DNA from: Isoetes taiwanensis
Taxonomy: Eukaryota > Streptophyta > Lycopodiopsida > Isoetales > Isoetaceae
Reading direction: 5' to 3'
NCBI GenBank assembly: GCA_021234155.1
Contig: JAJEKV010000011.1
Coordinates: 16,176,457 to 16,240,456, forward strand
Length of the DNA stretch: 64,000 nucleotides
Positions within the stretch are counted from its first letter, which is position 1; every line of letters starts with the position of its first letter. Below, in pieces: positions 1 through 64,000 of the stretch. The notes below the pieces were generated by a model, which was given only the letters and a program-made list of their open reading frames with translations, ran no database searches and was not told where the DNA came from. Position numbers and translations under genes: made by a program.

Positions 1-235
1 GGGTGGGGGTGGGGGGGATATGCCATCTGCGTTCAAAGAGTGGCAAAACGCTTCAATGTACGAATTTTTAAAAGCCAATTTCGACTCTAGTACAAAGAGT
101 ACCAAAACTGAATTGCATGTCGATCATATATGTACAAAAATGGGTCCAAACAACCCCCTCCCATGCATTCACATAGTTTATATGTAAAGAACAATATATT
201 CCTATTGGGCCAACTCATTGGCAAAAAAGTCCAAT

Positions 236-251
236 CTATTCTATTCTATTC
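236..251. repeat. (CTATT)3 microsatellite
   Basis: Three CTATT units end in a TTTTC tract. The same pentamer forms the 3' tail of the LINE at 12516-12544, so this could be the end of another heavily decayed copy, but the sequence before it aligns only weakly with that element. Confidence 0.5.
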
Positions 252-367
252 TTTTCATAGCTCAAGCATAAATAGTGCTCAAATTCAAGATATTCCTCTT
301 CCTCCAAGCTCCAGTTTGTGGATAAGTCAGCTAATGATCTAATAAAGATTCAAAGCCTAACCAATAA

Positions 368-369
<2 letters not shown>

Positions 370-405
<36 letters not shown>
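370..405. repeat. 36-base poly-T tract
   Basis: An uninterrupted run of T, preceded by CCAATAAAG. It could be the poly(A) tail of a minus-strand retroelement or retrocopy inserted at this point, or simple homopolymer expansion. No element body is recognised downstream. Confidence 0.8.
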
Positions 406-407
<2 letters not shown>

Positions 408-1630
408 CACACCCAGCCCCTCACAGGACCTCTGACCTTTCCTCAAATTCTAGCCTATCCACGTGTAATTTCCATGTCATCAAAATCTGATGTGCCTTAT
501 TTTGCACCGTCAGATCTCTACATTCGCAAATCTAAGGCCAGGGAAATTAGAAAATCGGCAAAACAATAGCCACGGAGATTGGAAGAGTCATGGATTCTTG
601 CGTTCCTGCCCATTGGAGCTGTGATTTTGGACCAAGTTATGGAATGGGTTTTGCAACTTCCTCTACCGCTTCTCTCTCTCTCCTGCTTCGCTTCTTCTTA
701 CCATTCCTGGCTTGTTTTCTCTCTTACGCCCGGCTTCCTCTTACCAATCCACCTTTTTTTTTTTTCTTTTCTGGGGGGAGCATAAAAGTGGCTTAGGTAA
801 ACTTTGCTTGTTCCCACGATTATCTAAAGCGTGTCTGAGAATTCACAAAGGAAATGGGAAGGCTGGCACAGCCCTTCGGCGATGAGATGGCGGGGGACAA
901 GGTCCAACATGCGATTTTTTGGAACACCAAGGATCCTATCAAAGTTGCTCAAGCATACAATCCGGTTTGCCAAAATTGCGGAGCGGGGATATCTTTCTTC
1001 TGGGAAGGTATCACGATTGTTGAATTTCCTCGCCTCCAAATGGGCTCTAAAAGCGCCAATACAAGCCGCCAAGCGCCTCTTACGTCATGATGGTGCGGTG
1101 GAGGGCTTATGGCATTGAGCCTTTGGGCGGATTAACAATGATGGCATCATGGAGCGCAGGGACATGTCTGCCAACAACGTTGCCATACATGAATCTGAGA
1201 GAAGAATTTGAGTTTCCTTCCAGGTTAGCTGCTTCGTGCCTTATCACTTGATTATCAAATATGGTGAGTGTGTATCCTACTTTATTCCATTGTGCATTCA
1301 GTTCTTTTTCTGTTTCTAATTAGCATTCTAAAGGTAATCGAAACGGCATTCTAATTGCATTCTTACCATAAATTTACTTGCATTCTGTTTCTACTTGCAT
1401 TTTCACTTGCATTCTGTTTTTTTTTTTAGTTGCATTCTGTCACTTGAGCCACGAACTTGGTAGTTTCCTAAGGAGCCACTGAAATTTTTGAATTGATGAG
1501 GCTTATCCATAAACAGAAATTTTCGAGACTGGTTATGTCAGGAATTACGTTGAATGATAATTTTCCAAAAGAGTTGTATATGCATGCCAACATGGGACAT
1601 TTAGGAAGCTTTGCAGCTCTTTAACACAAG

Positions 1631-2136
1631 GTTATGGTAAAGTATGCTGAAGACCAAAACGCTTTCTTTGAAGATTATGCAAAAGCTCATGCCAAGTTAA
1701 GCGAGTTGGGTGCAAATTTTGATCCACCTGAGGTCAGCTTGTTTCCGTGGAGTGTATCTCATTTGAAACGGCATATTAACTGCCACTGCATGTTCTTGAC
1801 AACAGAGTGTGCGCATTGATGGGCCTTAGCAGACTGCACCACCTGCTGCAAAATTTGTAGCTGCAAATTACACCTCTGGGGAAGAAAGGGTACCTTCTTA
1901 AGCTGGGATGATGTTATTACACTAATTCTCGAGTTGCGTGATGTTGAAATTATCCAATAAATGTGGCACTCTTGCAGAAGGAGCTTTCTGATGCCATGAA
2001 GTCAAAGATCCGAGCAGAGTATCTAGCACTTGGTGGAAGCCCAAATCAACCACTTAAGACTAACTACTTTCTTAACATAATCCTTGCAATTGCATTTCTG
2101 GCAATATTAACTTCACTCTTTGGTGGATCCGTTTAA
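1631..2136 (+). CDS. tAPX: Thylakoid-type L-ascorbate peroxidase, last three exons (partial gene)
   Basis: Ascorbate peroxidase uses ascorbate to reduce hydrogen peroxide in the chloroplast. This is the C-terminal part of the membrane-bound form. Exon A (1631-1732) follows an AACACAAG acceptor and encodes [20 protein letters not shown] followed by a segment ending FDPPE, diagnostic of chloroplast APX. Exon B (about 1833-1889) encodes [15 protein letters not shown]. Exon C (1978-2136, after CTTGCAG) encodes [15 protein letters not shown], then a hydrophobic anchor around [20 protein letters not shown], then a TAA stop. All three exons are open, in phase (0/0) and bounded by AG/GT; the introns are 100 and 88 bases. 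The haem-peroxidase core, including the catalytic histidines, is absent, so this is either the 3' end of a gene whose upstream exons lie outside the window behind a long intron, or a detached fragment. The soluble stromal isoform arises from alternative 3' splicing in known plants; I see no clear alternative exon. Confidence 0.85.
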
Positions 2137-2898
2137 CCTAAAATAAGCTATGTGAAGCTTCTATTCTTGCAATTTTTAAATAAATGACATGTCACATGCA
2201 AGAAGATCACATCTCACTATTGCAAGAACTCGTTGACAACTTGAAACAGCTTCCTCTCAAAAGAATCAGTGGAAGATGTTAAAACTTGTTCCTGGAGAAA
2301 CCTTTAATTATTCTTGATAAACCTTTGGCAGTCTCAAAGATCAATCCGAATCATAAGCTATTAGCTGCTATTTAACACAATGGGAATGTTTTTACAAACT
2401 TCTTGGGATAAGATCCTGAACTAATCTTAGCCCCTAGCACAGGAATGCATTCGCCCAATCAAGCCATATTTATAGGAAATTGGACAACTTTCAAAATGTA
2501 ATGAAACTCCAATTTTGCACTCGCTTAAATATATTATCTTCTTTTGGTAATTGATACAAAATTTTGAGATTGTTTTGAAATTTCTCTCCCCTCTTTCTGG
2601 CATCCATTCAGTAGGGTTTCATCCTATTGGCGCTGGGACTGTTTATTTGCAGCAATTAAGAAATCGTTCAATGGCCTACCATAAGAAAATTTAGATGAAA
2701 ACTTTTCATGGTCATGATTTGACAAAGTTCTCATCACTGTCGTTGGCTTATAGTTGCTACAAAAGATATTTATCCACGGTGACTTCTATAATGATCATAG
2801 GGTCCTGAGCAAAAGTAAATGATCTGTACCACTCCATGGTATTCTAATTAAAAAAAAATACCAGCCTGAAACAAAAATGGAGCCATATATATAAAACT
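2137..2898. other. Convergent intergenic stretch / APX 3' flank
   Basis: AT-rich sequence between the stop of the APX exons (+) and the end of the minus-strand coding remnant. It presumably contains both 3' untranslated regions. An AATAAA-like AAATAAATGAC lies at about 2178. No coding sequence is seen. Confidence 0.4.
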
Positions 2899-3318
2899 TC
2901 AGTGGCCTTCCAGACTCGTTAAATGCTTCTTAATTGCCCGATCTTTTCTATGGTGATTGCTCTGATCCCTCCTTGCATGTGGTTGCCTGTTCACACTTCC
3001 AGCAGTTTTGTTTGATGCATTTCCATCAGTTTCCAAATTTTCTCCATCCGTTTGTCGAATTGGCACATTGCCACCTCAGCCGAGTCCTTAAATCTTATCT
3101 TCTTGCTCCTCTCTTAAAGCCTCTGCTTCCTCGACACTAGCAACAGCTACTGATCCTGCTACCTTGTAGCTGTAGTTCTTACCATCCTTCACATAAAATT
3201 GTGGCGTGCCCCTTTCCCGCTCTTTGTAGGTTTGTGCTTGTGTTTTATATTTTGCACCTTCAACTTTTTTCGGACTATAATATGGCTCCCATTGTGCTCC
3301 AAGCAGTTCTGCTATTTA
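2899..3318 (-). pseudogene. C-terminal exon of an unidentified plant protein, two in-frame stops
   Basis: Reading leftwards on the minus strand from an AAATAG acceptor at about 3318, one frame stays coding-like for about 140 codons. It passes through AQWEPYYSPKKVEGAKYKTQ, TYKERERGTPQFYVKDGKNY and SYKVAGSVAVASVEEAEALR, and ends KDRAIKKHLTSLEGH before a TGA at 2899-2901. It is interrupted by a TAA (3088-3090) and, four codons later, a TGA. The TGA sits before GGNVP and fits a C-to-T change of an arginine CGA codon. The rich, charged, low-redundancy composition says real protein. I cannot name the family with confidence; a resemblance to the tail of plant CUE-domain (ASCC2-like) proteins is only a recollection. 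It converges on the APX exons. Upstream exons are not identified; a LINE fragment lies on that side. Confidence 0.55.
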
Positions 3319-4073
3319 TATTAGTCACTGATACAAGCAATTGTAAAAGTACCCAGTATTATTGATTATATAAATGCCCTTATTGAATTTTTTTTCATGA
3401 AAACAGAAATGGAGGTAATTGAGTAAAGATAAAATGATGGCCAACTTACTTTTAGGACTCTAACCATATGGACCAAATAAACCCTGGGCATCGTGTCCAG
3501 GATTGGAGGCTCTTAATCGTGACTAACTTATTTTAAAACAAACTACCAAATGCTCAATAGATGTGAGGTTAAGAACATCTACTATTTGTATGTATATCAT
3601 GGCATAGCCAACATGTCGTGCCTTGCTTTTTGATAAGTTGATCTTGCAATTACCAATTCATCTCTACTTTTAAACAAATTGCATTTCCCCTTCCCATTAT
3701 TGAAACTAGACATATGCCTTTAAATGCGATATAACGGCAAGTTGGCTAAGCCCAACAGTTGAAATTCTCTAGAGACTAGCTTAATTTAGATCTGTAGCCA
3801 GAGTATGTATCAGCAAAATTTGAGGTGGCACAAGATAAGACCGTTATATTCTTTATTTTATGATCCTAAGACCTTTTTTTTTGCCTAACAACTTTTTAAC
3901 CGTGGACGTAAAAATTCTTATCTTATCTTATCTTATCTTCTAAATGGCTTTGACTTTAACTTTAGATACAAGGATAAAAGATTAGCCAACAATCGCAGTC
4001 TAGTGATACCAAGCCTTAATAAAAACTTAAAAAGTCTTACCTTGCTAAAGCCTTCTGGTGTGCCTTTTGCTAG
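3319..4073. other. AT-rich stretch with no recognised gene
   Basis: Possibly intron of the minus-strand gene remnant to the left. It includes a (CTTAT)n microsatellite at about 3917-3941. No other structure is recognised. Confidence 0.35.
3917..3941. repeat. (CTTAT)n microsatellite
   Basis: Four to five tandem CTTAT/TTATC units in an otherwise AT-rich non-coding region. Confidence 0.75.
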
Positions 4074-4660
4074 TTTTTTTTTTTTGAAGAAGCGTGCATC
4101 AATACATTAAAAAGAATGGTAATGTTACAAAGCAAGTGAGGAGGAAGGATAAGCGCCCCAAAGAGGCGGCGATACCTCGACACTCCACAACAAACTCCGC
4201 GGAAAAACTGCAACTCTGCTTTGGCCTACAAACCGACCATCACCATCTACAACACCCAGAGTCCGCCAAATCGCCAAACTTCCGGCTCTACTAATCCAGG
4301 GAACACCGAGAAGCTTTTGAAGCGGCTTGTACACGGTCGAGGAATCCCGGAGAGAGAGGCTGCAGGGTTCTTTGAATCCCCGAAAAGATCCACAATGCCG
4401 CCCGCTTCCGTCAGCCACACCAACCAAGCCACACCACGGATGCAAGGCTTCTTTGCGCCAAAGTGGCCAAACACCGGGATACCCATGAAGCGACAAGCTG
4501 GCGGCTAGTCAATCTCACACGCGAGCCACGACCCAATCCCGAGGCGACACGCAAGTGAGGGCATAAAACCAGACAATGCTCCACAGTCTCATGATGAAGG
4601 CCACAACAAGGGCAGAGAGGGCTCACACCCGGCCTAAACTGACTCACAAGGGCATTCACC
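4074..4660 (-). mobile_element. LINE 3' fragment, reverse-transcriptase C-terminal zinc motif and poly(A) tail
   Basis: The minus strand encodes a short frame (4659-4411) whose residues 16-35 carry C-x2-C-x8-H-x4-C in the context CPCCGLHHETVEHCLVLCPH. This is the zinc-binding module found at the C-terminus of plant LINE reverse transcriptases. The frame then breaks up. The fragment ends, in minus orientation, with a 12-base poly(A) (T at 4074-4085), as expected for target-primed insertion. The polymerase core is absent, so this is a 5'-truncated dead copy. I looked for a target-site duplication beside the tail and found no convincing one. The right boundary is approximate. Confidence 0.65.
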
Positions 4661-4899
4661 TACCAATCATATTTTATGCTTACAGTAATACTCTAATGGC
4701 TTTTTGCAACGTGTCTTCGAGAAGCAACAAGGATCTTGTCAAGGTAAGAGTCGGAGAAGTGGGCATCAAGAGAAAACACGTTCTGGCCAAGCATTTCTTC
4801 CAAACTAGAGGAACCGGAGACAACAAAAGGTGGTGGAAGTTTGTTCACCAAGCGATTCACCATCTTCAATAACTGGAAAATAGTATGGAGACATGAGCA

Positions 4900-5130
4900 A
4901 CATTCTGAACTGCAGAACGATTGTTATTCCAAAATACAAGACCATACTGTTAAAGTAAGTCCCTTAAAAAATCAAGAAAAAGGGAAACTCAAACCTATTC
5001 TGGAATACACTCGAGCAGGATAGTAAGTCAAAATGTATTCCATTTTACATAGAAGAAGAGAAGGGCTCAGTGGCGACCTTTAAAAAGAAATTTTGGTGCC
5101 CACACTTTTGTATTCCAGTCTCCAGCTCTA
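4900..5130. repeat. Scattered TATTCC/GGAATA half-palindromes
   Basis: Several copies of a TATTCYRGAATA-like word occur at about 4924, 5000, 5033 and 5110. They match the motif forming the palindrome array at 13750-13946. No coding potential is recognised. Confidence 0.4.
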
Positions 5131-5169
5131 GTCGCCAGCGCTAGCGCCTTCGAAATTAATTGCAGAGAG

Positions 5170-5335
5170 AAATCATGGAGAGGTGAGTGCAGCAAGTACA
5201 TTATACGACTGTTTTAAAGTTTGTGAAGAGGTGAGTCGCGACAAATTACATTATTCGTATTAGTTTTGCATAGAAATCATGGAGAGGTGAGTCGCGGCAA
5301 ATTACATTATCACGTTGTTTTAAAGTTTGTGAAAG
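5170..5335. repeat. Imperfect tandem duplication, period about 104 bases
   Basis: The unit starting AAATCATGGAGAGGTGAGT at 5170 recurs at 5274, each followed by a CAAATTACATTAT-like phrase and GTTTTAAAGTTTGTGAA. A partial third copy (GAGGTGAGTCGCGACAAATT) begins near 5228. Each unit contains ATGGAGAG directly before GTGAGT, which looks like a minimal first exon with a donor site, but this may be chance. Confidence 0.7.
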
Positions 5336-5439
5336 CGGGGGATAGGTTAAATGCGTCACAATCTAATTCTGGCGTTATAAAGTTAAAAATATGTATTTTT
5401 TTGAAAGAGCGTATTTTCACATTATTTTTTTAGTCTCAG

Positions 5440-5735
5440 GCACGAAAAAATTTGGCGTCTGTGAAAACCTTACATTTCGCGTCTGCGAAACATTTTTATT
5501 TTATTTTTTTTTTTTTTTCAGCGTCTGAAAACCTTCCGCAACGAAGATTTCGGCGTCGCAGCGATTTTCAAATTTCAAATTAAAATTTTTTTTTTTTTTT
5601 TTTTTTTTGCTACGGCTTTATATAGTTTTGGCGTCTGCGAAAAAAGTTCAGCGTCTTGGCGGGTTTATAGGATTCGCGTACGTGAAATTCAAATTTCAAA
5701 TTCGTATGGGGAAAAAAAAAAAAAAAAAAAAACCC
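5440..5735. repeat. GCGTCTG / homopolymer repeat module
   Basis: Copies of a GCGTCTGCGAAA-like word at about 5456, 5479, 5520, 5630 and 5650 alternate with long T or A runs (T15 at 5504-5518, T23 at 5586-5608, A22 at 5712-5733) and with TTCAAATTTCAAATT phrases. The arrangement suggests a degenerate unit of 100-130 bases repeated two or three times. The GCGTCTGCG word recurs at 13571 upstream of the ParB-methyltransferase remnant. Confidence 0.6.
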
Positions 5736-5749
5736 TCAAAATTTGTTTC

Positions 5750-7110
5750 GGACTTCCATCCTTGATAATTCCTACTCGAAATATCAAATTACGCCTTTGG
5801 CGACCTTAGGAAATTATAGTTATTCTTTCTAAGCGGGGATAAGGTCATAACACAATTATTTTGTACTTTATAATACATAATAAATCTAATTGGTATCTTG
5901 AACATTTCATCATTAATACACAATTATTGTGCCAGAACATCCTTGTATTTCAAAGATAGAGCATTTTCTACTATTTTCCAGAAACAACCAACTCTACACT
6001 GCCTTTTTCAAAATAGAATACACTATCTAAGCTATTGCATCATAACCATATAAGAATAATGGTAGAGACTTTTTGTATTCCAGAGATTGAACTCATATGC
6101 TAAATTTCATAAATGTACAATTCTCAAAGCTTTAGTCAAGCTAATATACCAGATCTAAGCATTTTAACAAGTAAATTAACATGATCAAGTCTTTCTCATT
6201 GAGAAATAAAATCTCCATATTGGAACGAGCTTACTTGAAGTCCTTGCGAATCAAACCATAAGCTAAGAAACATCAAAGCATGGAGCAAGAAACCTGGTTA
6301 CCTGCAGTAGAACCAAAGGACAGTTAGCCTTAATCAGGGTAAGAGCCTAAGCTACTAGCAGTTGTGAGTGCTTGATGGGTTTCTTAGGTATTCCCCTTCA
6401 CCATGACTTTAATGGTACTAGTGTCGATTATGTACTCATTGAGAATAACTTCAGTTTCGGGACTTATGAGCGGCAAAATCATATCTTTGTCCTAATTAGC
6501 CGGCCAGTTCGACTAGCATGTAGTCATAATTATCCGACATATAGTCACCGGGTACTCCTTACCTTGGAGTCATATCTAAAGCCCAACTAATCATTTATAT
6601 TTCTTGTACACATACATCATTAGTGCGACAAGTGTAATGCAATCAAGTAACTTCCTATGCAATTGTATCGGCATAAACAACATTGTATACTCTACGCTAT
6701 CCGCCGGACACTGTTATTTTAAATTTTTCAGCGACAAATGCATTATCTATCTAGCAATAGATTATATCCACGCCCGATAGGATCCGGCAAATTCAGCGAT
6801 AAATCTATGGACGATAAAATCTATCCATAGATCACGAGTACCGGCACCGGACCTAACATAGATAAAAGCGACAAAAGCACCAAGTGGTATATTTTCCTAA
6901 TCTACCATTTTCTTCTATCTAAAGCATCTTTTTCTCTTATACCATGTAATTGTAGTGGATTTACTCCATTACTGCCTTAATATTAGTTGTGATGGTTCAT
7001 TTTAGCACCATCATTTGCAGTTTCCATCCTCAAAGGCTCATGCCCCTTCCATATTCATGTAAGCACCAGATCTAGCATTTTATCTATAATTTCTTCAAAC
7101 ATGAAACTAT
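5750..7110. other. No recognised gene
   Basis: AT-rich, non-coding in all frames as far as I can tell. A small perfect inverted repeat (ATCTATGGA ... TCCATAGAT) occurs at 6803-6832. Confidence 0.4.
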
Positions 7111-7118
7111 ACACTTTG

Positions 7119-7276
7119 ACCTCACTTTCTCTCTCTGACCTCACTTTCTCACTCTAGCGCCTAGCACTTTCTCGCTCTCTGACCTCACTTTCTCTCACTT
7201 TCTCACTCTAGCGCCTAGCACTTTCTCGCTCTCGACCTCACTTTCTCTCTCTAGCGCCTAGCACTTTCTCTCTCCA
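7119..7276. repeat. CT-rich minisatellite, unit about 50 bases
   Basis: The phrases CTCTGACCTCACTTTCTC and CTCTAGCGCCTAGCACTTTC alternate three times, with unit length varying through loss of short CT pieces. It lies just left of the GC-rich LINE-bearing region. Confidence 0.8.
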
Positions 7277-7289
7277 GCCCTCTCTTACC

Positions 7290-8790
7290 TTCTCTGCTTG
7301 TGTTAGTCCTTTCCCATCTAAGCCTATTCCAAAAAGCACATTCAAACCAAGCCCATACCAAAAATATTCCGACAACCCGGCCCAGTCGAACCTCCCCCCG
7401 GGGGTTGAACCCCCAAACCCCGTGCCAACCAACCAGGGCGGGCATCGTTTGTGCTTTTAAACATCTTCCAATTCTTCATAGCACTTTAGTTCTTTAATCC
7501 CCATCCATACCATACAACTTCATGGCGCTATTGTAGCCCCTTGCCCGGACCCCCATTTGGAGAGACATTCCCAGGTCCCCCGGCCCGGCCCGGCCCGGCC
7601 CACAGGAGAACCGGGGGAGGGCAGCCCGTAAAACGCCCCAATCAGATAACAAAGGCCGGGGGGAGAAACCTCTTCCATGAGGGAGGAAGCCCAGGCGAAG
7701 GCCCAATCTGAGATTGGCTTGGGAGATGGATGAAAGGCTGCTCAAGCTTCGACCAGTATGAGGCGGGCCATGAAAACATTTGGAGGAGCGGTCGAGAATA
7801 ACGAGGACCAGATGCGGGATTGGCAATGAGATACAATCCTCGGCATCCCATGTGCTCAAAAACAGTTGGCGGTGGAAGAGCAGCGGATTCTGAACATGGA
7901 ACCCGCGCCATGCGGCCGATTAGAAAGGCGGGCTTAAGCAGCCCACTTTGAGAGGAGCGAGGATAGCGGGGCCTTCTTGGAGCTTAGAGCTTCCGCGTGG
8001 ATTCCCTCCCTCACCCGTGGAGACTATGGCATGCGACAAAAGGGGTGTGGAAGCGGGATCTGGTGGCAACTATTTCCCCTCGAGTGGTGAGGGTATGCCT
8101 TGTGATCGCGAAGCGTCCAGAGCCATCGTCGAAGCCAACCCGGCGACGCGAGAACCACTGCGGTAGAGCTGAGACACAAGATCGGGGAGATCCGGGGAGC
8201 TCAAAGCAACCATTGCCCGGCAAAGGCGGCGGCCTCCGTGCACCGGAGTCCATGAACACTGCGGCCTTTGCACAAATGAGTTGGCGAGGCGGCCGAGAGA
8301 TTCCAACAGGCTAGGCTCCGACTCCCGGCGGCCGAGCAGAGCACCAACACGGGGACGACCAAGCGCCACGTGTCCCACAGCCCACAGTGTAAGCAGGCGA
8401 CGAGGCGCCACCACCTCCTCCATCGCACACCACACGCCCTGGCGTGAGCCCACCACACTCCAGCAGCGTCACTGGCTGGGCCGACTAATGTTGCCCTCGA
8501 CTTCGGTGGCGGCCCGGAGGCGGGGGCAGCCCGGCGCCATAATGTGGTGGTGCGTGGACTTTCGGAAAGGGGCAGGAGAAGATCTCATCAAAGCGCGTGA
8601 GGATGAGATCCTATCTCGAATAGCATTCCCGACTGTGGTACAAATTGCTAAAGCGAGCCGCCTTGGGGCTCGGCGCCTGAATCGCCCGGCGTGTTGTCAC
8701 CTTCACGGTGGCGGAGACATGCGAGTACGGGAGAGCCATCTGCGTCAGAGTAGACAACTGAAGGGGCGCTACGTATGTTGACCGGGATCT
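7290..8790. other. GC-rich region, possibly the degraded 5' part of the LINE
   Basis: Composition rises sharply in GC from about 7370 and stays like the LINE that follows. Frames at 7997-8314 and 8281-8781 are arginine-, serine- and proline-rich. LINE ORF1 proteins can look like this, but I find no convincing CCHC knuckle or coiled coil, so the 5' end of the element is not assigned. Confidence 0.3.
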
Positions 8791-9369
8791 CACCCGATGC
8801 AAGGAGTCCCGTGGCGGGTGGCCCGGGTCGGGCGTCCCGTGTGTAGGGGGGCTCGGGAGGGTCATAAGGCAAGCAGCATTTTCGAGGCCGGCGCCTTTCT
8901 TGAGGTAACCCGAGCAATGCGTCGAGTGCTGCCACTCTGCTGCTTCTTTAGCTGCTGCCCGGTACCCCTTTTGCACCTCCACGCTCCTGCTTTCAATTTG
9001 CTTTGCTTTCGGTAGCACTGCTGCTCCCACTACCAGCGGAAGCCGGATCATGGCGTCCACGCCGAGATACCCGGCAAATAGGGCATTGCCTCAGGATGGT
9101 GTCTTGGAGGCTGTCGGGGCTTCCCCTGGCGAAGGCGGAAATCTCAACTCTATTGCACGGATATGGATCTCATTTCCTCCTTGGAAACATGGGAGCATCA
9201 CGAGGCCTGACGCCGAACCTCGAGGCTATCTGCATTTCGGTGTTCAATGAGTGCCGAGGGCAAGCGAGGGCATGGCGGGGTTACTGCTACTACCGTGCAA
9301 CCTTGAGGCACTTTCGGTCGTTGCACAAAGCAGGCAGTGCAATGTCGCTACTTGTGGGTGCTGGCGTCG

Positions 9370-9880
9370 CGGCATGGCGATGGCGACACTCTCCTCATAG
9401 CGACATGCTACTTTCCACATCTTGAGAAACTTTTATAACACTCATTCCGGATGTAGATCGATTGGAGCCTTATGTCGATCTATATGATGACATCTGGCGG
9501 CAAAAGCGGTTAGGCGGGGTTATGTTGCTTGGCGACTTTAATGCCGCCCAGAGGCGGCGGTTCAAACTTTGAGCCCCTGGCGGAAGGGGCGTCTTCTTGG
9601 TGAACCCAGCGAGGTGGCGGTCAAAAGGATATCGGATGACAGACCATATTTGGCGCTATAGCGGCGATTCTTTATTCTTTGGGTAGTATCTTTGACACAG
9701 TTATCGTAATGGGTTGGTGCAATGGCGAATCTTCATTTTTGCACTTGTAGGCGGGGAGAACCAAGGGGCTCTCGGTGTGGTGGATTATCTGGCGGTTGAG
9801 CGAAGTGCACACGGTTACTCATTTTCCATCGGGACGGAACACTTTCGGGGCCAGTAGACTCCGACCACCGCCCCTGTTCA
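9370..9880 (+). pseudogene. LINE endonuclease domain (exonuclease-endonuclease-phosphatase fold), broken
   Basis: Target-nicking endonuclease of the LINE. Visible in shifting frames are an ATCYFPH-like strand near 9405, then DDIWRQKRLGGVMLLGDFNA ending at 9545, where LLGDFNA is the conserved D-x-N motif. VVDYLAVERSA follows near 9778-9810, equivalent to the family's DYxLVS strand. A degraded SDHRPL-like terminal motif (RPPPLFIHL) lies near 9865. A stop at 9436-9438 and several frameshifts break it. Confidence 0.75.
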
Positions 9881-10299
9881 TACATCTCGGTGGGAAGCTC
9901 CCGTGCACCCTCTTGCCTCAACTTCTTGGGTGCCCAGTGCGCTGGACTACGGCCGTGCGGGGACCTATGCCCGGTTGGCAGGCATGATCTGGCCCGGACT
10001 GCGCAACTCCCCACACTTCAAAAGAACAATGCGCTCGGTGACTCACACCGCCGGCGGTTCGAGAAAGATGCTTTGGGAGAGCCGCTCACGGCAAGCCTCG
10101 GGAGCACCACCACCTTCCCCTTAGCCGATGGTTTGATGATGAGTGTCGGGGAGCTCAAAGCGCACACTCCGGCAAGTCAGCGATCCCATCTCTAAGCCCA
10201 CATGCCGTCAGTCAATACCGTTCCTTTCTCAAGAACAAAGAGGCCCCGATACCTCGCGAGCATCGGCCAGATGTTTGGTCTCACGGGCCCGGCACCCGG

Positions 10300-11600
10300 A
10301 CGATACGGAGAAGGGTCTTGAGCAAGCTGCCGCGACCCGGGGGAACATCACCTCGGACAATGGGTACGATGCTTGCAGCAGTGTATGACCAGCTTTCGAG
10401 GGCGAGCACCCAGTCCCTCCTGAATAGGCATGGCTCTGGTTATCCGCAGAGGGGGATGTCATCATGGGCCTACAAGCGCCCTAGCTAATGGGAAGGCAGC
10501 AGATTTAGATGGCATGCGGTGAGCTTACGAAATGGGGCGGGCCTCCAGTGGTGCTGTTCTCACGGCATTGTTCAATAAAGTATTGCGAGAAGGCTTCCCT
10601 CGCCAATGGACCACTAGTAGAGTAGTGCCCATATACAAAGCGGGGACCCTCAATGTCCAGGCCAACTCTACAGCACTATTATGGTCAGCTCTCTTTTACC
10701 AAAGCGTTGGGTGGCATCCTTGGCGTGGTGACAATATAGGCGGAGAAGCGGAGGTCTGACTCTTACCGCGAGGCGGGGTTTTATTTGACGATTCCACCAT
10801 TGATCATATCTTCACTCTGCGCACATTGATTGAAGATAGCGAGGAATCATAGAGCGGGGACACATGCTTGTTGTTTTAATTGGATTTTGCAAAGGCATTC
10901 GACCACGATTACCCTTAATAAGCTATGGGGCGGTTCGGTGGTAGGGGACCCCACGGACTTCGAGAATCGCGGTATATAGAACATCATGAGGCATGCTCGG
11001 GCCGTATCACATCGGCCAACCACGACCGGTGACCCGGTAGCATTGGAGTCGCGTCGGGGTTGCCCCTCTCCCCACACTCTTTGGCACATTGTGTGTCGGT
11101 TGGAAGATTGGCTCTACGAGCATGGAGGTCTTGGCACATATCATGCATCACACAATCCGACAACTCATATATCTTTGGCGATGTCAACCTCATGGCCTAT
11201 ACTCCGGAGGACATTACAGCGTCACTGGATGCTCTTGACACTTTTGCCAATTCAGCATGCAAGTTAACTTGGCCAAAACTAAGAATTTGCTAGTTGCATC
11301 ATCCCGTTAATGGGCCGCTTCCCATTCACTTACGGGGGCAAGAGGTAAAGGTGGCTCCGACCTACAAGTACCGGGGATTGAGTTCTCAACTACCACCCAT
11401 TGGGATCGCGGCTATCGGGTTGCGGGGTCACTACGGGTTGGAAAACACTATATGCCATGCGAGAACAACGACCACAAGGCGAGTTGTATGCACAGGGTCA
11501 CCGATCACATTTGTTTGGACCTTGGTTGAGCCCGGCCCTTTTTGTATAAGAAGGCGAAGTTTGGGGTCGGTGATATCCCTCAACACACAGGAATGACCTC
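10300..11600 (+). pseudogene. LINE reverse transcriptase, broken
   Basis: Copies element RNA into DNA in live elements. Segments in order: GFPRQWTTSRVVPIYKAG (about 10590-10645), TIDHIFTLRTLIEDS (about 10797-10840), DFAKAF for catalytic motif A near 10884, RRGCPSPHTLWHI (about 11050-11090) for the conserved QGCPLSP stretch, and FGDVNLMAYTPEDITASLDA near 11171-11232. The last segment replaces the catalytic YADD, so the second aspartate is lost. Segments lie in different frames with stops between them, so the enzyme is dead. DWLYEHGG- and LDALDTFA-like phrases are typical of plant and algal LINEs. Confidence 0.85.
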
Positions 11601-12129
11601 GGCGGTGCGAAGGCCTTCTTGGCACGGGCCACAGGGGTGAAGTCCGCAGTTCCGTACGGATCCTACTCGAGAGGCGGTTTCTACCCTTCCAGCGGGCTGC
11701 ATTGGAGCGCCATATCGTTTACTTCAAAGGTGGTGGCTATGGCTGATGCGCTTGCCCTTGCTTTAGCCCGGGCAATGGGTCCCCAGCGCCTGAAATCTGC
11801 TGGAAGACAAAAGCGGGACTCGGTGGTTCTCCACCCGGGGTGTCGCGGGGCAAGCGGATGTATCGAGTCGGGACAAAGAAAGATCGCCCGAGGCACTTAA
11901 ACTATACCTTGATGCTACTTTCCTTGGCGGTACGTGGGATCACGGAGGCTCGACACATATTAAGGCACACTATCGGCTGACAAGTCAATCCTAGGCTCAC
12001 AAGAGGCCCACACGGTGCCCAATACACCCGACTACCCATGAAGAAGCGGGGCTTATAGCTTCCATTCGCCGCGGGGCACATCGCCTCCGCATTGCTGCGT
12101 TGGGCGCCGTGAAGCTGCGGGAGCAAAGG

Positions 12130-12230
12130 CTTTACCGATGTTGCCACCGTAGCGATTGAGGATGAATGTCATGCCCTCGGACACGCCCGGCATTGCCCAT
12201 ATCAGAAGCGGTATGTTCGATTACTAGTGC
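12130..12230 (+). pseudogene. LINE C-terminal Cys/His module
   Basis: Two cysteine codons near 12139 are followed, after a one-base shift, by IEDECHALGHARHCPYQKRY (about 12154-12213). This matches the C...C...H...C module after LINE reverse transcriptases. It supports the orientation and near-completeness of the 3' end. Confidence 0.6.
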
Positions 12231-12515
12231 ACGGCCAGCCGTTGCATCGGTTATTGGCTCTACGGCGTCCCGATTGGGTTTGTTGGGGTCCTTACCTCGA
12301 GGGAGGTTATGGATGCCGCGGACTTCGTTTGTGTCCCTGGGGGCCGGTATTGAGCTGTCTATGCAATTTATGCGATGTGCGGCGCGGGCTTATTAACTGC
12401 TAAGGTTTTTCCCTCAAAAACCCTTGGGTAGGGGTTTTAATCACATCCGATAATATGCTTGCTGCTCTCTTTTGTTTGGGTCCCATAGGCCAATTGGTCT
12501 CCGTGGGCCTAAAAC

Positions 12516-12544
12516 CTATTCTATTCTATTCTATTCTATTCTAT
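12516..12544 (+). repeat. (CTATT)n tail of the LINE
   Basis: Five perfect CTATT units plus CTAT end the element, about 120 bases after the last coding remnant. Microsatellite tails are known for several LINE clades. Confidence 0.75.
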
Positions 12545-13440
12545 GATTCTACTTAGCACCTGGCGGCACTATTCTCATTTAAAATGCATAAATGCAAATA
12601 GGTTGGCATAACACGAATGATTTTTAGCTCGCTCCGGGCAATCCCTTGAGTTGTTTTGCTGCTGCTATATTTACTTGATCCTCCTTTGTGTGACCATCAT
12701 TGTAAGCAAGGATATCTTCATTTTCCTTGAACTTGGCTAGAAGCTCTTATTTTTCCGCTATAGCTATGCTACCTGCGCATTCTTTCAGGTATTCTCATCA
12801 TTCCCAACAGCTACCTTAGAAATTTCTAGCTCTTCAAGCTGATTTACTTGGTGTTTCCCAGCCTTCCAGGAATGCCCAAATCTTAGCATCTATGCGTAGG
12901 GGCGGAATTGAGTATCAAGCGGATGCCCCATTGCGCATTTTTATTACGCTTTGATCGCGCTAACAGAATTTACCACTTGGCATTAAGCCACCTAGTTTTG
13001 CTTCTATATCGTGAATATTATCCAGAAGTTTCAAATACCATTTTCTTTTCTTTTCGGCTACTTCTCTTGCCGAGGCGTACATCTCTATCTTAACCTTGTA
13101 TGTATCGTAGGAACCCTAAGTTCTGGTGGTATCCGGAACCCTAAAGTGTAACAATTCGTAGCCACAAGTGTTTATTTTTGTTTTCATGTCCCTTACATGT
13201 AACATTTATTTATTCTCAAATTAGCCCAAGGGTCCAATTTTATAAAGGTCTTATGTGTCCACATATCTCAGGATTTATCCTTGGCATTATGCTAAGCCTC
13301 ATGCCATACAGAATGTTTGCCAAATCCCATAGCCCTGTATGTAATTTCACTGACCATTACCCAATCTTGTTGTATAGTTTACAGCTTCTTATTTATGCAT
13401 ACCTTGTTTCCATGCACATCATAACCTTAGCACCAAATAT
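12545..13440. other. No recognised gene
   Basis: AT-rich. On the minus strand, 12860-12600 reads in pieces like a charged, helical protein (for example LEELEISKVAVGNDEN and KMKISLLT fragments), but no family is recognised and stops interrupt it. Confidence 0.3.
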
Positions 13441-13449
13441 GGTCATATA

Positions 13450-13640
13450 ATTAAAAAAGGGGGTTTTTTCTTGTTTCCTTTGCGCCAAAGCGAGGAAGGT
13501 TTTCGTCTGTGGTTTTTATTTTTATTTTTATTTTTATTTTTTATTGCGTTAAGCGTCGTGAAACCTGTTGTTTCCCGCGTCTGCGGTCGTTTTAAAATTC
13601 TGCGAAAATCTTCCGGCATGAAAATTCTTTTTCGCCGTAT
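13450..13640. repeat. GCGTC / (TTTTTA)n repeat patch
   Basis: Contains (TTTTTA)n at about 13514-13546 and the words GCGTCGTGAAAC and GCGTCTGCGG, resembling the module at 5440-5735. Confidence 0.5.
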
Positions 13641-13680
13641 TTTATCGTTTTTATATATGCAAATATGTGCATTATCCTTA

Positions 13681-13782
13681 CAATTCATCATTATTAGGTA
13701 TAAAGCGTTACAACATATTGAACCTATCCCTGGTGAAGAGTTGGAACCCTATTCCGAATACAATATTTTCTTCCAGGACTAG
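13681..13782 (+). other. Possible upstream exon of the ParB-methyltransferase gene
   Basis: After an ATTATTAG acceptor-like site, the frame reads YKALQHIEPIPGEELEPYSE and runs to a TAG at 13780-13782. It is coding-like in composition and lies in the right place and strand to be an earlier exon of the gene starting at 14127. No clear donor follows it and the sequence matches no family I know. Confidence 0.25.
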
Positions 13783-13946
13783 TTAAAGTGTATTCCGGAA
13801 TACACGTTGGTAGAGAAAAACAAGAGTGTATTCCGGAACACAAAAGTGTATTCTGGAATACACATTTGTTTATCTCTAAAGAGAGAGTGTATTTTGGAAT
13901 ACACTTTTGCTTTCCCTGTGTAGAAAACGTGTATTCCAAAATATAC
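13750..13946. repeat. Array of spaced 18-bp palindromes (GTGTATTCCGGAATACAC)
   Basis: A perfect palindrome sits at 13788-13805. Near-copies start at 13826 (16 bases), 13846, 13887 and 13929, and a shorter TATTCCGAATA is at 13750. Start-to-start spacings are 38, 38, 20, 41 and 42 bases, close to multiples of about 20. The array ends 180 bases before the first exon of the ParB-methyltransferase remnant. It could be a set of protein-binding sites, a hairpin-forming minisatellite or a local expansion; the sequence alone does not decide. Confidence 0.8.
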
Positions 13947-14126
13947 TTTAGCTGTTTTTGAAAGTGAATAATGTGTTTTCAAAGTGCCTTCAAAGTTTCA
14001 TATTTTTACTTGCAAAGGCTAGTTTTTGTAAGGCTTAAGTACAACATTTCCTAAATTTTATTTCAGAATATGTTTTAGTGTCAATTTTATCTTCTTTTAT
14101 TACTTTTCACAATAGTTTTTCCACAG

Positions 14127-16668
14127 GCAAGAAGAAAGCAAGAGAGCTCCTAAAAGGACACTCAAGATTGTCAAGAAGCCACATCCGCGGGCAAAGGTCC
14201 AGGACACATCTGAGCTAGCAATTTATGAAAACTTTCAAACACAATGATTCATAACGAGGATGCACAACGGGAAAGTACAACACCCTTACTTTCTTGCATG
14301 TCTGCAGAAGTCCTGAGCAGAAGAGGTATGCTGAGAGCGAGTTTGTGTGCATGGGTACATCAAAGAAGTTTCCGAGGTTGCCAGTTAGTCTGGACAACAG
14401 GGACGGCTCTACTTTAAAATGTTCTAAGGGTTTTGTAGTTGTTGACTAGGCATTTTGCCAACTGGCTAGAGTGACCCTCGAAGCCCTCTACAAGTACATG
14501 GCATAAAATATATCAACAAAGAGAGGCTCGGTGATATCATAAAGAGGGTCCAATCTACTCAAAGTGAGGACTTCTCGTACAGTGATTCAGAGAACGAAAT
14601 TGTAGAAGAGGAAGGGGCAAACGTTGATGGTTCTAGTCAGGATGAACAGAACCAAAGTTCTAGTGAATCAGAAGAGCAGCGAAGGAAAAGCAGGCCACGA
14701 GGCACCATTGCGGAGCCAAGGAACCAAAAAAATGCAAGTGCAGCAAATTGAAGTGGAAAAAATTCCAGAAGGAAGCTCCAAAAGAGAAAAAGGCAAAGGA
14801 AAGGGACCAGGGGTGGTTATCAAGGAGAAGAAGGTGGACAAGACTCGGAGAGGATGGAAGAAATAAACTTGCACAAGTATGTGCAAGGTGTAATTCACTT
14901 GCCAGTAATATCCATGAGGTTGCCACCAAAGAATGAAGCTGGTAAGAGGCCCCTTCATGTTCGAAAAATTTATGCTCACCATTTAAGGAACTTGAAGGAC
15001 AGGATTAGGAGCAACCCCAATGCTCATGTAGCTCCAATGGTTGTCCTTGTGGACAAGAATACATACCCCACAGAGTATGGCAGAGAGAATAAAGACATTT
15101 ATATGCATTATTTTTGGAAGGTAATCACAACTTCAAAGCAAGGAGGCAGCTGTATAAGGAAAAGATCGTTGCCAACACGCACAGCATTGATAACGAGAAC
15201 AAACTCAAAATGAGCTTCGTCGACAAGATAAGATTTATGCACATAGAGTATATAATATTCAAAGAAAAATACGGCGATGACCTCAAGAAATCGGCAAACT
15301 CTTTGAAACTGAAGGAGGCGGTGCAATCGAATGCTGCCATAAGTACGATGAGGCTAAAAAAATGGCAGTCACTGATAAGCCATGACGATTGGTTCCAACT
15401 TGCTTTTAGAGACAGCAGAGTAAGTTCGTCTTATATTCCGGTATAAGTTTTTCTGTCTAACTGCCCATGTCTCGCACTAACAACCTTCCATTTGCAAGTG
15501 CAGATCTAGGTAAGTCGTCTTCTTGTATTTCTTCTTTAGCTTCCATGTTGTACATTGTTGCAGTAACGTTTTCTTCTTACAGAGAAGAAAGAAGAACAAG
15601 GACCTACCAGAGGGCTTCATACGCTTGGTAAGGACAACCTGGGAGGAGAGGTCATTGGTGAACAGGCAGATTGTAGATGCTGAGCAGCCGACTATGAGAG
15701 ATTTAGTATGTTTGATCAAAACAACCTGTTTTTGACCATTCATGGGGACTGCACACTGTAAAGCTACAGGATTTTACTTTGGTCATAGCAGACCTTCCAT
15801 ATGGCTTTAAACTAAAGAACAAGCCGCTATGACGACCAGCCTTTTAAGAACTCTGAATTCAATGCATTTGTCGACGACATTAAATAGATCACAACAGCCA
15901 AGCATTGGTGTCTTGTTGTATTTCACTCGAGCATGCAAGCAGGACTTGTGGAATCAACCTTCAAGAACCACTTCGGATCCCCCGTGTAGGAGGTTATGAA
16001 AACATGGTCTGGTAAGGTTCTTATTCTGAAATACAGTTGTTTCTTACTTATTCTGTTGTTGAAGTTGCTTGCATGTTAACCTTCTTGTTTTTATTTTCTA
16101 TTTTGGAATACGGTACATTTAGTCCTAGTTACCTCATTGGAACAATGTTTAGTTTTTGTTGCTAACTGTACTTCTTTTATATCTGTAGTTACAAAACGAA
16201 TATTAATCACCACGATGGAGGATACAGATTGCTGAGCAAGGTGGAATATCAGAAGCCACAAAAACTGATCAACCATCTTCTTGACATGTTCTCACATCCA
16301 GAGGAATCGGTTGTGCACTTAAGAGGGGCTGCAATTGTGTAGCCGTTGACATAGATAAGGAGGTTGTGAATTTTATCAAGATGAGATTGGCTGCCTTACC
16401 AGCTTTACCAAACGTGAATCAAGAGTTAGACGCCAAATCTTCATCTGATTATACCAAGATGACATCTTCAGAGATACAGTCTTTGTTTACAAGCTCTCTG
16501 GACGATGAAGCTATCTTTGCAGAGCTGAAAGAAGTAGCTCTAGCTACTATTCCCGAATACAATGTAGAAATAGACAAGGGTAAATCACCACAAAAGGAGC
16601 AAATGACAGAGAAGGACAAAGCTGAAACAAGCAATCAAAATGAGGAAGACTATGATCTAGATCCCTAA
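14127..16668 (+). pseudogene. ParB-like / amino-DNA-methyltransferase fusion gene, intron-containing, broken
   Basis: Exon 1 (14127-15419, after a CCACAG acceptor) begins with a damaged basic stretch, then an acidic, serine-rich linker (about 14509-14700). The ParB/sulfiredoxin-like domain follows (about 14850-15200): LHVRKIYAHHLRNLKDRI, APMVVLVDK and EGNHNFKARRQLYKEK, equivalent to the family's GGxH box. Exon 2 (15583-16011) has VIADLPYGF at 15782-15808, equivalent to the DPPY catalytic motif IV but with Leu for the first Pro. Then come FKNSEFNAF and HWCLVVFHSSMQ. Exon 3 (16189-16668) has LINHLLDMFSHPEESVV, CVAVDIDKEVVNFIKMRL and an acidic tail ending DYDLDP. Motif order IV before I is that of beta-class N4/N6 methylases. 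The FxGxG S-adenosylmethionine loop expected between HPEESVV and CVAVDID is deleted. A TGA (14749-14751), a frameshift in the T run at about 15111 and further stops add to the damage. Introns 15420-15582 and 16012-16188 keep GT/AG. Confidence 0.6.
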
Positions 16669-17549
16669 GCTGTCTTATGCAAAAATATTTATTGTTAACA
16701 CTATATTATTGCCAAAATTGATGTACTAAAAAAGTTTAAAAAAATAAGTATCATTCTTTCTACGTTATTTTGATGTTTTTTATATCTTACTCTCAGTGAT
16801 TTGTATATTCATGTCTGAATTTTGCCATTTTCAAGTGTTTTTCTTTACAAAAACAAGGTTGTCCCTTAATGAGGACCCAAAATGCAGGGAAAAATAATCC
16901 GAACTTTGCATCAAGGACGACAAGTATGCCATCTGCAAAAAATGAGCTGGTCACAAGGTGACCGAGGGAGTGGGTTTCTAAAGGGACTAGATGACAAACT
17001 ATAGACACGAGGAGAATGGGTTTCAGAAATAGGCGTACGAAAAAACTCTCGTGATTCTTGAGGACCAAGGATTTGAAAGGGGAAGGTATGTTATAGGAAG
17101 ATCATGGGGCAAAGTCCTAGGAATTTAATCCTTCTACTAGAGGTGATGTGGCATCAACCGATTGGCTGGAGGAGATAAAAGCCAATCGTCCACCTATGCA
17201 GGGGCCGATCAGGAACCTTCTTTTGGTGTTCCGGTTGCATCATTTGATGCACTAATATAAAAGAATTGCGCAGCGAGCCCTCAATCATATTCTAGACATA
17301 CACATTCCAGTTAATTAACACATCCAATGAAAGCAAGTATCTGCAATGATTTATAGAAGACACCAACAAAAGAATATACAGAAATTTTCTATTCCCAACT
17401 TCACTTTAACAGATTAAGCTCTGATTTACAGCATAAAATGTTAAAAAGGATGAAGAATTGCTTTTACCATACCACGATGAACGAACTCAGCTTAATGTTC
17501 ATAATATGTACAAAGTAGAGGAAGAAACTGAAAGATAAATGCCAATTCG
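16669..17549. other. 3' flank; no recognised gene
   Basis: AT-rich at first (probable 3' untranslated region of the preceding gene), then a non-coding stretch with short purine-rich pieces. Nothing else is recognised. Confidence 0.35.
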
Positions 17550-18015
17550 ATCTAACTCCAGCAACAACTTGCTATTGGGCACTTCAATTTTCCAGTGTGA
17601 CGAAGGTGAATGGATGGAAAATGGAAGTGCCCAAAATGCTCGGAAGATAAAAATCTGTAATTTGATTCAAGCTGATGCTCCAGAAAAAAATCCTCCAAAT
17701 CTGGAGGATTGAAAAACTCTGCACTGCGAATGAGCCTGTGTCGTTTCACAGGGCGGGGCTTGCCGGGGGCGGCTGGGCAAATCAATGCAGAATTTTTCTG
17801 ATGCTTGGGCGTTGTGCAGCCATCTCCAGCAATTACTGGATTATTAAATTTGCTCGCCTCTTCATCGCCAATCTCTATCGGATTCGGACCCCTTTTGCAT
17901 GAAATTCTCCTTGCTGCCTTCTGTTGTACATAATTAAGAGGAGCCATCGGATCAATCAAGCCCTCTTTAATTAGATCTCGGATAAACTGCAGCAGCACAA
18001 GCGCCCACACAATGA
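17550..18015 (-). repeat. Dispersed sequence, copy 1 (contains a 152-codon minus-strand frame)
   Basis: About 460 bases that recur at 50530-50960 in the same orientation. Shared blocks include AAATCCTCCAAATCTGGAGG and GATTGAAA...CTCTGCACT (17687-17733), and ACAAGCGCCCAC near 17997. The minus strand is open for 152 codons (18010-17552), ending FFNPPDLEDFF... in a stretch mirrored by FNPSDLEDFF in copy 2. Conservation of the protein-like phrase suggests a captured gene fragment or an exon of a small family. The composition is plausible for a protein but no domain is recognised. TCCTCCA...TGGAGGA is a 7-bp-arm hairpin. Confidence 0.55.
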
Positions 18016-18299
18016 CGAACTATAAACGAATTATGATATTCTAACAGGATTGAACTCAAACGGCGGCCTTTGAACTCTGATTCTGGAAACTCTGATTCTG
18101 GAAGGAATGGAAAAGGAGATGTTTGTGATGTTTTGAAATGGAAAATGAGATGTTTTCGAAAAATGTTTCTAAAGCGAGCTTCCCGCCCCTCATTCTTTCA
18201 ACTCATGACGGCTGGGGCTGGCCGCCATTCTATGTCTGGAAGGCCCTTATTTTTTAACATAGTTTGAGTGCAAAACACGCCATCCATTAGAATTAGAAA

Positions 18300-18830
18300 T
18301 ACCCTAAAAGTGTCTCGGGTGATTTACCATCCAGCTCCAACACTCATGTTCCATGGTCTTACCCAAGGTTGCTACTAAATTTGGCTAATGCTCTGCTATT
18401 GGTGTATGCAGGCTGCTAGGTAAATTTGGTAAAGCTGCAAATGAAAAAACAACGGTATTACCGGTCATTAACAAGTCATGCTATCACGTTTATGTTTTGC
18501 ATGTGCATTAGTCTACGTTCGCATGGCCTTAACCTTTATCTCGCTGAAGCATTGCATTGACGAATGTGAATGACAACCGCTTGATAACAAATCTTTTGGA
18601 GCAGCTTTTTGGGGCGTAACCAAGTGGCAAGATTCCATAGGTCATCATCATCGGTGCCGATCCAAGGAACAATTCGAGATAAATCGGTCTTAATTTGGGT
18701 TCATTTTATAAGGATCATTTGATTCTAGCATTGTTATCAACTTCTTGCATTGTGAATGAAGTCCTCCATCTTAGTGTACTCTTTGATTTTCTTTTCTTCT
18801 GAATTCACCTGAGCTTACATTATCAGAGCC
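18300..18830 (+). mobile_element. Copia 5' LTR region and primer-binding site (partial)
   Basis: ATTATCAGAGCC at 18819-18830 matches the TGGTATCAGAGC primer-binding site used by many plant Copia elements (complement of initiator tRNA-Met). It sits 33 bases before a Copia-like gag start. The AT-rich stretch before it would be the 5' LTR. I cannot place its left end and no paired 3' LTR is seen. Confidence 0.5.
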
Positions 18831-18863
18831 AGATGCAATTTTCTTGGAAATCAATAATTCACT

Positions 18864-19013
18864 ATGACTTCAAGTTCTTCAGCCACCTCCGTTTCCAGTG
18901 ACTTGGAACCCTCATCTCCGGACTTTGTAGATCCCATCAAGGGACTTGAAAAACATGGGATTGAAAGGTTTAAAGGGGAAGATGTCCACATGTGGAAACA
19001 TCAAATCTGTTAA
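18864..19013 (+). pseudogene. Copia gag N-terminus, truncated
   Basis: An ATG at 18864 opens 49 codons, serine-rich first, then GLEKHGIERFKGEDVHMWKHQI and a TAA at 19011-19013. The I-x-x-F-x-G-x-x-x-x-x-W-K pattern is the usual start of plant Copia gag proteins. Downstream sequence no longer resembles gag, so the element is cut off or rearranged here. The position after the primer-binding site supports the call. Confidence 0.6.
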
Positions 19014-22000
19014 CGGAATGGATTCCGCTAGTTATCCGCTGCCTTCAAACCAACGTACATTTTTGCCACGTCATCCTCTAAGCCACATAGGCTTGTCCAC
19101 CTCATTGATCCATGACTCCAATAGTCATACATTTTTCATAGCCATTTCTTTCCCAAAAGACGTGTCCTCATGACCTTTCATGTACCCTTTCACCTGCTTA
19201 CATAAACTGTCCTATTTTCCATATTTTTAATACATTCAACTCAAGCGTGGAACTAGAGGTACTTCGGTCTCTGGTCTCTCAAAGGCAGGATGTATTCTCA
19301 AATTCATACGGTATATAATTTTAAGTATCTATTCAATTTTGTATGAATATTTAAGATTCTTGTTTTACGCCATATGCATTATATTTAATTTCATGGTATC
19401 GGGCGACATACGGTGATCAAAACAGTGAAATCAAAAAGTCCGGCGTCTTATTTCGCATCAATAAGCGAATCACGTAGAGAATCAAGAATAAGGAGGCAAT
19501 GGGATGAGACGGCGGCACGAAGAAATGGCGTTCACCTTCGAGAAGAAGCGCATTCTTGAAGAGCGAAATTCTCGAATTTTTACCTTGCCGATTGATTTTT
19601 ATAATCCGTCTTTATTGAGCTTTACTTAGAACACATTTGTCTCGCGAAGATGATAAGGCGTCGGTTTCCATCAGCGGACGAAGATGCTACCATCTAGAAA
19701 AAATTGCGGACAATAGTTGCGGTACGGTTGCGAGAATACGACCAGCACGCCGGAAACCCGTGGGGAGGCGAGATGAAGCACTGGCTGCTATCGCCGCTCA
19801 ATAAGACGGGCTTAGCGACTCATGTCGGCAGCGCCGCACGTCGAGAAGCTTGCAGGAAACATCTTGATTTGGTATGCCAGCGAGATCTCCAGGGAAATCC
19901 TTGTACCAAACTTTTTTCTAGAGATAGGACTGCATTACCAAATGGTGAAAAATCAACACATTCATCAATGAATTCAAGACACTTTAGGTTTCTTCATTTG
20001 AGTTGAGGCCACTCCAATTCAAGTTTCAGATGCAGTGATGAGGGCCTTGGATTTGCCTGCTGCAGGTATTTTTATACAATCTATAGGCACTCAGACAATG
20101 AGGCGGGATGAAGCCTTAGTCTACGTCGGGGTATAAAGATTCTTGTTCAGCCAGATTCAAATGTTTTAATGAGAATTTACCCACTTTTTTATATTTGGTG
20201 AGAACATAAAATACATTATTGGTTAGTTGGATTGAAGTTACTAACAAGTAGTTGACGATGAGTACTGGCTGGGACCCAGGACGCGTTTTGGCTGATTAAC
20301 GTTGAGGCTGTCTGACAAAGCGAGTTTAAAGGGAGTACAAATTTTTACCATGCATATGAAATTCTTTTATGTGGGTAGGACCTACGGTCTGGCAAATATT
20401 GTTGCTTCCTTTTAAAATGGAGTATATAAGGTCCTAGAACTTTCAGTATGTACTACCTAGCAATTTATGTATGATTTAAAAGTTAGAAGCGGTCATGGAA
20501 TCTAATGGCAACTATACTTACTTTGTGGATTTATTTGAGATATTGGTAGACACGGACTAGGAATTTTCAAGGTTGAGAAACAGGCCAGACACGGTAGTAG
20601 AAGTACATGGTATTTATTCAGAAGGCAAATCTCCTCTCATCAGGTTTATCCTTGATTCCCTCCATTCATTTTGACAGAGCAACATTCAATGCAAACTTCT
20701 CACATTACTTAAAGATAACGCTTATCATGTCCCATAAACAAACTTGAAATTGTTAGTGGATGGAAAACAAGAAGCGGTTGGAGTATACGCCTGGCGTATA
20801 ATGATTATTTTGAAGGTTAATACGGGTAGTGCCATCGGTAGGCGCCCCGATGGAAGGTAATACATCATTCGGTTGATCCCCATGTAGCGGGCGCGTACCG
20901 CGGGGCCCGGCATACCTAGTTTGATAGGACGATGCACTAGAAGGTGCATTACTGAGAGAAGACTGAGATTAGTGAACTAACTTCATTCCATGGATCTATA
21001 GTACGTGAATGTTGTCATCTGTCTGCGCTTGTGAAGCCCGGCAAATACAAATATTGAAGAGCTTGCTCTGAGGTATGCGGGCAAGAAGATGTTCAAAGAG
21101 ATGCTACCCAACCCATCACCTCCCAGTGATGACGATAATGGCGGCGGACTATGGATAGCCACTTCCTCTAGTATCCCAATTCCCTGGTCGAAATCGGCTC
21201 TTAAAGATGCTTTATTGGGATCAAATTCAAAGAATGGCATGATGTTGCGGCTTACGAATATGATTCTCTCATGAAGAATGAACATGGACCTTGCAACCAC
21301 TCCCCACTGGGACGTAAGGCGGACGGATTTGTAAGTGGACTCTTTAAAATGCAAATACAAAGCGATGGATCCATTGATGCGTTATAAACAAGATTAGTAG
21401 CAAGGATATTCTCAAATTGAAGGGATCACGTTACGCGGTGCGCTTCCTGCGTGCTGAAGCGTATACATGAACTCTGCACGAGCACAATTTCATTATAATG
21501 GGAAAATTTGCAGTAAGCTGGAATTTTTTTGTTATGGGGACTGTATAGACCTTATGCATGGGTTGCTTGCGATATGCGGTACCAACATCATAGACTATCT
21601 GCGGGGTTACAGCATACCGCACGTCGCGATACGTGTATATACATCATGAATATTTAGAGAACATAATAACTGCGGTATCATATACCAACTTCCCGAACAC
21701 AATAGAGGCCAAATTATGAACTATGTATATCCCACAATGGCATTTCCGGTTTCCTAACACCCCTTCGCCCTTCGCTGCGAAGTCCCAACCCGCATGCGGG
21801 TTAGGAGTCAAAACTCACGCTCACTCCAGCCTAATTCTCTTTCCTTTCCTTATAGGGGTACCTAGTCATTAAGGAAAAAGTAATTCCACGAAGGATAATA
21901 CTCGCGGAAGAAGAAGCTGGGACCCAACTCCACAAAAGCAGATTTGTAAAGCGTGGTAGTACACACCCCTAAGCCAAGGGCATGCATACAAATTTCATGA

Positions 22001-22320
22001 ATGAACTCGATATGTATGCATCGAGGAGAGTGTGCTAAATATCCATCCGCGAAGAAGAGGCCTCAATTGCTGTAGCATCTAAATGGAATAAGGAGGGTTC
22101 AAACATTCTCATTGCAAGTCTCTATAGCGTGAGATGGATTGAACAGCAGGTGGCTCGTGCAATCAAATGAACTCCCGAATGAAGTTGATCGACTCATTTT
22201 GACTCCTTGGTGGGGCCCGTAGAAAAACGCCTCCCACTTTTAAAGAATGGTCCCATAGCTCATCCGTTTCGGGCGCGGGAATTGCCTGGGCATGCCGGGC
22301 TGCTCACGGGATGTGAGGAG
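19014..22320. other. No recognised gene
   Basis: Mixed-composition DNA with only short frames. None of 19704-20006 (+), 20725-20949 (-) or 20983-21360 (-) matches a family I know. I read it as old, unclassifiable transposon debris. Confidence 0.4.
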
Positions 22321-22359
22321 GATTAAGGTCCAATCATTTGCAAAAAGCAAGCAGGATCG

Positions 22360-22880
22360 CAGAAGCGGAGCAAGGAACGAACGAGCAAGTAGCAAGTTCA
22401 AGAGCAAACAACAAGATCAAGTAGGGGAACACGGGGAATGAAGTAGCAAGGAACAAGGATCAAGATAAAGTAAAACGGAAATACAATGAACAAGGAAGAT
22501 GGTATGAGGATCAAGGAACAAGGAAGATCAGGAGCAAGTAGGATCAGGAATCAAGTAGCAAGGAACGAAGATCAAGTAGCGAGGTTAAGGATCCAGATCA
22601 AAATGGCAGAATGCAATGAACAAGGAAGATCAAGTAGCAGAAGATCAAGGAACAAGGGAATCGGAGCAAGGGGACTTGGGATCAAGATCAGTAGCAAACA
22701 GCAGGATAGGCAAACGAGAACTGCGGGATTGATTGCTTGAACAAGGATCAAGATCAAATTAGCAAGGACTTAATGAACAAGGAAGATCAAGTAGCAAAGA
22801 AGATCAGGAACCGGGAAGATCAGTAAAACTGAGAAGATCCAGGAACAAAAGAGACAGAAGAGCAAGCAAGGATGAAAAGT
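22360..22880. repeat. Purine-rich degenerate minisatellite
   Basis: The words GAACAAGGAAGATCAAGTAG, AGCAAGGAAC and GGATCAAGATCA recur more than ten times with variable spacing over about 500 bases, giving near-continuous purine runs on the plus strand. Frames through it are artefacts of the repeat. Confidence 0.75.
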
Positions 22881-25800
22881 GAAAGTGAGCACCAGGTAAA
22901 AGAGATTTATAGCTCTGGGCCCGATAATGTTGAAGTATAATACCAATAATGTTTGGACATAAAGCCACCCAGCGATATATACAATAATATAGCGTATGTA
23001 CAATAATGCTGAAGTATTATGCAAACAATTCCCCAACACGACTATGAAAGGCTCCAACAGTTAGGTAAGTCATTCATCTCCCATGGCTTACCGGTTGAGA
23101 CCATTCTTTTGCTCCATGAGCTACAATGATATTAATAAATACATAAGGATGAAATTTGGATCACTTACTTACAATCCAAGCGAGAAGGTAGGTAGTGTGA
23201 TTGCGAACGCCCGTTGATCCATCTTCTTTGGGATGCGGCGCCATGTCTGGTAGGGCCGGATCTTTTAATGGGGATGATGATGAGTGAATCGCCGACTCTA
23301 TAAAGCCATCAATAATATGTGCATCTAAGTTACGTATCGTATGTGCATCCGGATATGAGCGGTATGTATTAAACACTATTATAAAGATGTAAGGATGTTA
23401 GTATAAAACATAATGGGAAATATAATGGATGTATACGACAAAGCGTGTGAATTGTCAGAATGCTTAAGTATTATAGCAAAAGGGACTACATACATGATTA
23501 TAGAGAACATGGTGAGATTGAGGCTTTTGGCCCAATGCTATAGCCGCCAACAATGTATTTGGAATGCGAGGTCTTAGGTCTTTTGCCATTTTGCATCCCA
23601 TGCATAATGTATGGCACTCCTTCTCTACTGTGATGGACCGTTGATTATGACGTTTAGTTAAAGCGACATAGTCCGACCAGCGGTATTTCATGATACATAA
23701 AATTTACGACCGCCGGTGGTGAGCTACGGATCTAGGATGGCATCTTTATTACGTAAAGCCCAACCGTTGGGTTTCGCCGATCTCCGGACTAAAAGCCATT
23801 TTGAAACATACGCTTCGTAACATGTGCATGAGATCAAACTCATCCGCAAACGGCAATTTGGGCGCCCATCTGGCGGCCCTGTCGAGCAAAGAAGGTCTTT
23901 GAAGCACAGCGGCTTCATCGACCTCACGAATAAATCTCGACTTATTAGGGTTTATAGCACGCTTATCTCTTGCCGACAAAAGTTGATTATCATTTTGGGG
24001 CCGTCCAGGAATACATCTTTGAACACACAGGGACTCTACGTTCCGGTAATCCATAGATTTACTTTGTCTTTACGTAGTGCAAACACACTATCTTCTTGAT
24101 TTTTCTTGAGGTTCCATAATGCTATGTACTAGCGTCTTTGCATGCGCGCGGGCAGGAGATGCTGTATAACAACGGGAGGATATTTTTAAAAGGCGTTGAT
24201 AGCGTTGGCTCACCATTTTTCATCCTCCTTCCGCATTCTATTCCTTTTTTTGGAATCCACTCTTTATGGGTTGGCGCATCTTATATTGCATGATGGGCCA
24301 TTTCCCATCCATTTTTAAATCCAGCGGAATAGCAATGGAATTGGGGTATGGCTGTTAGGCGTTGGCCTTTATGGGGATATATCCTTGACAAAGCCTTTTC
24401 AATCACGGAACTAATCCACAAATATGGAGCGGGGAGACTTTTGCATTGCGGCACTGTGAGGCCAGGCGCTCGAGGCAAAGTTAAAATTGAACTCATTAGC
24501 ATTCGGAGAAAGTTCAAGACGGTACATCAATATAGATCGCCGAGTATGCCCAGCACATCATGAAACCGGCGATCTTTCATCAGACCACGCTGGCTTCATG
24601 TAAAATAAGGTAGGAGAACACATATCGACCTTTTGTGCGGACGTGCATTATCCAAGCTGTAAGTAGAGATTTGAGGAAGAGGATTGAAGGCCTTTACTAA
24701 GGTTGGCACTAGAAGATGAAGGCATCTTCTCTTGTGTACGAAAACTATCTTTGAAGTGGTGAGTATCTTTTGGGGCTTGCATCAGATACGTAGTTACGCT
24801 TCCTACCAGATCACCACTTGTCTTCTTTAAGAGCGGGCGACTCCAAAGATAGTAGGATCACAGAAAGTGATCAACATGAAAGTTTGCGGAGTATGTAGGT
24901 CAAGAGAGAAATGGCCATAAGCCCGTCCACCATGACCGTAATGTGGAGTGCTCTTTAATCAAAGAGCGCTCTTCCTGGCGATCTCCTCTCAAAGCAGACT
25001 TTACTTGAGATGGTGACTTGCCCGGGTAATGTTTGGCCTGATCCATGTATGTATTTATGCGGGTGACTTTACGGCGACGATAATGTGATAATACGCGCCT
25101 TGATACCAATATTGACTCCCTCTGAGGAGCGTTGTTCCAACATATATTACGCGTCGTTTGAATTTGAAGGTTCACGCCTCATACGTATCTTTGTTCTTTC
25201 AATTTAAGCGGTGGTTGTATTTACACCAGGAGAATGCTAATTTTTGCTATCGGCGTCACGGGGCTTCCGCTATTTAAATATTATTGTAAAAAGAGGTAAA
25301 GGTTAAAACTCTTTCACTTGTCAATTCTTTATTTTACGGCACCATTCCTTGTAGCTAACTCTTCTTATTAGGTGGAGGATTTGGAACATTCTCCTTATAT
25401 CGTATGTGGGGATACTCTCGCGTTTCTGCTAATGAAGGTATCAAGCACACTTTAAGCCCAGCTAGTGTCACGGATCTGGAAGCTACTTAGAGCACATATT
25501 GCACCGTATTTCTGGCGTTTTCCCACCTAACTTTCGAGACACCAACCTCCAACTTCTGTAGCGGCGGGGCTGACGGCTCCTAAAGCCATGGCGCCATCGC
25601 GATTAGCCCGACACTCCACTCCCGGGAGACCACTACTTTAAGCCTGCGTGCCACAGCCATGGGGTATAAGCCGCTAGAATTGATGATAAGACATTGGGAA
25701 CCATTTTATACGTTATGTATTTTAATTATATGGGTTTTTGATTGCCATCATTAAAAGAAAATGTCATTATTGAGTGTACCAAAATTCCCTCCATTTTGTT

Positions 25801-26000
25801 CCCCTGTTTCTTAGCTACTTGAGTGGAGCAAAATTGGTTGCTTTCCAAAAATTGTACTTGCTAAACGTTTGGGACATTTCGGAACACTTTGCATATCAGG
25901 TGTGATCACGCCACGTAAAGTTTTGTTTTTCAACTTTATTTGCGGACACTACGTAGTTCCAGTCAGAAATGAATTCAAAAATATACCGAAGCCGGTTCTA
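22881..26000. other. Unassigned; possible minus-strand LTR-element remains
   Basis: The minus strand has several moderately long frames in a row (25175-24900, 24517-24281, 24054-23749, 23691-23464). ATTGGTATCA (revcomp of 25101-25110) just upstream of the first looks like a decayed LTR-element primer-binding site. No gag, protease or polymerase motif can be pointed to, so the call stays open. Confidence 0.2.
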
Positions 26001-29000
26001 TAGTTAAATTGACGGTATTTTTCAAGCTAAATCGATGTAGGTATATAACATGAATATAAACAATGCGTTTGGTTTCACGATTACGATGGTAAAATATTTA
26101 GGGCGGTATCTTGGCAGAGTAAATTTGTTGCTTTGTTGTTCAAAATTTCGCGAATGCATAAACATAGCAAGACCTTAAAGAGAAGGCATGATCAAGGGTT
26201 CAAAGTCTCAGGGAGAAGGGACTACTCCGACTAAATAAGAAAGCTTCAAGTTAGCATGCCAAAGGAAATTTTACCGCGATGATCTGCGGGTTTTCACGTA
26301 AAGGCAGGCTGGAATGGCCCGAATTTTGGCGGGCAATTTTACGGCGATTAGCGGGACCTATGGTAAGAGAGATATGGGGTATTGGCACTAGCGAGGGTAT
26401 GGCTAAGGATGGCAATTGATATGAAGTGAATGAAGAATTCTGCAAATGGTATAGGTTTTAAGAAAAGATGTTATGAATCACTATGTCCCTCTATGCCATA
26501 AAAGGTGTGACATTGCATCACGAAGGTCACAGTGGGTGGGAAGATGTCAAAGCATAGACCCAGATCGAGGAAACAGGATTCCGGATCTATCTAGTGAGGT
26601 GGTGGCGATGAAATCTAACAGTACAAATGCAAAAACTGGGAGAACTGGCCTAAGAGTTACACTGAGGGGACAATTAGAGTTTTCATTAACTTCTTAGGCA
26701 ATGATCTATTGTGAAAACATCTTTAAGCAAAATTAGCGAGTTAAGGAAAGAGGCAAGAGATCCTTGATACATTGACGAAGGAAGGGGAGAAGGCGGTTTA
26801 TATCAGGTTAGTCCGAGAGCCCGAAGGATAATTGGGACAAAATGGCGGCGTGGAGGATCAACAATCAAAAGTAGTTGGGAACATCACGAGGATGCCGCCA
26901 GGATTTCAGCACCTAAAATGGAAAGGATTGAGGATACTATGAGGCAAAAGGAATCAGAATCGCGGGATAGACTCGAAGCTGCTGTGACATGAATCTTACT
27001 TGAATTGAAACATGTAGATGCAAGATTGAAGCTACATCTGCGACCCGAATATGAGCTCAGCTGGCGGGGAGACAAAAATTATGGAACCGAGGGGGATTTT
27101 TAGGATGTTCCTGGAATCATACTTTCTGACCCCCTCCTCTGGAGTCTACAATTCTTGAATCGGATTATTCGACCTTTTTTCTTTATGTACATATTGTGAG
27201 CAATCTTTTGGTAATGAGGGATAAGGTAGTTACTGGACTTATTATGCTGGCGGCTAAACATCCTATCTTAACCCCGCTAAAAGATTTCGTTAATGTTGAT
27301 CCCCATTTGCTCATGGAATAGCAATTTACTGTGAGCACTTGGACTGCTTTGCAACAAAAGGTTAGTAAGTGTACATTTAATTTTACACAATTTCTTTTCT
27401 TATTTACAATAGTTGATTCTTTTCGCATGAAAGGTTTTAGGCTTTACATTTTACATTGTTGAGTATTTAGATACATAGTTTTGTGGTGGATAATGTAGGG
27501 TTCGATCATGTATCACGCCAAATGAACTGGCATTTTTAAAGATGAGAGTTTTTAATTTCATGGCATAACAGGCTGTTGTGTAAGGTAGCTAATTACTTGT
27601 TGGCCAAGGAAGCGTATAGTGTAGCAGATTAGCGGTTATTGCTATTGTTTAACAAAGTACATTTTGAGTTATTATTGAATACTTCGGATATCGATTAAGG
27701 CAAAGTACAATATCGGTAAGCTTTGTTTACATTGATTGTACTTGAGCGATGCATTCCGAGTACATTCGGTACATTTCAACGATTACATTGGATACATTTT
27801 ATGATGGTCAATTATTATCGGATGGATACATTAGATACATTGTCGGTTAATTTTTCATTTGGTATTGCGCGGGAAATTACATTGAGAATGAAACGGATTG
27901 ATGATCGATATACTCAATGTTTGGTAGTCGCGAGGTGATTTGGTAGCATATTGGGAACCAGAGAAAGGGTATGATATTGTAGTCTTATTGTGAAATGTTC
28001 ACATATTTCGCGCCGCATACCAAGTCTTTTCTACTCTTTATTATTGTAGATGGCGGCAAAATACTTGACGCGTTTCTTCAAGGTGTGGGTTTAATGAAGG
28101 ACCGGGAGAGTTTGGGAATGCATGGAGCCACTTTAGCAAGCGGATCTTTTTGAGGAAGGACGAGGGGACGGTGGGGATCGGGATACATGTAAGTAAATAT
28201 CACATTTGATTGATTTACAATCCACGGAATTTAATTTTTCATGTCATGAAGCTTGATATATCGCGTTACATATAATACGAGAGCATATACAGTTAGTTTT
28301 GTTGTGGATTATGCGTGAAGGTTGAAAGTTAAAAGCGGGGAGGCGTGGTTATCTCTGGCGGTGGTACATCTTCTTTTGCTTGTGGTAATGCGCATTTATT
28401 AAACACCATTTTGTAGGTTCTTCAAGTTTTTCTTCCGATTATAAGAAGTTCAGAATTACGCGGGCTTTTCTTCGCGGCCTGAATTCCGGAGAAACCAATT
28501 TGCGGAAACCTATTAAGCCAATGCGCATCATTTGAGAGATTTAAAATGCTGTGAATTGGCCGATGATTCAAGCAGTATACCCATTAACTAAAATTGGGAT
28601 AAGTGCGTTGGGCTTTGGTGACTAATTTATCTGCAGTGTTGGGATTGGTGAAGACTTATGACCTTTATTCGGTAACCATTGAAAAAAATAGAGGATAGTA
28701 GCCGCTAAAAGGGAGAGGAAGGTGAGTGGAGAGTACAGAGATCCCGAAAAAGGACGTGCGCGATTAGGACTTGAGGTTGAGGAAACAAAGGTTGAGAAAC
28801 AAAGGTTAGAGCCACTAAGGTTAATGACATAGAGAAACAAGGTTGAGACGGGGACATTAAGCAGGGGAGAAAGCGAGACAAAGAAAGGAAGGAGTGCATG
28901 CAAAATACAACTTCAACAAAAGGTGAATATTTATTATGTTAATTGAAGCTTTTGAAGTGTAATATCTGAACAATTTATGATGACCTGGGACTGACAGGCA

Positions 29001-32000
29001 TCATCACAGTGCTGAATCTGGATGACGCCAGTAAAGGCCGGGACTACATTGAATTTACAATTCGTGCCTCTCTCCAATAATCACAATCATTTTGTGAAGA
29101 CACAGGACTTGAAGGCTGAAAATAGTTCCATGCCTTTTCCAGCCAAAAACTTCTCTAATCAAAGAAGTGACTAAATATTGTGTGGGTGCACAGAGAGCGA
29201 ATCAACGGAGCATATAGATATATTTGGAAGACCTTTATTTGGGAAATTTATGGTTAACTCTTGAACATCTAACTCGCTTTCTTTGTGGGCGGTATCGGTG
29301 CTTGTGGCTGGGAACTTCGGGGATGAAATGCGCCGATGAGTACGATCACGGATTGAACAGCCAGTTCAAGAGAACTTGAGGAATCATATTGGGCAAATGC
29401 CCGGGTATGTGCTTGGTTTAATCAGTTGGGATCCCTATGCCTTTCAAACCAGTATTGTTTTCAAGATGGACCGGACGGCTATCCTTATTACGAACTTCGG
29501 CTAAAGGATAATGCCGAGGGTGGACACGAGGGATGGTTATGATGTAAGTGCACTCTTGTGTAATTGATGTAATGACTTCGCCAGATTACGATGTTATTTT
29601 CTATTGCGGACTTCGCTGAATATCATTACGGCATTGACTAATTTAGTTCGTAGTTGGGATATTTATGTAAAAAGAATTACGTTATGAGAAATTGGGCGGG
29701 GTTTCCACAACAAGGTGACGGCTTCTTGCTGGCATATCCATGGCTTATATGCAAGCCTTTGTGGATGCCCAGGTGCAAGCTAAAAGAGCATGGAGATAAC
29801 GCGCACATTTACTTTTTATACTGAATAGTAGAATTACGAAAACTATTTGTTTTCATTCTTTTCAGTTCTCTTGATTGGTTTGATCTTGGTAGCGGATCCC
29901 GAGAACATGTGCTCATTAGAACTATGATTAATTATAAGAGCCATCTCAATGAAGCGAGGCACTTTACTAGCACCTAAAACAAGAGAAGCATGGTAGTGCT
30001 TGACAATAACTCTTTATCAAATGAGGCCAATTGGGCTTTTTCTTATTGGAAACAACAACAGCCATTTGGCTTTATATATCTTGATAATATGACTCAATGA
30101 ATGGTTGCAATCCCTATGGAGTACTCTTGTATGTTAATTATATTTTGCTTCCTTACGGGACTCCTAATATTTGAGATCCAAAGATTGATTGCAGGTTGTT
30201 CTCAGAATTTCAGGGCCATGACTTATTTACTCTTACAAGCCCATAATTCTGAGAACATGGGTTTCTCTAGCGGACCAACAATGAAAGCAATGCTTGATAT
30301 GCCTCATTTGGTTTGGCCAAGCATGGTCAACTCTTACCTTAGATATCATAACATAAGTTTTGGACAGGCTCTATGAGATGAGCATCCCACAGAATTTGCA
30401 AATGTTATGGAAGAGATGTTAGGGACTTCCTTACACAAAATTGATTGGTAGCTTGTCAAGTGGACACCTATGGATAGTACATCATTGAATATCTGTTACA
30501 ATGGTGAATACGTGGTGTGTTTGGGTAAGCACAAAACTCTTTTCAATAAAAGGATTTGTATGTTTTTGTACTATGGACACCTTTGATAAACAGCGACAAC
30601 CATCATCCCTTCTTGTTGGTTGTTTGGTAGGGTTGAAACAATACACCGATTTTACCAATTACATAAAAGGAGCATAAGTTGGATGACTCTTGGGACATAT
30701 GAGTGACATTATCATCAAGACATGGATGGATGAATCTGGCGAAGATATGATGGAATAAAGGCCCTATGTACAAATACTTAGCACGATAAAGGCTGACCCT
30801 GTTTCTTTATGCTTTTCTTGATGTTGATTTGCTTTCATAACTCTTTTTGAGTTGCAGCATTTAAAATTATATCTATTATTAATATTTTAAGGTTGAGGAA
30901 GTTTTAGATTTAAAATGCTAATAATTTTTAACTTTGTTGTGGTTGAGGTTGAGGAAATGGGATGAGAATTTATACATGGGAGGCAGAGGTGGAACTGAGA
31001 ACAAAAAGGAACTTCCCAGCCACATAATACATGGGCAGAGGTTGAACAGGATGAACCACGCCTTCTACTTTAGGACTGAAGCGAGGATATATTCCAGATG
31101 TACCATTCTCTTGGCGGCAATAGCCATGGCAGTGCCACCAACTTTGCGGTTACATACAGGAACGAATTGAACGGATCGAAGGCAGGACTTGCAGGGGATG
31201 AGATAACCTGGGCAATTCCACAAGATCTATGATCGATCAGCAGGGAAGGATCCGGTTACTAGAAATCTTGTAGGTCAAGCTACTTGACTAGCGCGGCTGG
31301 AGTGGGCTTCAATTACAGAAGGGCCATTTGGCTCACGCGTGCAGGCGATGTCTTTGACCATTCCGGTCTTAGGAAGATGGATGCAGTACCTACTAAGTTT
31401 CAAGCCACCGCAGGATGTAATAGTTATGAGCATAGAAAGAGGTGGGATGTATATTCTGCCAAGGACATGCGTTTTCAAAAGACATTTTTGATTAACTCAA
31501 TTACAATGTAATATAAATCGTATTACTCTGCTGATTTTCTCTCCAACATATAATCATCAACATATAGCTCTGATTCAAGCTATTCGGATCATGCTTAACT
31601 TGTTTCAGGCGGGAACTTCCATTATATCGTTTTATGGTAGGAGCGTTACATAAGGCTACGAAGCACCCTTCACCTTATGATTTACTTTTTTAAAGCCCGA
31701 CTTTGCTCCAATAGACTCTACTGCGCGAATGCAAGAACTTGCGCCATCCAATAGCGCTGCCGCTGAAGTGACTTGAGCAATTTTGTGGTAAACGGATATG
31801 ACTGTTTCATTTTGTATGAGTGATAATTTACCAATAAGTCAATAACATTTTCATGCAGCTCGTTTTGTTTCTTACCAAAGGATCCTCGAGCCGCCTGGCA
31901 CATTTTCTTCATTTCCCCGAATTGAAGCGGAAACAAACATATCCTGCGCGAATCTTCAGCTCTTCATTTTTATTTGCAAAGCGGCGTTTCTCAAATTACT

Positions 32001-32150
32001 CCGCGTGGTACTTTTCGAGGAAGTTTTAGCGCCTTTAGATACCCAGCCCGCGAGGAGGATGGACTCACAAAATATTTCAAAATTTAAGCCCATGGCATTT
32101 AAAACAAGATAATGACCACCGCGGTACTAGGGTAAGACCCGTTGGACTTA
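26001..32150. other. No recognised gene
   Basis: Mostly AT-leaning with short frames. At about 26880-27080 a plus-strand frame reads as a charged, helix-prone stretch (APKMERIEDTMRQKESESRD). At 29461-29545 another reads FQDGPDGYPYYELRLKDN. Both break within about 30 codons and match nothing I know. Repeats of an AGGTTGAGAAACAAAGG phrase occur at 28768-28845. Confidence 0.3.
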
Positions 32151-33480
32151 TAGAAGCTATAACGTACGATTTTGACCACCGGAAAGAGGTTGCACATGGT
32201 GGTTCCTATCAATATCGGCTGTACTTCGATTATACTCTGTCAGCATTAGATTGCTCCACCAGAACAACTTCAATCGTGGCCTTTCAAATCTACATGAGCT
32301 ATAGCTGTTGGTACGCAAATTACTGCGCGGCGCGGGACTCTCATGCGTATTCACCTTTTCCATGCGTTTGGAGAACCAGAAGTAGTTCCATTGTAGCAAT
32401 TGCGCCATATTCAACGCGTGCGTGTGATATGGGCTGCTACGGACTTGTATTGTCGGAATATCGAGGGCCACACAATATGATCTTGTATGAAAGGTCGCCA
32501 TTTCCTCTTCGTGTTTTAGATGAAGCTTAAATTTTACGTGTTGGCGCAAATGTGTCATGATTTCTACGTATTGAAATGCTGATGAAACGATCTTTGTAGG
32601 AATACCATTTACGCCCGGCATAGTATCTGTACCATTATAATGCAACGAATGCATTCCAAACTATTACGTGAACCTACTTTGAAAGGCTTCGTATGGAATT
32701 TTACGCAAAATCAACCAGCGATATCAGCTGAATATCTCGGGTTTTTACGAACACATGCCGGAATTCGCCCTTTTTGCGGTGGTACAAAGTTGTGATGAAT
32801 AAATATGCTGTATGACCCAAACATAGCATCAACATTCTGGGACCCGCATTGTTGCATGCTTCCACCCAAATACAGAGCCTTCTTGAGACTCCTTTTAGAC
32901 TTCTCATCACAGGATACATATTTGCCAATTGGCTTTGCAATATGTTTTCGGTTTCTTTTGGACACAAGCGTATTTACGCTGCTACCGATTCTTACAATCA
33001 CTTATACAGCCTACATTTAATTTATTGCCACTGCGTCATTTCTCATTTTTGTTTGGACAACCAAACCATACTCACTCCATAGAGTGGCATTACGGTATAG
33101 CAATGCTTGTGGGCAAATTTCATGTTTGGTGGCGACAAACTTTACATTCAAACTACAATTTGATGAAGCAAGCCTCGCGAATTAAATGCAACTTCACGAG
33201 TGCATGTGACGACACTGGCACAACATGTGTTTCTTTCCGCACTAGCTTCGCACATGGGTTTTGAGTATTGAACAATCACGATGCACCAATGTACCTCACG
33301 GGTGTTTGAACTCCCGCAGTTAGGGTAGGCTGCGGCTGTGCATTCAGGATCATCATAGTTAATAAAGATTTGTACGGTGGGTGTCTGCGGATCAGATAAC
33401 CGCGCTGTAAATGTACTAATATGTACTCAGTTATTACTAAATACGTTCTTGCCTTACTCACTTAGCCTTCCATATATACC
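32151..33480. other. Two unassigned minus-strand frames
   Basis: A 165-codon frame (32654-32157) and a 96-codon frame (33001-32711) lie on the minus strand. The second has KPIGKYVSCDEKSK and GRIPACVRKNP, faintly reminiscent of piggyBac-type transposases, but the surrounding motifs and the acidic triad cannot be found. I do not call a gene. Confidence 0.15.
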
Positions 33481-36165
33481 AGTGTACTTTCGAGAATGTA
33501 CTTACAATATACATAAGGTTATAGTATACATTACATAGCACACATTGAATACATTATTAATAAGGATAGATAGATGTGGGCACATTCTTGTACTAGAGCA
33601 TAATGTATTCTAGAGTAAGTTAGCAGGATCAATATCACGAGAATGCGAGTACAAGATATGTACTACAACGAGCATATAACATACATCAGCCATGGCAATA
33701 TCTAATACGTACATTTGCTTAAAATTTTGGGTCTTTGCATAAATAAGAAAGGAAAGATTGAGTAGCATATACATATTAGTCATAAGCCCATAACAAACAG
33801 CAGAGTGGGCGCTTAATAGCAAGTAGTAAAAGTGATCCCATAAATAACCGAATAATCATTAAGAAGACATTAGCACATCAAAACAAAGAGATACTGCCAT
33901 TCCAGCCAGAAGACCGACGCCGTGAGGGATGAGAAGCATTTACAAATGGTAATGCAGCTGGTATATAAAGCCCCAGGATTTGATACCTTTCTTTCTTGCA
34001 TCCATATTTAGGCGGAAACCTTGGTGTTGTTGGCAAGTTACGGATGACTGTTGGCAGCTTCGTCCAGAGCAATGAGATCTTCTCTTTACGCGTGCTGTGC
34101 CGCCGTCACCCGGTACACGGTGCAATTTCTAACCTTCCGCTGCCGGCGTATGACAAATTTGAGGATGGCGGTTCCAACATTTTCAAACTGACTCCTTTTT
34201 GCTTCAATTTCCCCGGCCTGACGATCATGGATAAAGCAGGTTGGCGAACAACTTGTCAGCGCTTTATTAGAAGATTTAACCTCTTCTGTCCATCTTTACG
34301 AGATTTTAGCAACAATGAGGAATATGTTTCACCACAGCTACGAGGAAGGTAGCCCGATCCACGGAGTTTAAACAACGGACTGTTATCTTTTGGGATCACG
34401 GAAACCAATACCTCTCTTTCACCGGAGATAGAGGCGGCTTCATTCTAAAGCTTATTCAGCGACCTTTTACGCTCTTTCACGATTTTTTGGTGAAATACGG
34501 AATATGATCTATTTATTCTCAGCTTGTTGGCGGTATCACTCTCTGTCACTTCATTCAGCATGTCATTTAGAGTATCTTGTTCAACCATTTTTACGCTTCC
34601 AGCGCATGCGATTTAGGGGTATCCGCGATCCTCATTTTTAGGACATCAACACATTTAAACACTTTGATTTTCTTTTGTGCCATACCACTACTACTATAGC
34701 CGGATATGCAAAGGTAGGCAATTTGAAGTGCTTCTTTGTTTTAGATTCTTAGGCGGTGGCCCGGAGAATTTGCTTGCCGGATGAATTGGAGAGGCTATTT
34801 AGCCAGATGGGAGGAATCCGGTGATTGTGCCAAAATTTAAGCAGCGAGTGAAGCACTGTGTCATGATGACAAACAATCAAATATATTCCTTTTTAAATAT
34901 ATAAACAAACGCGGCCTCCTACCATACATTTACATAAAAAGCGGGTTTCTGAATTACAAAATAATTACATGAATTTAGAACTAATGTATGACACCTAGCG
35001 TAACTTTTTACCCATAAGTTACACTCAACACATGTTAAAAACAAAGCGTAATCTAGCCTTGCTTGATTGAGAATAAATTCTTTCTTAAGGACACATACTT
35101 GCTCTCGAGATTAGGAGTTTTTGACACATTAGATCGCTACTGACATGTTGATTTTTAGAAGCACTCTTGATTGACTTGGAAGCGCGCATCCTCTCTCATA
35201 TTTGCCCAGGTTCCCTCGACCTCTTCACGCCTTATGGCTGCTTTTCATAGCGGGTAGCTGCCAGCAAAATCGCCGAAACGCTCAAAACGCCATATTTATG
35301 GCTTATCCCCACCATCATAAACAGCTGCAGCCGGAACCTCGGGTATTGCTTCACCGACACTCAGCTAAGCATGACATGACGATATTTAGTTTCCGTTATG
35401 TTGTTATTTACCGAAGCTTGGAGCCTTTGATACGCGAACTCATGCGTCTATGGCTCACGAGGATCTTACAAGACTATATTAGCCTCAGAATATTTAGATC
35501 CAGTCTGAGGAATGAAGAATGTAGCATAGCAAACCTATGTGGATAAATTGCGGGTAATGAAGCATCTCATCGCCGGGGCTTAAACAACTTTGAGACCAAA
35601 GGCGGGCAGCTAGATTTACAACGACCTCCAATCTCCTCTACTATCTGCGTCTTCTTACCATTTTGTTCTTTGTGTTGCTTGGTTTCACACCGGTGGCGTG
35701 CAAAAGCGATGTCCCGGCGAATAACGGCGAGATGGTGGACTACTAGATGAATCCTCTTGTGAGAGACAGGAGGGTGAGGACAAGGCGTATCTTCGCAGGG
35801 GGCCACTCATTTTGTTTTGTCCCCTCTTAGGCCAGCTGAATGGACCATGCCTCGCTTCCTGTGTATGCACCTCCTTGAGGCTGGAAGCTTCACATTAAAA
35901 TTGGGATCAGGACTGGGCTGAGGCACTCACAATAGCTACATTTGAAGGACTCCAGCTTTCATTTTACATGAGAGGCTGAGTTGTATTCAAAATATGTCCC
36001 AGGAAAGCAATTGTCGCCAGAGCTAGGATAGGTTGTCTGGGGAAAGGAAATTGGGCTTTGTTCAATCAAGAGGCCAGGCACTTGGACATGGACAGGGGCG
36101 AACAAGCAATAAATAGCGAAAATAGGCATTTTAGTACAAAAGAATAAATTTGTCTCTACCTTATG
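33481..36165. other. No recognised gene
   Basis: AT-rich with many GTATAC/TACATT words at 33480-33860, then short frames only. No conserved motif is seen. Confidence 0.35.
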
Positions 36166-36170
36166 TGGGG

Positions 36171-38112
36171 CAAATGGCGCATCAAAGCGCCATTTAATTG
36201 AAAGCTTGATGCATCAAATGAAGCCATGGCCATTTGGAATCAAGCTCCCACCATAGCACATTGTGGGTGTGAATTTCAAACTCTTTCCTTAAGCCGGTAT
36301 CGTGAACAAATGACGCCATGGCTTTCGACCTTCAAATTACTATTTCAGCCTTCATTAAGTTCAGCAGGTATGGCGCTATGGAGCCATTAAGACCAGCACA
36401 CACCATGGGGTTTGCGGAATAGAATGAAGCCACGAAACGCCCGTGCAGTCGAGATTGGTCGCGATTTGGCTTGCTCCCATCACGAAATCTGCATATGTTA
36501 TGCATTTCATGTTTGTATATGTAAATAGGAAGCGGAGGCATGCACTTAACACTTAGAGCACTAACTTTTGCAATTGAAACCGGGGTTCTTAAGGTTTTAC
36601 GGCGGCATTCATGCTCGGCATTTGAACCGCTATACACATGGCGGCAATAGAGCCGAAATTCATACCGAGAAAAGTGGACTTACCCGGTATTAGATAGATC
36701 CCGCGTGGTATGTCGGGAAAGCGCCGGAAGAAGCGCCAAGGATTAAGCCAAGAGCGCAAGGACGCCAAGAAAGCGCCATAAAGCGGACGCGCCAGACGCC
36801 AAAGGCTGGGATTTACTGTGGCGCCGAAGAAAAGCGGCGGCGGCCGCATGCGCCCCGGCTTACCGTTTTGCCTCTTTAAACGAGGCTGAGACGAAACGGC
36901 CCGGTTCGAAAGCGCTGAGCCATACTGCAACGTCTGGCGACTGGCGGATACGCGTGAAGTGTGGCGAGCGACAAGGGATTGCATCGCGAGGCTGGTTTGC
37001 CGCGGCCGATTCAGGAGAATTTGGGCGGTGGCGATTAGAATTTCAATTTAACGGGCGGGATACGACTTTGCGCGTTGAGCGCCGGGCGGGGGCGAGGTGA
37101 ATTTATGTTCCAAATTTAGGCGGACGAAATATTCCGAATTTCAAATTTCCAAATTAGCGGCGAGCATGGACCAATAAAGGGCCCAGCATAGGCGCTGGGC
37201 CGCCACCCAGGCATGAAAGGCATAGAGCACAGACCGCCAGGCATGAAGCGAGCATGAAGCAGCCGGACGTTTTATAAGCCCCAGCGTGAACGTTTTGTAA
37301 CGCAGCGAGCAGCCCAAGATTTCGCCAGACGGGAACGGGTTTAGACGCGGCGATCTTTAAACGCGGGCACTTCAACAACCCTTTTTGAAACTTTTCGTGT
37401 TTTCGGCGCCATTTCCCCTGATTCGGCCTCAACACTTCAAAGCTTACCGCGATTTTGGACCAAATTGGCTTCAGTAAAATGTCGACAATCAGACTCCTCG
37501 AGAATATGGAGAGGCGGACTGCGCGCACCTCATGGAGCAGTGTATGAACTCCTTTGCAATAATTTGTTTTGGGGCTAAATGGCGCCATAGCGCCATTTAG
37601 ATGCCCCAGTAACCAGTTTGGGTCTTATAGTTAACAAATGGCGCCATGGCGCCATTTGGATACGACACTTTTAGGAGAGCACTTTACTGGAATGTCCGTG
37701 CTTACTCTAGGAGGTCTTTACGAGTGCGCCATGGCGCCATTTGATGTCTCTATTAAGCTTACCATGTTGTTGGCAAATGGCATGGCGCCATTTGATAATC
37801 AATAACTTACCATAGGGCCTTGTTGGCAAATGGCGCCATGAAACTAAGGCGACAACACCATGGACATTTGTTTGTGAAGCCGGCTGGCGCCCATTTTATT
37901 CGTCGATCCGGTAACTTTCCGATGGGTACTTCACATGTATTCTCCACCACAAATCGCGGTGCATCCACCCGGTCGAACCACTCTCCTTCCGACGCATCTT
38001 CGCTGTTTGGAAGGGAGAGTCGGGCCCGGAAGTAGGCTCTAGCGACGAACCGCCGGATGCATTTGGGCTGGCTTTAGCAGCCTGGCGAACTTCGGATACA
38101 AATGGCGCCAGC
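36171..38112. repeat. GC-rich block with repeated TGGCGCCA palindromes
   Basis: The word GCGCCA or its complement occurs about 18 times. Near-perfect palindromes: CTAAATGGCG-CCATAG-CGCCATTTAG at 37575-37600, a perfect 24-mer (AAATGGCGCCATGGCGCCATTT core) at 37635-37658, partial copies at 37725-37742 and 37825-37843, and an imperfect 21-mer at 37774-37794. A looser pair (CAAATGGCGC / GCGCCATTTA) is at 36171-36196. Minus-strand frames of 131 and 144 codons (36984-36589, 37588-37154) lie in the block. They match nothing I know and are probably by-products of high GC. Confidence 0.75.
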
Positions 38113-38910
38113 AAACCATTTGCTGAGCTCTCCCCAGGCTGCCAGCATTAAAGCCATGCATACGAACGCCTCCAGCGATGCCGAACCGCGGATTTCGAGA
38201 TACGAGTGGCCAGAAGCGTTTTCTTGATTGTGTTTGCACGCTGACCCAAAACCATTTCGCGATACCCTTTGTTCTGCGTGCCCCTTTGTTGCGGCTTCGC
38301 AGTAAAATGCGAGAACGTTTCGTCGACCGGACATCTTTGGCGTGAGGCGAATGCGGGAATTACGCATGGAATAACGGGTGAGCCCACTACGGGCTTCGAA
38401 AGGCTGGAAGGCTTCACCTCTCACTTATTAGGGGCGTTGGAATAGGGGCGGCGTATCGCGGTCAACATGAAGATTGTTGTCAAAATGGGTAAAACGATTG
38501 GTCCAGGACATGAGGATACTGCGGCAGGGAATAATTATCGTTTATGTGAATTTTGAGTTTTATGGATGCCTATGACCATACGCTAGCATTTAACAAATAT
38601 GGTTGTAGCGAAAAACAGGATGACGACTTTGAAGAGGAAACCCACAAAAAGAAATCTTGAGGAGGGCATTATACGTTCTAACCCGCCAATCGGATGAGCA
38701 GTGAGGAAAAACTCGCTATTCGTTGGCTGGGAGCATTGGCAAGCGAGGAAACTACCGCATGTTGTGGACACGCGCATGGCTAAAACGATTGTGAAGAAGA
38801 CAGAACTGACTGGGGACACTGCCCGGTAGGCAAAGACTCCTCATCTTCTCACGGGATGTTGGCGGACTGAGGAAAGGAAAGGCGGGCGGGCAAGAGGATA
38901 CCAGAAGGAC
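38113..38910. other. No recognised gene
   Basis: Right flank of the GC-rich block. Short frames only, none recognised. Confidence 0.35.
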
Positions 38911-38913
38911 GCA

Positions 38914-39090
38914 GACTTGAAGGAAAAGAAGGAAAAGAAAACAGCCCGAAGGGAAAAGGAAAGAGGAGGATTGGGAAGGATAAGGAAGAGAAGGAAGAAG
39001 GAGAAGGAAAGGAAAGAAAAGGATAGAAGGGAAGGCAAGGGGCGAAGGAAGGAAAGGAAAGAATGGGATGGGAGGAAAGAAAAGCTTAGG
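38914..39090. repeat. Polypurine tract, GGAAA/GAAGG-rich
   Basis: About 175 bases of almost pure purine on the plus strand (GAAGGAAAAGAAGGAAAAGA and similar). Such homopurine tracts can form triplexes. The lysine/arginine-rich frame through it is an artefact. Confidence 0.8.
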
Positions 39091-40181
39091 GCTGGAACCT
39101 CACGGGATGGGACACCCTAAAACAAAGGAGGCGGCTGGGACAGTCTGGCCCGTCCTGGGATGGTGAGTGAACCTCAGGAGCTGGAAGCATGGCAGGAGGA
39201 TCTTGGAACGCTGCCCAGGCCAAAGGGACCGATGAAGCAGGCAAGGGAGGCTGCACTAAGAATAGCTGGGCACTTGCTAGAGGTGCACACCCATAGGCAA
39301 GATTAGTTGAGGAGAAGAGGAAAGGACGGATACAGCGGATACAAAATTCACGATCCAGGCATGGGGCGTTCCTGCGGGACATCACATTTACAAAAAATAG
39401 GCGATGTTCAAACTATATCAAGGGCGACAAATCACACGAGCATCGGACAGGTAAAAGGATATAGACGCGATGGCGTTAGTGGAGTCCTTTTCCGAGAGAG
39501 ACCAGCATCGGTGTTCATCCCGTGATTGATTCAAATGAAATCCCACTCCTGCGAACAAGGCTGGTAAGCGGAAAACGAGGGATGACCTCATGGGGATGCA
39601 CTATGCGACAGTGAATGGCAATCGATGATTATAGCTGCTCGGCTGGCATGTAGAGGCTTCGGCGCAAAGTCCCAAGAACAAATATCAAGGTATCTTCTGG
39701 CTGGAATTACTTAAGTGTTATCGCTTACGATCCAGCGAAACGAGGAATACTGCGCGGGCGCTTCGGTTGTGAAGTCAATATTATTATCGCTGCGAAGACT
39801 ATTTTTCAAAGAAACCTTTCATTGACGACATAAGCACTGGGCGCAACAATATACTACTGTCGCGGGGAAGCGGTGATCCATCGGGGCCAGCGAGGCGATC
39901 CGCTTCCGAACCATACAAAGAGCCACATATTGCCAATTTGTTGGCAAGATTAACCGACGTGGCTTCATTTACTCGTCGCTGGCCGTGAGCCATTTCGCTG
40001 TTTAAGCCAGGCGCCCGCGGCGCTTTTCCTCATTGAATATGGACTAACTTCTTGACTGTTTCAGCGTTATACAGCTTTGGCTGAAGTTACCATGCGTGGT
40101 AAGCATCCAGATTTCAACCAATGGGTCTTCATGCGAGAGGATATTTTTGATTATTCATGTCCCTATATGGAACTTGTGCAA

Positions 40182-40203
40182 ATCTTGCAAAATTTTGCAA
40201 GAT
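40182..40203. repeat. Perfect 22-bp palindrome
   Basis: ATCTTGCAAAA and its exact reverse complement are directly abutted, within otherwise unassigned sequence. Confidence 0.85.
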
Positions 40204-43200
40204 AACAAAGGGATTCATTATTACTGTAGGCGGGCAAAAGATCATGACTTCGCCGGTGGAATTCTGCCGGGAGGTTACATGAGAAGTCACCGACTTCACT
40301 GGTGTCGGGTTTTGTTCGAGGAAGTCTTTGAATGGGAGACCGTCAAGGTCACCGATTGATTATCACAATTGAAAGCAATTCTTCAAGGCAGGGCAAAAGA
40401 CACTAAGATCCGCTATCTTTCTTGTGAAGAAGGAGATTTTTGGTATCGTGAGAGGATAATTTTCAGGAAGTTCAAATCCTTCAACGTCTGATCAACTGCC
40501 CGTCTTAGGAGCCGAGGATCACGGAAGCCTCTGTTTCATGGCCACCCTTGCATAGTAAGTGGGTTGAAGCTGAGTGGGCAAAGGAAGGCGTTTTGATAGC
40601 GTGCCGGCCTTGGCAAGATTCATACGCAATGCTGTCTTTAGAGAAGTCTTGAAGACTTCCGTTCGTTGGCTGGCCGGGGAGCGGCCGGGGGCAAGTTGTT
40701 TCTGTACGGCATCGCTTGATTGCCTTGGACACTAGAGCAATATTTCAATGTGGGATGGCGAAAACCACACTATCCTAATTTTTTAGCTCACGGTACATAA
40801 GGAACACCACAGTGATTCTTTACTGGATAGTGTAATTGTTTGTGGGCACCAACTTTTATTTACCCAAATGCAGTGTTGGATGATGGGTTCAGATCGAGGA
40901 AGTTTTATTAACGCGTATGAGGGGCGGTAAAGTTAGGACTCCCCGAGGAGTTGAGTTAGCCCGCCATTAATGTACAAAATTCAGGCCACTTGTAGGTCAT
41001 CGATGATGATGACACTCAAATTTCCCCTTCAGCGGTCATCCTCAGGGCAACACTGAGTTCATTGCTAACGAAGAGGTGAGCCCAGGAGTCTATGGCGAGG
41101 AAAGCTACGCGGCGGGTGGAATTACTGACGCACCCGAGGGACATAACATCGAAACCAGGCTGGGGCTGTATACTCCTACGTCGCAGCCGTGCCCGCCCGG
41201 GAAACGAGGGTGTTTGATTACTTCTCACATGGTTCGCGCGTAGGGCTTCATTGATGAATAAATTTTTGCATTGTGTTAGTGACCCGGTTAAGCGAGGAGT
41301 GCCTAAGGGGATTCTTGATAGGCTTGACCCTCTTTGAATCTATCATACTTTAGCAGTTCCTTCGGATGGGTCTTGCGACATTTGAAGAAGGTACAGCCAG
41401 ATCCCACCTGAAATCAGAATGCGAAGTTCAGGCGTGTGGACATGATTTGATCAAAGAACACACAATTGATGCGGACATTCTTAGTGTTGCCATTTCCTTT
41501 GCCCACGGCGTTGAGGACTTTGCCGGGGATCCTATAGTTTGGCGACGCTTCGGACCTTAGCCTGGCAATCTGGAACGATCGTCGCGGAAAGCGGCCCGAT
41601 CGATCACGGAGATCACGATCGCGGAAGGCCCCGATCCCGATGGGACTGTTACCGAATTTTGTGATTATATAATTTAAATTGGCCACAATAATCGCGCGAA
41701 AGCGTTTCTGCTGAGAGTCCTTGCCCATTTACGTAGCATTTTGATATGCGATCTATGAATTTGATTTTTAACTAATTTGATATTTGTGTTTCTTTAGCTT
41801 CATTATATACACTCTTAGTATTTTTAATGGCGCTTGATAAGTAGCGTTTAGAGCCATATTTTCTAAATAAACATGTTGCCTCAAAAATTGGCATGGAATA
41901 GTTTAAAAAAGGATTTTTGTTCCTAATTGGAATCCACCCGAAATTTCTCATTTAATGAAATTGTGCTTACATAGCGCTCAAGACTGCACATCCATAAATT
42001 GGATATTTAAGGCGCTCCTCAATGAAGCGCGGAAAAGATAATAAACTTCAGCAGAAACAACTTTGAGGATTTCATGTTCAACCCAGGACAAAGAGGTTAA
42101 GTAAGGTGTACATGGTGTTTCCTGTGGCCTCAAGCGGTCCATGAGCATGGTATCCAAGCGGTTGACGCCTTCCTCCGGGATCACATAGCTGAGCGAGGGC
42201 GAGAAATAACATATTATCAAGAAAAGCATCATATTTTGGCACAGCGTCCGTATGTGGATACCTTATTAATAAATTTGAATTTTACGGCGAGTGCGGAACC
42301 AGTGCCAAAAATTTCAAAGGGATGGGCCCCGGTGAAATTTACTTTGCGCGGGTCCGGTCTGGAAGTGGAAAAAGAACAATTCATCTCGGTCAACAAAGCC
42401 TGTTATTGACATATGCCTATTTACGTAAGCGATTACACCTCTTCATGGTCGTATCTGTGCGCTGACACTACTGGCTACCACCATTACATCGGAAACCTAT
42501 ACCACCAGCTACGCACAAGGCTTCTTCGTAACGGACAAAGCATGCCGGATATCCCATGTTGGTGATGGCGGGAAGGCACGCCAGAAGGAAGGTGATGCTC
42601 TTCAGCGAAGCAAATACGGACACTTTGCGCTTTGATTCTGAGCGTCAAACTATCGAACACCAGTAGGTCTACAAGCTCAAAATTCATTACGATTGTACAA
42701 TGTATGATTTCAAAGCATGTGGTGGTTTAGCGTTTACTGTTAGAGATGCGGGTTTTCCTTAAGACACTTTTCCCGTGCGCTGGCATTAGGACGCTACTCT
42801 CCACTTACTTGGCGCTCTTGACTTGAAATTGCGTCAAAAAAAGGGATAGCTATGCGGCGCTTTGTATGAGGATCTTGAAAGGGAAGTCTGGCCCGGGCGG
42901 CACCGGACTTATCCGGCAGAGCAGGCGATTGGTGTGCGAACTTCAAAGAGCACTTATATAGGTTCAAACAAGCCCTCGAAGGCTTGATATGCAAAATATT
43001 ACACTGTCTTTGTTCTCTTCGGGTGGTTACTCTAATACTACCCTTTATTTTAAACATCATGATGTCATCATGCCCCATTAATATTTTAATGCAAAAGTAG
43101 GGCTAATGGATTGTCTCGTTCGCGGTGGAAATTATGATTTTGAAAGTTTCCCTATGGTTTGATTTTTAAGAATATACGATGGCGCTACTCTATACAAGGA

Positions 43201-43783
43201 TGAACTACAATATATTGACTTTGGGCGCACAGGATAGTTCAATGTCACATAAGAAAGAATATTTGAGGCAATAAACACGACGAATCAGACATGTTGACGT
43301 ATTAAAACTATTAATATTATTACATATCTTTCGTTCAGTTATGATCTATTAGTAAAACCATATGAATTTCCCCATAGCACCCCATCTGTTGAGAGCATTG
43401 GATAGGCATATGGACAAATTGTATTATATTATGTTCTGGGCCATAGAAAGTGATCCTCGTTTTGTAGAGTATGCTCCCACCATTGAAGTACATTGTATTG
43501 CAAAATCAAATGAAATACTTTTAAGGTTGATGACCATCTTTAAGCATTCAATTGCCTTTTTCATTCTCTTTCTTTTCTTTGGCATTTATTCTTCTTCTTT
43601 GATATGGTTTCAATTTTTTTAATTTTTATATCTTGTAATTTTTCATATTATCTTTTTCAGTGATTTTCTCTTTTGTGATGTCTTGCGACAAGTATCATTA
43701 GAGAACACATTTACCTGCAGGGACACGCGAGACTAAATTTTCTGAGGATTAGCTACGGACCGAGGTATGATGTAAAAAGTAAT

Positions 43784-43818
43784 CTACCTACCTACCTACC
43801 TACCTACATATCTATCTA
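43784..43818. repeat. (CTAC)n / (CTAT)n microsatellite
   Basis: Six CTAC units pass into TATCTATCTATT. Confidence 0.85.
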
Positions 43819-46800
43819 TTTTAGAACTTTTATTTCTTGAGTCTACTTACAGCAAATAAATTGGAGATCCACTGAAACTTGCTCTTCCTCCCTCTTATAG
43901 GCCCTTGTAGGGAGACGAAACATGCGAGCCAAGACCTGGCCCAGGAATGTATCAAAGACAGATAATGAACATTTGGCTGATATAGAGAATCATCCTTCTC
44001 AGAACACTCACCTTTGTCTCGTGATGTGAAAATAGAAAATTTCGCTTTAAGTAGAACCAGACAGGAGGCTAGCTACAAAGTGACCCTTTAATATTTTAAT
44101 TAATTTGCACCCTAACATATGAAAGGTATGCCAATAAAAAAATTTCTCCACTCTTCTTCTAGGTAGAGGCATGCTTATGGACCATTTTCAGTGCACGTCG
44201 TGGACCTAGCCACTGGCGGCTTTCACGACACATAATGGGCATGTAATCCAAGAGTATGCAGCAAGAGATCTTGAGAGTTTCATCAGTGTAACGTTGCACA
44301 TCCCTCCTCATAGGACCTTGCCCATGGACTGTGGAAGTTGTTGGGGAAACGTGGGGAAACTCACTTGTCTCAAGTCATGTGGAATGCAGATGAAGATCCA
44401 ATATCATGGTTAATGCCAACTCATATATTTGTGTTGCCCTAGCACCTCTGCCGTGTAATTTTGAAAGGACTAGCATATCTTGGGGATAGAATTTAGGCAG
44501 ATAATATAGGCAGAGGTTTAATTGCAACATCGAAGGATACACAAGGACTTCATTGAGACCAGGGAATGAAATACTGTTTCAAGGTAACAGCGCAATAGTA
44601 TGTATATTTGCACCATGTAATATATATGGAAGGGGTGCATAAAGCAACCACCACCAAAACGGACCTCTCTATATAGCAAAACATGAGAGATCAAAATAGA
44701 GGACATATTAAAGATATAGTTATTTTATGTCCAAATACTTAGATCTTTATATCGGAGTACTTTGATTGAGATATTAGAAGCTTAAAGTAAAAAAATTCTA
44801 AGGCGCAGAGCTGAGATGTCAGGTAATGCGGTTGAATTTAACTATGTCATTTAAAAGCGGACTTATTTAAACCGGTCGTGGATACTTCGAAGCAATGCGA
44901 TTAGGTTTATCGAGAAGCAGTGAAAAGCTGCATTGCTGCTCTAAAGAAATCGGTTCGTTTTGGAAACTTGCAGGGAGCTATGCAACCATAGATCTTCATA
45001 ACATGCCTGAGTGCCTTTAGGCATTTAATGATGTGCGCTTCAAAGATGCACCAATCTCTACAGGTGGATTTAAGCGCCTGGTATAAAATTGGAGAGAAGT
45101 GGAACCATGTTCTTCAACTTGTTGGCCGAGGCAAAAGACAGCTCAGGTATTGAGTTGTGATTGAGTCGGGGCCATCATGCGTATTAACATTCACTGGATC
45201 TAGAATCCTTTACTTGCTGCAAAATAAGTAAAGAAACTAAACAAACACCAGAACGGCACATGCATTTGCTCATATTCAATCCCTTTCTCTCTCTTATGGG
45301 CAATTAACATGCGTTTTAGCATAACTCCCTTTCAGCTAATAAGGTATTTGAGATATTCGTGCCGTCTGTGTTTAAGCTGTCAAGCCTTTTCGAGTCGACA
45401 CTAACTCTTTGCTTTTCGTTCTCACAAAAGCGTGATGTAGGGTTTGGCGATGTCTTTTCTTATTAGGATATTCATTGAACTGAGAAAGGGCCAGAGACTT
45501 TTTGTATCCGGGTGAAAACCTCTTTTGGGATTTTGTATCAATTGCTTTCCTTTTCACCCTAGCATCGCGTGTTATTTGGCTGCTTCATATTGTTGAATAG
45601 TCGATTCCCTCGCATTCGCAAGCAAACATTGTATACTATTATTTATGTAATGGTGGCCATTCTCTCCCTATGCAAGAACCAAACTTCAGCTTTTCTTTTA
45701 AAACCAGCTGTATATTGGGTAGCGTTTTGAATATATAGAAAAGGCATACATGTTTGAAATTCAATCTGATGATCAATAACAAAAGGGTTTATTGTAGATA
45801 TTGGGTTGAAAATGGAAAGAAAGGAGTTGCATAGGTGCTAGAACCATATGGAAGAAATGGATTATGCGGAAGAAGCGAAAAGAACTTAAGGATCGACGCT
45901 GGGATTCTGGTAAAATAGCTCGTGGACGACAAGTATTGATGAGTTGGCCTGAAACAGGCATTGTGGATTGATGATTATACATAAAGTTGTGAGGTTGAAA
46001 ATAATTATAAGCATTGCCACCTGCGGATCCTTAATTCCAGAAGTTTTAACCGCATTTCATGGATAGTGAAAATGGAGTTAGCGTTCATTGCAGAAAGAGG
46101 TGCTCAATACCCACATAAAGTACCGCCAAAAAATGCCTATAAAATACGGCGCATTAAGGAAGGATAAAATATATTTTGGAATGAAATTCATTGTTAGCCA
46201 CAATCCCTTTCATTTATATGATAATACTTACGAATTGCGGCAGGATGGCCATGGAAATCACGTCCAAAAATGTGAATTCATACCACGACATAATTAAGTA
46301 AGATAATACCTATTAAATTAATACCTTATTACAAATCATACCGCTATTGTAATTTTACGTGAAATAGCCTTGTTCAGAAAATAATTCCCGTTTTGCAAAT
46401 AAAACCCCATTCCAAAATAAGTTCCGCATTTTCAAATGATACCACGTTCCGACGTTACTGAACAGAATGACCGCCCAAATAATACCCCATTCAAATAACA
46501 TACCACTGAACTTCAAATACATACCATACTTGTTTCGAAACAGTTTGATGAGATAACAACTTGAGGCGGGAGTTATCAGTAACAAATTGGTAGAGCAACA
46601 TTTTTGCATTGCATTTTAAAATTCGCGGTAGACTTAACTGACTAGATTTCAAAAGGAAACAAAATTTAACCGCTTAGAATACAGCGACGGGCTGTTCTTA
46701 GTTGATTTCCTACTTGATTAAAATTCTTTAGAAAAACCGAGGCAGAGCAGATAGGCGTAATGGAAATTACTAGGAGGATTAACGGTAGTCCGATGGTATT

Positions 46801-49800
46801 ACCATTTGATGAGATTGATGGTACTGTTTGCTATTGATACCACAAATTCTCCAACTCATGAAACTTCACCGGACATTTTGCCTTTGTGACTGATCCTTAA
46901 ATGAAAATTACAATTGAAATGGTTGCCGAGCTTTTATCACGAAGAACCGTGGACGAGGTAAACACGCTGGAGCTGACCTTGCGCTACTGGTCTTTCTGGT
47001 ATTCCAAAGTTTGCAGACTACTCCCGATTCGGCATGGCTTTATTGGTCAATACACCTTCATCCCATTAGAATTATATCGTACTAAATGAAGCATCTCACA
47101 CAAGCAAACCTTCAAAAGAAGAAAGAAGGCTGACAAAATTCTGTCGGCACTACAGAGTTCGAAATACGGTACCTCCCATAGCGGCTTACGGGTAATAAAC
47201 TTCAAGACTTGGCCTCCAAAAACCATCTGACGTTAAATAAATGACGAACAACAGCGGAGACGGCCATCTGCGCATACTTAGTAGGTGAAACCTAGGTGCA
47301 TAGATACCCAGCATGGATTCGATTAAATGATTCCATGGCATCTGGATTGAACAAGATAGGAACATGCCGCGATAAAAATGCAAACTCAACATACATCAGC
47401 GTTCCAGAAATCACATTTGGATGAAATAACGCGCAGGACGCCTGCAATTGGTTGGCGGTTTGGGTGCGCAGCCGGCCTCGCGCACAGCAACGTTCATGCA
47501 GAACCGGCTGGTCAATGATCAAGAACGATAAATTCAATGATCCAGAACCTGTAAAGAAACAGCGGCGCTGGTCAAACCCAAGGTACAATTCGTGTTTGCC
47601 TCGGATTTGCTTGGTTGCGGTAGAAACTGGAAGAATTCTAGACATAGCGTACAGTAATTCCTCCCATTTGAGACCTGCTGCATACAAGGCAAATGTACTT
47701 TCCATCATATACTAGTTAGCTTGAATATGGGTTGGTATACCTGGTGAGCTTGGAATATGAGATTGTTGTCTTCTAAGAAGCATGGGACCGCCCAGCTGAT
47801 CCATGAACAATGTAAATTTTGAAGCACATTATGTCTATAAAGGCATTTGTGCAGGCCTTTGGAATTTTATCTCCGCGACCAAATTCTGGATATTTTCTAG
47901 CACTTGCAGCCTTTACTCTTCTGACAACAGCCTGGAAGGACGGTTGGGACGCGGAACAGCTTTATGCAGCGAGCGGTAGGGTCCCAAGACACATTCCTGC
48001 AAACGCGAGGCGTTCGCGCGGATTTGATCAGGAAGAAAGATGAGCTAGTTAAAAGGCCCGCGGAAGGCACCTGCCGAATAAAGCTTTTGTTCCATCAATG
48101 AGGTCCTAGCATACCCATGCTCAGGATGGGCACTCCCCTTGATGAGTCACTTCTTCACTCCCAAATCACGTTGTGGTTGTGCTTTAGTGGGGCATGTTTC
48201 TTAAAGACAAACAACCAATAGATTTGATTTAAGCCCAATAGCCAGCCTTGTTTCATTCTATTAGTGACATGCTGACACGTTTTGAGAACATTCGCATGGG
48301 GACAGGAGCAAATTTATATCAAATCATCAACAAATCACACCTGATTTAAAAGGGAGACCCACACTAGTTCTAAATAGCTTCCCACCATGATTTTTTGTTC
48401 CAGATCCTTTCACCATTGAATAGGCCGTTTGTACATCAACTTCCATGGATCCGTATTTAGTTTCCTTTAGATCCTTAGATGATCCATAAACTTTGTTATT
48501 ACTTGAATCAGAATACCGCTGTTACCGCCGGGCACCGTTCACGCTGCACCTGTAGCGCGACCAAATGCGCCAAGGTGCGCAATGCCTGTCTTGTAGCAGA
48601 GCCAGACCATTTTGACTGGCGATCCGCCAGTAGAACTAAACCGGTTCAAGGCGTGCGCCGCTCTGTCTGCCGGCTTACTTTTGCAACGTTTAAAGGTTAA
48701 GAACGTTTGGGCGCTCCGCCATAGCCTCGCACCGCAACTTAGTCCCTATAAATAACCCAGATATGAGCTGTTTTCAGGTAGCATGGAAGGGCTTCCACGA
48801 ATAAGAACCCTAAAATGGGACTTGTTGGGCATAAACGCCGGGATACAGTTAGGAACATGGTTGCCGCGGACGACAACAATGGACTGTGACGGGAAGCCGC
48901 GGAAGCCTGACTTTTACTTACCTGGGCAGGAGTTGTTGGACTTCAATGCGAGCAGCAATTCGTAGCACCTATATTAAGGACTGGGGTTGTTCCAAAAAAT
49001 CGTGACCACGCCAGGAGCGAGGTTGGAGCGGGAACCAAGTTAGGCGCTAGCCGCGCCAGCCGGTTAAAGCGGGGAACCACGGCGAACTAAACCCCTAAAC
49101 AGCAAATCAAACCCATTAGAGCAGCAGCATTGCGCCAGCGAGGCGACGATAGCGTTTTTACGCGCGCCAAAATCACAACAGCGGCTTAAATATTTTACAA
49201 AATGTAACACATCGCGCTGGCCCGCCCATTTCCACGAACTTTATCACTTAGCATACTTGAGGAGGCATGATTACAAGATCCATGAACTTTAATCACGTGA
49301 TACTGCTACATCTACAACAGCGGACTTAACTAGTGCAGCCAACATGTAGCGACCTCGATTAACACCCGTTACAGGGAAGTTTTCAACTGCTGGCGGCATC
49401 CAAGTTGCACCAGGTACTATGCCCACCGCACGTATCTGGAAGCCAAAGCACAGAAGCTAACCATAAGCATAAAGGGACATATTCTGCACGTACTAGTAAT
49501 TAAAACGTCACAAACTAAAGCGCTGTTGATACCCCATACGTGATGTTAAATAACGAGAATCGGGTGGAGCCATTAAGCGAGGGAATCTTGATATGACGAG
49601 GCAGGTGTAGCAAGACAAATAAGATATAGGATGTGAAAGCACATAAAGGAGCAATGGCAAAGCGGAGGCTGATATATACAGGATAGAAGCAACAGTGGAT
49701 CTTTACATCTTTGTGTTCGGGTTAAGCCAGCTTCTTGGGTAGACCAAAAGACAATGGCTCCATTAGAGCAGAAGCCATGTGTTCTTCTCTACCATGCTGA

Positions 49801-50529
49801 GACCATGGGGCGGCGCATGCAGTCTGTAACTAACACAAACACGTACTCAAACTTCAAAATACTTCCAAAAGGGAATTCAGCGAGTCTTTGCCTTTAAATT
49901 TAGGTTTAATTGAGACACCCTTTTCTGCCAAACTGTTTAGCGAAAAAACACGGTAATTATTACATTCTTTGTTTTCTAGTAATTAAGCCTTTCTCACGAG
50001 AATCCTCTTTTGTTTAAAGAGATTTTAATCCATTCAACAAATTTCCTTTTAGGGCAGATTTAGAATGCAGAATCCATTCCACAAAATTCCGCGTTTTGAA
50101 CCGGTCCATTTTCATACGAAGCACCTCAATACATTTGCAAATTTATGACTAAATCCCCTTTCTTATAAATACCACGATGTGCATTTAGGTCTCTATTTCA
50201 CCATAATTCCACCCCACATTAGAGTTGCGCATTTCAAGACTCCTCCCGGGTTTCGCTGGTACGCAGCCTTGATATCGCGCGCATTTAGAGAATTCCGTTG
50301 CTTGAAAAGCTGCGTACAATATACCCACTTTTAACCGGAATTTACGAATTCTGAAAGAAAATTAGCATTGTTCTGAGTCCCCGGTTCATTAAGGGGTTTT
50401 AAAGGGGAGATACGAGCACCTTTTTTGTTGTGTTTCTAAAACTAGAAGAATCAATCATAGTCAATACAAGTCCGGTCGTGTTTGAAATCACCGGCGGGCG
50501 GGCATCGTGAAGACAAAACGCAGAGGAAT

Positions 50530-50960
50530 AAAAACCCAAACGGAATATGGAAGTGCCCAACCCAAATGGAAAATGGAAATGTTAAAGAGTAAAAATTCAA
50601 TCCCTTCTTACAGTCTGCATCTGGATAAAAAAATCCTCCAAATCTGAAGGATTGAAAGTCTCTGCACTAATTCGGTTCTGTTTCAACGCAGGCCGGGTTG
50701 CAGGACGGGGCAGATCCAATGCATGGGTTTTCTTTTGGCGTAGCAACAGGCTCGTTTTTTGCAACAGGCTCGTTTTCTGCACTAATATGCCACAAACATA
50801 AAATGGGACTGGCAGTAAATTTCCGTTCTTCTTCATTGGAAATCTCATTCGAGCTTCTTTTGCCCGAAATGCTTGGCTGCAGCTTGCACATTGGATGAGA
50901 CCCCTCTCCAAATCTGGAATCTGGAATAAGCAGAGAGAAAACAAGCGCCCAACAATCTGT
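50530..50960 (-). repeat. Dispersed sequence, copy 2 (115-codon minus-strand frame)
   Basis: Second copy of the sequence at 17550-18015, same orientation. It carries AAATCCTCCAAATCTGAAGG and GATTGAAA...CTCTGCACT (50631-50668) and ACAAGCGCCCAA near 50952. Its minus-strand frame (50944-50597) contains FNPSDLEDFF like copy 1, while the middle diverges, with a short in-place duplication of a CAACAGGCTCGTTTT unit (50746-50775). Divergence is roughly a quarter of positions in the best-aligned parts by eye. Function unknown. Confidence 0.55.
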
Positions 50961-53900
50961 TAATTTGATAATATCTCAGCCGGAAATGGGTGTTGTGGAA
51001 CAAATGGAAAGTAATGCTGCCCGCAAACAACAGGATTTGGACGTGGAATTGTCCCGGAATCGTTCACGTAAGTTAAATTATGACTAGTATACGTTGAAGG
51101 TTTAAATGGAGCTTCCCGCCTTGGTTTCTTCTAAACTCAACACGCACGTATATACGTATACCCTTAGCGGATACGGCCAAAACCATTATATGCTCAGGAT
51201 ATTTTAGACTTTTAGGGGTAAAAACAACCCCTCTCCACTTATTAATTACTAAGCGTACTGCCATGTCGCTACCATACAGCGATTTCACCGTTATTGAAAC
51301 AATATCCTTGGCCAACTTTTAGATCGTGGATGACATTATGAATGTGTGCTGGACTCTGAGAGGGTTGTGGAATTTCCACATGGACTTTTAGGATTAGGAG
51401 TGCACCCCGACACAAGCCAATGTACATGCGTAACATAGTTGAATCCATACACACAAAAATGCGCAAGACTACCATTGTCATTTTCTTAGGATATGAAGAA
51501 ACGGAACATAGCTGCGATAAGGACGAGAGCGAAATGAGTTGCGCCATTCAAGCGGGCGAATCCATGGAAGCGTGAGCACAAGTTCCAGATAGCCTAATAG
51601 CCAGACTCAGAACAAGCGCCCAAGAAAGAAACAAGAAGGATTCGCCAAAGCGGATACTCACGTCCACTTCTGCGTGCCTGGCGCTACGCCTTGCTTGGTT
51701 CTGCGCCACGCCTCGCCCTACGCGAGCGAACACCATGAAGATTTGACGTGAGAGGAATTTCTACTTGCACCCTGCGCCCTGCATGGCAAACCCCGAGCAA
51801 GAGATTCTCCGGCCTGAAACGGTTTCTCGCAAACCTGCCCAACAACGATTCACCGGACAGCGTTACGGCGACGCGGTTACAGAGCGATTCTTCATTAGCG
51901 ATTCTGCGACGTTCGGCAATGCCGCTCCCGGACGCTGCGCTGCCATGCTGTGCGTGGCGTTTATAAAGCGCCACAATTAGCCAACGTCAGGTTTTAGCTA
52001 ACCCTATTATCCACTCCCAAACCACTAACTGGTCATAAGTAAGAAAAAATATACTTGTTTCCATGACATTTCGAATCCAGCACTAATTTGAGATGAATTT
52101 GACATGCGGACAGCTCTAATTTTTATCTATCTACCATCTTAGCAATTTCACTGTATTCTGATAGAAAAACGCGGTGTACTTTGAGTCATGCGTGCAGGAT
52201 AAGCTTTGTATTTGTAAGCATGCAACCCGGTCATTAGGTGTTAGCTCCGTGTCAACTTCCATTTGTGTAACTTCTTCTTCTTCTTCAGTTGTTTTCATCA
52301 CCTATACCAAAGGATAAGGTACATGTAACCATGAAGCCAACATACTCAGCAAGTATAAATTCCCCATTTTATTTGAACTTGAATGCAGAGGAGGGCCATA
52401 CAAAATTACATGCCTACTAAAACTTGGAAGGAAAAATAGGAGGAAGGTCAGGAATGGCAGGAGGACCAAGAGTCAGAACTAAGCATGAGAAGTTCAATAG
52501 AAGCAAACCCCTAATGTAGGTGTGACGGGAAGAATTGGATCAGCAGATGCGACCTAAAACGGAGACCCCATGAAGCAGTGGGACATCTAGGATGCCTACA
52601 AACAATTAGGACATCTAGGATATAGAGTGTTTTAGTTAATAGGTAGCCTTTCAGGTCTCCTTTATTTTATTTTTCATTCTCTAAGCATCCATCAAGCTTT
52701 GGCGATATTTTCTTATTAGGATATTAAGGTTTGAGCCTCTTTTCTTAGGATGTTGGCATGGGTATGTGCCTAATACAAGCATGCCTATTGTCAAAACTCC
52801 GGTCGGTTCTGCGCGTGCTGCGCTAAACATCTTCTTTTTATTTTAAGATGGTGTTGGAAATGTGCGGAAACGCCTTAATTCATGGCATCACGGTGTTTAT
52901 ATCTTCGCGGCTCCTCTTGGGATCTGGTACGGCATTGAATGTCGAGGGTTTTAGGCCAGTAGAGGTCGCAATAGCTACTCACGATTTTAGATATAGGGTT
53001 CTCTTTCTTTCAACTTTATTTTCTTCTATTTTATTTTGGCTCTACTGTTTGGCTTGGCTGGAGTGATGTGAGTAATGCAAAATGATGATTGGATGAACTA
53101 CGGTGCATTTTCAGCGCAAAGGTTCTACATTTTGAGGTAATATTGCGCGGGGAGAAAAAGTTGAGCTTGCGTGCTGCGATATCAGCAGATAATATTTGGG
53201 AGATAAAAAAAGGCGTTTCTTCCCGTTTCTCACGCGAAGCAATCCGAAGCGGCTCGTCAGCCGGGAGTATTTCAGCACGCCAGCGATCAAGCGTAGCCCG
53301 AGTATAGTCGCTGATGTTTGAGTATGGCTGGCTGCTATGGCGTAGTCGGATTTTCTTTTTTCGCGCTTCCTCTACGCCATCTTTCAGCGCGCTACGAACG
53401 CCCATCGCGTACTGAACGCATCCTTTTCGCTACCGGATCGCAGAAGCGGTTATTGCATCGCGCTCATCATAGGACCGCAACAGAACTAATAGCAATACTT
53501 CTTGGATATTTTTTGGAATCCGACGGCGGAGCACTCCCCACATACCACGGTGTTGGTCGTGGCGGTATTCGAAGGAACGCGGGGCATTCTGCGGTAGATA
53601 CGCCCTGCTATGAGCACATAAAAATACAAGGAAGAGTGCTGGGCACATTTGCCGCGCCATACACTAGCGCAGCTGCCATTTTGCGGATTCCATGCCAGCT
53701 TGCTATTCTAAATCGTCAGGCAGCGCTAAAGAAAAGCGGATGAAAAGGCGATCTCCGGATGACCATGGCTAACTCTTTGGGATCGTAGACTGGGACTCTC
53801 TGATAATAAGAGACTTCGAGCGGCCCGTTACTAAGTATGGGGCCGTAATATGAATATCTTAGGATTTGAGATTTACGCTTTCCTCTCTTTTATTTTTTAT

Positions 53901-56900
53901 ACTTTTTAACAATTTGGAAGAACGAAAAGCCATTTGAATTATTGTTTGGACTGAATCATGAATGTAAGAAAAACTTTCGGGATGAACCATATGATTTCTA
54001 CATTAACATCATTGAATGAAACTATCACAAAAAATACATGAAAGCAACATCCGCGACTTATGTGAAGACGATGTCCGAAAGAGATATTGGTATTTATAAC
54101 TTAGTATTAACGGCAAATGGTACTTATTAACGAGTAAAATGATGTATTTCTCCTTAATTGGCCTAAAGGGGTGCAAGGAGGGTGGACATGTCAGCGTTGC
54201 TCCACTAGACATGGCCAGACCCACCTTATTGGGACGTTAGGAATGCGTTGCAATACAAATACTTGTGATAAGTGGTGCTTTAAGATTTCATCGAACTTTG
54301 CGGTTTTTCGTATGGGATGCGTGCGAATTACGTTTTGAACGAGTACTAGGCGTCCTCTATAAAAGGATACTTGCGATACCCAGCGTCACGTAAACGCTGT
54401 GACGAGTCACATAAGAAGAGGATCTCAGCGCCTTCGCTTCAACTTCGGCCGCACATGAGTTTTAAATGGGACTAAAGCTGAGAAAAATCTGAGATGCGGG
54501 AAGGCGTTTGGAACGCCGACATCTTGGCGTTAACATCACGAGCTAGGGCGGGAGGCGCCATCACGCCGCTCCGGTCGGCGACACGCCTTAGGAGGTAACC
54601 GCGACCTTAACGGCTCGGCGACTCCAGCGGAAAACATGGCAAAATAAGCAAAAGGCGGCAAGCTGGCAGCCACCGACTTTCTAAGTGACCCGGGACAAGC
54701 TTCCGACTCCGCGCAGCGGGAAGAACTTTCATGGTTGCGGGACTTTATGAGGCGCGCCGAGGAACGTCTGGACGGACCTATATGACGTGAGGGCATATCA
54801 AAGGGGAGGATATTAAAATCCGAACGGAACTGGAACCCCGAAACACCCTAGAAACCAAAGGAAGGCGACTTTACTACGTCGTGGAATGGGGACTTCGAGG
54901 AATGGATAGGACCCAAAAGAATGGAGGAGCGACCTAACGGGGATACAAACCCGGAAGGAGCTATGGTAGGTGCCAATGGAGATGACCACTCCGGGGCGGG
55001 AGGCACCTTGGGGCCGAGCAGGCCCAAGCAGGGTAGCGTGAGGCTGGCTGCGGAGGACAGCGAAGGCCATACCTACGGAATCCGCGATCTGGAACCCGAG
55101 GTTCAAGAATGCCGTTGCTAACGGCGGTAATGCCAGCGATCGCGGCAGCGCACATGCGGCGACTTACTTACAACGGCACGCGGCATGCTTAGGGACACAT
55201 TGGCGATCGCATTCCTCGTGAGCAGCGTGGGAGGCATCTTTTCAAAGGATCACATGCGGCGAACACTCTTAAAACGCGTGACTTGGCGAATCGAAGCTGG
55301 GATCAGAGACATGAAGCTCAACAAGCGGCGGCATCTGAAAGGAATCCTAGAGTCAACGGGGGCGGAAGAAGAAGCAGCCAGCAGAAGAATCAGCGTTAGG
55401 AGGGAGGAGAAACCCTAAAGGAGTATAGGCATTTAGAAGTAGATCTTCGTGGATTGTTTTGGGATGGATGAATTAAAATCCCAAAGGTAAATGGTATGTG
55501 TTGTATATCACCGAGGGTGTTCCGCATATAGTGGAGAAACGCGCTAGTTTAAGAGTCATATTTTACAGTTGGCGGCTAGATCGGGATAACTTCACGCCGT
55601 CTACCAAATAAAGGAAGCGAGGAAGCACAGCGGGCAGCCAGACCAGATGGACCAAGAGTCACGAGGAGAAGCGACCGGAACTGAAACGGGCTGTACGCGC
55701 CGGGAAGTGCCCTGAAGTCGAGGAACCACTTTCGTCCACCCAATGTCAAATAAGAACAACCGTCATGTCAAGATCGCCAGTTGCACGGGACATATGAGGA
55801 GCGAAGCGCTCTTGTGGCGGTGGCGACGCCCGACAAACTTATGACCGCAGTGGCCTCAGCCAATAGAAGGAGGAGCGATCAGGCATCAGCGAACCAACTA
55901 AAGAGCGTCTTGGCGATATAATTCCGCACCTTGTGGTAATATAGGGCCGTCAGCTATGACACGATGATGTATTAGATGGAGATGCGCGTACGAAAGGAAA
56001 ACTGCTGCAGCGAGGAGATAATAAGCCAACAACTAGGTGATGACCGCGTACGGACGCTCCCCTACCAAAAATTAGAAGAGAAGAAGCTGATGCATCTGAA
56101 ACGCTGGGCATCTACCAGGTAGAAGCGTTACGTCACCGCGAGCAGGGACGACGGCTGAAGCACGCGGCAAAAAAAAACAAAAAGAGATAGTTCAAGATAA
56201 TAGCGGAGACTGTTCCGGCGACAGAGTATATACAAGAGGGTAATTACACTGTCGAGGACCGAAATTAGCGATATAAGGATCCATATCGGAACAAACGCGC
56301 CCGGTGAGGGGAGGGAGAGCCGCTGATGCTTTACTTGCCAAGGCCGGCTGCGCGCCAGAGGACGAAGGTGGAAGGGCGGGAAGTGCTAGCGGCAGGCCTC
56401 TTCCACGAGAAGCTCCCTGAGACAAAGCATGAGGATCAAAAGCGGCGGCAGTCAAAAAGTCGCGGGAAGGTACCTGAAGACAAGAAACTGACATAGCAGC
56501 GGCCGATTGACAAGGTCAAACATGGCGATGAGAGGATCAAACAAGTAAGATTGGAAGCTTCGATAGAAGAGCAACTAAACGGTGGCGAATGACTTCGTTG
56601 CCTTGACTTAGAAATACGAACTTAGTGTGAACAAGGATCGGCGATTCAAATAGTGCTCAATTAGTATAGCCAAAGGAATGGCGCCTGCGACCTGCCCCAA
56701 AGAGAGCGCTACTCAGGCGGCTGGAAATATCATGAAGGGGGAATAATTACGGCCGGAGCGAGGTCGAGGACGAGGCGAAATGTCGGACTTATCAGGCGGT
56801 ACACCATTTGGATTGGGAATCGCGTTGCAGCGTGTTATTGCCATATACGCCGGAGGGCCCAAACATAATATCAACAAGATTTTGGGATTATGGTGGCGTA

Positions 56901-58900
56901 CAAATAGGAGGATATGATCATCGACGCGGGAACCGCAGGTAACGTGCAGGTAAGCGTGCAACTTCGGAAGGGAGAGCACAAGGACTAACGAACAAAGTAG
57001 TAATTGCCAATTATGACTATATGGCATATAGTTCCCTTATTATTCCCTACCTTCCCTCGCGCGACAGATCAAAGGAAGAGATGTCGGGGCAATCTGCGAG
57101 GGGGTGAAGCAATCAACATCCTCAAACATGCCGAACAGCACCACGATAACGACAAGAGAGGACTTCGGCGTGTAGAACGATGGATCCGGATCGGTGATCG
57201 CTTTTGGTACGCCAAGATAAAGAGTTCAGATAGAATCTACTTTCAGCGAAGCCACCGAGGTTTTTAGCGGCATGGAAGATTTCAAGTGATCAACACACCA
57301 TCAAAGCCTCCAGCCTCTACATCTAAGAGAACCCTTGCGTCCGAGGGAGGGGCTGATGTCGAGCTTCGCCGAAGAAGCGATTACCCGTACGCCTTCAAGC
57401 AAACGCCGAAAGTGGATGAGCTTCGCGGACTTCGGATCGACCATGGGGCCCACGGACGGTTGGTCGCGGGCGGTGGCATATTGCGGTTCGAGCACCGGAT
57501 ATTTCCGGCGAAGGTTGCTTTAATATTGAGCTAAAAGCGTCAAGTATTGGGAAGAAGCGCTTATAGGATGACTAAGGTATATACGATTGTTAACGGACAA
57601 TGACATAATTTGGGGAAACCACTTTGGTGAGATTGATCACCTAAGCCTAAGAAGAATCATTACACTAAGGATAATTGACCATGTAAATCGGTAAAAACGA
57701 GAATAATCAAGCCCGAGAAAGGACGGAGATCTAACAAGTCAGAGCCAACTTGTTATGATGGCATGAATTCGATTGGTAGGAATATTCAGGTTTGAATGAA
57801 TACAGAAGGAGATCTCTACTGGAACAAAAGAATAGTACGTACAAGGTACATCTAAAATAAATTATAGTAATCAAATAGTCTTTTGAACCGAAGGAATTGT
57901 GTGATGATAAAACCTTGTAGTTTTAGAATGGTTCTAACTAAGTAGGTAACCCGCTAGCTATATTGAAATAAATGACAAACATAATATATTGCATGTCTTA
58001 GATGGTTGTATATACTAGCTACTAGTAAATTAATGTACACTAAGTAAGAAGCATTATAACCCAGGGGGATTTCACCTAGGCACATGGGGATACCTCGGGG
58101 TACAGGGGTCGCGAGCCCTAGGTATCACGACTTTTTGGGTTTCGAAACCCTTCATGGTAATGGGAAACCAGTTTCACCTTCACAGGTAGATATATTTTAC
58201 ATTTACATACCTACCCGATCTTGTACTTGAGTTTGTCGCGGTAGCCTTGACCGGAGAAAAATGGTTTGTGGAAGGGAAAAAAATTCCGCGGTGTTTAATA
58301 GCATCTTCATTCTATAGGTCCTAAGGTGTCTGGATGGTTAAGACTTCATTGGTTCTCCATACAATTTAAGGTATGCGTTCTTACTTTCGTTTGAATCGTG
58401 GGGATCCATTGCTTAGTTGCGGGATATAGGGTTGGAACAAGCGATCTTGGTGCATATGGAAAAACACAGGAAGGCATGGATTGAGATTAATGACAAGGTA
58501 GATGAGTTTATGGTGTTCGGGGACAAAGAGACGCCGCCTTAAGCGAGAAATATCAGAGACCTTAAAGAGATTAAATAAGGAAGTAAAGAAACAAAGGGTA
58601 CACACAAAAGCGGACTTAGTATTCTGAGAAAATGTGGATGGGAAGAAGAGACAGCGTGACGGAACAGCGAGGCGGCCATTGCTTTTGGTCTTCTCAATAC
58701 ATCCGGGTACAACAATCGCGTGTTTAGAGCGGACTTTCTAACCTTGCAAGAAGGATGAAAAACCCCAACAACCCAAAAGCTCAATCCTATCAAAACAAAG
58801 GCAATGCACAAGACAAAGAATATCATCTCCATAGCTAGATCAATGAAAATACTCTCTCCCAATACATAGTCTCTCTGTTCCTCTCTACGCCGACATCGCT
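50961..58900. other. No recognised gene over 8 kb
   Basis: Two GC-richer patches (51550-51970 and 54500-57540) contain overlapping frames on both strands up to 141 codons (53318-53743, +), typical of chance frames in GC-rich DNA. No motif is recognised. The patches may be old retroelement interiors. Confidence 0.35.
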
Positions 58901-58906
58901 TACACG

Positions 58907-59275
58907 CCCACAATGCATACTGCAACATCCCCACCGCATGCGCCAGATCTCCTCTATATATCAGATACACTCTCATATACCACCATAATAGGTGAGTGTG
59001 GTGACGAAAAAGGAGGTGAAGTGTGGTGAGGGTGCGGTGACGAATGTGAGGGTGATGAGTGTGGTAGACGAGTGGTGAATGTATGGTAATCGGATCAATA
59101 CCCACAATACATACGCAACATCCTGCAGACGCTGCGGCATGCGCGCGATATCAATTTCTATATACTAGTAGAGGCGATGAGGGTGAGGTGACAAGTGTGG
59201 TGAGCAGGACCGGTCGTGGTGGGAGGTGATGGAGTGTGGTGACGAAAAGGTGAATGTGGTAAGTGGTGATCAATC
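58907..59275. repeat. Tandem duplication, period about 194 bases, with GTGGTGA repeats
   Basis: CCCACAATGCATACTGCAAC at 58907 recurs as CCCACAATACATACGCAAC at 59101. Each copy is followed by a CTATATAT stretch and a run of GTGGTGA/GAGGTGA heptamers. A 188-codon minus-strand frame (59105-58539) runs through it. It has a hydrophobic stretch (MIFFVLCIAFVLIGLSFWVV) but part of it is repeat-encoded and I do not call a gene. Confidence 0.65.
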
Positions 59276-59899
59276 AACAAAGGGCGTACTACAGTTGGAA
59301 ATGGGAGGCACTCCGGCGAGAACCCACAACAAAACACACACTAATATGTCCCGACATGTCCCCAAATGACCATTTATATGTATGTTTAGGAAAGAAAAGG
59401 CCCTCCTCAAATCCAAAACAATCGATACAACAAACCGGGTCCAAAATGATGACGCAAACAGAGTCAGAATCGTGGCAAACTTAAGGATGATATCTTGAGT
59501 TCCGTGACTGCTTGACCTCGCATACCTCGTTGGATTTGTATCGTCAAAATGGCCTTGGCTGTAGGATATATCAGGCATTATAGAACTGCCACTCATCCTG
59601 CTTTGCTGCAGCTAATCTACAAACCAAAAGTTCTGCCACAATTTCTCTAATTGGAGCTTATGCCAACTCAATCCCTTAGAAAAGCACTTCTCTTTCAAAC
59701 AGAGATCCTTGCCATTTCCGATTAGGGCAAATACCCCTCCTGGACACTGGCGAAAGCTCCACCTGCACCTCTTTACTAACTGTGAATGGCCTCCCATGGC
59801 TTTGAAATTTAGATAGATGCTTAGTGGTCCGGTGACAACACCAATTGCTCCTTCCTCAAATGGATTGACAACTCAGAACTTGTCTTGATAAGCTTTACT

Positions 59900-60620
59900 T
59901 TCCGCTTACAAGCCCCATATTGAAGTCTCACGCTTTGCTCCCATCTCTTGCAATTGCAAAAGAATCCCATCCCATATAATTTGATTTGGAGTTGAACCTT
60001 CCCAAATTCTCATAATAAGGTAGCTCCACAAATGAAACAATAAAGGAATGTCCAAATGAATAGGCATCATACCAGCACCCATAAACCAATCCAAATGGTG
60101 TAAACTCTCAGAGCTAACCTAGGCATAATCGAACTCCATAAGGCACCGCCAAGGCTTGCTTAATTTCTCGATTATCCTTCACTGCTGAAAGCTAAGATAG
60201 CTAAAAATTTTGTTAGTAGATCAGCTTGCCCATTTCCAGGATACACAAGCGTAAGTTGTACATACACCAATCTTTTCTCGTTAACCGAGCGAAGGCTTTC
60301 CTGTATGAAATGAGTTCTGGATCCCATGCAAAAGAATGGTTGGAACACCCAAACCGAAATCAAATTGTGATGGAAGAAAGCTATCGTGGTATTTTCAGAA
60401 AGTGCTTCGTCGGAATTGTTTCTACCCACTTCAGAACATGCATGTAACAAGGATATACCTATGACCTTGGAAGATGAGGATTGACAGGCCCACGTAGTCC
60501 AATCCCCACATATAAAATCTGGGACCAACACTCAAAATAAGATGGAATGGTACATGTCAGGGCTCTCAATAATTGTTTATGCCTTTGACACTTCTTACAT
60601 TTATAACAAAAGTCTCTAAA
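59900..60620 (-). pseudogene. Gypsy integrase core and second half of its zinc finger
   Basis: Contains CKKCQRHK (CC pair at 60588-60599), SSSSKVIGISLLHACSEVGR, GSRTHFIQESL in place of the DxGTHF catalytic strand, and VYPGNGQADLLTKFLAILA, equivalent to the YxPQGNGQAE...NK stretch. Further on comes a degraded TPF-LVYG...MPIHLDIP stretch and a YEN-like ERW region. The D,D-35-E aspartates are not retained. The order and wording are close to integrases of plant Gypsy elements. Confidence 0.8.
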
Positions 60621-60624
60621 CCAT

Positions 60625-61521
60625 CATTCAAAAAAATTGAAATATGTCTTAATTTTGGTACTTTTTTCCATCCGCTTTTTTTTGTTTTTATTCCCCGTCC
60701 GCCATTTTTTGTTTTTCTCTCCATCCTACTTCTTCTTGTTTTCGCTTTCACCTTCAAATTCCGACCTCACTATCCGCTTTTCCCTTTTTTTCGGCCTCCT
60801 ATTCTTGTTCTCCTTATTTTTTTTCCAAATTCCCGCCTGGCCCTTTCTTTTACCCTCTTCGCTTTTAGAAGGTTCACTTTCCGGCTTTTTTATTTTGTGT
60901 TTCTTCGCTTCAACAAAGAGGTCCGCGCCTTTACCATACTCCCGTAGGTTTTCCATGTGCTTTCCACATCGAGCTTTTTCTGGATGGTGGTTTTCCAACG
61001 AGCTTTTCCAAATCGAATCGTAATGGTGTGGAGCTTTGGAGCACCGCCAGGAACACCTGTGGACAGCCACCGGTTGTATGTTTCATTTAAACAATACAAC
61101 ACTGCTATCTCTTCGGATACCGCTAGTATACCTACCAATATCTATCTCTTCTAGATATTACCTATTGCTAGGTAGACCCTGCACAGATTTCTTGGTAATA
61201 GTCCGCATTGGCCAGAGAGAAGCCCTTTGTACTTGACTTGATTTGGCGCTGTCGTGAATAATAAATTCGCTGATGTTGAATCAGCCCAAAATGCTCAAAA
61301 TCACAATTATTGAAGGGGCTTTGGGATTGGGTATGATCTAACCCGCCAACCGAATTTCACGAAGTGTTACAATTGCGACTCAAGATCAAAGCAGTGAAAT
61401 TTGCTCAATTTCTTTGATGTTGCGTGATAAAATTTGGCTCAATTTCAAGATGCTGCGGTGGCTTTTGTGAAGAGCTCGATGAGTTGAAATCATACCGCGC
61501 TGCATTTGAGGTGAGTGCGAC

Positions 61522-61564
<43 letters not shown>

Positions 61565-62200
61565 GAATGAAACGCCACAGCGCGACGGAGGTTATCATTC
61601 TTATTTTTATTGCTGGACATTTTATGACATTCAGAGTGATTGTTCTGAGAATCGCGCCAAAGCGATTTTGAATACTTTTTCCATAAAAAGTTGTTCTTTA
61701 ACTGTTGTAGTGGATGTTTTTGTTATTATTTTCTCTAAACCAGTTTTCAACTATTTTGTAGGACATTTTAAGTATTTTGGGCAGGATAAAATCGTGATCA
61801 GAGTACTATAAAGACTCTTCTACGCTTGTAAAATCGTCTGCTTTGACCATTTTGTAGGACAAATTTCATTGTTGTATAAATATTTGAGTTGAATTTTGTA
61901 TAAATGTAGTGGCATGAGAACCACAAATCACACAGCGCTACTTATCGAAATATGACTTGCTTGCGCTAGTTATTCAAATATATCGTTATTTTACTCTTAC
62001 AATTTCATGCTGGTACCGTGTCAAAATATGCACTTTAGTTTTATGTTGCCAAAACATAAAATTTTAGGTTAAATTCCATCGATTTACAAGTTTCACCAAA
62101 TCTAACACATGGTTATATAGCCATAAACAATTATATTGCTCTATTCTACAAGCGATTTTGGACCGTATATAATCCCAATTTAATTGAATAGATGAAGTTT
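60625..62200. mobile_element. Insertion nested in the Gypsy integrase
   Basis: The HH and CC halves of one zinc finger, normally about 100 bases apart, lie 1.67 kb apart, so about 1.6 kb has been inserted. The insert contains a CT-rich tract (60660-60900), a coding-like minus-strand frame (61138-60890, with TGVPGGAPKLHTITIRFGKA) and a 39-base poly(A) at 61524-61562. The poly(A) suggests at least one retroposed piece on the plus strand, but it lies inside the insert, so more than one event may be involved. The exact ends and any target-site duplication could not be defined. Confidence 0.55.
61524..61562 (+). repeat. 39-base poly-A tract
   Basis: An uninterrupted A run following GTGAGTGCGACCT. 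Candidate 3' tail of a plus-strand SINE, LINE or retrocopy lying in the nested insertion. Confidence 0.8.
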
Positions 62201-62207
62201 CAGATTC

Positions 62208-62321
62208 CTTGTAAAGAGTTGGCCAATATCCCCAATGAAGGATCTTCACGGTGGGTTCCTGCCGCAAATGCCCCCCACAATCATGTGCTTTTGCCGGGCA
62301 AATCATGAAAGCCATCACCAA
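62208..62321 (-). pseudogene. Gypsy integrase zinc finger, first half
   Basis: KAHDCGGHLRQEPTVKILHW followed by GYWPTLYKES. H-x4-H and the GYWWPTL-like strand are hallmarks of the Gypsy HHCC domain. It breaks off right after this, where the insertion begins. Confidence 0.8.
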
Positions 62322-62399
62322 AGAACATATCTTAGTAAGAGACCTCCGTTAGTCCTCTGCAAAGAATAGCTCATGCACCACATAACCAACCGCTTTGTA

Positions 62400-63180
62400 C
62401 CTAAGAGCATGCTTTTGTTGCTTTCGAAAATGATGAAGGATAAGTCCGATCTGCAAATACCTATATATGTTGGTGGCCACTAAAGCTCCACTGCCCCAAT
62501 GAACCCTTAGACACTTCCATTATCCCTCAAACACCATTTGCCGGTCTGCTTTCTCTTCTATTTCAAAGACCACTACCAACAGTAATTTAGAATGGTGAGC
62601 CCTTGAGCCATCTTAATATACTAACTCAAAATTCTTGTATGATAAGGTTTCATCTTAAACTTAGGATCTTGACAATTTGTTGTAATGATGCAACGGTTCA
62701 TCCATATGAATGTAAAATATACCGTACATTTGTTGAATTCAACAGAAGGAAGAAGATAATGTTTAAATTTGTTCAAGGCCCACTTCAATGCTAACTCCAA
62801 GATGCTCCACATGAGTCCATTTCGCTTTCTTGTGGAGTTAACACCTCATAGCATAGTAATTCACATCATAATGCTTTTGTTGATTTTTCCGACATAAAGG
62901 TGGGACAAATGCAAAGCTTGCTCCCAAATCAGAAGAATAAATGAAATGGCTCACTCATTCTGGAGAACTCAAGAAAGTTCTCTTTTAACGTGCAATCATC
63001 TAAATGCTTGACATCTTCCTTCCATCTAAAATGCTGCTCCGGCTTCATATAATCACAAGCGGTCAAGTATTTTAGCAAAATTATGCAGCCACCTCCTACT
63101 AAACTCGAGTTGGCTATAAGCTTCACTTGAGATACATTTGTAGGTGGTTTGACCTCTCCAAGGCTGCACTCCAGCTTCAT
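62400..63180 (-). pseudogene. Gypsy RNase H region, degraded
   Basis: Begins with HFRWKEDVKHLDDCTLKENF, matching the connection between reverse transcriptase and RNase H (FxW...C...F..LK). Then come hydrophobic and TEKEAL-like fragments in shifting frames. Individual catalytic acids cannot be assigned. Confidence 0.6.
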
Positions 63181-63199
63181 GATCCATCTCGTAATCCCT

Positions 63200-63940
63200 T
63201 TTCAAACATACTGCTCATTAGTTTCCTCTAGTGAAGAAAATACACTTAAAGGTAGATTCAAACTTATACCATACAAACCGCATCTTTCAAGAACTTTTCT
63301 CGAGATGATCCAAGTGATCCCTTTTTCTGGATTAGAAAATACTGCTAAGTCATCTATAAAAACTCTCAAAAAGTTCAAAAATATCATGAAAAGTATGTCA
63401 TAGCTCTCTAAAATGTGGTCACGGAGCATTTGCGAGGCCAAAAGGTAATACTTGTGCGATAGATGCTGTAAGGAAAATAAAAGTCAGCTATTGCTTGATG
63501 TGGTGGATAGATTTGATCCGATTATATCTAGTACCCATCCAAGAAAGAATAGGCCTGATTTCCTAACAATATCCAACAAGGTTCATGAATGGTGTAGGGA
63601 AAATGATCTCTTTGGTAGCTTTGTTGAGATCCCCGAATCAATGCATACTTCCTGGGATTGAGTTATTTCGCTTCCTCAATCGTGCCAATAGAGCTGATCC
63701 AATCTGAATTTGGGTAATCGCACAATAAACCTTACTCCAAAAGCTTCAAGGACCTCAACCTTACTTGCTCCCTCATTGTCGGACTCATTCGGCCTCTTGA
63801 GTCGTTGCTGGATCGTTTCATCCTTGTTTCAAATCAATGGTATGCACCATAACCTCTCGTGGAATGCCTTTCAATCTTTTGTAATTTCACACAAAACATC
63901 CTCACCTTCTAACAAAAGATATCAAATCGCCTCCTCTTGA
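63200..63940 (-). pseudogene. Gypsy reverse transcriptase, degraded
   Basis: Segments, read on the minus strand: RDHFP (near 63610), SFLDGY at 63548-63531 (motif A; the catalytic aspartate is present), then FLRVFIDDLAVFSNPEKG with the FIDD catalytic box at 63360-63349. After that come LERCGLYGISLNLPLSVFSS. The frame changes between segments, and stops occur in several. Confidence 0.8.
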
Positions 63941-64000
63941 GTAAGATCACCTCCACAGTAACCATACCCTAGCAATACGCAACTGGAACGCGGCCACTGA

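Follow-up and report, generated by a model that had tools for sequence, protein, structure and literature searches.

The decayed gene at 14127–16668 on the plus strand of the 64,000-nucleotide stretch of Isoetes taiwanensis DNA analysed here (the window) belongs to a defunct DNA transposon of a kind that carries a gene for a DUF7869 protein and, divergent from it on the other strand, a gene joining a ParB-like domain to a beta-class amino-methyltransferase (MTase) of the N6_N4 type. The element is 8–10 kb in length, with imperfect terminal inverted repeats and 5-bp target duplications. No published description of such ParB-MTase transposons was found in the literature searched.

A decayed ParB-MTase transposon in the window

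The motifs of the window copy lie in the order given by a preliminary description of this DNA: the frame 15093–15446 holds GNHNF, DLPYGF and FHSSMQ are also read in frames of this copy, and the frame 16285–16668 holds VAVDID. Using the exons of an intact copy (L011) as tblastn queries against the window, we obtained E-values of 2.5e-59 for exon 1, 2.6e-39 for the exon with MTase motif IV and 1.3e-24 for the exon with motif I; because of these values, the resemblance to the ParB-MTase gene is not due to chance. The first exon (14127–15419) encodes an N-terminal domain, a charged linker and the ParB-like domain; it was matched by L011 exon 1 in two segments, the second at E=1.6e-41, its splice sites were compared with those of other copies, and its start was set at 14127 because an acceptor AG occupies 14125–14126. 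It is followed by a collapsed intron (15420–15582) lacking two middle exons that intact copies possess, an MTase exon (15583–16012) with the motif IV DLPYG and the FHSSMQ strand, an intron (16013–16188) with donor and acceptor positions that are the same in other copies, and a last MTase exon (16189–16668; second tblastn segment, E=7.3e-11) with the VAVDID strand and a stop codon at 16666–16668. Thus, of the two GT-AG introns originally proposed, the second holds, whereas the first is a collapsed stretch that has lost two exons. Similarly, the copy is broken as proposed, but its ParB exon is not nearly intact: exon 1, like the motif IV exon, contains frameshifts and stops, and compared with intact copies 22 residues of the ParB box are gone between YKEK and IVANTH. 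The last exon is short by ~50 residues through an internal deletion. Pfam matches for fragments taken from the window itself were weak, because the copy is broken, and did not include ParB_N.

Downstream of the gene, a 3' noncoding part of the element (16669–16904, plus strand) aligned by blastn to another copy, L013, up to position 14260 (the 3' end of L013 lies at ~14386), and the 3' terminus of the element was not found in the window. Upstream lies an array of the family A palindrome GTATTCCGGAATAC (13785–13957), with sites at 13790, 13828, 13848 and 13889 at ≤2 mismatches. A 5' piece of the element (4711–5153; blastn to L013 9528–9974, 74.8%), spanning the neighbourhood of the DUF7869 gene start on the minus strand and the intergenic region, is located ~8.6 kb away from the remainder. 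The same palindrome scan detected two further family A sites, a single palindrome-like site inside this 5' piece (4995) and one within the last exon (16547). The interrupting ~8.6 kb (5154–13784) had no element homology by blastn and probably represents one or more later insertions. Window matches at 11357–12537 correspond to the flanks of the compared loci and not to the element.

The ParB-MTase gene is an intron-containing plant gene

Relatives of the window copy are abundant in the same genome, with rough counts of 2043 ParB and 1444 MTase candidates. We scored the best 150 of each, and all 150 matched in each set; the scored ParB matches are all relatives and many have long open frames, in agreement with the expectation that intact-looking relatives exist elsewhere in the genome. 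Because intact copies have two additional exons, with GT-AG sites, in the stretch that is collapsed in the window, the full gene has at least four introns and at least five exons. The spliced L011 frame is open across five exons as far as the last ~60 codons, and splice sites are common to different copies. Moreover, for 32 of the 150 ParB matches an MTase match from the scored 150 lies 1–3.5 kb downstream on the same strand, while none has an MTase match on the other strand or on the mirrored side. These splice sites, the fixed order and the L011 reading frame bear out the proposal that one plant gene with introns joins a ParB-like domain to an amino-MTase. Three other origins were considered and rejected: two separate genes are ruled out by the in-phase introns in L011 and the constant ParB-MTase order, a host gene by copy number and shared element ends, and bacterial contamination by the introns and by scaffolds of many Mb.

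The MTase part was readily assigned. Spliced L011 matched N6_N4_Mtase (PF01555), scoring 63.6 bits where the cut-off is 26.7 (E=3.4e-17), as had been anticipated, and all 150 scored MTase matches in the genome exceed the curated cut-off of this family. D[LI]PYG lies ahead of DAFSGSGTT (SAM motif I), and in an alignment of one member from each of four families, at ~50% identity, D-x-P-Y-G and DAFSGSGTT are invariant; the second position of motif IV, usually P, is here L or I. In the PDB, the closest sequences belong to the adenine MTases CcrM, MboIIA and RsrI, which is a hint only of adenine as the target base. Searches with the MTase returned 987 phage records, all <60% identical (21.6–25.0% in the 20 matches listed), 100 plasmid records (25.8–28.1% in the 12 matches listed) and, among viral contigs, a single match of 25 residues. 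Seven of eight prokaryotic matches inspected (four phage and four plasmid) are annotated MTase genes of 717–1089 bases, while one has no annotation there; because of these lengths, we take the inspected genes to lack a ParB part, and a search of the eight records for ParB_N gave two matches. The suggested acquisition from prokaryotes would fit the MTase half, which matched phrog_67 at E=7e-24, but the phage and plasmid matches listed are distant (22–28% identity), and the ParB half had no match in the phage records or the viral contigs.

The anticipated match of the first part to Pfam ParB_N (PF02195) did not appear at E≤1, either in G000 (two candidates) or in the six members scanned. Other models did match: phrog_1033 (best E=4.3e-6, two of six members), phrog_6392 (best E=0.0054, two of six) and phrog_723 (best E=0.026, four of six), all labelled 'ParB-like', and NCBIfam TIGR03764 (6.6e-4, two of six, far under its curated cut-off). 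Unrelated Pfam families score as weakly as some of the ParB ones (IgA0_D2, 0.011; Phage_connector, 0.012), and a PDB search with the ParB part returned DHFR-TS at 0.043 and sulfiredoxin just at E=2.3, after unrelated chains. The usual ParB box reads G-x-x-R with Arg; the six aligned sequences have GGNHS or GGTHS, with Ser at the Arg position. We assign this part as ParB-like because other ParB models match, because of the motif and because of its position ahead of the MTase. A profile scan recognised no helix-turn-helix domain in the middle exons, which by eye only might be of this type.

The B. cereus ParB-methylase Bce_0392 is reported to nick DNA nonspecifically (PMC5512222), in line with a counter-defence or selfish restriction-modification-like system in which the ParB-like domain would be a nuclease and the MTase would protect the element's sites. 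However, no restriction-endonuclease family was among the profile matches of the ParB-MTase protein, Ser replaces the Arg of the ParB box, and a nuclease would presumably be costly at high copy number; we consider such a system very unlikely.

Element ends, gene order and selection

One element end in the copies read is ACAA(G/A)(A/G)TTGCGTATTAAACGGGAG, and the other, read inward on the opposite strand, is ACANN(A/G)TTGCAAATTAAACGGGAG, from which L011 differs by one change. Four copies are flanked by 5-bp duplications, three of them exact (AATAA, CTCAA and CATTA) and one with a single mismatch (AAGTA/AAGTG). Inverted repeats at the termini combined with duplications of constant length are features of cut-and-paste DNA transposons. 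The DUF7869 profile matched its gene at E=7.4e-53, and we take the encoded protein to be a putative transposase. For 17 of the 150 ParB matches, one of 150 DUF7869 matches lies 2–6.5 kb upstream on the opposite strand, compared with one on the same strand, and four diverged families retain both genes in the same layout. The shared ends, the 5-bp duplications and the DUF7869 neighbour establish that the gene belongs to a mobile element, as had been surmised.

Using copies with open frames throughout, we obtained a median dN/dS of 0.126 for the ParB exon (range 0.07–0.35; 12 usable of 15 pairs), documenting that this exon is under purifying selection. For MTase exon 5, dN/dS was 0.20 (one of three pairs usable), for exon 4 none of three pairs had a usable dS, and for the DUF7869 gene the value was 0.09 in one usable pair. 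A prokaryotic gene caught by the transposon and drifting as a passive passenger would account for the many broken copies, including that in the window, but it is contradicted by the ParB-exon values in 12 pairs and by the retention of the catalytic motifs across families at ~50% identity, and we regard it as extremely improbable.

Each family carries its own palindrome array

A further feature went unnoticed in the preliminary description. Each of the four families has its own repeated 14-bp palindrome, located between the two genes and in the ParB-MTase introns: GTAT-TCCGGA-ATAC in family A (3720 exact genome copies versus 0 of the reversed sequence), GTAT-GAATTC-ATAC in family B (64 versus 11), GTAT-AAATTT-ATAC in family C (12556 versus 17) and CTAT-GCGCGC-ATAG in family D (1551 versus 0), with families B and D based on two and three loci, respectively. 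The full palindromes are GTATTCCGGAATAC (A), GTATGAATTCATAC, GTATAAATTTATAC and CTATGCGCGCATAG. Because the family D 14-mer with its outer base pair changed has a single genome copy, more than the central hexamer is conserved in this family. In 26 of 27 loci, one palindromic 10-mer is present 4–32 times, compared with ≤3 times in simulations that kept first-order composition (50 per locus; two AT-dinucleotide 10-mers excluded). Of 326 sites in gene spans, 321 lie outside tblastn-recognised coding sequence and the remaining five lie 15 bp beyond a donor; 96 of 433 sites fall beyond recognised gene spans, mostly in partly read loci, and a further 11 in a locus without recognised exons. The sole locus without palindromes (L046) is one in which ParB-MTase was not detected; in two others (L039 and L047), palindromes are present and ParB-MTase was not detected in the 5–6 kb read. 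In family A, each of the two positions of the central CpG reads TG or CA in ~1/4 of sites, which suggests that element copies do become cytosine-methylated and weighs against the self-marking role proposed below.

In families A and D the palindromes recur every ~42 bp, and spacing leans to multiples of ~10–10.5 bp (no null model was applied to this tendency; family B figures were excluded as contaminated by family C sites at the two mismatches allowed). Bacterial ParB–parS systems and plasmid centromere arrays, e.g. the 43-bp repeats of F sopC, likewise combine a ParB-like protein with palindrome arrays, and in contrast to those systems a partition role is not implied here. The regular array spacing may have arisen from tandem duplication alone, and recognition of the palindromes could fall to the DUF7869 protein or to a host factor instead of ParB-MTase. 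Along these lines, the palindromes might be host transcription factor sites or simple minisatellites, with ParB-MTase acting elsewhere: the arrays have a tandem-duplication structure with near-constant period, and the family A core contains TTCnnGAA, which we take to be heat-shock-like. Nevertheless, the centres differ wholly between families (TCCGGA, GAATTC, AAATTT and GCGCGC) where one host factor would keep the centre constant, sites also lie in introns and not just near gene starts, and the core is more conserved than the spacer, with likenesses of 0.95 versus 0.62 and 0.97 versus 0.72 in two perfect-period arrays. Such arrays are the fairer test because units found by core matching bias core conservation; two of the four arrays (L013 and L045), which are out of register, were left out. 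Host sites or minisatellites thus appear distinctly unlikely to us.

The ParB-MTase could also serve transposition itself, in that methylation would link excision, or the binding of the transposase, to replication or to newly made copies, with the palindromes as assembly sites for a transposase complex or a partition-like ParB-MTase structure. Retention of both genes together in four families, purifying selection on both (with the one usable pair for DUF7869), the occurrence of sites between the genes as well as in introns and the spacing near multiples of ~10–10.5 bp all agree with such a role. The palindromes, however, are internal (in L011, at least ~1 kb inside both ends) and none was seen in the terminal sequences read, and we consider this role rather unlikely.

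A proposed self-marking role and its relation to known systems

Judging from sequence and by analogy, we see about an even chance that ParB-MTase reads and methylates the palindromes of its own family and so marks self DNA, probably against host silencing. Of the two roles first put forward, genome defence or DNA marking, we favour the predicted marking because the palindromes are family-specific. A ParB-MTase dimer, probably an oligomer along the arrays, would bind the family palindromes via its ParB-like and middle parts; once bound, it would methylate adenine there (N4-cytosine is less likely), marking copies of the same family. The most likely benefit would be that the element's promoter region and its gene stay open despite host silencing, comparable to what VANC does for VANDAL elements. 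If palindrome centre and protein change together, the effect would be confined to the element's own family.

VANDAL elements of Arabidopsis are DNA transposons with a second element-encoded protein and with motifs that lie in noncoding tandem repeats and differ between related elements, all as here, and anti-silencing has been shown for VANC (PMC5735166), whereas for ParB-MTase we infer it. In contrast to VANC, the second protein here combines a ParB-like domain with an amino-MTase, and the motifs take the form of 14-bp palindromes. Because no VANC-like domain was found among the Pfam matches of the ParB-MTase protein and the likeness is one of description, we suggest that ParB-MTase works like VANC, not that it is VANC. 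If correct, the strategy of family-private motif arrays with a cognate protein evolved independently, an enzyme replacing a DNA-binding protein.

A broader version, which we find conceivable while leaning against it, is that land plants harbour transposons with a self-contained, sequence-specific adenine-methylation code: each ParB-MTase would read and write the palindrome of its own family alone (GTAT/CTAT-centre-ATAC/ATAG), would spread along the arrays in the way bacterial ParB does on parS and would keep the family transcriptionally open, and new families would arise by a joint switch of palindrome centre and protein. If true, plants would have a 6mA-based epigenetic system carried by transposons and separate from that of MT-A70 (AMT1), and the elements would provide new site-specific DNA MTases that recognise long palindromes. 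Beyond a few lineages, 6mA is disputed in eukaryotes, and its best-studied writer is MT-A70/AMT1 (PMC12695648). The elements offer many copies of a prokaryote-type candidate 6mA writer with built-in predicted targets, four families with four palindromes serving as natural controls, and the question is directly testable in a plant, e.g. on the Nanopore reads that exist for I. taiwanensis (PMC8566536).

Among other known systems, fungal TET/JBP DNA transposons also carry a DNA-base-modifying enzyme as a second gene beside the transposase; unlike here, it is a dioxygenase (eraser-like), and the accessible part of that account describes no family-specific palindrome arrays (PMC12730594). MTases are also encoded by mobile elements of other classes in eukaryotes or their viruses: DIRS1-like retrotransposons can carry a methyltransferase domain (PMC3266345), and Mariner elements integrated in viruses likewise have MTases (PMC3627910). 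The accounts, so far as consulted, describe neither a ParB-like part (the term ParB is absent from PMC3627910) nor such palindromes. MT-A70/AMT1 and fungal MetB are eukaryotic DNA adenine MTases, MT-A70 being of another family and MetB having been acquired laterally from bacteria, and the same partial account describes no transposon link for either (PMC12695648). Finally, bacterial and phage ParB-methylases such as Bce_0392 likewise join a ParB-like domain to an adenine MTase within a single protein (PMC5512222); from these fusions the plant gene differs in its distance (MTases at 22–28% in the matches listed), its introns, its two middle exons, its extra N-terminal domain and its location in a DUF7869 transposon.

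A relic gene with intact relatives

The preliminary description of 14127-16668, a ParB-like domain joined to a methyltransferase (MTase) in a plant gene with two GT-AG introns, fits the sequence as read, and comparison with intact relatives from the same genome shows that this copy is a relic lacking two exons. Specifically, this comparison places exon 1 with the ParB-like part at 14127-15419, a collapsed stretch from which the two exons are absent at 15420-15582, the MTase exon with DLPYG at 15583-16012 and, beyond an intron, the last MTase exon, which runs to a stop codon at 16668.

Queried with the 117-aa ParB fragment of the window, the 1.658 Gb assembly (1110 contigs) yielded a rough count of 2043 candidates; all 150 scored candidates matched and 36 had an open frame of 400-587 aa, bearing out the expectation of relatives elsewhere in the genome. 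Rough counts were 1444 for the MTase (PF01555) and 9908 for DUF7869 (PF25273), with 150 of 150 scored candidates exceeding the cut-off in each case. At 32 of 150 ParB matches, the same strand carries one of the 150 scored MTase matches 1-3.5 kb further downstream; the opposite strand and the mirrored side have none.

We took eight 10-kb stretches with long ParB frames (L011-L018) and extended four of them upstream. In L011, five ParB-MTase exons were found (2435-3821, 3889-4118, 4480-4618, 4686-5128 and 5257-5925, oriented locus coordinates), all bounded by GT-AG introns and joined in phase; because the first starts at an acceptor, there is at least one further exon upstream. The translation is open until a frameshift ~60 codons before its end, and the three other copies modelled likewise (L014, L015 and L016) also contain frameshifts. 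The in-phase exons and the same-strand pairs establish that the two halves belong to one gene.

Protein domains and selection

Profile searches recovered the MTase as anticipated, the spliced L011 protein scoring 63.6 bits against N6_N4_Mtase (cut-off 26.7), but Pfam ParB_N gave no match to the ParB-like domain, though other ParB-like models did: phrog_1033 (4.3e-6), phrog_6392 and phrog_723, all termed ParB-like, and TIGR03764 at 6.6e-4, below its cut-off. The box GG[NT]HS[FY]KAR, in which Ser replaces the expected Arg, and LTDEEA lie inside the region matched in the first member scanned. Because some unrelated Pfam and PDB families score similarly weakly, we regard the ParB assignment as good but not certain. 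The MTase part matches the phage MTase family phrog_67 (7e-24), and a four-family profile has CcrM as its nearest PDB sequence (2.9e-14); D[LI]PYG and DAFSGSGTT are invariant among four aligned family members.

Among six intact copies, picked, like the others compared for dN/dS, for open frames, exon 1 had a median dN/dS of 0.126 (range 0.067-0.349; 12 of 15 pairs, kept for dS between 0.03 and 1.5). The last MTase exon and the DUF7869 gene gave 0.20 and 0.09, respectively, from one usable pair each.

The gene is carried by a transposon

Aligned copies share element ends. The 5' end reads ACAAGATTGCGTATTAAACGGGAGC... in L011 and L017 and ACAAAGTTGCG... in L013, and was looked for but not found in L016; the 3' end reads ...CTCCCGTTTAATTTGCAAYNNTGTT, with CTCACG instead in L011. 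The terminal inverted repeats are ~24 bp long with ~five mismatches. Four copies read at both ends, including L038 (picked because DUF7869 and MTase matches adjoin), are flanked by 5-bp target duplications, read by eye: AATAA/AATAA in L013, CTCAA/CTCAA in L017, CATTA/CATTA in L038 and AAGTA/AAGTG in L011. These elements are 8.0-9.7 kb long. The ParB-MTase gene is on the plus strand, divergent from a minus-strand DUF7869 gene (E=7.4e-53), taken as the transposase, which is broken in most translated copies and has frames up to 987 aa elsewhere in the genome. The gene thus belongs to a mobile element, one of the roles suggested for it beforehand, and we regard the element anatomy in itself as very likely.

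In the window, a 5' piece of the element (4711-5153) is separated from the remainder by ~8.6 kb, a palindrome array occupies 13785-13957 upstream of the gene, and tblastn with two query stretches found no DUF7869-gene match. The interrupting stretch (5154-13784) is GC-rich (54-59% G+C over 8001-12000), and 11579-12537 within it aligns at 77% with a flank of L013. Window 14070-14442 has an 86% match at L013 2688-2321, a detached fragment that lies on the opposite strand, upstream of the element in that locus; fragments of exon 1 are scattered too.

Each family has its own palindrome

We also read 18 loci upstream of DUF7869 matches (L034-L037, L039-L052). Clear ParB or MTase exons occurred in 14, L048 had the N-terminal domain alone, weakly matched, and L039, L046 and L047 had none in the 5-6 kb read of each. 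Four families can be told apart, each with its own repeated palindrome: A, GTAT-TCCGGA-ATAC (L011-L018, L037, L038, L044 and the window); B, GTAT-GAATTC-ATAC (L034, L035); C, GTAT-AAATTT-ATAC (L036, L039-L042, L048-L052); and D, CTAT-GCGCGC-ATAG (L043, L045, L047). Compared with family A, the others have 42-51% identity in the ParB domain and 50-53% in the MTase; DUF7869-gene pieces are mostly at 35-59%.

One palindromic 10-mer is present 4-32 times in 26 of 27 loci, whereas none of the 50 first-order simulations run for each locus exceeded 3; the sole exception is L046 (count 2). Exact genome counts of palindrome and reversed pattern were 3720 and 0 for A (2585 and 0 as an 18-mer), 64 and 11 for B, 12556 and 17 for C, and 1551 and 0 for D. 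The family D centre with the outer pair of A-C occurs once, indicating that conservation extends beyond the central hexamer.

Of 433 sites over 26 loci (≤2 mismatches for family A, ≤1 for the others), 326 fall within the span from the first to the last recognised coding piece, 321 of them outside coding sequence, defined by tblastn-recognised pieces such that an unrecognised exon would score as noncoding. The other five, located 15 bp beyond the donor of intron 1, scored as coding because the exon query extended into the intron. A further 96 are outside the coding span, mostly in partly read loci, and 11 belong to L047, which yielded no recognised exon. One loose site of the window, at 16547, falls inside the last exon.

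A possible reader of the palindromes

The transposon conserves an MTase gene and, around it, family-private palindromes. The ParB-like/MTase fusion, the palindromic (dimer) sites, their arrays, their private centres and their noncoding placement point to the ParB-MTase as a putative reader of its family's palindromes, which would put a methyl group on or near them. In L039 and L047, palindromes without a detected ParB-MTase leave room for another reader. The main rival is that the palindromes serve the DUF7869 protein or transposition. To the whole chain, in which the ParB-MTase would read and methylate its own family's palindromes in a VANC-like biology, we give an even chance. The precedent is the VANC proteins of Arabidopsis VANDAL elements: according to PMC5735166, the short motif to which VANC21 binds sits in the noncoding repeats of that protein's own family, and VANC6 targets carry different motifs.

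Mobile elements with DNA-modifying enzymes are already known, as sections of the respective reports describe for fungal DNA transposons with TET/JBP (PMC12730594), DIRS elements with MT domains (PMC3266345) and virus-integrated Mariner elements with MTases (PMC3627910), as are bacterial ParB-methylase fusions (portions of PMC5512222). The open-licence literature yielded no paper on DUF7869, on a plant transposable element with a ParB-like DNA methylase, or on Isoetes DNA methyltransferase and transposase; among the matches listed we recognised no description of a ParB-MTase/DUF7869 element.

Variation among copies and sites

Across the 6 kb read, L046 shows the start of a DUF7869 gene but neither a ParB-MTase nor an array of palindromes; it may be a sister element that lacks the module and could serve as a control. 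MTase matches at G000:C1037:14962111-14966840 and C1059:1168217-1173087, on two contigs of the genome, lie within ~1.6 kb of family B palindromes and, judged by this proximity, are putative further family B copies. The 12556 copies of the family C palindrome GTATAAATTTATAC far exceed ParB or MTase candidate numbers, and many may lie in decayed or non-autonomous copies.

Sites most often lie 40-43 bp apart in A, 39-41 bp in D and 28-33 bp in C. In the perfect-period arrays of L014 and L017, core identity is 0.95-0.97 and spacer identity 0.62-0.72, with core changes at the central CpG. At L014 4115-4483 (oriented), spacers between palindromes occur in both orientations as near reverse complements, as if units had been flipped by recombination at palindromes. 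Across 150 family A sites, both central CG positions of TATTCCGGAATA are altered, to T or A, in ~1/4 each and most other core positions hardly vary, a sign that cytosines at these sites were methylated in old copies.
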